Assembly (NCBI GenBank): GCA_937949965.1
Contig: CALFBF010000161.1
Coordinates: 1 to 36,779 of the forward strand
Direction: 5' to 3'
DNA: 36,779 nucleotides
Source: an uncultured Roseibacillus sp.
Lineage (GTDB): Bacteria; Verrucomicrobiota; Verrucomicrobiia; Verrucomicrobiales; Akkermansiaceae
Below are positions 1 through 36,779 of the stretch, piece by piece. Below the pieces are notes generated by a model that worked only from the letters and a program-made list of their open reading frames with translations, was not told where the DNA came from and did not search any database. The position numbers and the translations under genes are program-made. Numbering within the stretch: position 1 is the first letter of the stretch; every line of letters starts with the position of its first letter.

Positions 1-2496
1 ACCTTCCGCGTCCGTCGCGGCGGTGGCGAGGTAGAGTTTGGAGTTTGTTGCTTTGAACTCGGGGGAGACCACCGAATCAGCCTGGCCTGGTGCGAGCGCG
101 AAGGAAACGAGGGTAGGAGGGACATCGAGATCTTTGAAGGAACCGGACATAGAATCCTTTCCGCCGATCGCGGCGAGGCGAAGACCCTTCTGAGCATGAA
201 AAGCTCCTAGAAGGGCGGCAAAGGGGAGTCCCCAACGAGAAGGGTCTGAACCGAGCTTGGGGAAGTATTCTTGGAAGGTGAGTCGGGTGTCGCTCAGTCG
301 AGCTCCGGTGGCCACCACCTTGCAGACGGATTCGGCAACTGCGTGGACACTACCGTGGAAGGGTGAGCGACTGCTTAGATCAGGATCAAAGGCCCATGAC
401 ATGTGGGTGCAGGCCTTTGTTCGCCCATTGAGGACGGGGATCTGCGCAACCATGGCGTCGGGAGGGGTGAGCTGATTCTTTCCTCCGAAGGGAGAGAGAA
501 TGCTTCCTGATCCGATGGAGGAGTCGAACATTTCGCCGAGCCCTTTTTGAGACGCGAGTTGGAGAGAAGAAAGCTGCTCTAACAGCGCTGGTGCAATGGA
601 GCCTTCGGTCGTGGAGCAATGGGGTTGTGATGAGAGCTGATTAGGAGATTCGAGGTGAATTTTGGCCGTGCCTTGCACCCCATTGGTCTCGATGAAATCA
701 CGAGTGAGATTGACGATGGTATCGCCTCGCCAGCTCATGGTCAGGCGACCGGTATCAGTCACTTGCGCCACTTGCACACATTCAAGGTTCTCCCGATCGG
801 ACTCCGCAATGAAGTAGTCAACATCGGCGGGATCAACGACTACCGCCATCCGTTCTTGCGATTCCGAGATTGCGAGTTCGGTGCCATCGAGTCCCTGATA
901 TTTCTTGGGAACAGCATCGAGATTGATGTCGAGGCTGTCGGCCAACTCTCCGATTGCTACCGAAACGCCACCGGCCCCGAAGTCGTTACAGCGTTTGATT
1001 TTGTAGGACAGTTCAGGATTGCGAAAGAGACGTTGCACCTTGCGTTCGGTAGGAGGATTTCCTTTTTGAACTTCAGCAGAGTTTTCGAGCGCAGTATCAG
1101 TGTGCTCTTTGGATGACCCAGTCGCTCCACCCACTCCATCACGTCCGGTGCGTCCGCCGATGAGGAGGATGATGTCGCCTGGAGCAGGATTTCCGCGCTG
1201 AACCTGCTTGCGAGGACAGGCTGCTACCACCGCTCCGATTTCCATCCGCTTGGCGAGGTAGCCGGGGTGGTAAATCTCGGAAACTTGTCCGGTAGCGAGT
1301 CCAATCTGGTTACCGTAGGAAGAATAACCGCGAGCGGCTTCGAGACAGATTTTGCGTTGAGGGAGCTTGTTCGGAAGGGTTTCCGAGAAGGGCGTGCGGG
1401 GGTCCCATGCGCCAGTGACCCGCATCGCCTGATAGACGTAAGCACGTCCCGAGAGGGGATCGCGAATGCAACCACCGAGGCAGGTGGCCGCCCCTCCGAA
1501 GGGTTCAATCTCGGTAGGGTGGTTGTGGGTCTCGTTCTTGAACTGTATGAGGTATTCTTCCTTGGTCTCGGTGCCATCACGGAGAATAGGAATTTCCACA
1601 ATGATGGAGGCGGCATTAATCTCTTCCGAGAGTTCGAGGTTGTCGAGTTCGCCTGACTTCTTGAGCTCCTTGGCCGCGATGATGGCGAGGTCCATCATGG
1701 TCTCTGGTCGGCTACTATCTTGACCGTAGAGAGCTGCTCTCGTCTGCTGATAGGACTGATAAGTCTTTTGAATGGTTTCCGTGTTTTCGCCAAAGGTCAC
1801 TTCCTCGATTTTGGTTAGGAAGGTGGTGTGACGGCAGTGATCTGACCAATAGGTATCGAGCAGTTTGATCTCGGTGAGAGAGGGGTCGCGCTTCTCTTCT
1901 TCGCGAAAGTAGCGCTGAGTATGAGTGAGGTCAGCGAGGGTCATCGCGAGCCCCAGTTCTTCCCGGAGAGTTGAGAGCTGGGCCTCGTCTTTTGTGATGA
2001 ATCCTGTGACCGCGGCTACCGGGGCTGGTTCGGTGATCGGAGGTGAGAGGGTATCGGGCAGGGTGAGCGAGGCCTCGTGAGAATCGACGGGATTGATGAG
2101 ATAGCTCTTAATTGACTCCAGTTCCTCCGCCGTGAGAGAGCCTTCGAGGAGGTAGACTTGAGCTGAAGTCAGCGGCGGCGCTTCTTTTCCAGAAAGAATG
2201 GCAATGCACTGCGCGGCAGAGTCCGCACGCTGGTCGAATTGCCCCGGTAAAAACTCAATCGCAAAGGCGTGTTCTGCTTCCGGGAGTTCGGAGTAACTTT
2301 GCTCAGTAAAAGGCTCAGAGAGAATGAGTTCACTAGCCTGCGCAAAGTGTTCCTCACTGATCTGGTCGACAAAGTAGCGTTGCAGAATGCGGAGGTTTTG
2401 GATTCTCGGCAGAGTTAAGGTCTCACGGAGGTCAGCGAGTAGATCCTGGGCAGGTTGTTGGTGGTCGGGCCGTTTTTCGACGTAGAGCGCGTGCAC
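1..2496 (-). CDS. purL: Phosphoribosylformylglycinamidine synthase (FGAM synthase), 3' part outside window
   Basis: Catalyses the ATP- and glutamine-dependent conversion of FGAR to FGAM in cytosolic purine synthesis. About 832 codons are open to the window edge without a stop. Visible motifs include VHALYVEKRPDH at the N-terminus, YWSDHCRHTTF, the ATP-site stretch KNETHNHPTEIEPFGGAA and IGGKDSMSGS near the edge. The N-terminus resembles the single-polypeptide PurL clade of roughly 1240 residues, so the missing C-terminus should carry the glutaminase domain. The frame has no ATG before homology begins. GTG at 2496 is the best start, with GTG at 2523 as the alternative; neither has a clear Shine-Dalgarno site. 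The gene is divergent from the cytochrome gene at 2629. Family assignment is very sure; the start is less so. Confidence 0.95.
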   Translation of the reverse strand, partial: MHALYVEKRPDHQQPAQDLLADLRETLTLPRIQNLRILQRYFVDQISEEHFAQASELILSEPFTEQSYSELPEAEHAFAIEFLPGQFDQRADSAAQCIAILSGKEAPPLTSAQVYLLEGSLTAEELESIKSYLINPVDSHEASLTLPDTLSPPITEPAPVAAVTGFITKDEAQLSTLREELGLAMTLADLTHTQRYFREEEKRDPSLTEIKLLDTYWSDHCRHTTFLTKIEEVTFGENTETIQKTYQSYQQTRAALYGQDSSRPETMMDLAIIAAKELKKSGELDNLELSEEINAASIIVEIPILRDGTETKEEYLIQFKNETHNHPTEIEPFGGAATCLGGCIRDPLSGRAYVYQAMRVTGAWDPRTPFSETLPNKLPQRKICLEAARGYSSYGNQIGLATGQVSEIYHPGYLAKRMEIGAVVAACPRKQVQRGNPAPGDIILLIGGRTGRDGVGGATGSSKEHTDTALENSAEVQKGNPPTERKVQRLFRNPELSYKIKRCNDFGAGGVSVAIGELADSLDINLDAVPKKYQGLDGTELAISESQERMAVVVDPADVDYFIAESDRENLECVQVAQVTDTGRLTMSWRGDTIVNLTRDFIETNGVQGTAKIHLESPNQLSSQPHCSTTEGSIAPALLEQLSSLQLASQKGLGEMFDSSIGSGSILSPFGGKNQLTPPDAMVAQIPVLNGRTKACTHMSWAFDPDLSSRSPFHGSVHAVAESVCKVVATGARLSDTRLTFQEYFPKLGSDPSRWGLPFAALLGAFHAQKGLRLAAIGGKDSMSGSFKDLDVPPTLVSFALAPGQADSVVSPEFKATNSKLYLATAATDAEG

Positions 2497-2628
2497 CCGA
2501 CGGGATTTAGGAGCTTTTTCCACTGGTGACCAGTGTGGAATGCGTTTCTTGAGCTGAGATCGAGCCGGGAAGTCCCGTGAGACGCAAATGAGAGTGTTGC
2601 ACGGTCTTCTTTCTGCTAAAAGACAGAC

Positions 2629-2949
2629 ATGAACGTAAGGTGGTTAGCACTCGTAGGGACTGCAGTCGGTTTTGTGGCTTGCTCGTCATCAGTTGGTTTG
2701 GACCGAAAAGGGATTCCGCTCCCGAATCCCGAGTTGGCCGCTCAAGCTGGGATTTCGCTCAGTCAGATGGGAGATGGTTATTGGGTTTTTTCGCGGAAGT
2801 GTGTCGAGTGCCACGGCGTGAGGCTGCCAGAGGGACCCCTCACCGGCCAATGGCACCCCGAGGTGGAGGGGTTCTCGGGGAACGTAGGCTTGTCTCTTAG
2901 CGACGAGAGCGCACTCGTGAATTACCTACGCGCCACCCGCTTTCGATAG
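2629..2949 (+). CDS. Small single-heme cytochrome c lipoprotein
   Basis: A 106-residue exported protein. Residues 1-18 form a short hydrophobic signal ending in FVAC, a plausible lipobox with the lipidated Cys at 18. A single CXXCH heme motif (C58-V-E-C61-H62) follows. Its role is probably electron transfer at the periplasmic face of a membrane. No obvious axial Met motif is visible in the short C-terminal part. At about 90 mature residues it is small for a cytochrome c domain. The gene starts 132 bases from purL in the opposite direction and ends 22 bases before the LysE-type gene, so those two may be co-transcribed. The electron-transfer partner cannot be named from the context. Confidence 0.7.
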   Translation: MNVRWLALVGTAVGFVACSSSVGLDRKGIPLPNPELAAQAGISLSQMGDGYWVFSRKCVECHGVRLPEGPLTGQWHPEVEGFSGNVGLSLSDESALVNYLRATRFR

Positions 2950-2971
2950 CTCTCTCGTGAGGAGTCGTTAG

Positions 2972-3613
2972 ATGGCTGGGAATTGGGTCGTAGATTGGGG
3001 GCTTTTCATCGGGGTGATGGCGCTGGGGCAGATGAGTCCGGGGCCCGATCTTCTCTTGATTACGCGCATCTCCCTCAGGGAAGGTTTGCGGGCGGGCTTG
3101 TTAGTCGTCCTCGGAGTGGTCGTTGGTTTGTGTATGCATGCCGCGCTAGCGGTGGTTGGAATGTCCGCTTTTCTTGCCTCTGGTGGATTATGGGTGCAGG
3201 TATTGAGTATTCTGGCAACAGGGTATTTGGGCTGGTTAGGCTGGCAAATGTTCTCTTCTTTTTTAAGGGCTGGAGCCTATGACTTAGTGACCCCCGAGCA
3301 GGACGGAGAGGCTGAGCAATTTTTCTTAAAAGGGCTTTTCTGCAATCTCCTCAATCCCAAGGTCCTTATCTTCTTTGCGGGATTAACCGCTCTTTTCTTA
3401 CAAGAAGAGCGCGGACTGTGGTGGCCAGCCCTACTCTGGATCACGATTGTGGTTGAGGGGCTCTTACTTTGGGGGCTGTGGGTTTTTCTCTTACAACGGA
3501 AGCGTTTGCGGGCGTTTTACGCGCAACAGAGTCGATGGTTAGATCTCTTTTTTGGAGTGGGGCTTTGGGTTCTCGCAATCTTGTTTTTGGGAAATGTTTT
3601 CCGAGGAGGGTGA
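2972..3613 (+). CDS. LysE/RhtB-family amino acid exporter
   Basis: A 213-residue inner-membrane protein with about six hydrophobic segments. It carries the family signature MSPGPD near residue 22 and a conserved NPKV in the middle (FCNLLNPKVLIFF). Length and topology match LysE/RhtB transporters, which export amino acids such as lysine, threonine or homoserine lactone; the substrate cannot be read from the sequence. The start is supported by GAGGAG at 2959-2964, seven bases before the ATG, one of the few clear ribosome binding sites in the window. It lies between the cytochrome gene and hemB on the same strand. Confidence 0.88.
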   Translation: MAGNWVVDWGLFIGVMALGQMSPGPDLLLITRISLREGLRAGLLVVLGVVVGLCMHAALAVVGMSAFLASGGLWVQVLSILATGYLGWLGWQMFSSFLRAGAYDLVTPEQDGEAEQFFLKGLFCNLLNPKVLIFFAGLTALFLQEERGLWWPALLWITIVVEGLLLWGLWVFLLQRKRLRAFYAQQSRWLDLFFGVGLWVLAILFLGNVFRGG

Positions 3614-3689
3614 GTAAGAGGCCATTTTTAGGAAGGCGGGCGAGAGATGGCTCTTTTCTTTTGGCTCAAGTTTTTAGAAGCTCTCGGGC

Positions 3690-4691
3690 ATGAATTCGTT
3701 GGAACTTGATATGCTCAGTCGGCCACGCCGGAACCGAAAATCTGCTGCCGTACGAGCGCTCGTAAGCGAGAACTTACTCTCGGCGAGTGACCTAGTTCTT
3801 CCGCTCTTTTTCCACGAAGATGAGGAAGATGTTGCGATCGAGTCCATGCCGGGCTGCACTCGTTGGTCTCTAGCAGGTCTTTTGCAGGAGGCTGGTGAGG
3901 CTCATTCTCTTGGGATTCCCGCTGTGATTCTCTTCCCAAAAATCGAAGAAAATCTTAAAAGCAGCGACTGCGAAGAATGCTTCAACCCCCAGGGGCTCGT
4001 GCCGCGTGCGGTCCGTGCTCTCAAAGAAGCTCACCCCGAGCTCGTGGTGATGACCGATGTCGCGCTCGATCCCTATAATGCTGATGGCCACGACGGACTC
4101 GTTCGAGAAGGGGAGATTGTGAACGATGAAACAGTCGCCGTTCTCTGCCAGCAAGCAGTCGCTCAGGCACGTGCCGGAGCAGATATCGTCGCGCCGAGCG
4201 ATATGATGGATGGGCGGGTCGCAGCCATTCGTGATGCTCTCGATAGCGAGGGGTTCCAGCAAGTCAGCATCTGCAGCTACACCGCCAAGTATGCGTCCGC
4301 TTTTTACGGGCCCTTCCGTGGTGCCCTCGACTCCGCTCCCAAAGCCGGGGATAAGAAAAGCTATCAGATGGACCCTGCCAACGCGCGTGAGGCTCTGCGC
4401 GAGCTGGAGCTCGATGAGCTGGAGGGTGCCGATATGATCATGATCAAGCCCGGGGGGCCTTATCTCGATATCGTTAAAACGGTGCGCGAAAACACCGCTC
4501 TTCCAGTGGCGGTGTATCAGGTCAGTGGGGAATACCTCATGATTCAATCCGCTTCTGCCGGAGGATGGCTCGACCGTGACAAGGTGATTTGGGAAAGTCT
4601 CTTGGGGATGAAGCGTGCGGGGGCAGACCTCATTCTTACTTACTTTGCCAAAGAAGTCGCGCTACGCTTGTCGGCGGGAGGACAAGGATAG
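3690..4691 (+). CDS. hemB: Delta-aminolevulinic acid dehydratase (porphobilinogen synthase)
   Basis: Condenses two 5-aminolevulinate molecules to porphobilinogen in heme synthesis, in the cytosol. The 333 residues fit the family. The two Schiff-base lysines are visible: K200 in YTAKYAS and K253 in MIKPGGPYLD. SDMMDGRV at 170-177 is also typical. The metal loop reads DVALDPYNADGHDG (about 123-136), with Asp and Ala where zinc enzymes have cysteines, so this is the Mg/K-type rather than the Zn-type enzyme. GG replaces the more usual AL after MIKP. ATG at 3711 is an alternative start. Heme supply fits the cytochrome gene upstream, although co-regulation is not shown. Confidence 0.96.
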   Translation: MNSLELDMLSRPRRNRKSAAVRALVSENLLSASDLVLPLFFHEDEEDVAIESMPGCTRWSLAGLLQEAGEAHSLGIPAVILFPKIEENLKSSDCEECFNPQGLVPRAVRALKEAHPELVVMTDVALDPYNADGHDGLVREGEIVNDETVAVLCQQAVAQARAGADIVAPSDMMDGRVAAIRDALDSEGFQQVSICSYTAKYASAFYGPFRGALDSAPKAGDKKSYQMDPANAREALRELELDELEGADMIMIKPGGPYLDIVKTVRENTALPVAVYQVSGEYLMIQSASAGGWLDRDKVIWESLLGMKRAGADLILTYFAKEVALRLSAGGQG

Positions 4692-4889
4692 TTTGGCGTT
4701 CACACTTCATTTGTTTTTATCTGTTCAGAGGTGTTCGTTGGCGTGTGAAGAGATGTTTCTCCGCGAGATGAGGTAAATTCATCATTTTTAAGCTCGGAGA
4801 ATTTTTCGGAATGTTGCTTGCTTCTACTTGAAACATCCGCAGTTCGCGTTCACCGTGCTCGGCCCTTCGCCGGGAATAACTTCACCATC

Positions 4890-6617
4890 ATGGCTGGTCC
4901 AATTTTTGTCCCTGAAAATGCTCCTTTCTCGCCCGAACAACGGGCTTGGTTAAATGATTTCTTTGCTCAACAGCTTTCCGGCGGTGCCGCACCTGTTGCC
5001 GCTGGTCCCGTTGTCCCTGTCACGATATTGTGGGGCTCGCAGACCGGGAATGCTGAGGGCTGTGCCAAGCAGTTGGCGAAATCGCTCAAGAGTCCTCAGT
5101 TCGAGACTCAAGTCCGTGATCTTGCGGACTATGAAATCGCACAGCTGAGTCAAGAGAAGCACATTTTACTGATTACCAGCACCTACGGTGACGGCGAACC
5201 ACCAGACAATGCTTCCGATTTCGTAGAAACTCTCTTGAGTGATTCTGCTCCCAAGATGGAGGGTGTGAAGTTCTCCGTACTCGCGCTTGGGGATAGCGAA
5301 TATCCAGATTTCTGCGAAACAGGAAAACAGATCGACCGCCGTTTTGGAGAACTCGGAGGCGAGCGCATCTACGATCGCGTTGACTGCGATGTCGATTACG
5401 ACGAACCCTTTGATGTCTGGAAGGCCGGAATCATCGAGGTGCTCGGCGCGGGCGCTGCTACTGCCGAATTGGCAGATGCTCCGGCAGGTGATGAGCCCTA
5501 CGGAAAGAAAAACCCTTTCCCGGCGGAAATTCTCAATAATTACGACCTTAATAAAGAAGGTGCTTTCAAAGCCACGCACCACATTGAGTTCTCTCTTGAA
5601 GGCTCTGGGCTGGAGTATGAGGCGGGTGATGCCCTCGGTGTGCTCCCAGTCAATCCCGAGTCCGTGGTAGATGAGTTGTTAGAAGCTCTTCCCTTCAATA
5701 CCGGTCGCGCAGTCCCTCTCCCGGGTGGTGGGGAGGCCCCTCTCAAGGAAGCGTTGATGAATAATTACGAGATTCGTAGTCTCAATAAGAAGCTCCTGAT
5801 CGAGTGGCAATCGCGTAGTGGTTCTCCTTTCTTACGCTCCTTGGTGGAGGCCGATGATAAGGAAGCCTTTGACGACTTTTTCTGGGGCCGAGAGCTTATT
5901 GACCTCGCCACCGATTATCCTGCTGATTTTCAGGATGGAGAGGAGTTCGTCAGTATTCTCAAGAAGCTGCAGCCACGTCTCTATTCAATTTCCTCTAGTC
6001 CCAAAGCTCACCCCGGCGAGGTTCATCTCACCGTGGCTAAGGTGGAGTATGATTCCCATGGCCGCAGTCGTGGGGGAGTTTGTTCAACCTTTTTGTCTGA
6101 CCGTTGCGAAGGGGTGCAGCCCGGCGTTTTCGTACATGTGAACAAGGCCTTCCGTCCGCCTGAGAATGGCGACGTGCCTATGATTATGGTTGGTCCTGGG
6201 ACGGGGATTGCTCCCTTCCGAGCATTCTTGGAGGAGCGCGAAGCAAGAGGTGCCAAAGGGAAGAATTGGCTCTTCTTTGGCAATCCCTACCGCGCAACAG
6301 ACTATCTATATGAAGAGGAGTTAGTCGCCAAGCAAGAGTCCGGTGTTCTCAATAAGCTCTCTCTTGCTTTCTCACGTGATCAGAAGGAGAAGCTCTACGT
6401 TCAGCAGCTCATGGTGCAAGAAGGTGCCGAGCTATGGTCTTGGTTAGAACAGGGCGGTTACTTCTTCGTCTGTGGAGATGCTTCGCGCATGGCCAAGGAT
6501 GTTGACGCTGCTCTCCACCAGATTATCCAAGAGCATGGTAGTAAGAGTGAAGACGAGGCCATCGACTACGTGAAACAGCTTAAGAAAGACAAGCGCTATG
6601 GGCGCGACGTTTACTAA
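4890..6617 (+). CDS. CysJ-like diflavin reductase (sulfite reductase alpha-type flavoprotein)
   Basis: A 575-residue diflavin reductase that moves electrons from NADPH through FAD to FMN and on to a partner such as sulfite reductase. An N-terminal flavodoxin domain has WGSQTGNAEG (48-57) and STYGDGEPPDNA (97-108). The reductase half has the FAD motif RLYSISSSP, GGVCSTFL, and the NADPH motif GPGTGIAPFRAF, and ends in an aromatic Tyr. The ATG at 4890 is preferred because homology starts at MAGPIFVPENAPFSPEQ; the ORF is open upstream to 4818. No hemoprotein beta subunit lies next to it, so the electron acceptor is uncertain. Sulfite or nitrite reductase encoded elsewhere is possible. Confidence 0.9.
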   Translation: MAGPIFVPENAPFSPEQRAWLNDFFAQQLSGGAAPVAAGPVVPVTILWGSQTGNAEGCAKQLAKSLKSPQFETQVRDLADYEIAQLSQEKHILLITSTYGDGEPPDNASDFVETLLSDSAPKMEGVKFSVLALGDSEYPDFCETGKQIDRRFGELGGERIYDRVDCDVDYDEPFDVWKAGIIEVLGAGAATAELADAPAGDEPYGKKNPFPAEILNNYDLNKEGAFKATHHIEFSLEGSGLEYEAGDALGVLPVNPESVVDELLEALPFNTGRAVPLPGGGEAPLKEALMNNYEIRSLNKKLLIEWQSRSGSPFLRSLVEADDKEAFDDFFWGRELIDLATDYPADFQDGEEFVSILKKLQPRLYSISSSPKAHPGEVHLTVAKVEYDSHGRSRGGVCSTFLSDRCEGVQPGVFVHVNKAFRPPENGDVPMIMVGPGTGIAPFRAFLEEREARGAKGKNWLFFGNPYRATDYLYEEELVAKQESGVLNKLSLAFSRDQKEKLYVQQLMVQEGAELWSWLEQGGYFFVCGDASRMAKDVDAALHQIIQEHGSKSEDEAIDYVKQLKKDKRYGRDVY

Positions 6618-6644
6618 GCTCTATTTTTGATTCGATTCTGCAAA

Positions 6645-6691
6645 AAAGCACGAAAGAGTTGGACGTTTATACTGCCACTCTGTCGTGCTTT
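6645..6691 (+). terminator. Long hairpin between diflavin reductase gene and purU
   Basis: AAAGCACGA (6645-6653) pairs with TCGTGCTTT (6683-6691). One A/G mismatch later, AGAGT (6655-6659) pairs with ACTCT (6677-6681), around a 17-base loop. This gives a 14-bp stem with one mismatch, beginning 28 bases after the upstream stop codon. No T-run follows, so an ordinary intrinsic terminator is not proven. A terminator without a T-run, an mRNA-stabilising stem or a processing site are all possible. Confidence 0.45.
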
Positions 6692-6716
6692 CCTCATTGG
6701 CAGCAGAGAGTAGGTG

Positions 6717-6722
6717 AAGGAG
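6717..6722 (+). promoter_or_regulatory. Shine-Dalgarno site deciding the purU start
   Basis: AAGGAG lies nine bases before the ATG at 6732. It favours 6732 over the in-frame ATG at 6714, which would put the site inside the coding region. Most other genes here lack such a clear site. Confidence 0.7.
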
Positions 6723-6731
6723 ACTTCGGCA

Positions 6732-7589
6732 ATGGCTTATGAGGGTTTAATTTTAAAGCTGGACTGTCCCGATCAGCCGGGATTGGTGGCCAAGATTGCA
6801 GGCTATGTCGCGCAGTATGAGGGGAACCTCATCGAGTTCAACCAGTTCACCGATCGCGAACGAAACCGCTTTTTTGCTCGTTTAGAAATCGATACCTCCG
6901 GAATGCAGATCGGGGTGGAAGACTTTGTCGTAGCCTTCGAAGTGATGGGAAAGGCACTCGGTGGCAAGTGGCACTTTCGCCGTCTCCCTTATCGCATGAA
7001 GGCGGCCGTGTTAGTTACCAAAACCGATCACTGTCTGAATGAAATTCTCTGGCGAACGCGCCTTGGCGAAATGCCTATTGAGGTGACTTCAGTGATCGGG
7101 AATCGAGAGGACTGTCGCGAGATTGCGGAGAGAGAAGGGCTGCCCTTTCATTTTGTCGAGATGGCAGAAGACAAGGAGGCCGGGTTCCGCCGCATTGATG
7201 CACTGCTCACCGAGCAACAGGCTGAGCTCGTTGTCTTAGCCCGCTTCATGCAAATCGTCCCGCCATGGATGTGCTCGCGCTATGAGGGACAGATGATTAA
7301 TATTCACCACAGTTTCTTACCTGCCTTCATTGGGGCGAATCCTTATCGGAAGGCTTACGAGCGTGGGGTGAAGTTGATTGGGGCAACCTGTCACTACGTC
7401 ACCGGAGACCTCGATGCCGGGCCCATTATTGAACAAGAGGTTGCTCGCGTAAGGCACATGCATTCCGCACAGGATATGGTCCGTCTAGGACGCGATTGTG
7501 AACGCTCCGCTTTGGCAAAGGGGATTCGTTATCACGTGCAAGATCGCACCATTATAGATGGCACCCGCGCGATCGTCTTTGAAGATTAG
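6732..7589 (+). CDS. purU: Formyltetrahydrofolate deformylase
   Basis: Hydrolyses 10-formyl-THF to formate and THF, balancing the one-carbon pool and supplying formate for PurT-type purine synthesis. The 285 residues contain an N-terminal ACT domain (about 5-80, beginning LKLDCPDQPGLVAKIA). A formyltransferase-fold catalytic domain follows, with LARFMQIVP, INIHHSFLPAF (catalytic N190, H192) and GDLDAGPII carrying the catalytic Asp. Homology starts at MAYEGLIL, consistent with the AAGGAG site upstream. The neighbour on the other side is the diflavin reductase gene, separated by a long hairpin, so the two may not share a transcript. purL elsewhere in the window is also a purine gene. Confidence 0.93.
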   Translation: MAYEGLILKLDCPDQPGLVAKIAGYVAQYEGNLIEFNQFTDRERNRFFARLEIDTSGMQIGVEDFVVAFEVMGKALGGKWHFRRLPYRMKAAVLVTKTDHCLNEILWRTRLGEMPIEVTSVIGNREDCREIAEREGLPFHFVEMAEDKEAGFRRIDALLTEQQAELVVLARFMQIVPPWMCSRYEGQMINIHHSFLPAFIGANPYRKAYERGVKLIGATCHYVTGDLDAGPIIEQEVARVRHMHSAQDMVRLGRDCERSALAKGIRYHVQDRTIIDGTRAIVFED

Positions 7590-7601
7590 ACGGGGTCCCT
7601 T

Positions 7602-8231
7602 CTATTCTTCAGTTCCGAAGAGCGCCTGAACGCAATGAGCTGACCACTGCTCAAGCTGGGGGAAGAGTTCTCCCAGCAGGCGCTCCTGGCTTTGGAAGGC
7701 CAAGTTTGCGAGAGCATCTTCATTGGAAGTGACTTCTGCACTATCGAGTTCGAAGAGATGAACAATCCCGAGGTGCACTTTTCCTACCGGATTAGAATCA
7801 TCATTGATGAGCCCCACAATCCGGTTCTGGTGGTCACCCGCGATATTGAGTTCCTCGTCGATCTCTCGTTCCACCGCCGCGTAGTAAGTCGCTTGCCCGA
7901 GATGATTCTCACCAGCATCGACTGGGTTGATATGTCCACCCACTCCGACCGAGCCTTGCGCATGCAAGCGTGATTCTCCTGAGGTCTTTCCTCGCGTGTA
8001 ATGGAGGACTTTGCCCTCATGATGAAAAATGCAGTAGGGGATGATTTGCTTATGAGTGGGGTCGTCCTCCGCTTCCGCTCGATCCATAAAGAAGTTATTC
8101 GTAGGATCGAGCAAGGTGGTGAGATAATGCTCCCACTCAGTCGTGAATCCTTGAAAGCTCCCGAGCTCATCAAACAGCGATCGGGGCACCACGAGGATTT
8201 CCTCGCCTTGATACTTTGCGTTCTTGGACAT
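7602..8231 (-). CDS. Nudix hydrolase, predicted phosphoesterase type
   Basis: A 209-residue soluble protein. Residues 96-130 hold a stretched Nudix box: GVGGHINP, then a spacer, then AAVEREIDEEL with R122, E123, E126 and E127 in the metal-binding helix. The N-terminus (EEILVVPRSLF) and overall plan resemble the group annotated as MutT-superfamily predicted phosphoesterase (COG4112). The spacer between the Gly-Gly and the Glu helix is longer than the classic 23-residue box. The substrate is unknown. The gene starts 14 bases after the DUF5069 gene on the same strand, so they are probably one transcript, and it converges on purU. Confidence 0.8.
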   Translation of the reverse strand: MSKNAKYQGEEILVVPRSLFDELGSFQGFTTEWEHYLTTLLDPTNNFFMDRAEAEDDPTHKQIIPYCIFHHEGKVLHYTRGKTSGESRLHAQGSVGVGGHINPVDAGENHLGQATYYAAVEREIDEELNIAGDHQNRIVGLINDDSNPVGKVHLGIVHLFELDSAEVTSNEDALANLAFQSQERLLGELFPQLEQWSAHCVQALFGTEE

Positions 8232-8245
8232 GAGAAGAGTGTTCT

Positions 8246-8758
8246 CTAGGAATGCTCCCGAACGTAAGCCGCGATTTTGGCATCATCGTCCTCTGCTGAC
8301 CAGACTACGCGGAGAAAATCGGCGAGGTGAATGTTTCCATTCTGACGGAGAAAATTGCGATCTCCCCCGCAACCATACATGAGGTCGGGATCGAGCTCTC
8401 CACGCAGCTTTGCTCGCGCTTTCGTAATAATACGTGGCAGGTAGGCCATCCCTTCGAGCTGATCTCCAAAGCTTGGAAGATCGCGACTTGTGATTTCATG
8501 AGTCGAAAGCATTCCTTTTTGGGCCACTAACAGATAGTCCCTACGCACCGCAGCGACAAGAATCGCGGTTGATAAGCTGGGAGCCTTTTCTTCTGCTAGG
8601 TCTTCTACAAAATCGAATAGTTCGCGCGGTTTGTATCCAATGCCGGTTAGAAAAGCCAAATCATCTGCAGAATAATAACTCGAAAAATCATGATCTCCTC
8701 CCTGATAGCGGGTTAGACAGCGATTGAAGAGCTCGGTAAATTGTTCATTCCAAAACAT
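8246..8758 (-). CDS. DUF5069-family protein
   Basis: A 170-residue soluble protein. The C-terminal two thirds match the DUF5069 plan as I know it: LEGMAYLPRIITKARAKLRG (about 102-121), then a short loop with YGCGGDRNFL, then a small helical end. No signal peptide, membrane segment or catalytic motif is recognisable. Function of the family is not known to me. It is followed 14 bases later by the Nudix gene, which suggests a two-gene unit. The family call rests on recall of the LPR-x-x-x-KAR pattern and is moderately sure. Confidence 0.65.
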   Translation of the reverse strand: MFWNEQFTELFNRCLTRYQGGDHDFSSYYSADDLAFLTGIGYKPRELFDFVEDLAEEKAPSLSTAILVAAVRRDYLLVAQKGMLSTHEITSRDLPSFGDQLEGMAYLPRIITKARAKLRGELDPDLMYGCGGDRNFLRQNGNIHLADFLRVVWSAEDDDAKIAAYVREHS

Positions 8759-8857
8759 GAAGAAACAACTCTGCTAGGAGGAGGTGGAAAGCTAGTTTTT
8801 TTAGTCACATTATTGATTCTGCTTCCATTTTTTGGTAGTGTTTTGCAGCATGAAGCC

Positions 8858-9184
8858 ATGCGCTCGCTGTTAGTCAGTTTGTTATCGCCGCTTTTAATGG
8901 TGATTTTAGTTTCCTGTGAAGACGAGGAAAAGGTTGCTCAAAGTAAGGAGCAACAACGCAAGATTGAAGCCTTGAAAGCAGAGCTTGATCTTAAGAAAGT
9001 GAAGCTAGACGCTAATTGGGAGAAAGACCCAACGAAAGAATTAGAGGAAGTAGAATTTGTTATCGACGATTTGAAACGAAAGATTTCTTCGTTGGAAGCC
9101 AGTTTGGGAAGTGTTCAGAAAGCGAAAGAGAAAGCAGAGAATGGGTTCGCCGATTATAAGAAGAGATTCCCCATTAATCTCTAG
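8858..9184 (+). CDS. Small coiled-coil lipoprotein
   Basis: A 108-residue protein of unknown function. The ATG at 8858 gives a proper lipoprotein signal: MRSLLVSLLSPLLMVILVSC, with the lipidated Cys at 20. The mature part is almost entirely charged and helical (KSKEQQRKIEALKAELDLKKVK and onward), typical of a coiled coil. The frame is open upstream to 8741, but that start would add a second hydrophobic stretch and overlap the divergent DUF5069 gene, so the shorter form is preferred. The next gene on the strand, a larger coiled-coil membrane protein, starts 34 bases later; the pair may form an envelope-linked unit. Confidence 0.65.
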   Translation: MRSLLVSLLSPLLMVILVSCEDEEKVAQSKEQQRKIEALKAELDLKKVKLDANWEKDPTKELEEVEFVIDDLKRKISSLEASLGSVQKAKEKAENGFADYKKRFPINL

Positions 9185-9218
9185 TTCAGAGTGTATTAAA
9201 ATTTAGAAGTATTAAGTG

Positions 9219-10190
9219 ATGTCTAGTTTTTCTGAAAATGCCCGTTCACCTATGGTTATAGGGGTGGTGTTAGGGTTAGTAGTATTGGTTGCCTTTGGTG
9301 GGTTGGGGATGGCCGTCTTTGATGGTCGTTTCAATGGAGATAATGCCAGTCGCCTCAAGGACGAGATCATCGAACAGTCGGTGGAGATCGAAAGCCTTGA
9401 AAACAAAATTGAGAGCATTGAGGAAGAGATCATTGCTCAGAAACGTAATGAAGAAGTAGCGCTCAAGCTCGACACTGTCGTTAAAACCTTGGAGGTATTG
9501 GAAGAGAAAGAGTCTGCTTTAGAAAAACAGATCGATGACATTCAGAAAGAAATTGTCCATATCGATGAAGAGCAAGTTGCTTATCGTGACGAGTATCGTG
9601 TCTACGAGAGGAATCGTGCTCTCGGGGAAAAAGTTGCTTCTGTCACATTACAGTCCGGTAAGGAACTTAAGGATGTAACGATTAAAGAAATCATGACTGA
9701 TCGAGTTCGTTTCACAACTGAATTCGGGAGCACTACTGCGACTTGGGATGAGCTACCAGAGAGTTGGAAGGAAAGATTCCAGATCGGAGAAGGAGAACTT
9801 GTTAAGCATGCCGCAATGATGAAGGAAGCACAGTTAAAAACTTCCTTAGCGCAAGCTGCCTCAAGTGCAGAGCATGGTAATCAGCTCCGCATTATGGAGT
9901 TAAAGCGGAGTGTTGATAAGACATCAAAAGAACTGGAGCAAAAGAAGAACGATGTCGAGAGAGGACGGGCACGAATGGCGAGTTTAAAGCGACAAGCAAG
10001 TGAGCTTCGGAGTAAACATCGCGAAGCCCTTGCACGAGACCGAAAATCTTCTCATCTACTGAGTGCTAACAAAATTGAGGGTGAGATTGATCGGGTTGAT
10101 CGCGCTGTCCGCGCAACGAGTGATGCGATTAAAGATCTTCAAAAACAGAAGGGCCAGTATGAACGCGAGTTGCGGCAAGCCCAGCGTTAA
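9219..10190 (+). CDS. Membrane-anchored coiled-coil protein with a small beta module
   Basis: A 323-residue protein. One membrane segment lies at about residues 13-33 (VIGVVLGLVVLVAFGGLGMAV), followed by a long acidic/basic coiled coil (about 45-130). A short beta-rich module follows (about 140-190: VTLQSGKELKDVTIKEI, then TATWDELPESW), and then a second coiled coil to the end. The module resembles one I associate with envelope proteins of Verrucomicrobia and Planctomycetes, in which a TL-dG-x-nV pattern precedes a W/F-x-x-LP motif. The GTG at 9216 directly before the ATG is an alternative start. Function unknown; envelope scaffolding is only a guess. The coiled-coil lipoprotein gene lies 34 bases upstream. 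Confidence 0.65.
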   Translation: MSSFSENARSPMVIGVVLGLVVLVAFGGLGMAVFDGRFNGDNASRLKDEIIEQSVEIESLENKIESIEEEIIAQKRNEEVALKLDTVVKTLEVLEEKESALEKQIDDIQKEIVHIDEEQVAYRDEYRVYERNRALGEKVASVTLQSGKELKDVTIKEIMTDRVRFTTEFGSTTATWDELPESWKERFQIGEGELVKHAAMMKEAQLKTSLAQAASSAEHGNQLRIMELKRSVDKTSKELEQKKNDVERGRARMASLKRQASELRSKHREALARDRKSSHLLSANKIEGEIDRVDRAVRATSDAIKDLQKQKGQYERELRQAQR

Positions 10191-10248
10191 GGAATGTCTT
10201 CTTCTGGAAAATACCCCTAGTAAATTTCGATAAGATACTTGGTAAAGA

Positions 10249-10896
10249 CTACCGATGATTATCCTCCAGTTTGGTGAGTTCTTTTTCTAGGAAAGAAGGG
10301 TAGCTCGTTACACTGTCAGCGAGGGTGAGTGATTGTGCTCCTTCATTATGGAGAGAAGTCATCGTTACTCCAGCAATCCCACAGGGAGTAATGACGTCGA
10401 ATGGAGCAAGGCTTTCAGAACGGAGATTGAGCGCAAAGCCGTGATACGTGACCCATTTTTTTACACCCACTCCGATGGAAGCAAGTTTGCGTTCTTCCGC
10501 CCAGATCCCGGTCAAACCCTCTCGCCGAGTCGCTGCTGCTACCCCATGTTGTTGCGCAAAGGCAATCAGTGAATCTTCAAGAGCCCGCAGGTAAGTATGC
10601 AGGTCTCTCCCAAGTGGTTTGAGTTGAACAATCGGATAACCAACGAGTTGCCCTGGGCCATGAAAGGTCGCCTGGCCACCTCGGGAAATTTCGTGAAGAG
10701 GATAGGGGAGCTTACTCTCTGTTGGGAGAGAACTACGATCTCGACTACGACCAATAGTATAGACGGGAGCGTGTTCGAGTAACAAAAGAGTATCCGGAAT
10801 CTCATTCGCGATCCGAGCAGCGAGGAGTTCTTGTTGGATAGCAAGAGCATGCTCATAACGAACATTTGAGCCCAAATTTTTAGTTTCAACTTTCAT
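10249..10896 (-). CDS. lipB: Octanoyl-[acyl-carrier-protein]:protein N-octanoyltransferase
   Basis: Transfers octanoate from acyl carrier protein to lipoyl domains, the first step of lipoate synthesis. The 215 residues match the family. Motifs are RGGQATFHGPGQLVGYP (72-88), the catalytic lysine K137 in RKLASIGV, the catalytic cysteine C172 in ITPCGIAGVTMTSL, and the conserved YHGFALNL (151-158). It is the last gene of a tight minus-strand group, 12 bases after ruvC, which itself follows the OmpA-like gene by 8 bases. No lipA is present in the window. The gene converges on the coiled-coil gene ending at 10190. Confidence 0.95.
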   Translation of the reverse strand: MKVETKNLGSNVRYEHALAIQQELLAARIANEIPDTLLLLEHAPVYTIGRSRDRSSLPTESKLPYPLHEISRGGQATFHGPGQLVGYPIVQLKPLGRDLHTYLRALEDSLIAFAQQHGVAAATRREGLTGIWAEERKLASIGVGVKKWVTYHGFALNLRSESLAPFDVITPCGIAGVTMTSLHNEGAQSLTLADSVTSYPSFLEKELTKLEDNHR

Positions 10897-10908
10897 CGTG
10901 AAAATTGA

Positions 10909-11412
10909 TTAAATCTCTTTGCGAGCCAAAGCCTTCGCTTTAATAGGATCGGAAGCGTAGAAATGAGCTAAGGCAATGGCGAGGGCATCTGCTGCGTCGG
11001 CAGGAGGAGTCTCCGCGAGGCCCAATACCGCCCTCACCATAAAGGCCACTTGTTCTTTCTTGGCCGCTCCTTTCCCGACCACGGCTTGTTTCACCTTGGT
11101 GGGAGCGTACTCGTAGATTGGCAAGCCACGGTCTGCAGCGGCAATGAGGGTGGCCGCTCGTGCTGCCCCCATCGATATTGCGGTACGATGGGACTGGACG
11201 AAGATGATGCCCTCTATCGCCACCTCGTCAGGCTGCCACTTCTCTATCTGATTCGCGATACCGGTGCGCACCGCAGCCAGCGCGCGGGATTGTGGCAAAC
11301 GCTGGGGGATAGAGATGACATCGTAGGCGAGGGCTCGCTGCTGATGAGTATCACCTTCTACGATTGCAAACCCCGTATTACGGATCGCAGGATCGATTGC
11401 CAAGACACGCAT
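10909..11412 (-). CDS. ruvC: Holliday junction resolvase RuvC
   Basis: Cuts four-way DNA junctions made by recombination, working with RuvAB branch migration. The 167 residues fit the family. The acidic catalytic set is visible: D7 in AIDPAIRNTGF, E67 in VAIEGI, and D139 and D142 in PPADAADALAIALAH. It lies between the OmpA-like gene and lipB with gaps of 8 and 12 bases, so it is probably translated from one mRNA with them. ruvA and ruvB are not in the window. The C-terminus is short and basic, as usual. Confidence 0.95.
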   Translation of the reverse strand: MRVLAIDPAIRNTGFAIVEGDTHQQRALAYDVISIPQRLPQSRALAAVRTGIANQIEKWQPDEVAIEGIIFVQSHRTAISMGAARAATLIAAADRGLPIYEYAPTKVKQAVVGKGAAKKEQVAFMVRAVLGLAETPPADAADALAIALAHFYASDPIKAKALARKEI

Positions 11413-11420
11413 AGAGAGAG

Positions 11421-12560
11421 CTACGGACGGATCTCCCAGATTTCGCAGATCTGATTGAGGGGAGCTTGGTCTCGTGAGAAACGGTTAGTTTCGCTCAAGA
11501 AAACCGCCCGGACATCTTGGGTCTGTTTCTTATCGAAGTTTACTTGGGAGGCTACAGTAGTTGCTCGATCTGAGGAAAGCTTACGATTAGCATCCTGATC
11601 ACCGGTGGTGGAAGCGTAACCGACGACGAGCAAGAAAGCTCCGGGATGAGTCTCGCGAAGGTCATTCTGGATGATCCCAATCTTCTCCGAAGTGAGCTGC
11701 GAAGAACCTGTGGCAAAGTTGATAGAACGGAGCGGCTTGGCATTGAGGTCTCTCTCAATACGGGCATATTCTGCAGCGAGCTCCGAGGCTTCTTTGTCTT
11801 CGAGACGCTGTAATTCACGGAAAAGTCGCTGCGCAATTGCAGGCAGGGTGCCGGTGTCTTCAACGAAGAGGCGAGAACGGTCGAGGAGAGAGCGTAAGCG
11901 ACGGACCTCTTCTTGTAGCTTAGCATTCTCTTCTTGGAGATCACTCAGCGCGAGGAGGCGGTTACGTAATTCTTCGTTCTCTTTGCGCAGTCTTTCCACG
12001 GTCGCTTGGTCGGGACGCTTGCGCAGTTCTTCAATCTGCCGCTGTGCATTGTCATAGAGAGTTTTGAGCGAATCGAGCTCTTTGCGGAGAGTAGTTGCTT
12101 CTATCGCGAGTTCATTGAGTTCAAGATTCTTTCGCTGGAGATCTTGCACTCGGCTATTCAGCAAAGCCTCACGGTCGCGAGCGGTTTGCAGGAGGGCTTC
12201 TTTTTCCTGAATCGATTTCGCAAAATTTCCAATCATCCCTGCGAGGGTATTGGCTTCTACTGAGATTTCTTCCGCGAGTTTGAGGGGATCGACTCCGTAG
12301 GAACTAGTGCCTGCGCCGAAGTTTTGCTGAGTAGCAAGAACATCGTTAGAGCGTCTCAGCTCCGTAATTTGTTCTTTAAGTTCAGTTGCGCTTGGTTCCT
12401 GATTTCCGCCGCCAATGGCCCCGTTATGGTTATCAAAAACCAGGAAAAGCAGCAACAGAATCGCCGCGCCCATCACGAGGCCAACAATCAGGTTTTGATT
12501 CGAGGCCGGCGTAACGGGCGGATTGGGGTTGGATGGTGGTTGGTTGGAAGAATCAGACAT
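11421..12560 (-). CDS. Membrane-anchored coiled-coil protein with OmpA-like C-terminal domain
   Basis: A 379-residue envelope protein. A Pro/Asn-rich cytoplasmic tail is followed by a single membrane segment at about 24-43 (LIVGLVMGAAILLLLFLVF). A long coiled coil spans about 60-240 (EEATTLRKELDSLK, RLRKENEELRNRLL and similar). An OmpA-type C-terminal domain follows, with INFATGSSQL and VVGYASTTGDQDANRKLSSDRA. OmpA domains bind peptidoglycan, so the likely role is tethering membrane and cell wall or sensing wall spacing, as in MotB-like or PomB-like layouts, but no flagellar genes are near. It leads the ruvC-lipB group. Domain assignment is good; function is inferred. Confidence 0.75.
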   Translation of the reverse strand: MSDSSNQPPSNPNPPVTPASNQNLIVGLVMGAAILLLLFLVFDNHNGAIGGGNQEPSATELKEQITELRRSNDVLATQQNFGAGTSSYGVDPLKLAEEISVEANTLAGMIGNFAKSIQEKEALLQTARDREALLNSRVQDLQRKNLELNELAIEATTLRKELDSLKTLYDNAQRQIEELRKRPDQATVERLRKENEELRNRLLALSDLQEENAKLQEEVRRLRSLLDRSRLFVEDTGTLPAIAQRLFRELQRLEDKEASELAAEYARIERDLNAKPLRSINFATGSSQLTSEKIGIIQNDLRETHPGAFLLVVGYASTTGDQDANRKLSSDRATTVASQVNFDKKQTQDVRAVFLSETNRFSRDQAPLNQICEIWEIRP

Positions 12561-12733
12561 CTTGCGAGAAGAAGGGGATTGGGTGCCAAGGGGAGGTAAC
12601 AGAACACATGGACCCCTGCAAGAAAGACCATTCCCAAGCCCAAACGTTCAAAACGCAGCTCGTTCTGAAAACTACTATTTTGGTTTTTTGAAAAAGCCCA
12701 GAGCGTGAAACTTTCTGCATGGTGTGTGAGTGG

Positions 12734-12752
12734 GGTGGACGTCCCGTCCACC
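12734..12752. repeat. Short palindrome with TCC centre
   Basis: GGTGGACG and CGTCCACC form an 8-bp perfect stem around TCC. The palindrome at 33601-33621 has different arms but the same TCC centre and similar size. They look like members of one dispersed palindromic repeat family with compensatory changes in the arms. Confidence 0.6.
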
Positions 12753-12881
12753 TAACCTAACTTAACCAAATCGTGGTCCAAGAATCAGTTACATCTCTTC
12801 TGTCTAAATTGGAATCAAGACAAAGTTTGAGACGCAAGTCGGCTATCTGCTCTGCACACCGTCAAGAAAAGCGTTTTTTAG

Positions 12882-12915
12882 GAAAGCCACCCGATGGGGT
12901 GGCTTTCTTGTTTTC
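12882..12915 (+). terminator. Strong hairpin with T-rich tail, plus-strand orientation
   Basis: GAAAGCCACCC (12882-12892) and GGGTGGCTTTC (12897-12907) pair over 11 bp with a GATG loop, followed by TTGTTTTC. The T-rich side points to plus-strand termination, yet no plus-strand gene lies upstream. The minus-strand gene ending at 13008 could use the stem in the other direction, but there it is followed by an A-rich, not U-rich, stretch. Confidence 0.6.
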
Positions 12916-13007
12916 TGATTAGAGCATTGCTGGTTAGCGCCTTTGATGAAGTCTTCTAATGAGAAGAGATAAGAGACTAGCACCGAATCGGCGTGAGATG
13001 AGTAAGG

Positions 13008-13448
13008 TCAGAAGAGCATCGCGATGACCTCTTCGTCTGAGAAGAGGTCGGGGGAGTTTGCGGCGAGGAGGAGGAGTTCTGCCTCCAGATTGCTCTCCAG
13101 TGTAGGAGCCTCTTCTGACCAAGTTGTTTCCGAGCCGGATTGATCTGCTAATGAGGGTTTTGAGGGGGAATCGGCGAAAGGGTTTGTGAGTATCAAAGAT
13201 ACTACTGCCAATGCCGTTAATCCACTAACAACTAGGCGAGAGGGATGGAGAAGATTTTTCCAAAAGGATGTCCCAGGGGAGGATTGTTCTTCTTCGATAC
13301 GGATTTCTCGGAGGACGTTACGGCTGAAGAATGGGCTAGGCTCAGGACCCGGAGAGCGTTCTTCGAGTAAGTCCCAGAGCTTCTGATCTGCTGCGAAATC
13401 AAAATCGTTGCATTCAGGGATTTCTTGCTCTGGGATTTGCTTCTTCAT
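13008..13448 (-). CDS. Anti-sigma-like single-pass membrane protein
   Basis: A 146-residue protein. The N-terminal half is cytoplasmic and acidic, with LWDLLEERSPGPEPSPFFSRNVLREIR (motif LWDLL, then PFFSRNVLREIR at about 40-51). A membrane segment follows at about 72-91, then an acidic outer tail. This layout recalls small verrucomicrobial proteins usually found directly after an ECF sigma-factor gene and treated as anti-sigma-like. Here no sigma-factor gene is adjacent, so the role is only suggested by the layout. It lies 85 bases after the terminator-linked small gene and is followed by the hairpin at 12882. Confidence 0.5.
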   Translation of the reverse strand: MKKQIPEQEIPECNDFDFAADQKLWDLLEERSPGPEPSPFFSRNVLREIRIEEEQSSPGTSFWKNLLHPSRLVVSGLTALAVVSLILTNPFADSPSKPSLADQSGSETTWSEEAPTLESNLEAELLLLAANSPDLFSDEEVIAMLF

Positions 13449-13500
13449 AGCCGTCTGAGGGAGAAAACACCGGCATCCCGTAGAAGTTGCACGGTTTTTA

Positions 13501-13525
13501 TCAAAAAAATCATCTTTTTCAGATG
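13501..13525 (-). terminator. Intrinsic terminator after the hydroxyacid dehydrogenase unit
   Basis: On the minus strand CATCT-GAAAA-AGATG forms a short stem, followed at once by ATTTTTTTGA. It begins 8 bases after the stop codon of the small gene at 13534. The stem is only 5 bp but the U-run is good. Confidence 0.55.
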
Positions 13526-13533
13526 GGAGACTT

Positions 13534-13782
13534 CTATTCTGGCAGACTGGGTAGCAGTGCGAGGAGCATTTCGTAGCGCGAGAGATTGAAGTCCCGTGCT
13601 TCGGTATTCATTTTCTCAATTTCGTCAGCCAAGCAGAAAGCGAGCATGTATTTTGCTTCCTCTTCTTCGATATCGTCTTCCGTCAGCAGACTTTGGTAGG
13701 CCTTTTTCACAAAGGGCGTTTGCGGTGATTGCAGTTGCTCGGTAATGGCAGGTAGCAGGGCTAGGATTTCGGGGTCGTCCAT
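13534..13782 (-). CDS. Small conserved-looking acidic protein, function unknown
   Basis: An 82-residue soluble helical protein starting MDDPEILALLPAITEQL. Features are SPQTPFVKKAYQSLL in the first half, an acidic EEEEAKYMLAFCLADE centre and RYEMLLALLP at the end. The frame is open further upstream to 13821, but that would overlap the dehydrogenase by about 30 bases. The ATG at 13782 leaves a 7-base gap and is preferred. No signal peptide, membrane segment or catalytic motif is seen. Tight linkage to the dehydrogenase and a shared terminator suggest one transcript. I do not recognise the family. Confidence 0.6.
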   Translation of the reverse strand: MDDPEILALLPAITEQLQSPQTPFVKKAYQSLLTEDDIEEEEAKYMLAFCLADEIEKMNTEARDFNLSRYEMLLALLPSLPE

Positions 13783-13789
13783 CGTTTGA

Positions 13790-14743
13790 TTAGTTAACGA
13801 GGTTATCAGGAGTGCCTTCAATCCACGCTTCGAGATTGGTTAAGAGGCCATCTAGCAGCCGCTGGCGGGCTTCTTGTGAGGTCCAAGCGGTATGAGGGGT
13901 AATGAGTAAATTCTGAGCTTGCAGATCATTGGCGAGGAGTGGGTTGTTAGACTCGGGAGGCTCTATCGAGAGCACATCCAGACCAGCTCCGGCAAGTTGA
14001 CCACTACGGAGAGCCTCGGCGAGTGCGGTCTCGTCGATGAGCGCTCCACGACCAGTGTTGATGAGAATAGCGGAGGACTTCATCAAGGCAAGGGTCTCGC
14101 TATTAATCAGGTGTTTGGTTTCTTCCGTTAATGGAGCGTGCAGAGAGATGAAGTCTGAACTCGCGAAGAATTCCTCGCGAGGAACTCGCTGTCGTGTCGA
14201 GGGGGATGCTCCTTCTCGCTGGAGGGCTTGCACCGTCATGCCAAAGGCTTCCGCGATGCGGGCGACCGCAGAACCCGTTTCTCCCAAACCCACGATGCCC
14301 ATCACTTTGCCCGCCAGTTCGCTCACGGGATGATTGAGCCGAGTGAAGATGGGGGACTGAGGCCATGATTGAATCTCCTCACTATAGCGGTGAATAGATG
14401 AACAGAGATTGAGGAGGAGGCCAAAGACGTGCTGAGCGACTGCGGAGGTAGAATAGCCTGCCACATTGCAGACTGGGATATTGCGCTCGCGAGCAGCAGC
14501 AAGGTCGATGTGATTGTATCCAGTAGCTGCAACGAGGATGAGCTTTAGCTGAGGCAGCTGACTTATGGTCTTTGCCTCAAAGGGCACTTTGTTCGTCACT
14601 ACCACTTCTGCGTCTTTCGCGTGTTCGAGGATTTGGGAAGGAGTGCTCGTGTCGTGAAAGGTAAGCGAACCGTGTTGCTCGAAGGGGGAGAAATCAAGAT
14701 CGTCGCGATGGAGAGTAGAGGCATCGAGAAAGGTGATTCGCAT
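13790..14743 (-). CDS. D-2-hydroxyacid dehydrogenase (glycerate/hydroxypyruvate reductase type)
   Basis: A 317-residue NAD(P)-dependent dehydrogenase. The Rossmann motif GLGETG is at 152-157, and the catalytic set is R232 (NTGRGALIDE), E261 (IEPPE) and H284 (TPHTAW). The family reduces 2-keto acids such as hydroxypyruvate or glyoxylate to D-2-hydroxyacids. Overall similarity is closest to HprA-like glycerate dehydrogenases, but the substrate cannot be fixed. After the second beta strand, where NAD enzymes usually have Asp, the sequence reads LQREG, so NADP use is possible. The downstream partner is the 82-residue protein, 7 bases away. Confidence 0.85.
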   Translation of the reverse strand: MRITFLDASTLHRDDLDFSPFEQHGSLTFHDTSTPSQILEHAKDAEVVVTNKVPFEAKTISQLPQLKLILVAATGYNHIDLAAARERNIPVCNVAGYSTSAVAQHVFGLLLNLCSSIHRYSEEIQSWPQSPIFTRLNHPVSELAGKVMGIVGLGETGSAVARIAEAFGMTVQALQREGASPSTRQRVPREEFFASSDFISLHAPLTEETKHLINSETLALMKSSAILINTGRGALIDETALAEALRSGQLAGAGLDVLSIEPPESNNPLLANDLQAQNLLITPHTAWTSQEARQRLLDGLLTNLEAWIEGTPDNLVN

Positions 14744-15193
14744 GGCTGCACTATAGTTTGCTTCCCGCGATAGGCGAGAGTGAGTGTTACTAAAAGTGGA
14801 AGTGGCAGCAAAGTCGGGCTAGCAAATATGAGCTCACACTAGAGAAGGGAGCAATCTTCTCCTGTCTTTGAGGTCTTCGGTGATTCCTCGGGAAACTTAT
14901 AAAAACTTAATTGAGAAGCTTGGGTTCAAACCTCAGGTAACGAATTTTATAAAAAATAACCTTAATTTGATGATTTTGGGTCGATGAAGTTTAATGAATT
15001 TAACTCAAAAAAGGCTGAATTTGCAGGTTGTTTAGATTCCCTTAAATAAAAATTAGTAAGAAATTTGAAAGTTCAATGGTCCGGAATCCTTGATTTTTCA
15101 ATGCTTCTCGTGATTTTTATAAAAAATCAGTCTAATTCGATTGAAAGCGAACCTTAAAAATCTATAAAAAATCTCGTCCCGCAAAACTAAATT
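14744..15193. other. AT-rich leader with four TATAAAAA boxes
   Basis: A 450-base non-coding stretch, clearly richer in A/T than its surroundings from about 14880 on. The octamer TATAAAAA occurs at 14898, 14948, 15118 and 15163. Only the last sits at a sensible distance from a -35-like box. The stretch around 15112-15129 is nearly self-complementary (TGATTTTT facing AAAAATCA). No coding frame is credible. Confidence 0.6.
15141..15168 (+). promoter_or_regulatory. Housekeeping-type promoter of the exported-protein operon
   Basis: TTGAAA (15141-15146) and TATAAA (15163-15168) are separated by 16 bases, matching -35 and -10 boxes of the main sigma factor. Transcription would begin near 15175 and give a leader of about 20 bases before the ATG at 15194. 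Confidence 0.5.
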
Positions 15194-16045
15194 ATGAAAC
15201 TTACTAAATTGTTCACGGTAGCTTTTCTTTCGGTCGCTAGTAGCGCATTGGGAGAAGAAGCTGTTATCCCCACCGGATTCTTGGATGCCTCTGCGCTTTT
15301 AGTCCGAGAAAACTCGAGTGTTGATTTGAATTGGGAGGTGAAAATCCCAGCTACGAGAGTAGAAGAACTGGTCGACATTTCTGGAGATGACCCCACTGTT
15401 GTCGCTCGTGATGATGTCGCCTTCACTGTCCGGATGCTCGGAGTAGAGTATGCCCACCAAAGTGAATACGTTCTCGCTTGGGGTTATTACACTTATGCTA
15501 ACTCTCCTTGGTATACCTTTTTCTGGGGTTACGGTGATGACGAGTATTCTCTCGCGAACCAATCTTGTGATATCCTGAGAACAGGTGAAAAGCTTCGCTT
15601 TGGATTCCGTGGAAGTAAAAATGGCTTTCGCTCTGTTGAAGATCGTGATCGCGTCTGGTTCGACCATCGGTGGACTGGAACAGGTCCAAGCTATCACCGA
15701 AATGAAACTCCGGCCATTATCCTGAAAAACGGAGATACTCTTCCTGATCGGGTCACCCCTTCTGGTCAGATTGATGTCTCTAATTTCTTGGCCTCCTATC
15801 TAGAGGATGACGGACGCACTGTGAAAATCGGACCTAAGGACCTCATCGTCCTTGCTGAACTCAACCGAGACTTTGATGACCCAAAGGCGGACTACCAAGA
15901 CTTCGTGATTTTGGTCTCCTTTACCGAAGAAGAGAATAGCGATTGTATCCGTCGTTGGGATGGCACGCGCCCTCCACAGGGTGGCGGAGGAGGAAGCCGT
16001 CCCGCTCCTCGCCCAACACCACATGTGCCAGGTCTCCCCGAGTAA
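15194..16045 (+). CDS. Exported protein of unknown function, Gly/Pro-rich C-terminus
   Basis: A 283-residue protein with a signal peptide (cleavage probably after SSALG, about residue 20). The mature region is mostly beta-type with many aromatic residues, for example YVLAWGYYTYANSPWYTFFW (about 92-111). It ends in a flexible tail with GGGGG and PAPRPTP. Two Cys are visible in the mature part (in NQSCDI and NSDCIRR), so one disulfide is possible. No known domain is recognised. It opens a three-gene set of exported proteins with gaps of 48 and 37 bases, driven by the promoter at 15141. A surface or cell-envelope location is inferred from the signal peptide only. Confidence 0.75.
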   Translation: MKLTKLFTVAFLSVASSALGEEAVIPTGFLDASALLVRENSSVDLNWEVKIPATRVEELVDISGDDPTVVARDDVAFTVRMLGVEYAHQSEYVLAWGYYTYANSPWYTFFWGYGDDEYSLANQSCDILRTGEKLRFGFRGSKNGFRSVEDRDRVWFDHRWTGTGPSYHRNETPAIILKNGDTLPDRVTPSGQIDVSNFLASYLEDDGRTVKIGPKDLIVLAELNRDFDDPKADYQDFVILVSFTEEENSDCIRRWDGTRPPQGGGGGSRPAPRPTPHVPGLPE

Positions 16046-16093
16046 AATACTGTAACGATAGTATATTAATTTTAAAACCTGAATTTGTTTTTT

Positions 16094-16654
16094 ATGAAGA
16101 CTGCCGATTATCATTTTCTCTCTCTTTTAATTCCCGTTACCATGGGCGCTCAGACCATCGTTCATCTTGACCCTGATTGTTGCGACAACAAGGTCGAGGG
16201 GAAGGTCATAGAGATTCGAGCTCAAGCCTCTGCTGAAACTCTCGCTGCACGGCGGGCGCAAGCACCTGATCCCTATCAGGCTAGTAACCTGGAAGCAGTC
16301 GAGGATAAGGTGATTATCGATGTCGAAGAGGCGAGTTTCCTTGAGAATAGTGAATTCCTCACTGGAATTAGTGGTTTTGTCATTTTGCCAAAGGGAAGCA
16401 CGGTGACTTCTAACCGCAGTCTTAATGTTGTGTCCGAAGTCCCAAGCCATCTGAAGCTACAAAATCTCAAAGAGTTTCAGTGGAGCAATCCCTCCGCGAT
16501 TCGACAATTACCAGTTACCGAAGCAATGCTGGCTGGAGAGGAAGACGCCCTCCAGCAGATCAAGCAGCAAATTGCTGCCTTGAAAACTGGTGGTATCGCT
16601 TACGTCACAACTCTCAATGGAAACCCTGTTAGTTTACCAAATCTAGGTAATTAA
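16094..16654 (+). CDS. Exported protein of unknown function with a vicinal Cys pair
   Basis: A 186-residue protein starting at ATG 16094; the frame is open to a TTG at 16085, which is not needed. A hydrophobic N-terminus (LSLLIPVTMGAQ) is a weak but plausible signal peptide. Just after it comes DPDCCDNK with two adjacent cysteines (positions about 29-30). The middle carries VEDKVIIDVEEASFLENSEF and the C-terminus a short helical region (EEDALQQIKQQIAALK). No domain is recognised. It is the second gene of the exported-protein operon and has no Shine-Dalgarno site. Confidence 0.7.
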   Translation: MKTADYHFLSLLIPVTMGAQTIVHLDPDCCDNKVEGKVIEIRAQASAETLAARRAQAPDPYQASNLEAVEDKVIIDVEEASFLENSEFLTGISGFVILPKGSTVTSNRSLNVVSEVPSHLKLQNLKEFQWSNPSAIRQLPVTEAMLAGEEDALQQIKQQIAALKTGGIAYVTTLNGNPVSLPNLGN

Positions 16655-16691
16655 GTTTCTCCGTAATCATAAAAATTTATTCAATCCTACT

Positions 16692-17729
16692 ATGAAGACC
16701 CCCATTATACCCTCCGTCATTTTTAGCATGAGCTTAGCTGGAATGACCTTCGGCCAACAAGAACCTGTATGGCAGGCTAAGCTTATTCAGAGAAATATCG
16801 AAGTCTCTGGAACCTTTCAATCTTCGATTGATTTGAAAGGGAATCAAGTTTCTAAAGCTCCGATTCCAAAAGGAGGTTCAGAATTCACCCTCTGGGCTTT
16901 TCAACAAGCTGCTGATGGCTCGATACAAGAAGAACTCATTGATACCGAGATCGTGGGTTCTTATCTTCCAGAAGGCACGCTCACCATCACCACTCCTGAT
17001 CCTTACCGCGCGGGTATTCCACGCACCCGCATTGACCAAGGCTTCACCGTTACTTACGATGTTGGAGGGCTTCAATCTGATCTCAGTGCTCCCGAGGCTG
17101 CTCGGAAGGTCTTGTTAGATCATAAGTTGAACTTGACGGAAGGGGACCCTATCACAGGAACTCCAGGTCCAGACTTAGACTTCAAGCAGGTTTTCATTTC
17201 AGAGAACGGGGCTAGTGATCTTGTTTTTAATCAGACTAATCTTCCTTACACGGATAGTTATAATGACTCTGGGATCGAGACCTTTACTCTATTGGCTCTT
17301 CCTGATGGAGATGTTGCTCGCATTCAGCTCGACCAAGCGCAAGTGCAAATCTGGCCTCTTGCAGACGTCAGCTTCTCGGGTATTCCTCAGGGTGGCGCAG
17401 TTAAGATTGTCCCTGATGTTTTGATTAATCTGGAGAACCTTTACCCGACTAGTGATACTTGGGTCCAGTTCTACTATGGCCCCCACGAGCCAGGAACGAT
17501 CGGAACGCGGATTAATGGCGCTTCGGTTCAGTTGGTCGATAACGCTGTGCCTGATAACCGCGTTATCAAATTAACGACGCTGGATAACCTCTTGTTACAA
17601 GATGGGGTCTGGACCCTCGAAGTTCTTACCCAGACTCCGTTTGGGACAGAGAGCCTCGGCAGTGCACCAATCTCAATTGATCGTAATCTGGTCTTGAATG
17701 GTTCACTTCGTTATTTGAGCGATAATTAA
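16692..17729 (+). CDS. Exported protein of unknown function, beta-rich
   Basis: A 345-residue protein with a signal peptide (cleavage probably after MTFG, about residue 21). The mature part is rich in Thr, Asp, Gly and short beta strands, with no cysteine seen. Segments such as EFTLWAFQQAADGS and TWVQFYYGPHEPG suggest repeated beta-sandwich domains, but no family is recognised. It is the last gene of the exported-protein operon, 37 bases after the previous gene, and ends 32 bases before a strong terminator. A structural or adhesive surface role is possible but unsupported by any motif. Confidence 0.75.
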   Translation: MKTPIIPSVIFSMSLAGMTFGQQEPVWQAKLIQRNIEVSGTFQSSIDLKGNQVSKAPIPKGGSEFTLWAFQQAADGSIQEELIDTEIVGSYLPEGTLTITTPDPYRAGIPRTRIDQGFTVTYDVGGLQSDLSAPEAARKVLLDHKLNLTEGDPITGTPGPDLDFKQVFISENGASDLVFNQTNLPYTDSYNDSGIETFTLLALPDGDVARIQLDQAQVQIWPLADVSFSGIPQGGAVKIVPDVLINLENLYPTSDTWVQFYYGPHEPGTIGTRINGASVQLVDNAVPDNRVIKLTTLDNLLLQDGVWTLEVLTQTPFGTESLGSAPISIDRNLVLNGSLRYLSDN

Positions 17730-17761
17730 TGAGAGTGTTAGACGTTTTTCTCTGAATCGGT

Positions 17762-17802
17762 AAATCCCGCGTTACTCCATGCTGTGGAGGCGCGGGATTT
17801 TT
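17762..17802 (+). terminator. Strong intrinsic terminator of the exported-protein operon
   Basis: AAATCCCGCG (17762-17771) pairs with CGCGGGATTT (17791-17800) and CTCCA (17775-17779) with TGGAG (17785-17789), followed by TT. The A-tract and T-tract on either side let it work in both directions. It stands between the exported-protein operon and the convergent AddA-like gene. Confidence 0.85.
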
Positions 17803-17810
17803 AATGGCTC

Positions 17811-20800
17811 TCAGTCGTTGGAATTCAAATCGATAAAACAAGGCAACGAAGTGAAGAGTAGGGAAGCTGTAACCTGTCCCAAGGAGAGGCCGAGTAGACT
17901 GGCGACGGCGGTGCGGTAGCTTGTCATTTGGTTTCGGTAGCTCTGCGCTTTCTGCTCCGCTTCCTCATCGCTCATCACTCGATCCGTTTTGTAATCGATG
18001 ATATGGGCCGAGAGAGCTTGGCCTGACTCATCGTAAATGATGTGAGCTCGATCAAGAATGCCCGAAGTCCAAGCTCCATCCAGCAAGATCTCGAAGCTCT
18101 GCTCTCGCCAGATGACTGCCCTTTCACCGGGTGAGAGCGTGGGTTTTTGTAAGTTCTGCTGGCAGTGAGCATCGGCCAAGACTCGTTCGACATGTTCGTA
18201 GGCTTCTTGAGGGTATGCGGGATTGTTCGGGATTTTGAATTGAGGATCCCACCAAGAGAGAGATTCGAGGAGAGCGTGGACCGCACTGCCGATTTCCAGG
18301 GCTTGTTGATTTCGTGCCGAGAAGGCTCTCCGTTGGTCGGAGTTCTGCGCTGGTCTTGAGGGCGTCTTTCGGGCGGGGCGAGGCCGTGGTGCCAGTTTAG
18401 GTTTCGCCGGGCGTTCTACAGGGGTGATCGCTTTTTCTTTTGGAGCCAGTTTTTCCCACCAGCGCGGGTCACTGGTGGCGAAGTTACTTTCGTAAGCGCA
18501 TTGGTAGGGTACTCCTTGTATAGAATCGCTCTCGAGTTCAGTTTCTGGATCGACGAGGGTGTCGTTGAGCAGTTTGAGGAAGTTTCTCGACTTTGACCGA
18601 GGACCGAGTGGGGGCGCGATGAGGTAGTTGGCATACCGGGCTCGTGTGAGCGCAACGTAGAATTTGCACAACCGTTCATAGGCTGCTTCTGCCTCCAAGT
18701 GGGTGTGATGCAGCATCAACATTTCGTCGCTGGTAGCAATCGCTTTGTTAGGGAGATCAAAGATCCATTCCACGGCTCGGCTTTCTCGATCACGTTGCAC
18801 CCCCATGCCGTTGCGCACTTTGGTAAAGGGGTCGCCCCCAAGTTGTGGGAGGATGGCCATGTCGTAGGTCAGTCCTTTGGACTTATGGATGGTCATCACC
18901 TGCACCGCACTTTTGCTATTCGGTTCCCGCAGGGTGTAGGACCGGGCATAGTTGACAAAGCGATCGAGAGAAAGGTTTCCGCTTTGGTCAAAGGTGCGGG
19001 CTGCCAAAGCGAGGTCTTCAAGCCGTTGTTTGGAGAACTCGTTTTCTAACAGATTCTCTTCCTGCGCTAATTGCATCCAGTGTCGGAGGGTGGCTTCGAA
19101 GCCTAACTGATTGACCTGACGTCGAATGAGAGAGGTGAGTTGAGCCAGAGTGATTTCCTGTTGAGTCAGGATTGTCTGCAAGGGACTCATCTCAAGATGG
19201 CCTTGGGCAAAGAGGTCTTCGGGATGTGCCGCGAGATGAAAGAGATTGAGGAATGCGAGCGTGACGGGATTGTCTTGTGCGATCGCGACATCGGATTCCG
19301 AGACGATGGGGATCTTGGAAGGAGAGTGTGTCCGGACGTAGTCCACAATCTCGCGCCCTTCTTTGTTGTTTTGTACTAGAATTACACAAGAAAGCCCTTT
19401 CGCGATCGGCTGAATCTCTTCTAACAGCGCTAAGGTGAGGGCGTGACAATCTTCGTTGACGACTTTTTCGCCCTCGCTCGGTTCGGGATGATAGTAGGCT
19501 GTTAGACCCGGATTTCTTTTGTTTTTATCGGCGACTTGATGGGGTTGCCACTGCCATTGCTCGCAAGCTTCTTCGGGGAATCCAAGCTCTTTGAGAGCTT
19601 CCCGGTTACCAAAGATATCGTTGAGGGGCAGGATAACGTCTTCTCCAGAGCGGTAAGAGACGCTGAGGTCGCGCAAGTGCACGGCACGGTCACTGCCTTG
19701 ACTGTAGCGGCGCGCGATGTCGCCGAAGAGCTTGGTGTCACCACCACGCCAAGCATAGATCGCTTGCTTGATGTCTCCAACTTGGAAGAGGGAACGTTCA
19801 CCAGAAGGATCGGCGACTGCTTCATCAACTAGTCCTTCGATCACACTCCATTGTAGATAGGAGGTGTCTTGGAATTCATCGAGCAGCCAATGATCGAAGC
19901 GGGAGTCCAAACGATAGTCGAGACGAAGGCGGCCATCAGGACCCGGTCCCTGCGCGAGGATGGGGCGAGGTGAATCGGGAGAACCGGCAAGCAAGACTTC
20001 CAAATCATGGAAGGTAAGCTTGCCTTTGCGGCGAACTTGTCGCGCGTAGGTCGTTTCGTATTGGGCGAGGATGGCCCAGATTCCGCGTGTACGAATGAGA
20101 TGATGGCGCAGTTGATCTCCCATGAGCTTGAGGGTGATTTTTTGAATGAGAGCACATTCTTCGGGCCCCATTTTCTGCTTCTTACTGACCGAGAGAGTCA
20201 CTTCGCCAGCTACGATTTCGTCCCATGCTTGCAGGAATTTATTGAGAAAGAATTCCACTCGCTTCGGCAGTTTTCCAGGAGTGGTCAGTGGGAGTTGGAG
20301 TCGGAACTCATCCCAGAATTCGGTTTGTTTTACGCTAAAGCTTTCACTGTCGAAGAGAGCGTAGAGTTTTTCAAAGTTGGGAACGGCATCCTCGTTTTCT
20401 TGTAGCCAAGGGTTGCCCTCTGGCCAGATGAGACTTTCATTGCCCCAGAGGGCAGGACTGGCAGCAGCGAGCAGAAGGTTGTGATGTTCTCCGATAAAAC
20501 GGTTGAGCAATCGCTGCACTGAGGCCTCTTGTTTACCGAGAGTCGCGAGGCGGAAGGCTTCTATAAATTCACCTTGTTCGGCGGCATCTTTGGTTCCGTT
20601 AAAGACCTGTTGTAGGACTTCGTTACGCGCGAGTTCGGTATCGTGTTCGTTGAGGATTTCGAAACCTCCAGTAAGCCCGAATTCGGCTGGGAAGCTGCGC
20701 ACGATGTTAGCGAACAGAGAGTCTAGCGTTCCCAAGAATAGGCGCGGCATGCGCTGAATGAAGAGCACGAGGAGTTCTTGGTAATGCGGCTGTGAGAGTT

Positions 20801-21074
20801 GTACCAAAATCTCGTAGAGAGGATTTTGGGCGTCATTCGGTCGTCCTGCAATGGCTTGAGCCGCTTCTTCAGAACTCGCTCCTTGCGCGAGTTTTTTGAG
20901 AATTTCGTCGAAGAACTCTCCCGCCGCTTTGCGGGTAAAGGTAACCGCAAGAATACTCTCTGGTTTCGGATCTTTGCCAGCTAACAAGTCTCTGCCCATA
21001 ATCGCGATGTAGCGATTGGTGAGCTGCCAAGTCTTTCCTGACCCGGCAGAGGCTAGAATCATTTCGTTCTTCAT
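17811..21074 (-). CDS. AddA-like UvrD-family helicase-nuclease
   Basis: A 1087-residue protein for double-strand-break end processing. Helicase motifs in order: Walker A ASAGSGKT near the N-terminus, AVTFTRKAA (Ia), LLDEFQDTS (II), VGDIKQAIYAWRGGD (III), VMTIHKSKGLTYD (V) and FYVALTRARYANY (VI). The C-terminal end has a PD-(D/E)XK nuclease core (GILDR, then IIDYKTD, then YRNQMTSY). The start at 21074 overlaps the stop of the AddB-like gene in ATGA, implying translational coupling; the ATG at 21080 is an alternative. The pair matches AddAB-type complexes, which trim DNA ends and load RecA. Sequence divergence leaves the exact subfamily open. Confidence 0.88.
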   Translation of the reverse strand: MKNEMILASAGSGKTWQLTNRYIAIMGRDLLAGKDPKPESILAVTFTRKAAGEFFDEILKKLAQGASSEEAAQAIAGRPNDAQNPLYEILVQLSQPHYQELLVLFIQRMPRLFLGTLDSLFANIVRSFPAEFGLTGGFEILNEHDTELARNEVLQQVFNGTKDAAEQGEFIEAFRLATLGKQEASVQRLLNRFIGEHHNLLLAAASPALWGNESLIWPEGNPWLQENEDAVPNFEKLYALFDSESFSVKQTEFWDEFRLQLPLTTPGKLPKRVEFFLNKFLQAWDEIVAGEVTLSVSKKQKMGPEECALIQKITLKLMGDQLRHHLIRTRGIWAILAQYETTYARQVRRKGKLTFHDLEVLLAGSPDSPRPILAQGPGPDGRLRLDYRLDSRFDHWLLDEFQDTSYLQWSVIEGLVDEAVADPSGERSLFQVGDIKQAIYAWRGGDTKLFGDIARRYSQGSDRAVHLRDLSVSYRSGEDVILPLNDIFGNREALKELGFPEEACEQWQWQPHQVADKNKRNPGLTAYYHPEPSEGEKVVNEDCHALTLALLEEIQPIAKGLSCVILVQNNKEGREIVDYVRTHSPSKIPIVSESDVAIAQDNPVTLAFLNLFHLAAHPEDLFAQGHLEMSPLQTILTQQEITLAQLTSLIRRQVNQLGFEATLRHWMQLAQEENLLENEFSKQRLEDLALAARTFDQSGNLSLDRFVNYARSYTLREPNSKSAVQVMTIHKSKGLTYDMAILPQLGGDPFTKVRNGMGVQRDRESRAVEWIFDLPNKAIATSDEMLMLHHTHLEAEAAYERLCKFYVALTRARYANYLIAPPLGPRSKSRNFLKLLNDTLVDPETELESDSIQGVPYQCAYESNFATSDPRWWEKLAPKEKAITPVERPAKPKLAPRPRPARKTPSRPAQNSDQRRAFSARNQQALEIGSAVHALLESLSWWDPQFKIPNNPAYPQEAYEHVERVLADAHCQQNLQKPTLSPGERAVIWREQSFEILLDGAWTSGILDRAHIIYDESGQALSAHIIDYKTDRVMSDEEAEQKAQSYRNQMTSYRTAVASLLGLSLGQVTASLLFTSLPCFIDLNSND

Positions 21075-23935
21075 TTGCATCGAGAGGGAAGGAGGTTGAT
21101 TGGGTCGATCGCTTGTTCCGGGTCTCCAAAGAGGAGGCTGGCGAAGTTGTCGTATTCGGGCTTCTCCGCCGGAGGCCAGAAGACCTCTTTGCGGATACTA
21201 TCAATCACCCCCAAGGCACAACGCCGGGCGGATTCTAACAGGTCTTTGTCGAGATCTTCCCAAAGGTCGAGATGGACCGCGTTTTTAGTAGCTCCGAGTT
21301 GAGCGTAACCCGCCACCGTATTTTGATTAGGGAAGCGCTCGGCAAGTGCGAGCACGTAGAGAGGTACTTGCAGATTGCTCCAGCACTGGGTTTTACCATC
21401 AATATCAACGAGCTGCCACTTGGGGAAGCTTTCGAGATTTTCGCCGCGTTTCTGTTTGCGAAGATGGGCTGAAACCACTTTTTTGGGCTCGGCCTTGGTC
21501 TTGAAGTCGAGAATGCGGAGTCCTTGGTGTGGGTGGCTCTCGATACGGTCGATTTGGCCTCGAATTACCATCTCGTCTAACAGGAAGGGGCTTTCTTCTG
21601 GTGCGAGATCAGTTTCAGTTTCTAGGACGGTCCATCCCTCCGAGCGTTCGCGCGCTTCGTGCGCGGCCCACCAGCTGAGACGCTGGCGGATGGAGTCGGC
21701 TTGGATGAGAAGGGGCGCGGGAAGGTTGGGGCTGTAGGTGGTGGCCAGCCTCGTGGTGAGGAGGTCTTGGAAGCATTCCGCAATTTCTTTTTCGGATTCA
21801 GATTTGGCAGCGCTTGATTTGGCAAAATCTTCTAACACATTGTGGACTAAGGTTCCAAAGTCTCGCGCATTGAGTTCAGTTCGCTCAAGGTCTGGTTGGC
21901 GCATTCGGAGTGCGAATTCCAGGTAATAGCGGAAGGGGCAGGCGAGGTATTTTTGGAAGGAGGTCACCGAGAGCTTCTGGAAACGAGCGGGATCAGGTTT
22001 CGGAGGAGTGAGCTGCCAAGCGATGTTCCAAGCTTGCGGAACGGTTTCGTTATCTGATTCGGTGAAGAGGGTCTGGACCCGTTGCGGCAGCTTTTCTGAT
22101 GGCGCAGAGAGGAGGAGGCGCGACGGTCGTAGGGGATCATTACTGCCGTTCACGCGGCCAAAGAGAAAGTCCACCTGCCCGCCCTTTGCTCGGGAGGCGA
22201 TCAGAGCAGCCATGAGATAGGTGTCGCGTGCTTGTCGGGCATCGTTATCGCGTAGGCCAAGTTTTCCACGTGCTTGGTTAGGGAGCCAAGCATGGCTTTG
22301 AATACTCTCGGGAACTAGTCCTTCATTGCAACCGGTGAGGATGATGTAGGGTGCGTCTTCCCAAGGCAGTTCTAACCAACCGGGCAGCTCGATCGCTTCG
22401 AGTGGGCGTTTCGAGGCCAGCATTTGTTCGTCGAGCAAGGTGAGCAGGAGCTGAAAGCTTTCCGCCGTCGAGTGGCGTTTCAGGGCATCGACTTCGGCGA
22501 GAGTATGGGTAACGGTCTGCGCCACTTGGGTGAAGGTTTCTTTATTGAGAAGCTCCACTCGCTCGTAAATCTCCGTGAGCAGGCGTGGGAGTGCCCTTGC
22601 TAAGGGCTCTTTTTGTAAGGACTTCAAATGGGAGTCGAACCAGTGAAGAGTTCGCGAGACCGGAGGGTAATTTTGTTCACAGACTTCGAGCACCTGCCGA
22701 GCATCTTGCAAAGTCTCACAGAGATGAGCTTCGTGGAAGCGATCAAAGGTATCGAGAATTTCATTGGCCAGAAAGGGTTTCTTATTTTCGGGAATGTTGA
22801 AGTTTCCCGCTGATTCGGCAACGCCGGGGATACGGAGGAGTTCGCGCAGATTCGTTAATCGTTGAGAGCTCACTGTTTCATAGAGAGTTCTCAGGAGGTG
22901 ACTCAGACCATCTTGGCGGAAGGAGTTCCCAGCAGGATTGAAGCTCGCCCAGCCTTGGCTAGTGAGTGCCTTTTGGAGAGGGGGGATGACTTCTGCGTCG
23001 GGAACGGAAATGGCTGCGACTTGATGAAGTTTCTCATGATCTAACAACCGCTCGCAGACCAGATCGGCTTGGGCACTGGGTGAGCTGGCTTGAAAGATGT
23101 CTTCTTCGCGAATGGTGAGTTCACGATGATTCCAGGTTGTGTTCGGCTTGCCGTAGTGATCAAAGTGTTCTTCCTGATCTTGGGACGCATGAATCCAAAC
23201 TTCCACAAGATGATGCTGAGCAATACGATCTAACAACGGTTCTAAAGCCGGAGGAGGGTCGGGAACTCCGAGGAGAATCAGTTTCTCAATTTCCGCCGGG
23301 GGTTGCCAATGTTCGAGGGCCAAGCGTCGAGCTTGTGAGCGGGGTTGCAGTTTAGCTTTTTCCAGACGGGCAAAGACTCGGCGTTCGAGTTGGGCGAACT
23401 CCTGCCATCGTTCTCCTTCCAGGTCGTGGTCGGTGAGGACCTTGGCCGCGTAACTCGCATTGTGGGCTCCTTCTCCGAGAAGAGACTGCACGCTGATGAA
23501 TTCCTGAGCTGTAGCCAAGGCCCAGGCAAAGTTTTGTTCAATCGGAGCAACAGGGAAGAGATTTTCGAATTCACTCAATGCAATCTCTAACAAGAGATCA
23601 ACCCAAGTAGTGACCAGTTGCGCTTTGCTCGCTATGGGTAAGCTATCTGCAGGAGGGAGGAGGAGGTCGTCGGGATTGAGAATGAGAGGAGGGAGGACGC
23701 CGGTATTCCGTTCAGCAGCTTCAATCGCTAGTCGTTCTCGCAAGCGACGGGAGGCATTACGTGTGGGAACGAGGACGAGTAGATTTGAAAGATCGAGTGG
23801 CCCTTGCTTCCAATTCTCTACGAGGGCAGAACAAGCGAGGTCTAACAGCGGGCGATCCCAGTCGAGAAAGCGGCGCTTGAGAGCGGAGGGTTTTTCGTCA
23901 AAGAGAGTGAATTCGGACTGCTGATGATCGGCCAC
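21071..23935 (-). CDS. AddB-like PD-(D/E)XK nuclease, partner of AddA-like helicase
   Basis: A 954-residue protein. The N-terminal part resembles a degenerate UvrD helicase fold: VLVPTRNASRRLRERL is seen but no good Walker A. The C-terminal third is a PD-(D/E)XK nuclease, with SVTSFQKYLACPFRYYLEF, FGTLVHNVLEDF, GQIDRIES and RILDFKTK. In typical AddB the Cys of the CPF motif and three C-terminal cysteines (C-x2-C-x5-C) hold a 4Fe-4S cluster. Here the matching C-terminal stretch reads FWPPAEKPEYDNF without cysteines, so the cluster is probably lost. The gene lies 70 bases after nusB and overlaps addA-like by 4 bases. Confidence 0.83.
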   Translation of the reverse strand: MADHQQSEFTLFDEKPSALKRRFLDWDRPLLDLACSALVENWKQGPLDLSNLLVLVPTRNASRRLRERLAIEAAERNTGVLPPLILNPDDLLLPPADSLPIASKAQLVTTWVDLLLEIALSEFENLFPVAPIEQNFAWALATAQEFISVQSLLGEGAHNASYAAKVLTDHDLEGERWQEFAQLERRVFARLEKAKLQPRSQARRLALEHWQPPAEIEKLILLGVPDPPPALEPLLDRIAQHHLVEVWIHASQDQEEHFDHYGKPNTTWNHRELTIREEDIFQASSPSAQADLVCERLLDHEKLHQVAAISVPDAEVIPPLQKALTSQGWASFNPAGNSFRQDGLSHLLRTLYETVSSQRLTNLRELLRIPGVAESAGNFNIPENKKPFLANEILDTFDRFHEAHLCETLQDARQVLEVCEQNYPPVSRTLHWFDSHLKSLQKEPLARALPRLLTEIYERVELLNKETFTQVAQTVTHTLAEVDALKRHSTAESFQLLLTLLDEQMLASKRPLEAIELPGWLELPWEDAPYIILTGCNEGLVPESIQSHAWLPNQARGKLGLRDNDARQARDTYLMAALIASRAKGGQVDFLFGRVNGSNDPLRPSRLLLSAPSEKLPQRVQTLFTESDNETVPQAWNIAWQLTPPKPDPARFQKLSVTSFQKYLACPFRYYLEFALRMRQPDLERTELNARDFGTLVHNVLEDFAKSSAAKSESEKEIAECFQDLLTTRLATTYSPNLPAPLLIQADSIRQRLSWWAAHEARERSEGWTVLETETDLAPEESPFLLDEMVIRGQIDRIESHPHQGLRILDFKTKAEPKKVVSAHLRKQKRGENLESFPKWQLVDIDGKTQCWSNLQVPLYVLALAERFPNQNTVAGYAQLGATKNAVHLDLWEDLDKDLLESARRCALGVIDSIRKEVFWPPAEKPEYDNFASLLFGDPEQAIDPINLLPSRCK

Positions 23936-24005
23936 TCCAAGAGTGAAGCGTGAATCCGAGCAGGGGAAAATGGCGAAGTGCGTGTTTTCCGAAACGAGGC
24001 ACCCT

Positions 24006-24896
24006 TTATTTCAACTTATCGAGGAGCCCGTTCACAAAGCGAGCGGAGTCGCTACCACCGAACCGACGGGCTATCTCAATCGCTTCGTTGATGCTCACTG
24101 CGGGAGGGATGTCTGGACAATGCTTGAGCTCGGTAGTAGCGAGTCGGAGCACAGCTCGATCAACTTGGGCAAGACGTTCAGGGGAAAAGTTTTCCACCTG
24201 TTCTGTGATGAGGCGATCAGTACTATCAAGATGAGTGACGACCAGTTGATGCAGTTTTTCGACCTCTTTTTGCAACTCATCTCGTTCCTTGATCGCCTCG
24301 CGTAAGGCGTCGAGTTCACGTAATTCGGGGAGACTTTGGGTGAGGAGTGATTGGAGGAGCTTAGCTGTCTCTGCCAGCGGGGGAAGGGCTTTAGCGAGAG
24401 GTTTGAGGAGTTCAGGGCATGCCTCGATGGGCCCGAGGTTTTTCTGAAGTGCTGCTAGGTTCTCCTGAGAGGTGAGGTTGAATTCTCGAATGCGTTCGAG
24501 AGTCTCGCTCACGGTCGTAGGTTCTTTTTCAGATTTAAGCTGACGACGGAGAAGGTCGAATAAATCAGGAAGCTCCGTTTCCGCCTTTAGGAGATTACGC
24601 AACTCACGTGACGCGGACTTTTCGTCAACAAAGGTTTCGAGCAAAGGGATCGCATTGACTCGTTGTGCGAAGACCGGCTTGAGCCGTCCGGGTCGATTCT
24701 GCTGCAAGTGGAGGATGGCACGAGCACGCATCCGAATCACTTTGCCGTCTGCTTGAGCGAGAATGAGGGGCCAAGGATCACCCGCATTCTCCCCATTAGA
24801 TTGGGCGCTATGCATGAGCTGCACCGTGGCCTCACGGACTTGGCGGCGGGAAACAGTGCCGGACTGTGAGGGCGGAGATGGATCGGAAGAGCTCAT
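24006..24896 (-). CDS. nusB: Transcription antitermination factor NusB with a large internal insertion
   Basis: NusB acts with NusE in rRNA antitermination. The N-terminus (SRRQVREATVQLMHSAQ, about 16-32) and the C-terminal half (ERLAQVDRAVLRLATTEL, PPAVSINEAIEIARRFG, SARFVNGLLDKL) match the family well. Ordinary NusB has about 140 residues; this protein has 296. The extra 150 or so residues lie between the first helix and the C-terminal half. They are rich in Leu, Glu and Lys and look like an added helical bundle. It follows ribH by 25 bases, the widespread ribH-nusB pairing, and precedes the AddB-like gene. Confidence 0.85.
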   Translation of the reverse strand: MSSSDPSPPSQSGTVSRRQVREATVQLMHSAQSNGENAGDPWPLILAQADGKVIRMRARAILHLQQNRPGRLKPVFAQRVNAIPLLETFVDEKSASRELRNLLKAETELPDLFDLLRRQLKSEKEPTTVSETLERIREFNLTSQENLAALQKNLGPIEACPELLKPLAKALPPLAETAKLLQSLLTQSLPELRELDALREAIKERDELQKEVEKLHQLVVTHLDSTDRLITEQVENFSPERLAQVDRAVLRLATTELKHCPDIPPAVSINEAIEIARRFGGSDSARFVNGLLDKLK

Positions 24897-24921
24897 ATAG
24901 AATAAGAAAGTGGGGGAGCCC

Positions 24922-25413
24922 CTAACGTGCTCGGACCGCTTTCGTCAATTCTTTGCGCACTTCCATCATACTTGCAGCAGCCCGGGCCGCATCGATACCA
25001 CGGTTCATGGTGGGCTCCAGACAGCGTGCTTGGGCCTGTTCGTGAGTCTCGACGAGGAGCACTTCGTGAATGACAGGAGTGTTGAATTGTAGCGAAAGGC
25101 TGAGTAATTGGTCTGTTACCGAGTTAGCTACGAGCTCGGCATGAGCGGTTTCCCCTTCGAGGATGACTCCTAGACAAAGGACGGCATGGGGTTGGTCGCT
25201 TTCGAGAATGAGTTTAGTCGCGAGGGGGATTTCAAAAGCCCCTGGTACCCGAATAAGGTCGATCCGGGCGCTTGGGACGACGGAGGCCAGCTCGTCGATG
25301 GCCGACTGAACCAAGCCGTCCGTGTATTCTTGGTTAAATTGTGAGGCAACGATTGCAATCTTGTGACGACCGGAAGCGGGGATGCGTGGTTTTGGTGGGA
25401 CCGATAGACTCAT
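24922..25413 (-). CDS. ribH: 6,7-dimethyl-8-ribityllumazine synthase
   Basis: Joins the ribityl-aminouracil and the four-carbon phosphate in riboflavin synthesis, usually as an icosahedral or pentameric assembly. The 163 residues show the family order: IAIVASQFNQEYTDGL, VPGAFEIPLATK, LGVILEGETAHAELVA with the catalytic His, and NRGIDAARAAASM near the end. GVILEGETAHAE differs from the common GAVIRGET-PH form but keeps the key residues. It is followed by nusB. No FMN riboswitch-like leader was recognised in the short gap upstream, and no other rib gene is in the window. Confidence 0.93.
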   Translation of the reverse strand: MSLSVPPKPRIPASGRHKIAIVASQFNQEYTDGLVQSAIDELASVVPSARIDLIRVPGAFEIPLATKLILESDQPHAVLCLGVILEGETAHAELVANSVTDQLLSLSLQFNTPVIHEVLLVETHEQAQARCLEPTMNRGIDAARAAASMMEVRKELTKAVRAR

Positions 25414-25476
25414 GGATGACCGCTTTATGCGGATCGGAGTCTAGCTTGTCAAACGACGAGTGAGGCTCGCGTTCTT

Positions 25477-25779
25477 TTAGGAACTCTGTGCGAGCTTCTT
25501 TTTCAAAAAAGGATCTGCAAAGACAAAGCCCAAAGGAAGAAGAGAGGATAGCCCAATGAGCGCTGAAAAAGTGACCGTCCACTTGGCCTCTAGCCAAGTC
25601 CAAAAAAGGGCCAAGGCGAACAGGCAGAAAAGCCCTCCATGCACTCGGCCTGACCAAGCTACTGGTTCGTGGTGACCGGTCTGAGAACGATAAATCATCG
25701 CCGCGATGAGGAAGAGCCAAGAGAGGCCTTCGACGAGGGCGACGAGACGGAGAGATTGGATGAGTTGGCGAGCAGACAT
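25477..25779 (-). CDS. DUF3817-family small membrane protein
   Basis: A 100-residue protein with about three hydrophobic segments. The family pattern is visible: LRLVALVEGLSWLFLI at the N-terminus, then GRVHGGLFCLFALAL, then a third hydrophobic segment and a KKK end. DUF3817 proteins are inner-membrane proteins without an assigned function. A longer frame running through this gene to 26211 is not real, since it overlaps the BatD-BatE gene. The gene sits 29 bases after BatD-BatE and 63 bases before ribH, bridging the Bat group and the ribH-nusB group in one direction. Confidence 0.75.
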   Translation of the reverse strand: MSARQLIQSLRLVALVEGLSWLFLIAAMIYRSQTGHHEPVAWSGRVHGGLFCLFALALFWTWLEAKWTVTFSALIGLSSLLPLGFVFADPFLKKKLAQSS

Positions 25780-25808
25780 GGTTGCAGCGGGCGAAGTGTT
25801 AGGATGAG

Positions 25809-28265
25809 TTAGATTTCTTTGAGGGCGGCACTTTTGATCCAGCCGCGAGTGGCATTGCGCAGTTCTACGTAGGACCAGTCCCCTCGTTGTGTTAATACTC
25901 GGAAGGATTCGGCAGGGTTCGCTTCCAAAATTTTGCTGCCTGCGGTGGAAGGTTCGGTGCGCACAGCCTGTGTTTTTTCTCCGACTAAAATCGCGTTTGC
26001 TGGGAGAAGAAGGTCGTCTTGCGCGGGGTGGAAGAAGCGGACAATCCCGATGAGGAAGGCGAGTGCAATGGTGGTAATGATGGCGATAGTAGAGGCCTTT
26101 TGAATGGTGGAAGTGGGTCTCACAAAGCGAATCAAGAGCGCAATGAGACCGATCCAGAAAAAGAAGAGGAGAAGCCCGTTCAAGAAAGAGACGGAGGTCT
26201 TTTGTGCCCATAGGGGTTGGGTGCTTTCGAACTCGGGAATGGCACCAACCTTTCGGTTCAGGAATGCTAGATTCTGTCGTGCTTCAGGGTGCTTGGGATC
26301 TAAGCGAAGAGCGCGGTGATAATGGAGTGCGGCTTCGCCAATTTGGTCGAGGCGATAGTAGCAGTTGCCAATATTATAGAGGAGATCTGGAGTGGCCTTT
26401 TCTTTCAGGGCAAGTTGATAGGCTGCGAGGGCATCTTCGTATTTCTCATCTTCCCAAGCTGCTTGCGCTTCGGTGTGAAAGCTATCCGCTGCTTCTAGGG
26501 GCGGTGCTTGCCAGGCGAGGAAGAAGATGAAGGCTGTGATGAGCAGAGAAATTCGTTCCCTAAGGCCTGCAAGAATTTCTTTGCGGCGACTAGTCGGGAG
26601 TTCGGCATGGGTTTCGCCTGGCCGGAAGCAGTGTTCATCACGTTCGGCGAGGAGTTCTGTTAGGAAGGAGTCTTCTTTCAGTTCGCGACTCTCGGCGAGG
26701 TTGGCGGCAGAGCGAAGGAAGGCTTCTGGTTCGGTAAGTCCTTCCAAGGCTTTCATCTCTTGTTGAAGCGCTTCTTTCTCAGGATCTTGCGGTCGCCAAT
26801 GGGGGAGGTGACGTTTCACGATGAGACTGAACAGCGCCACAACGGCGAGGAGAAAAGGAATTTGCCACCACCAACCGAGACGGAAGGACTTACGCGCGCG
26901 GAAGGACTGGGGCTCGATAAGACCGAGAATATCCTGCATCTCTGCGATGGGCACGAGTCCCGCCTGCGGCACTCCGTTACTGATGGTGCTGGCTGGGGCG
27001 AGATTGAGAGGCATGCTTTCGCTACGAAGAGTCTCGTATTTCCCGCTTTGGGGATTGAAGAAAGCGAGGGTGAAAGGAGGGACCTCGGTGATGGGGACGA
27101 GGGGACGGAGGATTTGAGAGAAGGAAACCGCTCCTTGATTGGTTCGTCGGGAGCCTTCTTTCTCATTGCGTGAGGCTGGATAGAGTTTCCAGTTAGATTC
27201 TGGGGCCTCAATACGAGGAGCGGCCAAGGTGTCGAGATTGCCTTTTCCTCGCACCGTTAAGTCCACGAGCACAGGGTCGCCTGGTTTAAGCTCGTTTGTG
27301 ATGTCGAGAGCGGCTTCCAGTGTGAAATTACCAACTGCTCCTTCAAAGCCCGCTGGTGCTCCCGCAGGCAAGGGGAGTGCCGAGAAACTGATTTTGGGGA
27401 CTTCTAATTCTAGATTGTAACTGCGGCTGAAGCTGCTGAAGAATCCTCGGCTGCGCTCTTCATTGCGGACCTGCACTTGCAGCCCTTGGATGGTGCCCGG
27501 ACCAACCGTAACGGGACCATCTCCCAACGGAGCGGCAAAGGTGGTGTAGTTAATGACCTGATAGCGACGACCATCGACCCGCACTTCGCGAGGACGAGAG
27601 GCAATCGAGGGGCGGGGATTAACCTGCTGATTGTAGTTCGGTGGGAGGGGAGATTCGAGGCGCCAAGCTCCGATGTTATCTTTGTCAATTTCGGCGAAGC
27701 CAGCTCCGTTGACGGGAAGGTCCGTAGGCAAGAGCACTTTGGCGGTAAGAGGGACGGACTGACCGGCATAGATAGGACCCGAAGGATGGAGGAGAATGGT
27801 GCCCACTCGGAACGTCTTATTCCCAATCTTGAGCGTGTCCCATGTGATATCGTCAGTAGGGAAAACTTCGAGGGTGAAGGGATCAGTTTTCTGTTCGCCA
27901 GATTCGAGTGGGACTTGAAAAGAAGGAATTTTAAACTGACCTGCTTCCTTAGAAGAGACCCCCACATTCGCGCAAAAGATGCGACGACTAAGAACATCCG
28001 GTTGTAAGGTTTCGAATTCTAGAGTGGTCGTTTCGTCTGCGGCAAGGGGTCCATTGGGTTGTTCGCCTATGATCTGGATATTTAACAGCGCCTGCTCACC
28101 GACGAGGACTTGGTGCAGAGGAAAGGCAGTAGTCAGTTCTTCGGTCTCTTGTGCTGAGAGGGGAGTAGCGAGCAAGGCGAAGAGAAAAAAGGCTTTCCCT
28201 TGCATTGATTTCGAATGTTTTTTTCGAACGAATTTTTTCAGTCTAGTTTTTAAAAAAGAAAACAT
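25809..28265 (-). CDS. BatD-BatE fusion protein (exported, TPR and SH3-like)
   Basis: An 818-residue protein of the Bat (aerotolerance-type) system. The first half is BatD-like. After a signal segment (MQGKAFFLFALLATPLSAQ, beginning at residue 21 of this frame) come large beta domains with TVRGKGNL and PLVPITEVPPF. A membrane segment follows at about 467-490. A second hydrophobic stretch ending LEAAD resembles a signal peptide of a formerly separate BatE. It is followed by TPR repeats (YEDALAAYQLAL, LLYNIGNCYYRLDQIGEAALHYHRALRLDP), two more membrane segments and an SH3-like end (RGDWSYVELRNATRGWIKSAAL). ATG 28205 is an alternative start. It follows the BatB-BatC gene by 20 bases. Confidence 0.82.
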   Translation of the reverse strand: MFSFLKTRLKKFVRKKHSKSMQGKAFFLFALLATPLSAQETEELTTAFPLHQVLVGEQALLNIQIIGEQPNGPLAADETTTLEFETLQPDVLSRRIFCANVGVSSKEAGQFKIPSFQVPLESGEQKTDPFTLEVFPTDDITWDTLKIGNKTFRVGTILLHPSGPIYAGQSVPLTAKVLLPTDLPVNGAGFAEIDKDNIGAWRLESPLPPNYNQQVNPRPSIASRPREVRVDGRRYQVINYTTFAAPLGDGPVTVGPGTIQGLQVQVRNEERSRGFFSSFSRSYNLELEVPKISFSALPLPAGAPAGFEGAVGNFTLEAALDITNELKPGDPVLVDLTVRGKGNLDTLAAPRIEAPESNWKLYPASRNEKEGSRRTNQGAVSFSQILRPLVPITEVPPFTLAFFNPQSGKYETLRSESMPLNLAPASTISNGVPQAGLVPIAEMQDILGLIEPQSFRARKSFRLGWWWQIPFLLAVVALFSLIVKRHLPHWRPQDPEKEALQQEMKALEGLTEPEAFLRSAANLAESRELKEDSFLTELLAERDEHCFRPGETHAELPTSRRKEILAGLRERISLLITAFIFFLAWQAPPLEAADSFHTEAQAAWEDEKYEDALAAYQLALKEKATPDLLYNIGNCYYRLDQIGEAALHYHRALRLDPKHPEARQNLAFLNRKVGAIPEFESTQPLWAQKTSVSFLNGLLLFFFWIGLIALLIRFVRPTSTIQKASTIAIITTIALAFLIGIVRFFHPAQDDLLLPANAILVGEKTQAVRTEPSTAGSKILEANPAESFRVLTQRGDWSYVELRNATRGWIKSAALKEI

Positions 28266-28285
28266 ACCTAATTACCTAAAATGAT

Positions 28286-30262
28286 TTACCAGTCTTTTGT
28301 GGGAACAACTTGTGGTCCTCGTTTGCGCAGAGCTTCTTGCTGAAAGTCTGCGTTTTCCTTCAAAATACGGCGGGCGAATTCCTCAGCGGTTTCGTCTTCG
28401 CGCGGAGCTGGGCGCGGCTGTGCGGGTTGAGGTTCAGAAGAACCTTGAGGCTTCTGGGGTTCGCTGTCTTCCTCACCAGTTTTACCATCCTGTTGTTTAT
28501 CGGATTTGTTCTGCTCACCTTCGCCTTCTTGTTCCTGCTGCTCGCCCTCTTGCCCTTCGTCGGACTCGCCCTCTTGATTCTCTTCTCCACCTTGCTCGCC
28601 TTCTTCTTCTCCCTCTTCTTCACCTTCTTGGTTTTCTGAGTCCTCTTCGCCTTCCCCTTCACTTTTCTCCTGCTCGTCGCCGTCCTGCTGCTCCTGCTCT
28701 TCGTCTTCTCCGTTTTGTTCCTGTTCCTGTTGCTGTTGCTGTTCCTGTTGCTTTTTGAGCTGTTCCAAAGCTTCTTCGGTAGCTTTGCGATTCTTTAGCG
28801 AAGGGTCGTGTTTCCCGTCGAGCTCCAGTGCCGAGTCGTAATGACGCACGGCGTCTTCGAGCTGAGAGATCGCTTTCTCAAGGCCCTTTTCGGCATCTTG
28901 ACTACTGGCCAGTCCTCGATGAAATAAGGAGTTCGCCAGTTGACTGTGGGAGTCTCGTTGTAGAGTCTTGCTTTCGCTAAGGAGAGATTGCGCAAAGGCA
29001 TCTCCGGCTAGTCCATACTCGCCCGCTTGATAGCGAGCCATCCCTTGTCCATAACGAATGCGAGCCAACTCTTCCGGGTTAGCGTTCTCTGCTGCTTTCT
29101 CGAAATGTCGTTGCGCTTTTTCGTAATCTCCGTCCTTAAAAGCACGTGAGCCAAAGAATCCTTCGAGGGGATTGTCCCAAGCCGAGGCCTCGGGATTGAA
29201 TCCGAACAAGCTCAAGAACCCAGCCACGAGGGCCGTAGATGTAGTCGGTAGGGCAGGGACTGACTTGGGCCGTGCCGGGGCCCAGAGAAAACGGAGTAAG
29301 AGGCTGGCGATCATCAGAATCATTGCCGGGATCAAGAACCATTGGAAGCGGGGCACTGGCGTAACTTGGATTCGCCCCTCATCTTCGAAAGCATCGAGAC
29401 GACTAATCACGGTATCAATTTTTTCTGTAAAGTCCCGATTAGCTCCTTCGAGGTAAAGCCCTCCGGTCTGGGAGGCTAGGGTGCGCAAGGGGTCGGGATT
29501 GAGACGCGAGAGCACAGGGCGACCTTCTCGATCACGGAAGCGGCCATCGTTTTCTTCCGGGTCCGGGATGAAATCGCCTTCCCGCGAACCCATCCCGATG
29601 GTGACCACAAACACTCCTGCTTTCTGAGCGTCGAAAGAGGCATCTTCGAGTTCTCCTTCATGGAGCTCCCCATCCGAAATCACAATCAGGCCATGAGTGT
29701 TTTGACCCGTTTCTTTAAAGGTTTTTGTCGCGAGGTTCACCGCTTCCGCGAGATTAGAGCCCCCGGAAGGGACATTGGTTTCATCGAGTTGTTCCAGCGT
29801 TTCGCGCAGCGCACTGTGATCAATGGTCAGAGGCGCTTGCAGAGAGGCTGATCCCGCGAAAGCTAAGAGACCAATACGGTCGTTAGGAAAGCGTTCTAAC
29901 AATTCATAGACCGCCGTCTTAGCCGCATCGAGCCGGTTCGGCGCGATATCGCGCACTAGCATAGAACGAGAGGCATCTACTGCGATGATGAGGTTGCGGC
30001 CTTTCACGAAAGAGGTGTTCTCACGCTCGCCTGCGATCGGTTGTGCTAGACAGATCACTAATAGGCAAAAGGCTAACAGCCCGCAACCTAAGGACAACCA
30101 GCGGGACCATGGAGAGGCCGGTGCTACTAGCTTGCCTCGCAGCCGAGGGGCGACTAATTTCTCCCAAGCAGACTTGCGCTGCCGCGATGCCAGCCATGCT
30201 CCCAAAACCAATAAGGGGACTAGGAGTAAGAGGAGAAGAAAGGCAGGTTGATCCAGTTTCAT
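28286..30262 (-). CDS. BatB-BatC fusion: VWA domain, TPR repeats and Gln/Glu-rich tail
   Basis: A 658-residue membrane protein. BatB part: two N-terminal membrane segments, then a von Willebrand A domain with the metal site DASRSM (DxSxS) and a later ISDGE, then a membrane segment. BatC part: TPR repeats (DYEKAQRHFEKAAEN, IRYGQGMARYQAGEYGLAGDAF, LEDAVRHYDSALELDGKHDP) and a very long tail of Gln, Glu and Gly (plus-strand 28450-28760). It ends in EFARRILKENADFQQEALRKR. The start at 30262 (MKLDQPAFLLLL) is preferred over the open frame to 30367, which overlaps BatA. It lies 26 bases after BatA. VWA and TPR parts usually mediate protein assembly at the inner membrane. Confidence 0.83.
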   Translation of the reverse strand: MKLDQPAFLLLLLLVPLLVLGAWLASRQRKSAWEKLVAPRLRGKLVAPASPWSRWLSLGCGLLAFCLLVICLAQPIAGERENTSFVKGRNLIIAVDASRSMLVRDIAPNRLDAAKTAVYELLERFPNDRIGLLAFAGSASLQAPLTIDHSALRETLEQLDETNVPSGGSNLAEAVNLATKTFKETGQNTHGLIVISDGELHEGELEDASFDAQKAGVFVVTIGMGSREGDFIPDPEENDGRFRDREGRPVLSRLNPDPLRTLASQTGGLYLEGANRDFTEKIDTVISRLDAFEDEGRIQVTPVPRFQWFLIPAMILMIASLLLRFLWAPARPKSVPALPTTSTALVAGFLSLFGFNPEASAWDNPLEGFFGSRAFKDGDYEKAQRHFEKAAENANPEELARIRYGQGMARYQAGEYGLAGDAFAQSLLSESKTLQRDSHSQLANSLFHRGLASSQDAEKGLEKAISQLEDAVRHYDSALELDGKHDPSLKNRKATEEALEQLKKQQEQQQQQEQEQNGEDEEQEQQDGDEQEKSEGEGEEDSENQEGEEEGEEEGEQGGEENQEGESDEGQEGEQQEQEGEGEQNKSDKQQDGKTGEEDSEPQKPQGSSEPQPAQPRPAPREDETAEEFARRILKENADFQQEALRKRGPQVVPTKDW

Positions 30263-30288
30263 AATTACTAGGAAAATCGTTGCATGGA

Positions 30289-31293
30289 TTAAGGCTGAGG
30301 GGGAAGGGAAAGGGCTTGCGTTGTGAGAGCGGCAAAAGCAAGGAGAGCGGCGACTCCACAGACCCACGGGTAGAAGTCGAGGCTCTGCACCGTGCTGGAG
30401 ACCCGGGCCTCCGATTTCTCTAACTTATCGATACTCGCAAAGGTTTCCTGCAAGGCCGTGAAATCTCGTGCTCGAAAAAATTCTCCTCCCGTGATTTGAG
30501 CAATCTCTTGTAACGTTTCGACATCGAACTCCTGTCGTGGAATGGCCATCACATTTCGTCCCACCCGGCCATCTTCTGTTCCGATGGCGATAGGGTAGAT
30601 CTTAATCTTGAGTTCTGCCGCTAATTCCGCCGCTTGTTCCGGGGAAAGTTTCCCTGAGTTCGAAGCTCCGTCAGTAATCAATACGATGATTTTTGATTTT
30701 GAATCCCGGGCATCAAGTCGGGTAGAAGAGGCCGCGATTGCAGACCCGATCGCTGTTCCTTGTTCCGCAATGTCATTAATCTGCACGCGGTCAATTGATT
30801 GCTGGAGCCAAGTGTGATCGAGGGTGAGAGGGCAGACGGGATAAGGTTGCCCTGAGAAAACGACTAAGCCCATTCGGTCGTTGGGGCGATTACGGATGAA
30901 GGGTTTAAGAACCAGTTTTGCGGCTTCCACTCGCGGGATGGGTCGTCGCGATTGCGGGGGCAGGAAGTCTCCAATGTTCATCGATTCTGAGAGATCGAGG
31001 GTAAGCAAAATATCGATTCCTGAGGCTTTGCGGGCAGTATAGGTTTCACGGTGTTGTGGACGGGCTAAGGCCGTGAAACAGGCCATCAAAGCTAAGGAAA
31101 AAAGAAGAAGCGAAAACCCGCCGGGCCGTAGTTTAGGCTTGGAACCTAGTGAGCCCAGAATAGAGAGCGAGGAGAAAACAAGCGACGACTTCGCACCCTC
31201 CCGCAATTGTAGGAACCAAAGCGCAGGCACTAACAAGAACCCCAAGAACCAGAGAGGGGCTGCAAAATGAAGTTCTCGCAAAAAATCAATCAT
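30289..31293 (-). CDS. batA: BatA-like VWA-domain membrane protein
   Basis: A 334-residue protein with two N-terminal membrane segments (PLWFLGFLLVPALWFL and FSLLLFSLALMACFTAL). A von Willebrand A domain follows, with metal site DLSESM, the middle Thr in EQGTAIGSAIA, and ITDGASNSG. A final membrane segment lies near residue 310. This is the BatA layout of the Bat operon. The ATG overlaps the last bases of the preceding membrane-protein gene by 8 bases, suggesting coupled translation. BatB-BatC follows. Bat proteins are linked with oxygen or envelope stress in some bacteria, but the molecular task is not settled. Confidence 0.85.
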   Translation of the reverse strand: MIDFLRELHFAAPLWFLGFLLVPALWFLQLREGAKSSLVFSSLSILGSLGSKPKLRPGGFSLLLFSLALMACFTALARPQHRETYTARKASGIDILLTLDLSESMNIGDFLPPQSRRPIPRVEAAKLVLKPFIRNRPNDRMGLVVFSGQPYPVCPLTLDHTWLQQSIDRVQINDIAEQGTAIGSAIAASSTRLDARDSKSKIIVLITDGASNSGKLSPEQAAELAAELKIKIYPIAIGTEDGRVGRNVMAIPRQEFDVETLQEIAQITGGEFFRARDFTALQETFASIDKLEKSEARVSSTVQSLDFYPWVCGVAALLAFAALTTQALSLPPQP

Positions 31294-31939
31294 CAGCTAA
31301 GAGAGCGTTTGTTTCGTTGTTAGAATGTTCGCCAGAAGCCAAGGCCTGTAGCTTCACCAAGGCTTGGTCAATCAAGCTCGTAACTCTTACGGGATCGCTA
31401 GTAGCGGGAGCGTATTGTAGTGAACCGAGTTCGTTGAGGAAGTCAACGGTTTCGCTTTTCAGGGGCTCAGAGACGTGGCGCAGACGATCCTCATCAGTGA
31501 GGAATTCTTCTCGCGTCTGATAGCGGGATATATCGGATCGAGATTGCGCGAGGTAGTGTCGCAACACGATCGAGATGCGAGTGGCGAGCTCTGCCAAAGG
31601 AGTTTCGGGATCAGAGTCTCGGAGAGCACGCAAGGCATCGCGACTTTCCTCATAAGGGCTGGTCTTCTGCCCTCCTTTTACGATCGGTTCTCGTTTGCGT
31701 AGCAGAAAGAAGAAGAGCGCTATCAGCGGGATGCAGATCGCGAGGATGACCAGTAATACCAACCACTCAGGCAGCCCCGGGAGGTGAGGGGAGGGGTCGA
31801 GTACTTCTACCGGGAGTTTGGGAGTTTCGACCGGACTTTCTCCTCCTACTAGGGGTGGGACTTGTTGCCCTGCTAGGGGCCAGATAAAAGCGGTTGTTAG
31901 AAAGAGCGCCGCCGTAGAGATTGATGACCACTTTCTCAT
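31286..31939 (-). CDS. Bat-operon membrane protein, DUF4381-like position
   Basis: A 217-residue protein with a signal peptide (cleavage after LAGQ, about residue 25) and a short Pro-rich outer segment. One membrane helix follows at about 60-82 (LVLLVILAICIPLIALFFFLL), then a cytoplasmic helical domain (LAELATRISIVLRHYLAQSR, then REEFL). This layout and its place between the DUF58 and BatA genes match the small transmembrane component found in many MoxR/Bat operons. Sequence alone does not fix the family. It overlaps DUF58 by an ATGA and BatA by 8 bases. Confidence 0.7.
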   Translation of the reverse strand: MRKWSSISTAALFLTTAFIWPLAGQQVPPLVGGESPVETPKLPVEVLDPSPHLPGLPEWLVLLVILAICIPLIALFFFLLRKREPIVKGGQKTSPYEESRDALRALRDSDPETPLAELATRISIVLRHYLAQSRSDISRYQTREEFLTDEDRLRHVSEPLKSETVDFLNELGSLQYAPATSDPVRVTSLIDQALVKLQALASGEHSNNETNALLADD

Positions 31940-32871
31940 GAGTTTTTTCGGCGAGCTCGTTGTTGGAAGAGAGTGTGCATTGCTGCGAAGGGGTCCTCGT
32001 TCGTCGCTAAGGAAGCATGATCAATATTGTAACGCTTAAAGGTCTTCAGCACCCCTTCGCGATGGCGACGGGTGAGTTTCACAAAACCCATGCGCACGTT
32101 TTCGTTAGAAGTATTCACCACTCGTTCGTGGCCGCTTTCCGGATCGATGAGAGTCACCTTGCCGACTGCAGGGAGTTCACGTTCCACCGGGTCAAAGACA
32201 CGAAGCGCTACGAGATCGTGCTTCTGGGAAAGAGTAGCCAATGATTTCGAGAAATCGGCTCCAATAAAGTCGGAGAGAAGGAAGATGAGTGATTTCTGGC
32301 GAATCGCCTGCATCATCACTCGGGTCGCCGTAGGGAAGTTGACCGCCCCGCGTGGGGCCGGTGTGGCGAGGATTTCTCGGATACAACGCAAGATGTGCTT
32401 CGTTCCTTTTGCTGGTGGCAGATAGAGGATCGGTTCATCTGCAAAGAGTAATAGGCCGACCTTATCCCCATTGTCGCGAGCAGAGAAGGCGATCAAAGCG
32501 GCAATTTCAGCGGCAAGTTCCCGCTTCGACAAGCGCACGGAACCGTAATCCATCGAGGCGGAGATATCGACCGCGATTACGGCAGAGAGTTCCCGTTCTT
32601 CCCGGAATTTACGAATAAAAGGCGTTCCTAAGCGAGCGGTCACATTCCAATCAATGAAGCGGATCTCATCGCCGTGTTGATATTCGCGGAATTCGTCGAA
32701 ATCTAAGCCCTGACCCTTGAAAGACGAATGGTAGTCTCCTGCAAAAGTCTCTTTCACCAATCGCTTAGCCCGTAGCTCCAAGCGCCGGACGCGAGCCATG
32801 ATTTCTTCGATTTCGTCTTCTTCGTTCAAGGTTTCTGCAGAGAACGATAGAAGGGGAGAAAATTGTCTCAA
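31936..32871 (-). CDS. DUF58-family protein of the Bat operon
   Basis: A cytosolic VWA-like protein of up to 311 residues. Family hallmarks: VRRLELRAKRLV, GDYHSSFKGQGLDFDEFREYQHGD, RFIDWNVTAR, KFREERELS and VDISASM. DUF58 proteins pair with MoxR AAA+ ATPases and start Bat operons. The first codon is uncertain: TTG at 32871 opens the frame, TTG at 32829 (NEEDEIEEIMARV) is equally plausible, and ATG at 32799 would be rather short. No Shine-Dalgarno site decides. The gene heads the operon, and no moxR lies upstream, where the divergent tRNA-Sec region begins. Confidence 0.88.
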   Translation of the reverse strand: MRQFSPLLSFSAETLNEEDEIEEIMARVRRLELRAKRLVKETFAGDYHSSFKGQGLDFDEFREYQHGDEIRFIDWNVTARLGTPFIRKFREERELSAVIAVDISASMDYGSVRLSKRELAAEIAALIAFSARDNGDKVGLLLFADEPILYLPPAKGTKHILRCIREILATPAPRGAVNFPTATRVMMQAIRQKSLIFLLSDFIGADFSKSLATLSQKHDLVALRVFDPVERELPAVGKVTLIDPESGHERVVNTSNENVRMGFVKLTRRHREGVLKTFKRYNIDHASLATNEDPFAAMHTLFQQRARRKNS

Positions 32872-33017
32872 GTTTTGAAGGCGTGTTCTTTTCGAAAAAA
32901 TGAGAAAAAGGCTATCTTGCAGAGACTCAAGACCTCCGGTGGCCTCGTAGGCAAGATGGACAAGAAAACTTCACTCCAAAGCTTGCATCCCTGTCACAAG
33001 AGTACCAAGTTCCTTGC

Positions 33018-33111
33018 GGAAAGTTATGCGTGCCTGGTGGCCGCCGCGGTCTTCAAAACCGTTGAAGCTTCTCACGGGGCTTGGTGGGTTCGATTCCTTC
33101 ACTTTCCGCCA
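33018..33111 (+). tRNA. selC: tRNA-Sec, anticodon TCA (UGA), long variable arm
   Basis: Delivers selenocysteine at UGA codons. Length 94 bases including CCA. Acceptor GGAAAGT (33018-33024) pairs with ACTTTCC (33101-33107), then G and CCA. The D-stem pairs GCG-GCC (with a bulged T at 33031) against GGC-CGC around a 4-base TGGT loop, the extended D-arm typical of bacterial tRNA-Sec. Anticodon stem GCGGT/ACCGT holds loop CTTCAAA, anticodon at 33053-33055. The variable arm AAGCTTC/GGGGCTT has 7 pairs and a TCAC loop. The T-arm is GTGGG/CCTTC around TTCGATT, with one T-T mismatch. Acceptor plus T-stem is 12 pairs against the usual 13. The GIY-YIG element follows at the CCA. Confidence 0.85.
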
Positions 33112-33208
33112 TCCTTCGCCAAGGCTACGGATGGCTGCGCCGTGTTGGAGAAAAGGAAAGCGCCCCTCCACAAGTAAGCTGGGAGTCGTCGAAGCCTTGG
33201 CGAAGGAT
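33111..33208. repeat. 16-base perfect inverted repeat
   Basis: ATCCTTCGCCAAGGCT at 33111-33126 is exactly reversed as AGCCTTGGCGAAGGAT at 33193-33208, with 66 bases between. The left copy begins on the last A of the tRNA-Sec CCA end. Between them, TGGAG and CTCCA can form a small inner stem. Confidence 0.85.
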
Positions 33209-33589
33209 GCCCTTCATAGCTCGAAGAGCGACGGAGGGCTTAACGCTTCTGAAGCCTTTATGTGTGCCCGAAATGAGTTTACGACGAGTAGCCAATTTCT
33301 TCCCATGTTCTACGTTTATCTCCTTCGTTCCGAAAAAGATCCGAGCCGAAGTTATATTGGCTACACCGCAGATCTTAAATCTCGCCTGAAAGCACATAAT
33401 GCCGGTCAGAACCATTCTACTCTAACCTTTAGGCCTTGGATTCTAGAAACCTACCTTGCCTTCACCAGTGAAGCCAAAGCGAGAGCCTTCGAGACTTACC
33501 TCAAAACAGGTTTCGAAAAAGCCTTCGCCTCCAAACGTCTCTGGCCCGAAGCCGAGTAAAATACGGATGCCCTTCATCGCTCGAAGAGC
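33205..33589 (+). repeat. 25-base direct repeat on both sides of the GIY-YIG gene
   Basis: Copies at 33205-33229 and 33565-33589 read GGATGCCCTTCAT, then A or C, then GCTCGAAGAGC: one mismatch in 25 bases. The second copy starts six bases after the GIY-YIG stop codon. Confidence 0.85.
33305..33559 (+). CDS. Solo GIY-YIG endonuclease (URI/YhbQ-like)
   Basis: An 84-residue single-domain nuclease. FYVYLL (2-7) is the GIY segment, SYIGYT (16-21) the YIG segment. R27 is the catalytic Arg in LKSRLKAHN and E63 the likely metal-binding Glu in RAFETYLK. The ATG at 33305 is chosen because homology starts there; the frame is open back to 33014, but that part reads through the tRNA-Sec gene and repeats. 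It resembles the short GIY-YIG proteins (COG2827 type) found in many copies in some bacteria. The repeats around it suggest it belongs to a mobile unit. No Shine-Dalgarno site is seen. Confidence 0.85.
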   Translation: MFYVYLLRSEKDPSRSYIGYTADLKSRLKAHNAGQNHSTLTFRPWILETYLAFTSEAKARAFETYLKTGFEKAFASKRLWPEAE

Positions 33590-33600
33590 AAATGTTAGTG

Positions 33601-33647
33601 GCGTTGGCATCCTGCCAACGCTTTAGAAGACTGGGCAGTGTTCCCAG
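33601..33647. repeat. Two adjacent palindromes after the GIY-YIG element
   Basis: First: arms GCGTTGGCA (33601-33609) and TGCCAACGC (33613-33621) around TCC, like the palindrome at 12734. Second: CTGGG (33631-33635) and CCCAG (33643-33647) around a 7-base loop. They stand just downstream of the sulfatase stop codon on the minus strand and could also act as its transcript end. Confidence 0.65.
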
Positions 33648-33678
33648 AGCGAGTTAAGTTACCCTAGCCCTGTACGAG

Positions 33679-35184
33679 TTAATCAATTTGCAATAGCTCC
33701 TTACTTTTTGCTTCTTTCTCCAAGCGTTCCGAGAGTTCGCGATAATATTTGAGGCGAGCTTTCTGATAGGCTCCAGCTTCGAGGAAGCGGTTGGATTGGT
33801 TGTTCTTGTTCCATTTATTCCAGAGGGCCGCGAGTTCTTTACGAGATTCTGGGGCTTCATCAACGATGTTGTTCATCTCGGTGGGATCTTCCTTGAGGTT
33901 GAAAAGCATGGGGGTTTTACCAATTTCGTTTCTGGGTTGGAGATATTTCATCTCGGGAGTTCGCACTGCCCAGTTTTTGCCATCATTCATTCTCCAGAAG
34001 AGAGCATGATGTGGAGCGCCTGTGTTATCTCCGGTAACGAATGGGATAAGGTCAACCCCGTCCATCTGCGGAGCAGAGGCGTCAGCATCTCCTTGGGCTA
34101 TGAAAGTTGCCGCGATATCGATGGCTGAGATCGGGAATTGATAGCGTGTTCCTGCTGGAATTTTCTTTGGCCAATGGGCGATGAAGGGGACATGGCATCC
34201 ACCCTCAAGCATACTACCTTTCCCCCCGCGAAAGGGTCCGCTGTCAGCCCAGTCTTGTCCTTTACGACTTCTGGGCTGGCCATGTGGGCGAGCTTTGTCA
34301 ACTACTCCACCATTGTCCGAAAGGAAGAAGATAAGGGTGTTATCGAGTTTGCCGCTTTTCTCAAGAGCTTCGATAACCATCCCAATTCCTTGGTCCATGG
34401 CATCAATCATAGCGGCGTAGATTTGGCGTCGGGGATGCTCGATTGAGCTATACTTTTCGATCAGTTCTTTGGGTGCTTCGAGAGGTGCGTGGGGTGCATT
34501 ATAAGCGAGGTAAAGGCAGAAAGGTTCTTTTCCCGAGGAGACGAATTTAGCCGCATCTCTGCTAAGAGCGGTTGTGAGATATTCGTCGAAGGTGGCGCTT
34601 TGGTCGTTGCGCGTTAGCGGCCAATAACTTCCCTCATTAGCCGAGTAATTCAAGGTGGTCTCGTTGAGGTCAAGGGGAGTGAGGGTCGAGACTCTCTCGG
34701 GCCAATAGCTATGTCCACCAGAGAGGAAACCGTAGAAGTAGTCAAAGCCACGGTTGTTAGGGTGAAAGACGTGGGAACCTCCGAGATGCCATTTCCCGAC
34801 GATGCCGGTGCGATATCCTGCTGATTTCAAACGCTCGGCAAAGGTCTTCTCGGAGAGGGGGAGACCGTTGTGTCGATCGAAGAAGCTGTTAGTGGTGTTA
34901 GATTCGAAACCGAACCGCGCTTGGTAACGCCCTGTCATCAAGCCTGCACGTGAGGGACCGCAAAAGGGGTGAGTGACGTAACCGTTTTCAAAGATAACGC
35001 CACCTTGAGCTAAGGAATCGAGAACAGGCGTTTGAATTTCCTCAGACCCGGTGAATCCAACATCTCCATAGCCTAAGTCATCAGCGAGAATGACGATTAG
35101 ATTGGGTTTTTCTGGAGTGTCTTGAGCGGTCACTGAAGTCAGGCTTAAGAGGAAGACTGAGAGCGCGTGTTTGAGGAAATTCAT
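33679..35184 (-). CDS. Secreted formylglycine-type sulfatase
   Basis: A 501-residue arylsulfatase-family enzyme that removes sulfate esters, probably from algal or animal polysaccharides. The signal peptide ends at about residue 20 (SVTA). Metal-binding D35-D36 lie in LADDLGYGD. The modification motif C75-G-P-S-R79 is the Cys-type site converted to formylglycine by an oxidising maturase. KWHLGG and SDNGG complete the active-site set. No anaerobic maturase or glycoside hydrolase lies nearby. The gene is alone on its strand between terminator-like palindromes (33601) and the carA terminator. The sulfated substrate cannot be told. Confidence 0.93.
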   Translation of the reverse strand: MNFLKHALSVFLLSLTSVTAQDTPEKPNLIVILADDLGYGDVGFTGSEEIQTPVLDSLAQGGVIFENGYVTHPFCGPSRAGLMTGRYQARFGFESNTTNSFFDRHNGLPLSEKTFAERLKSAGYRTGIVGKWHLGGSHVFHPNNRGFDYFYGFLSGGHSYWPERVSTLTPLDLNETTLNYSANEGSYWPLTRNDQSATFDEYLTTALSRDAAKFVSSGKEPFCLYLAYNAPHAPLEAPKELIEKYSSIEHPRRQIYAAMIDAMDQGIGMVIEALEKSGKLDNTLIFFLSDNGGVVDKARPHGQPRSRKGQDWADSGPFRGGKGSMLEGGCHVPFIAHWPKKIPAGTRYQFPISAIDIAATFIAQGDADASAPQMDGVDLIPFVTGDNTGAPHHALFWRMNDGKNWAVRTPEMKYLQPRNEIGKTPMLFNLKEDPTEMNNIVDEAPESRKELAALWNKWNKNNQSNRFLEAGAYQKARLKYYRELSERLEKEAKSKELLQID

Positions 35185-35249
35185 AGAGAAGAGGGCATTG
35201 GTTTTTTGGATAGGGGTGGCTACGTTGAAGCGGGATTGAATCTTTATTC

Positions 35250-35283
35250 AAAAATAAAAAAGACGCCCTTTTGAAGCGTCTTT
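35250..35283 (-). terminator. Intrinsic terminator of carA
   Basis: On the minus strand AAAGACGC (from 35283) pairs with GCGTCTTT (to 35259) around a 9-base loop and runs into TTTATTTTT. It lies about 48 bases after the carA stop codon and separates carA from the sulfatase gene. Confidence 0.85.
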
Positions 35284-35330
35284 GAATGAAGTTTTGATGA
35301 GAGGTTAGCTCTGAATTTAGCTGAGTTCTT

Positions 35331-36476
35331 CTATCTGATTGCCTCAATAAGATCGACGAAGTCGCCGAAGAAGTTCTTGGCGTCGTTTGGTCCCGGAGCC
35401 GCTTCAGGGTGGTGCTGAACGGAGAAAATTGGGTCCTTTGTAGAGCGAGTTCCTTCCACTGTCTGGTCGTTCAGATTCACATGGGTGACTTCGGTGTCAG
35501 GTGGGAGGTTCTCACCGTCAGTTGCGAAGCCGTGGTTTTGAGCGGTGATGTCAACCTTACCACTACGCAGGTCTTTGACTGGTTGGTTCCCGCCTCGGTG
35601 ACCGAACTTGAGTTTGTAAGTCTTGCCGCCACAAGCGTGGGTTAAGAGCTGGTGTCCGAGGCAAATCCCGAAGAGGGGAGTACGGCCGATAAGCTCCCTC
35701 ACCTCGGCATGAACGTAGTCAAGAGAGGCCGGATCACCTGGTCCGTTAGAGAGGAAAACTCCGTCGGGCTTCATCGCGAGGACATCTTTGGCAGAGGTGG
35801 TCGCAGGCACGACAGTGACCTTGAAGCCAGCTTGGCGCAGGCAACGCAAAATGTTGCGCTTTATCCCGAAATCGTAGGCCACGATTTCATATTTCGTGTC
35901 GGGTAGCTCGAGGTAGTTGCCGTCAATTTCTTGAGCGACGGAAGGGATGGTCCAGGGACGGGATTCACCTTCCCAGAGATAGCTTTTCTTAGCGGTGACT
36001 TCTTTCACGAAATCAGCCCCAAGCATAGAGTCGGATTCTTGTGCGGTCTTGATGGCTTCCGCTTCGCTTAATTCGGTGGTGAGACAGGAGCGCATCGCCC
36101 CAGCCGAACGAAGGTGCTTGGTGAGGGCGCGGGTATCAATGTCGTCGATTCCGAGTACCTTGGCTTCAGATAAATAATCGCTGAGACTCTGCTGTGAACG
36201 CCAGCTGGAAGGGATGTCGCAAAGCTCACCCACCACGAAACCGCGAACTTGGACCTGGTCTGATTCCGCGTCTTCGGGATTGATCCCGTAGTTCCCAATT
36301 TGGGGATAAGTCATCGTGACGATCTGACCTCGGTAGGACGGATCGGTCAGAATCTCCTGATAGCCAGTCATGGAAGTATTGAAGCAGACTTCGCCGGTTG
36401 CTGTTCCTTCGTGACCAAAGGCGGTACCCTGGAAAGTCCGCCCATCCTCTAGTGCCAAAAGTGCTTTTTTCCGCAT
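35331..36476 (-). CDS. carA: Carbamoyl-phosphate synthase small (glutaminase) subunit
   Basis: Hydrolyses glutamine and passes ammonia to CarB for carbamoyl phosphate, the precursor of pyrimidines and arginine. The 381 residues match the family. The N-terminal CPSase domain has [19 protein letters not shown] (30-48). The class-I glutaminase domain has LFGICLGHQ with nucleophile C272, and [10 protein letters not shown] with H356 and E358. [11 protein letters not shown] (201-211) is typical of CarA. carB is not adjacent; a terminator ends the gene. The ATG at 36476 ([17 protein letters not shown]) fits the family start. tRNA-Met lies divergently 228 bases away. Confidence 0.96.
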
Positions 36477-36704
36477 CGCGAGAGCGGACCTTGGACGCTG
36501 GAGGCGACGGTGACCAGTGTTATTTCGAGGAGATTGCAGTGGGAGCGTTTCTGAGACTAGGCTTCTCCTGATTTGTTCAGCAAGATTTGCACTCTTTTCT
36601 TAATTTGGACTTCTGAGCGAAGTTTCTTGGGCAGAAAAAGGATGCTTTTTCCGTAGACAGTGAGCTACCTTTGGGGTAATTCGTTCGCCCCTACGGGGAA
36701 AAGT

Positions 36705-36779
36705 GGCAGAGTAGCTCAGGGGTAGAGCAGAGGACTCATAAGCCTTTTGTCGGCGGTTCAAATCCGCCCTCTGCTACCA
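36705..36779 (+). tRNA. tRNA-Met, anticodon CAT
   Basis: 75 bases including CCA, ending on the last base of the window. Acceptor GGCAGAG pairs with CTCTGCT (G-T at the first pair). D-arm is GCTC/GAGC. The anticodon loop is CTCATAA with CAT, and the T-arm is GGCGG/CCGCC around TTCAAAT. The closing pair of the anticodon stem is A-G, a mismatch. The first pair G-T and lack of the three G-C anticodon pairs argue for an elongator, though a tRNA-Ile with modified C34 also shows CAT. Confidence 0.85.

Follow-up and report, generated by a model that had tools for sequence, protein, structure and literature searches.

A GIY-YIG nuclease gene and the hairpins in front of it lie directly behind the selenocysteine tRNA of an uncultured Roseibacillus sp., and together they probably constitute a minimal mobile element belonging to a widespread family at tRNA and tmRNA 3′ ends, putatively moved by its own GIY-YIG nuclease. 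The window, i.e., the whole stretch of 36,779 nucleotides that was analysed, is part of a host assembly of 2.73 Mb in 166 contigs. The target site and the repeated movement of the family are well supported; the observations comprise the position behind tRNAs, the covariation of a hairpin that includes the CCA, selection on the gene, host switching, tandem units, gene-less hairpins, and pairs of occupied and empty sites. The role of the nuclease and the chemistry of the movement are what we infer.

The host tRNA is a tRNA-Sec at 33018..33111 on the forward strand, as judged by ARAGORN and by the Rfam model RF01852 (63.9 bits, with a gathering score of 47), and is likely in use, since the same genome carries a selB match above the cut-off. 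Its encoded CCA (33109-33111, forward strand, ARAGORN) is the 5′ side of a 26-nt hairpin at 33109..33134 (forward strand), CCATCC-TTCGCCAAGGCTAC-GGATGG, which reads in full CCATCCTTCGCCAAGGCTACGGATGG, includes all of the CCA, and has a covarying stem in relatives. The repeat search features in addition a longer inverted repeat with its left arm at 33110..33129 and its right arm at 33190..33209 (both on the forward strand, 20 nt, 95% complementary, the first 17 bases perfect). The preliminary description had reported this repeat as 16 perfect bases; it is real, but extends further and begins one base earlier. A second left-end palindrome, GCCCTTC...GGAGGGC, follows at 33209..33239 (forward strand), and a similar motif precedes the gene in several relatives, as seen by eye and without a count. 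The DNA fold of 33100-33260 has a z of −2.7 against shuffled sequences. The nuclease gene occupies 33305..33559 on the forward strand, ends in a TAA stop codon at 33557-33559, and encodes 84 residues that match the Pfam GIY-YIG family with an E value of 3e-14—bearing out the solo 84-residue GIY-YIG gene described earlier—and is the sole recognised gene inside the unit. At 33565..33589 (forward strand), 5 nt past the stop codon, the repeat search finds a 25-nt direct repeat of 33205-33229 with one mismatch, best described as a partial second copy of the left end. The proposed mobile unit runs from the first base past the CCA to the stop codon (33112..33559, forward strand) on the evidence of homology ends and tandem junctions; its left boundary is set by the tRNA homology stopping at CCA and its right boundary by left-end copies of relatives that abut the stop codon. 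A unit starting on the CCA of tRNA-Sec, as first proposed, stands: the hairpin begins at the CCA, with palindrome, gene, and partial repeat downstream. The recurrence of this layout in many relatives is a stronger support for it than chance estimates within the window.

The profile matches of five neighbour proteins (30289-36476) are to VWA, DUF4381 (a weak match under the cut-off), DUF58, sulfatase, and the small chain of carbamoyl-phosphate synthase. None of the five gives a profile match to an integrase or transposase, in line with the absence claimed from the sequence. The GIY-YIG gene occurs in one copy in this genome. The window palindrome has 6 matches there with up to three mismatches, versus 3 for the control; the two best other matches, on contigs C46 and C60 (L003 and L004), are CCTTCGCCAAGGCT-like palindromes, and no tRNA was found within the 3 kb examined around them.

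Relatives were drawn from three sources: 58 related genomes, 12 of which have a match at E 1e-5; 84,980 species genomes, which yielded 21 loci; and 387 genomes of the phylum, 130 of them with a match at E 1e-15. From the latter, 60 regions were fetched from the top of the match list, several near contig ends being left out. The hosts found in the 84,980-genome search include Alphaproteobacteria, Rickettsiales, Verrucomicrobia, Kiritimatiellales, Bryobacterales, Babeliales, and Saccharibacteria. At E 1e-15, the profile matches 116 distinct places, of which 106 have more than 500 nt of upstream DNA and 10 were set aside. At 88 of these 106 places, the 3′ end of a tRNA or tmRNA lies at most 500 nt upstream on the same strand. 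The corresponding control positions, counted over 117 loci with one place entered twice (L055 = L077), give 1 upstream on the opposite strand, 2 downstream on the same strand, and 0 downstream on the opposite strand. The 88 places carry 27 host labels, among them Ala, Ser, Pro, Val, Leu, Gly, Tyr, Gln, Thr, Met, Glu, Arg, Phe, Sec, and tmRNA. The proposal that tRNA 3′ ends serve as the site is thereby supported, and the tRNA link is a trait of the family and not a peculiarity of the window.

In eight of the 18 misses (L011, L035, L045, L052, L076, L081, L093, and L096), the hairpin is immediately preceded by a tRNA-like tail with CCA at its end. The other ten (L013, L014, L039, L040, L041, L042, L060, L100, L113, and L129) are without tRNA or tail and are mostly distant members; at L039, another copy of the gene lies 121 nt downstream of a tRNA-Ala. 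A search of the class of a Parvibaculaceae genome matched 28 of 289 genomes. Of 33 places in that class, 30 were fetched, 27 of them new, and two (L199 and L209) were set aside because of too little upstream DNA. An upstream tRNA is present at 21 of the 25 remaining alphaproteobacterial loci, adding the labels His, Lys, and Asp, and in all 4 misses there is a tRNA-like tail with CCGCCA at its end. Carriage by phages or plasmids was considered and rejected: tblastn gave no match in the phage collection with the L026 protein as query, and none in the plasmid collection with the window protein; IMG/VR holds matches on two contigs only. One of these two, the family member L190, lies on a contig classed as viral and has a tRNA-Ser-like tail before its hairpin. 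The 0.6-Mb Saccharibacteria genome G443 carries six weaker GIY-YIG homologues (L183 and L185-L189), none behind a tRNA; only L175 is so placed. L018 (G033) and L022 (G035) each hold a GIY-YIG gene of more distant kinship, which begins 12–13 nt behind tRNA-Met; at L018, 34 nt of the tRNA 3′ end and of the beginning of the unit recur past the gene, behind a hairpin. These two loci are perhaps a second tRNA-end type that lacks the CCA hairpin.

The left end of the family is defined by the CCA hairpin. An encoded CCA is present in 88 of 89 elements, and in 79 of the 89 it is followed by two variable bases, xy, and a sequence close to CTTCGC. These 79 constitute the covariation set; the one without CCA and the nine without the motif were dropped, and the duplicate L077 is still included. 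The stem pairs CCA-xyC with G-y′x′-TGG, and the exact partner is found in 49 of the 79 elements, versus 12 of 1185 tests with other xy; the shorter partner G-y′x′-TG is found in 68 of 79, versus 72 of 1185 control tests. Since eleven different xy occur among the 79 elements, the pairing survives base changes in either strand of the stem, with CCA constant. Four elements (L120, L123, L124, and L131) have a terminator-like stem and a T run within the loop of the CCA hairpin, directly behind the tRNA, as though the terminator of the tRNA had been incorporated by the element.

The protein is typically 80–85 residues long in the family. PF01541 matches 18 of 18 aligned members, and Y17, G19, R27, H31, N32, and E63 are invariant in these 18; the GIY-YIG superfamily is marked by conserved Tyr, Gly, Arg, His/Asn, and Glu residues with a catalytic role. 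The gene is under purifying selection in the relatives, with a median dN/dS of 0.089 over 80 pairs and values of at most 0.29 in 18 independent pairs; broken GIY-YIG genes also exist among them. The structure model has a pLDDT of 87 and finds SLX1 as its nearest fold with a TM-score of 0.75 over the query, and UPF0213 and SLX1 are the nearest solved structures by sequence. SLX1 is a structure-specific nuclease cutting branched DNA, per the titles of the matched structures, and this likeness would fit a hairpin or cruciform as substrate.

The right end is less uniform. From CCA to stop codon, the elements have a median length of 381 nt and a range of 257–642 nt. The element's own left end recurs past the gene in 15 of 81 elements when the score is required to lie at least 5 above the best of 30 shuffles, and in 19 of 81 when any score above the best shuffle is counted. 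The copy begins at most 5 nt from the stop codon in 12 of the 15, the window included. At L090, the downstream DNA matches the left end of another element better than its own; at L112, the unit is repeated, with a third, partial unit; and at L110, a 16-nt tRNA-Pro end lies between two units. Among the pairs listed, the homology of close relatives often ends about 5 nt or less from the last aligned codon. The right boundary of the unit is placed at or near the stop codon from tandem junctions and from homology ends among these listed pairs. The 25-bp repeat of the window was considered as a target-site duplication and rejected, the matching repeat of other elements being a left-end copy at the stop codon. 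Since the left-end copies of relatives start at the stop codon, the window repeat is a partial second left end; what had been described as a 25-base direct repeat framing the gene is present with its one mismatch, but marks a partial tandem copy and not the boundary of the element.

A Parvibaculum type extends about 180 nt further, and its end consists of a palindrome and a decayed tRNA tail of 19 nt. At L035, such a right end with the tail AATCCCACCCTCTCCGCCA precedes the unit in a tandem-like manner. Tail copies starting in the T loop (TTCG|AATCCC) are also present at L020 and L132 and, one base shorter, at L080, and the displaced unit L195 has one at its left. Right-hand copies of the last 12–19 nt of the tRNA match at 19/19 positions in L020, 18/18 in L080, 16/16 in L110, and 17/18 in L132. 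When ranked against other tRNAs, the element's own tRNA tail is in the best 5% at the right end in 10 of 85 elements, with about 4 expected. A duplication of the tRNA end at the right as a general rule was accordingly rejected, being weak overall by rank and clear in a few elements. In the window unit, no right-hand copy of the tRNA tail was seen.

Switches of the host tRNA are reflected in the protein tree. On a tree of 115 proteins, built from 79 columns and with 51 of 111 inner branches open, the host label changes 43 times (minimum 14; shuffled mean 60.0; 0 of 200 shuffles as low), so that hosts are clustered by related tRNAs yet often switched; the tmRNA and Val labels are not clustered. 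L030 and L031 lie behind different tRNAs with 91% DNA identity, and L008 and L019 do so within one genome with 86%. Occupied and empty states of one site are found in two genera. In genus g43, tRNA-Leu(cag) is occupied in G209 and empty in G129 with both flanks in common, and the distance from CCA to the shared downstream DNA is 435 nt versus 78 nt; the empty site has a terminator-like stem right behind the CCA. In genus g48, tRNA-Val(gac) is occupied in G145 and empty in G428, the tRNA and the downstream gene being common and the upstream flank different, with intervals of 375 nt versus 87 nt. Hairpin-only states of these two sites occur in G429 and G733, and a profile search of the fetched g43 and g48 loci finds no gene outside the two occupied ones. 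Some sites look vertically inherited, e.g., tRNA-Leu(gag) in genus g43.

In three genomes of the window's own genus, the tRNA-Sec is 91–95% alike, the homology ends at CCA, and no gene follows. Their use as strict empty sites was rejected because the loci are not syntenic; they document no more than a tRNA-Sec that lacks the unit. The mobility supposed in the preliminary description is therefore supported—the gene has one copy in its host genome, yet relatives sit at many tRNAs, with occupied and empty sites in two genera—and the unit is neither a single occurrence nor a fixed feature of one locus, given the many tRNA hosts and the three tRNA-Sec genes of the same genus without it.

Hairpins are also found without the gene. 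A CCACCA-hairpin pattern is present in 74 of 374 genomes at 113 places, versus 16 for the reversed pattern. In a sample of 30 pattern loci, 13 lie beside a tRNA or tmRNA that has no gene behind it, 6 beside one that has it, and 11 have no recognised tRNA; several of the latter are chance matches. The CCA hairpins L221 (G401) and L220 (G318) lie at tRNAs, and neither genome is listed with a GIY-YIG match in the search of the phylum; G401 has four hairpin-pattern matches. The hairpins may thus move or persist without a GIY-YIG gene.

Three other explanations have to be weighed. Since tRNA 3′ ends are classic integrase sites, the units could be non-autonomous passengers inserted in trans by the tyrosine integrases of other elements, with the GIY-YIG protein as cargo or helper. 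The right-hand tRNA copies in L020, L080, L110, and L132 resemble attL/attR, the tandem arrays resemble accretion at att sites, and the GIY-YIG protein of Tsy transposons accompanies a tyrosine recombinase and is non-essential, according to PMC10293859. However, the window unit has no adjoining integrase, the nuclease is the one recurrent gene and is under purifying selection, a right-hand tRNA copy is absent in most elements, and the hairpin includes the CCA and covaries; we consider such passengers unlikely. Somewhat less likely again is that the mobile unit is the CCA hairpin itself, travelling as single-stranded DNA, with the GIY-YIG protein in a RAYT-like role and the gene-bearing copies as the autonomous ones. 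The 13 of 30 sampled hairpins that lie at tRNAs without a gene would agree with this REP-like behaviour, as would several near-identical hairpins per genome (113 versus 16 control places in 374 genomes) and the occurrence, within one genus, of a gene-bearing, a hairpin-only, and an empty form of one tRNA locus; yet solo hairpins may be decayed elements, and some genomes with solo hairpins have no listed GIY-YIG match.

The unit could also be a domesticated trailer, with the hairpin serving maturation or termination at the tRNA 3′ end and the nuclease being a processing enzyme of the host. The terminator-like stems and T runs in the hairpin loops of L120, L123, L124, and L131, the CCA that would pair within the trailer RNA, and sites of vertical appearance, e.g., the tRNA-Leu(gag) of genus g43, are what such a role would leave. 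Against them stand the patchy presence in 130 of 387 and 28 of 289 genomes, the host tRNA switches, the displaced copies away from tRNAs, and the broken genes, which make domestication very improbable.

For a mobile element putatively moved by its own nuclease, the following course can be proposed. The unit consists of the CCA hairpin, often a second hairpin, and a GIY-YIG gene of 80–85 codons, with its end at or near the stop codon. It is inserted between the tRNA and its former downstream DNA, so that the tRNA stays whole; in the 3′ trailer it would be harmless to the tRNA and probably read through from the tRNA promoter. The nuclease most likely cuts the DNA of the tRNA end, or the hairpin formed by CCA and left end. 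By repair or strand transfer, with pairing over the final 12–20 nt of the tRNA, the unit would then be copied behind another tRNA. Such cutting and joining would lead to a fixed left end, a preference for a tRNA family with switches, tandem units, and short tails on displaced copies. Whether the family goes further than this we regard as evenly balanced: an autonomous element of less than 0.65 kb with one enzyme of about 80 residues, lacking its own recombinase, transposase, or reverse transcriptase, which recognises the CCA of tRNAs and tmRNA, builds its hairpin from that CCA, and moves by an undescribed mode of transposition, possibly by way of trailer RNA or single-stranded DNA, with the gene-less hairpins as non-autonomous forms.

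Several known systems share part of this layout. REP/RAYT systems (REPtrons) feature small palindromes, a single adjoining gene, gene-less palindromes elsewhere, and a GTAG tag at the repeat end, as PMC3733652 describes them. Palindromes beside a gene and gene-less copies elsewhere are common to both; unlike REPtrons, the tRNA-end elements sit at the CCA of tRNAs and tmRNA, with the CCA as part of the stem, and their enzyme is of the GIY-YIG type and not an HUH tyrosine transposase. In the window protein and the 18 aligned members, only GIY-YIG-type domains match, and no HUH transposase is among the matches. Integrative elements that use tRNA genes through a tyrosine integrase resemble the family in their insertion behind a whole tRNA, their tandems, and the few distal tail repeats. 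However, the window unit is without an adjoining integrase, and the tRNA-end elements measure about 0.26–0.64 kb, with no distal tRNA copy detected in most of them. Homing endonucleases of the GIY-YIG type, which are free-standing or lie in group I introns and home by double-strand cleavage of the empty site, share the catalytic domain and a selfish-looking spread, whereas the tRNA-end elements lie at the end of a gene and not inside it, at many nonallelic tRNA genes and at tmRNA, and with a covarying hairpin; the insertion does not disrupt a site inside a gene or intron, the tRNA homology ending at CCA with the tRNA whole, though a site spanning the CCA and the flank may be disrupted. SLX1 and UPF0213 are the nearest solved relatives by sequence and fold, but SLX1 is a host repair nuclease. 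SLX1 chains are longer than the tRNA-end nuclease and have further domains.

Dictyostelium retrotransposons use tRNA genes as safe landing sites, as stated in PMC5006619; differing from the tRNA-end elements, they are retrotransposons and are inserted at some distance from the tRNA. Tsy transposons likewise hold a GIY-YIG nuclease within a site-specific mobile element, which moves by tyrosine recombinases into comM, as PMC10293859 describes. No description of tRNA-end GIY-YIG elements was found in open PMC papers. No known class fits all tested defining features—no integrase, no HUH transposase, and insertion at a gene end—and the enzyme family is a known one.

If this reading is true, these units would be among the smallest self-contained mobile elements, and the CCA end common to tRNAs and tmRNA would be a new solution to the problem of a safe site for selfish DNA. 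Many small GIY-YIG genes known by domain annotation alone would gain a function, hairpins found downstream of tRNA genes in several phyla would be explained, and a compact nuclease whose target is natural and conserved would become available.
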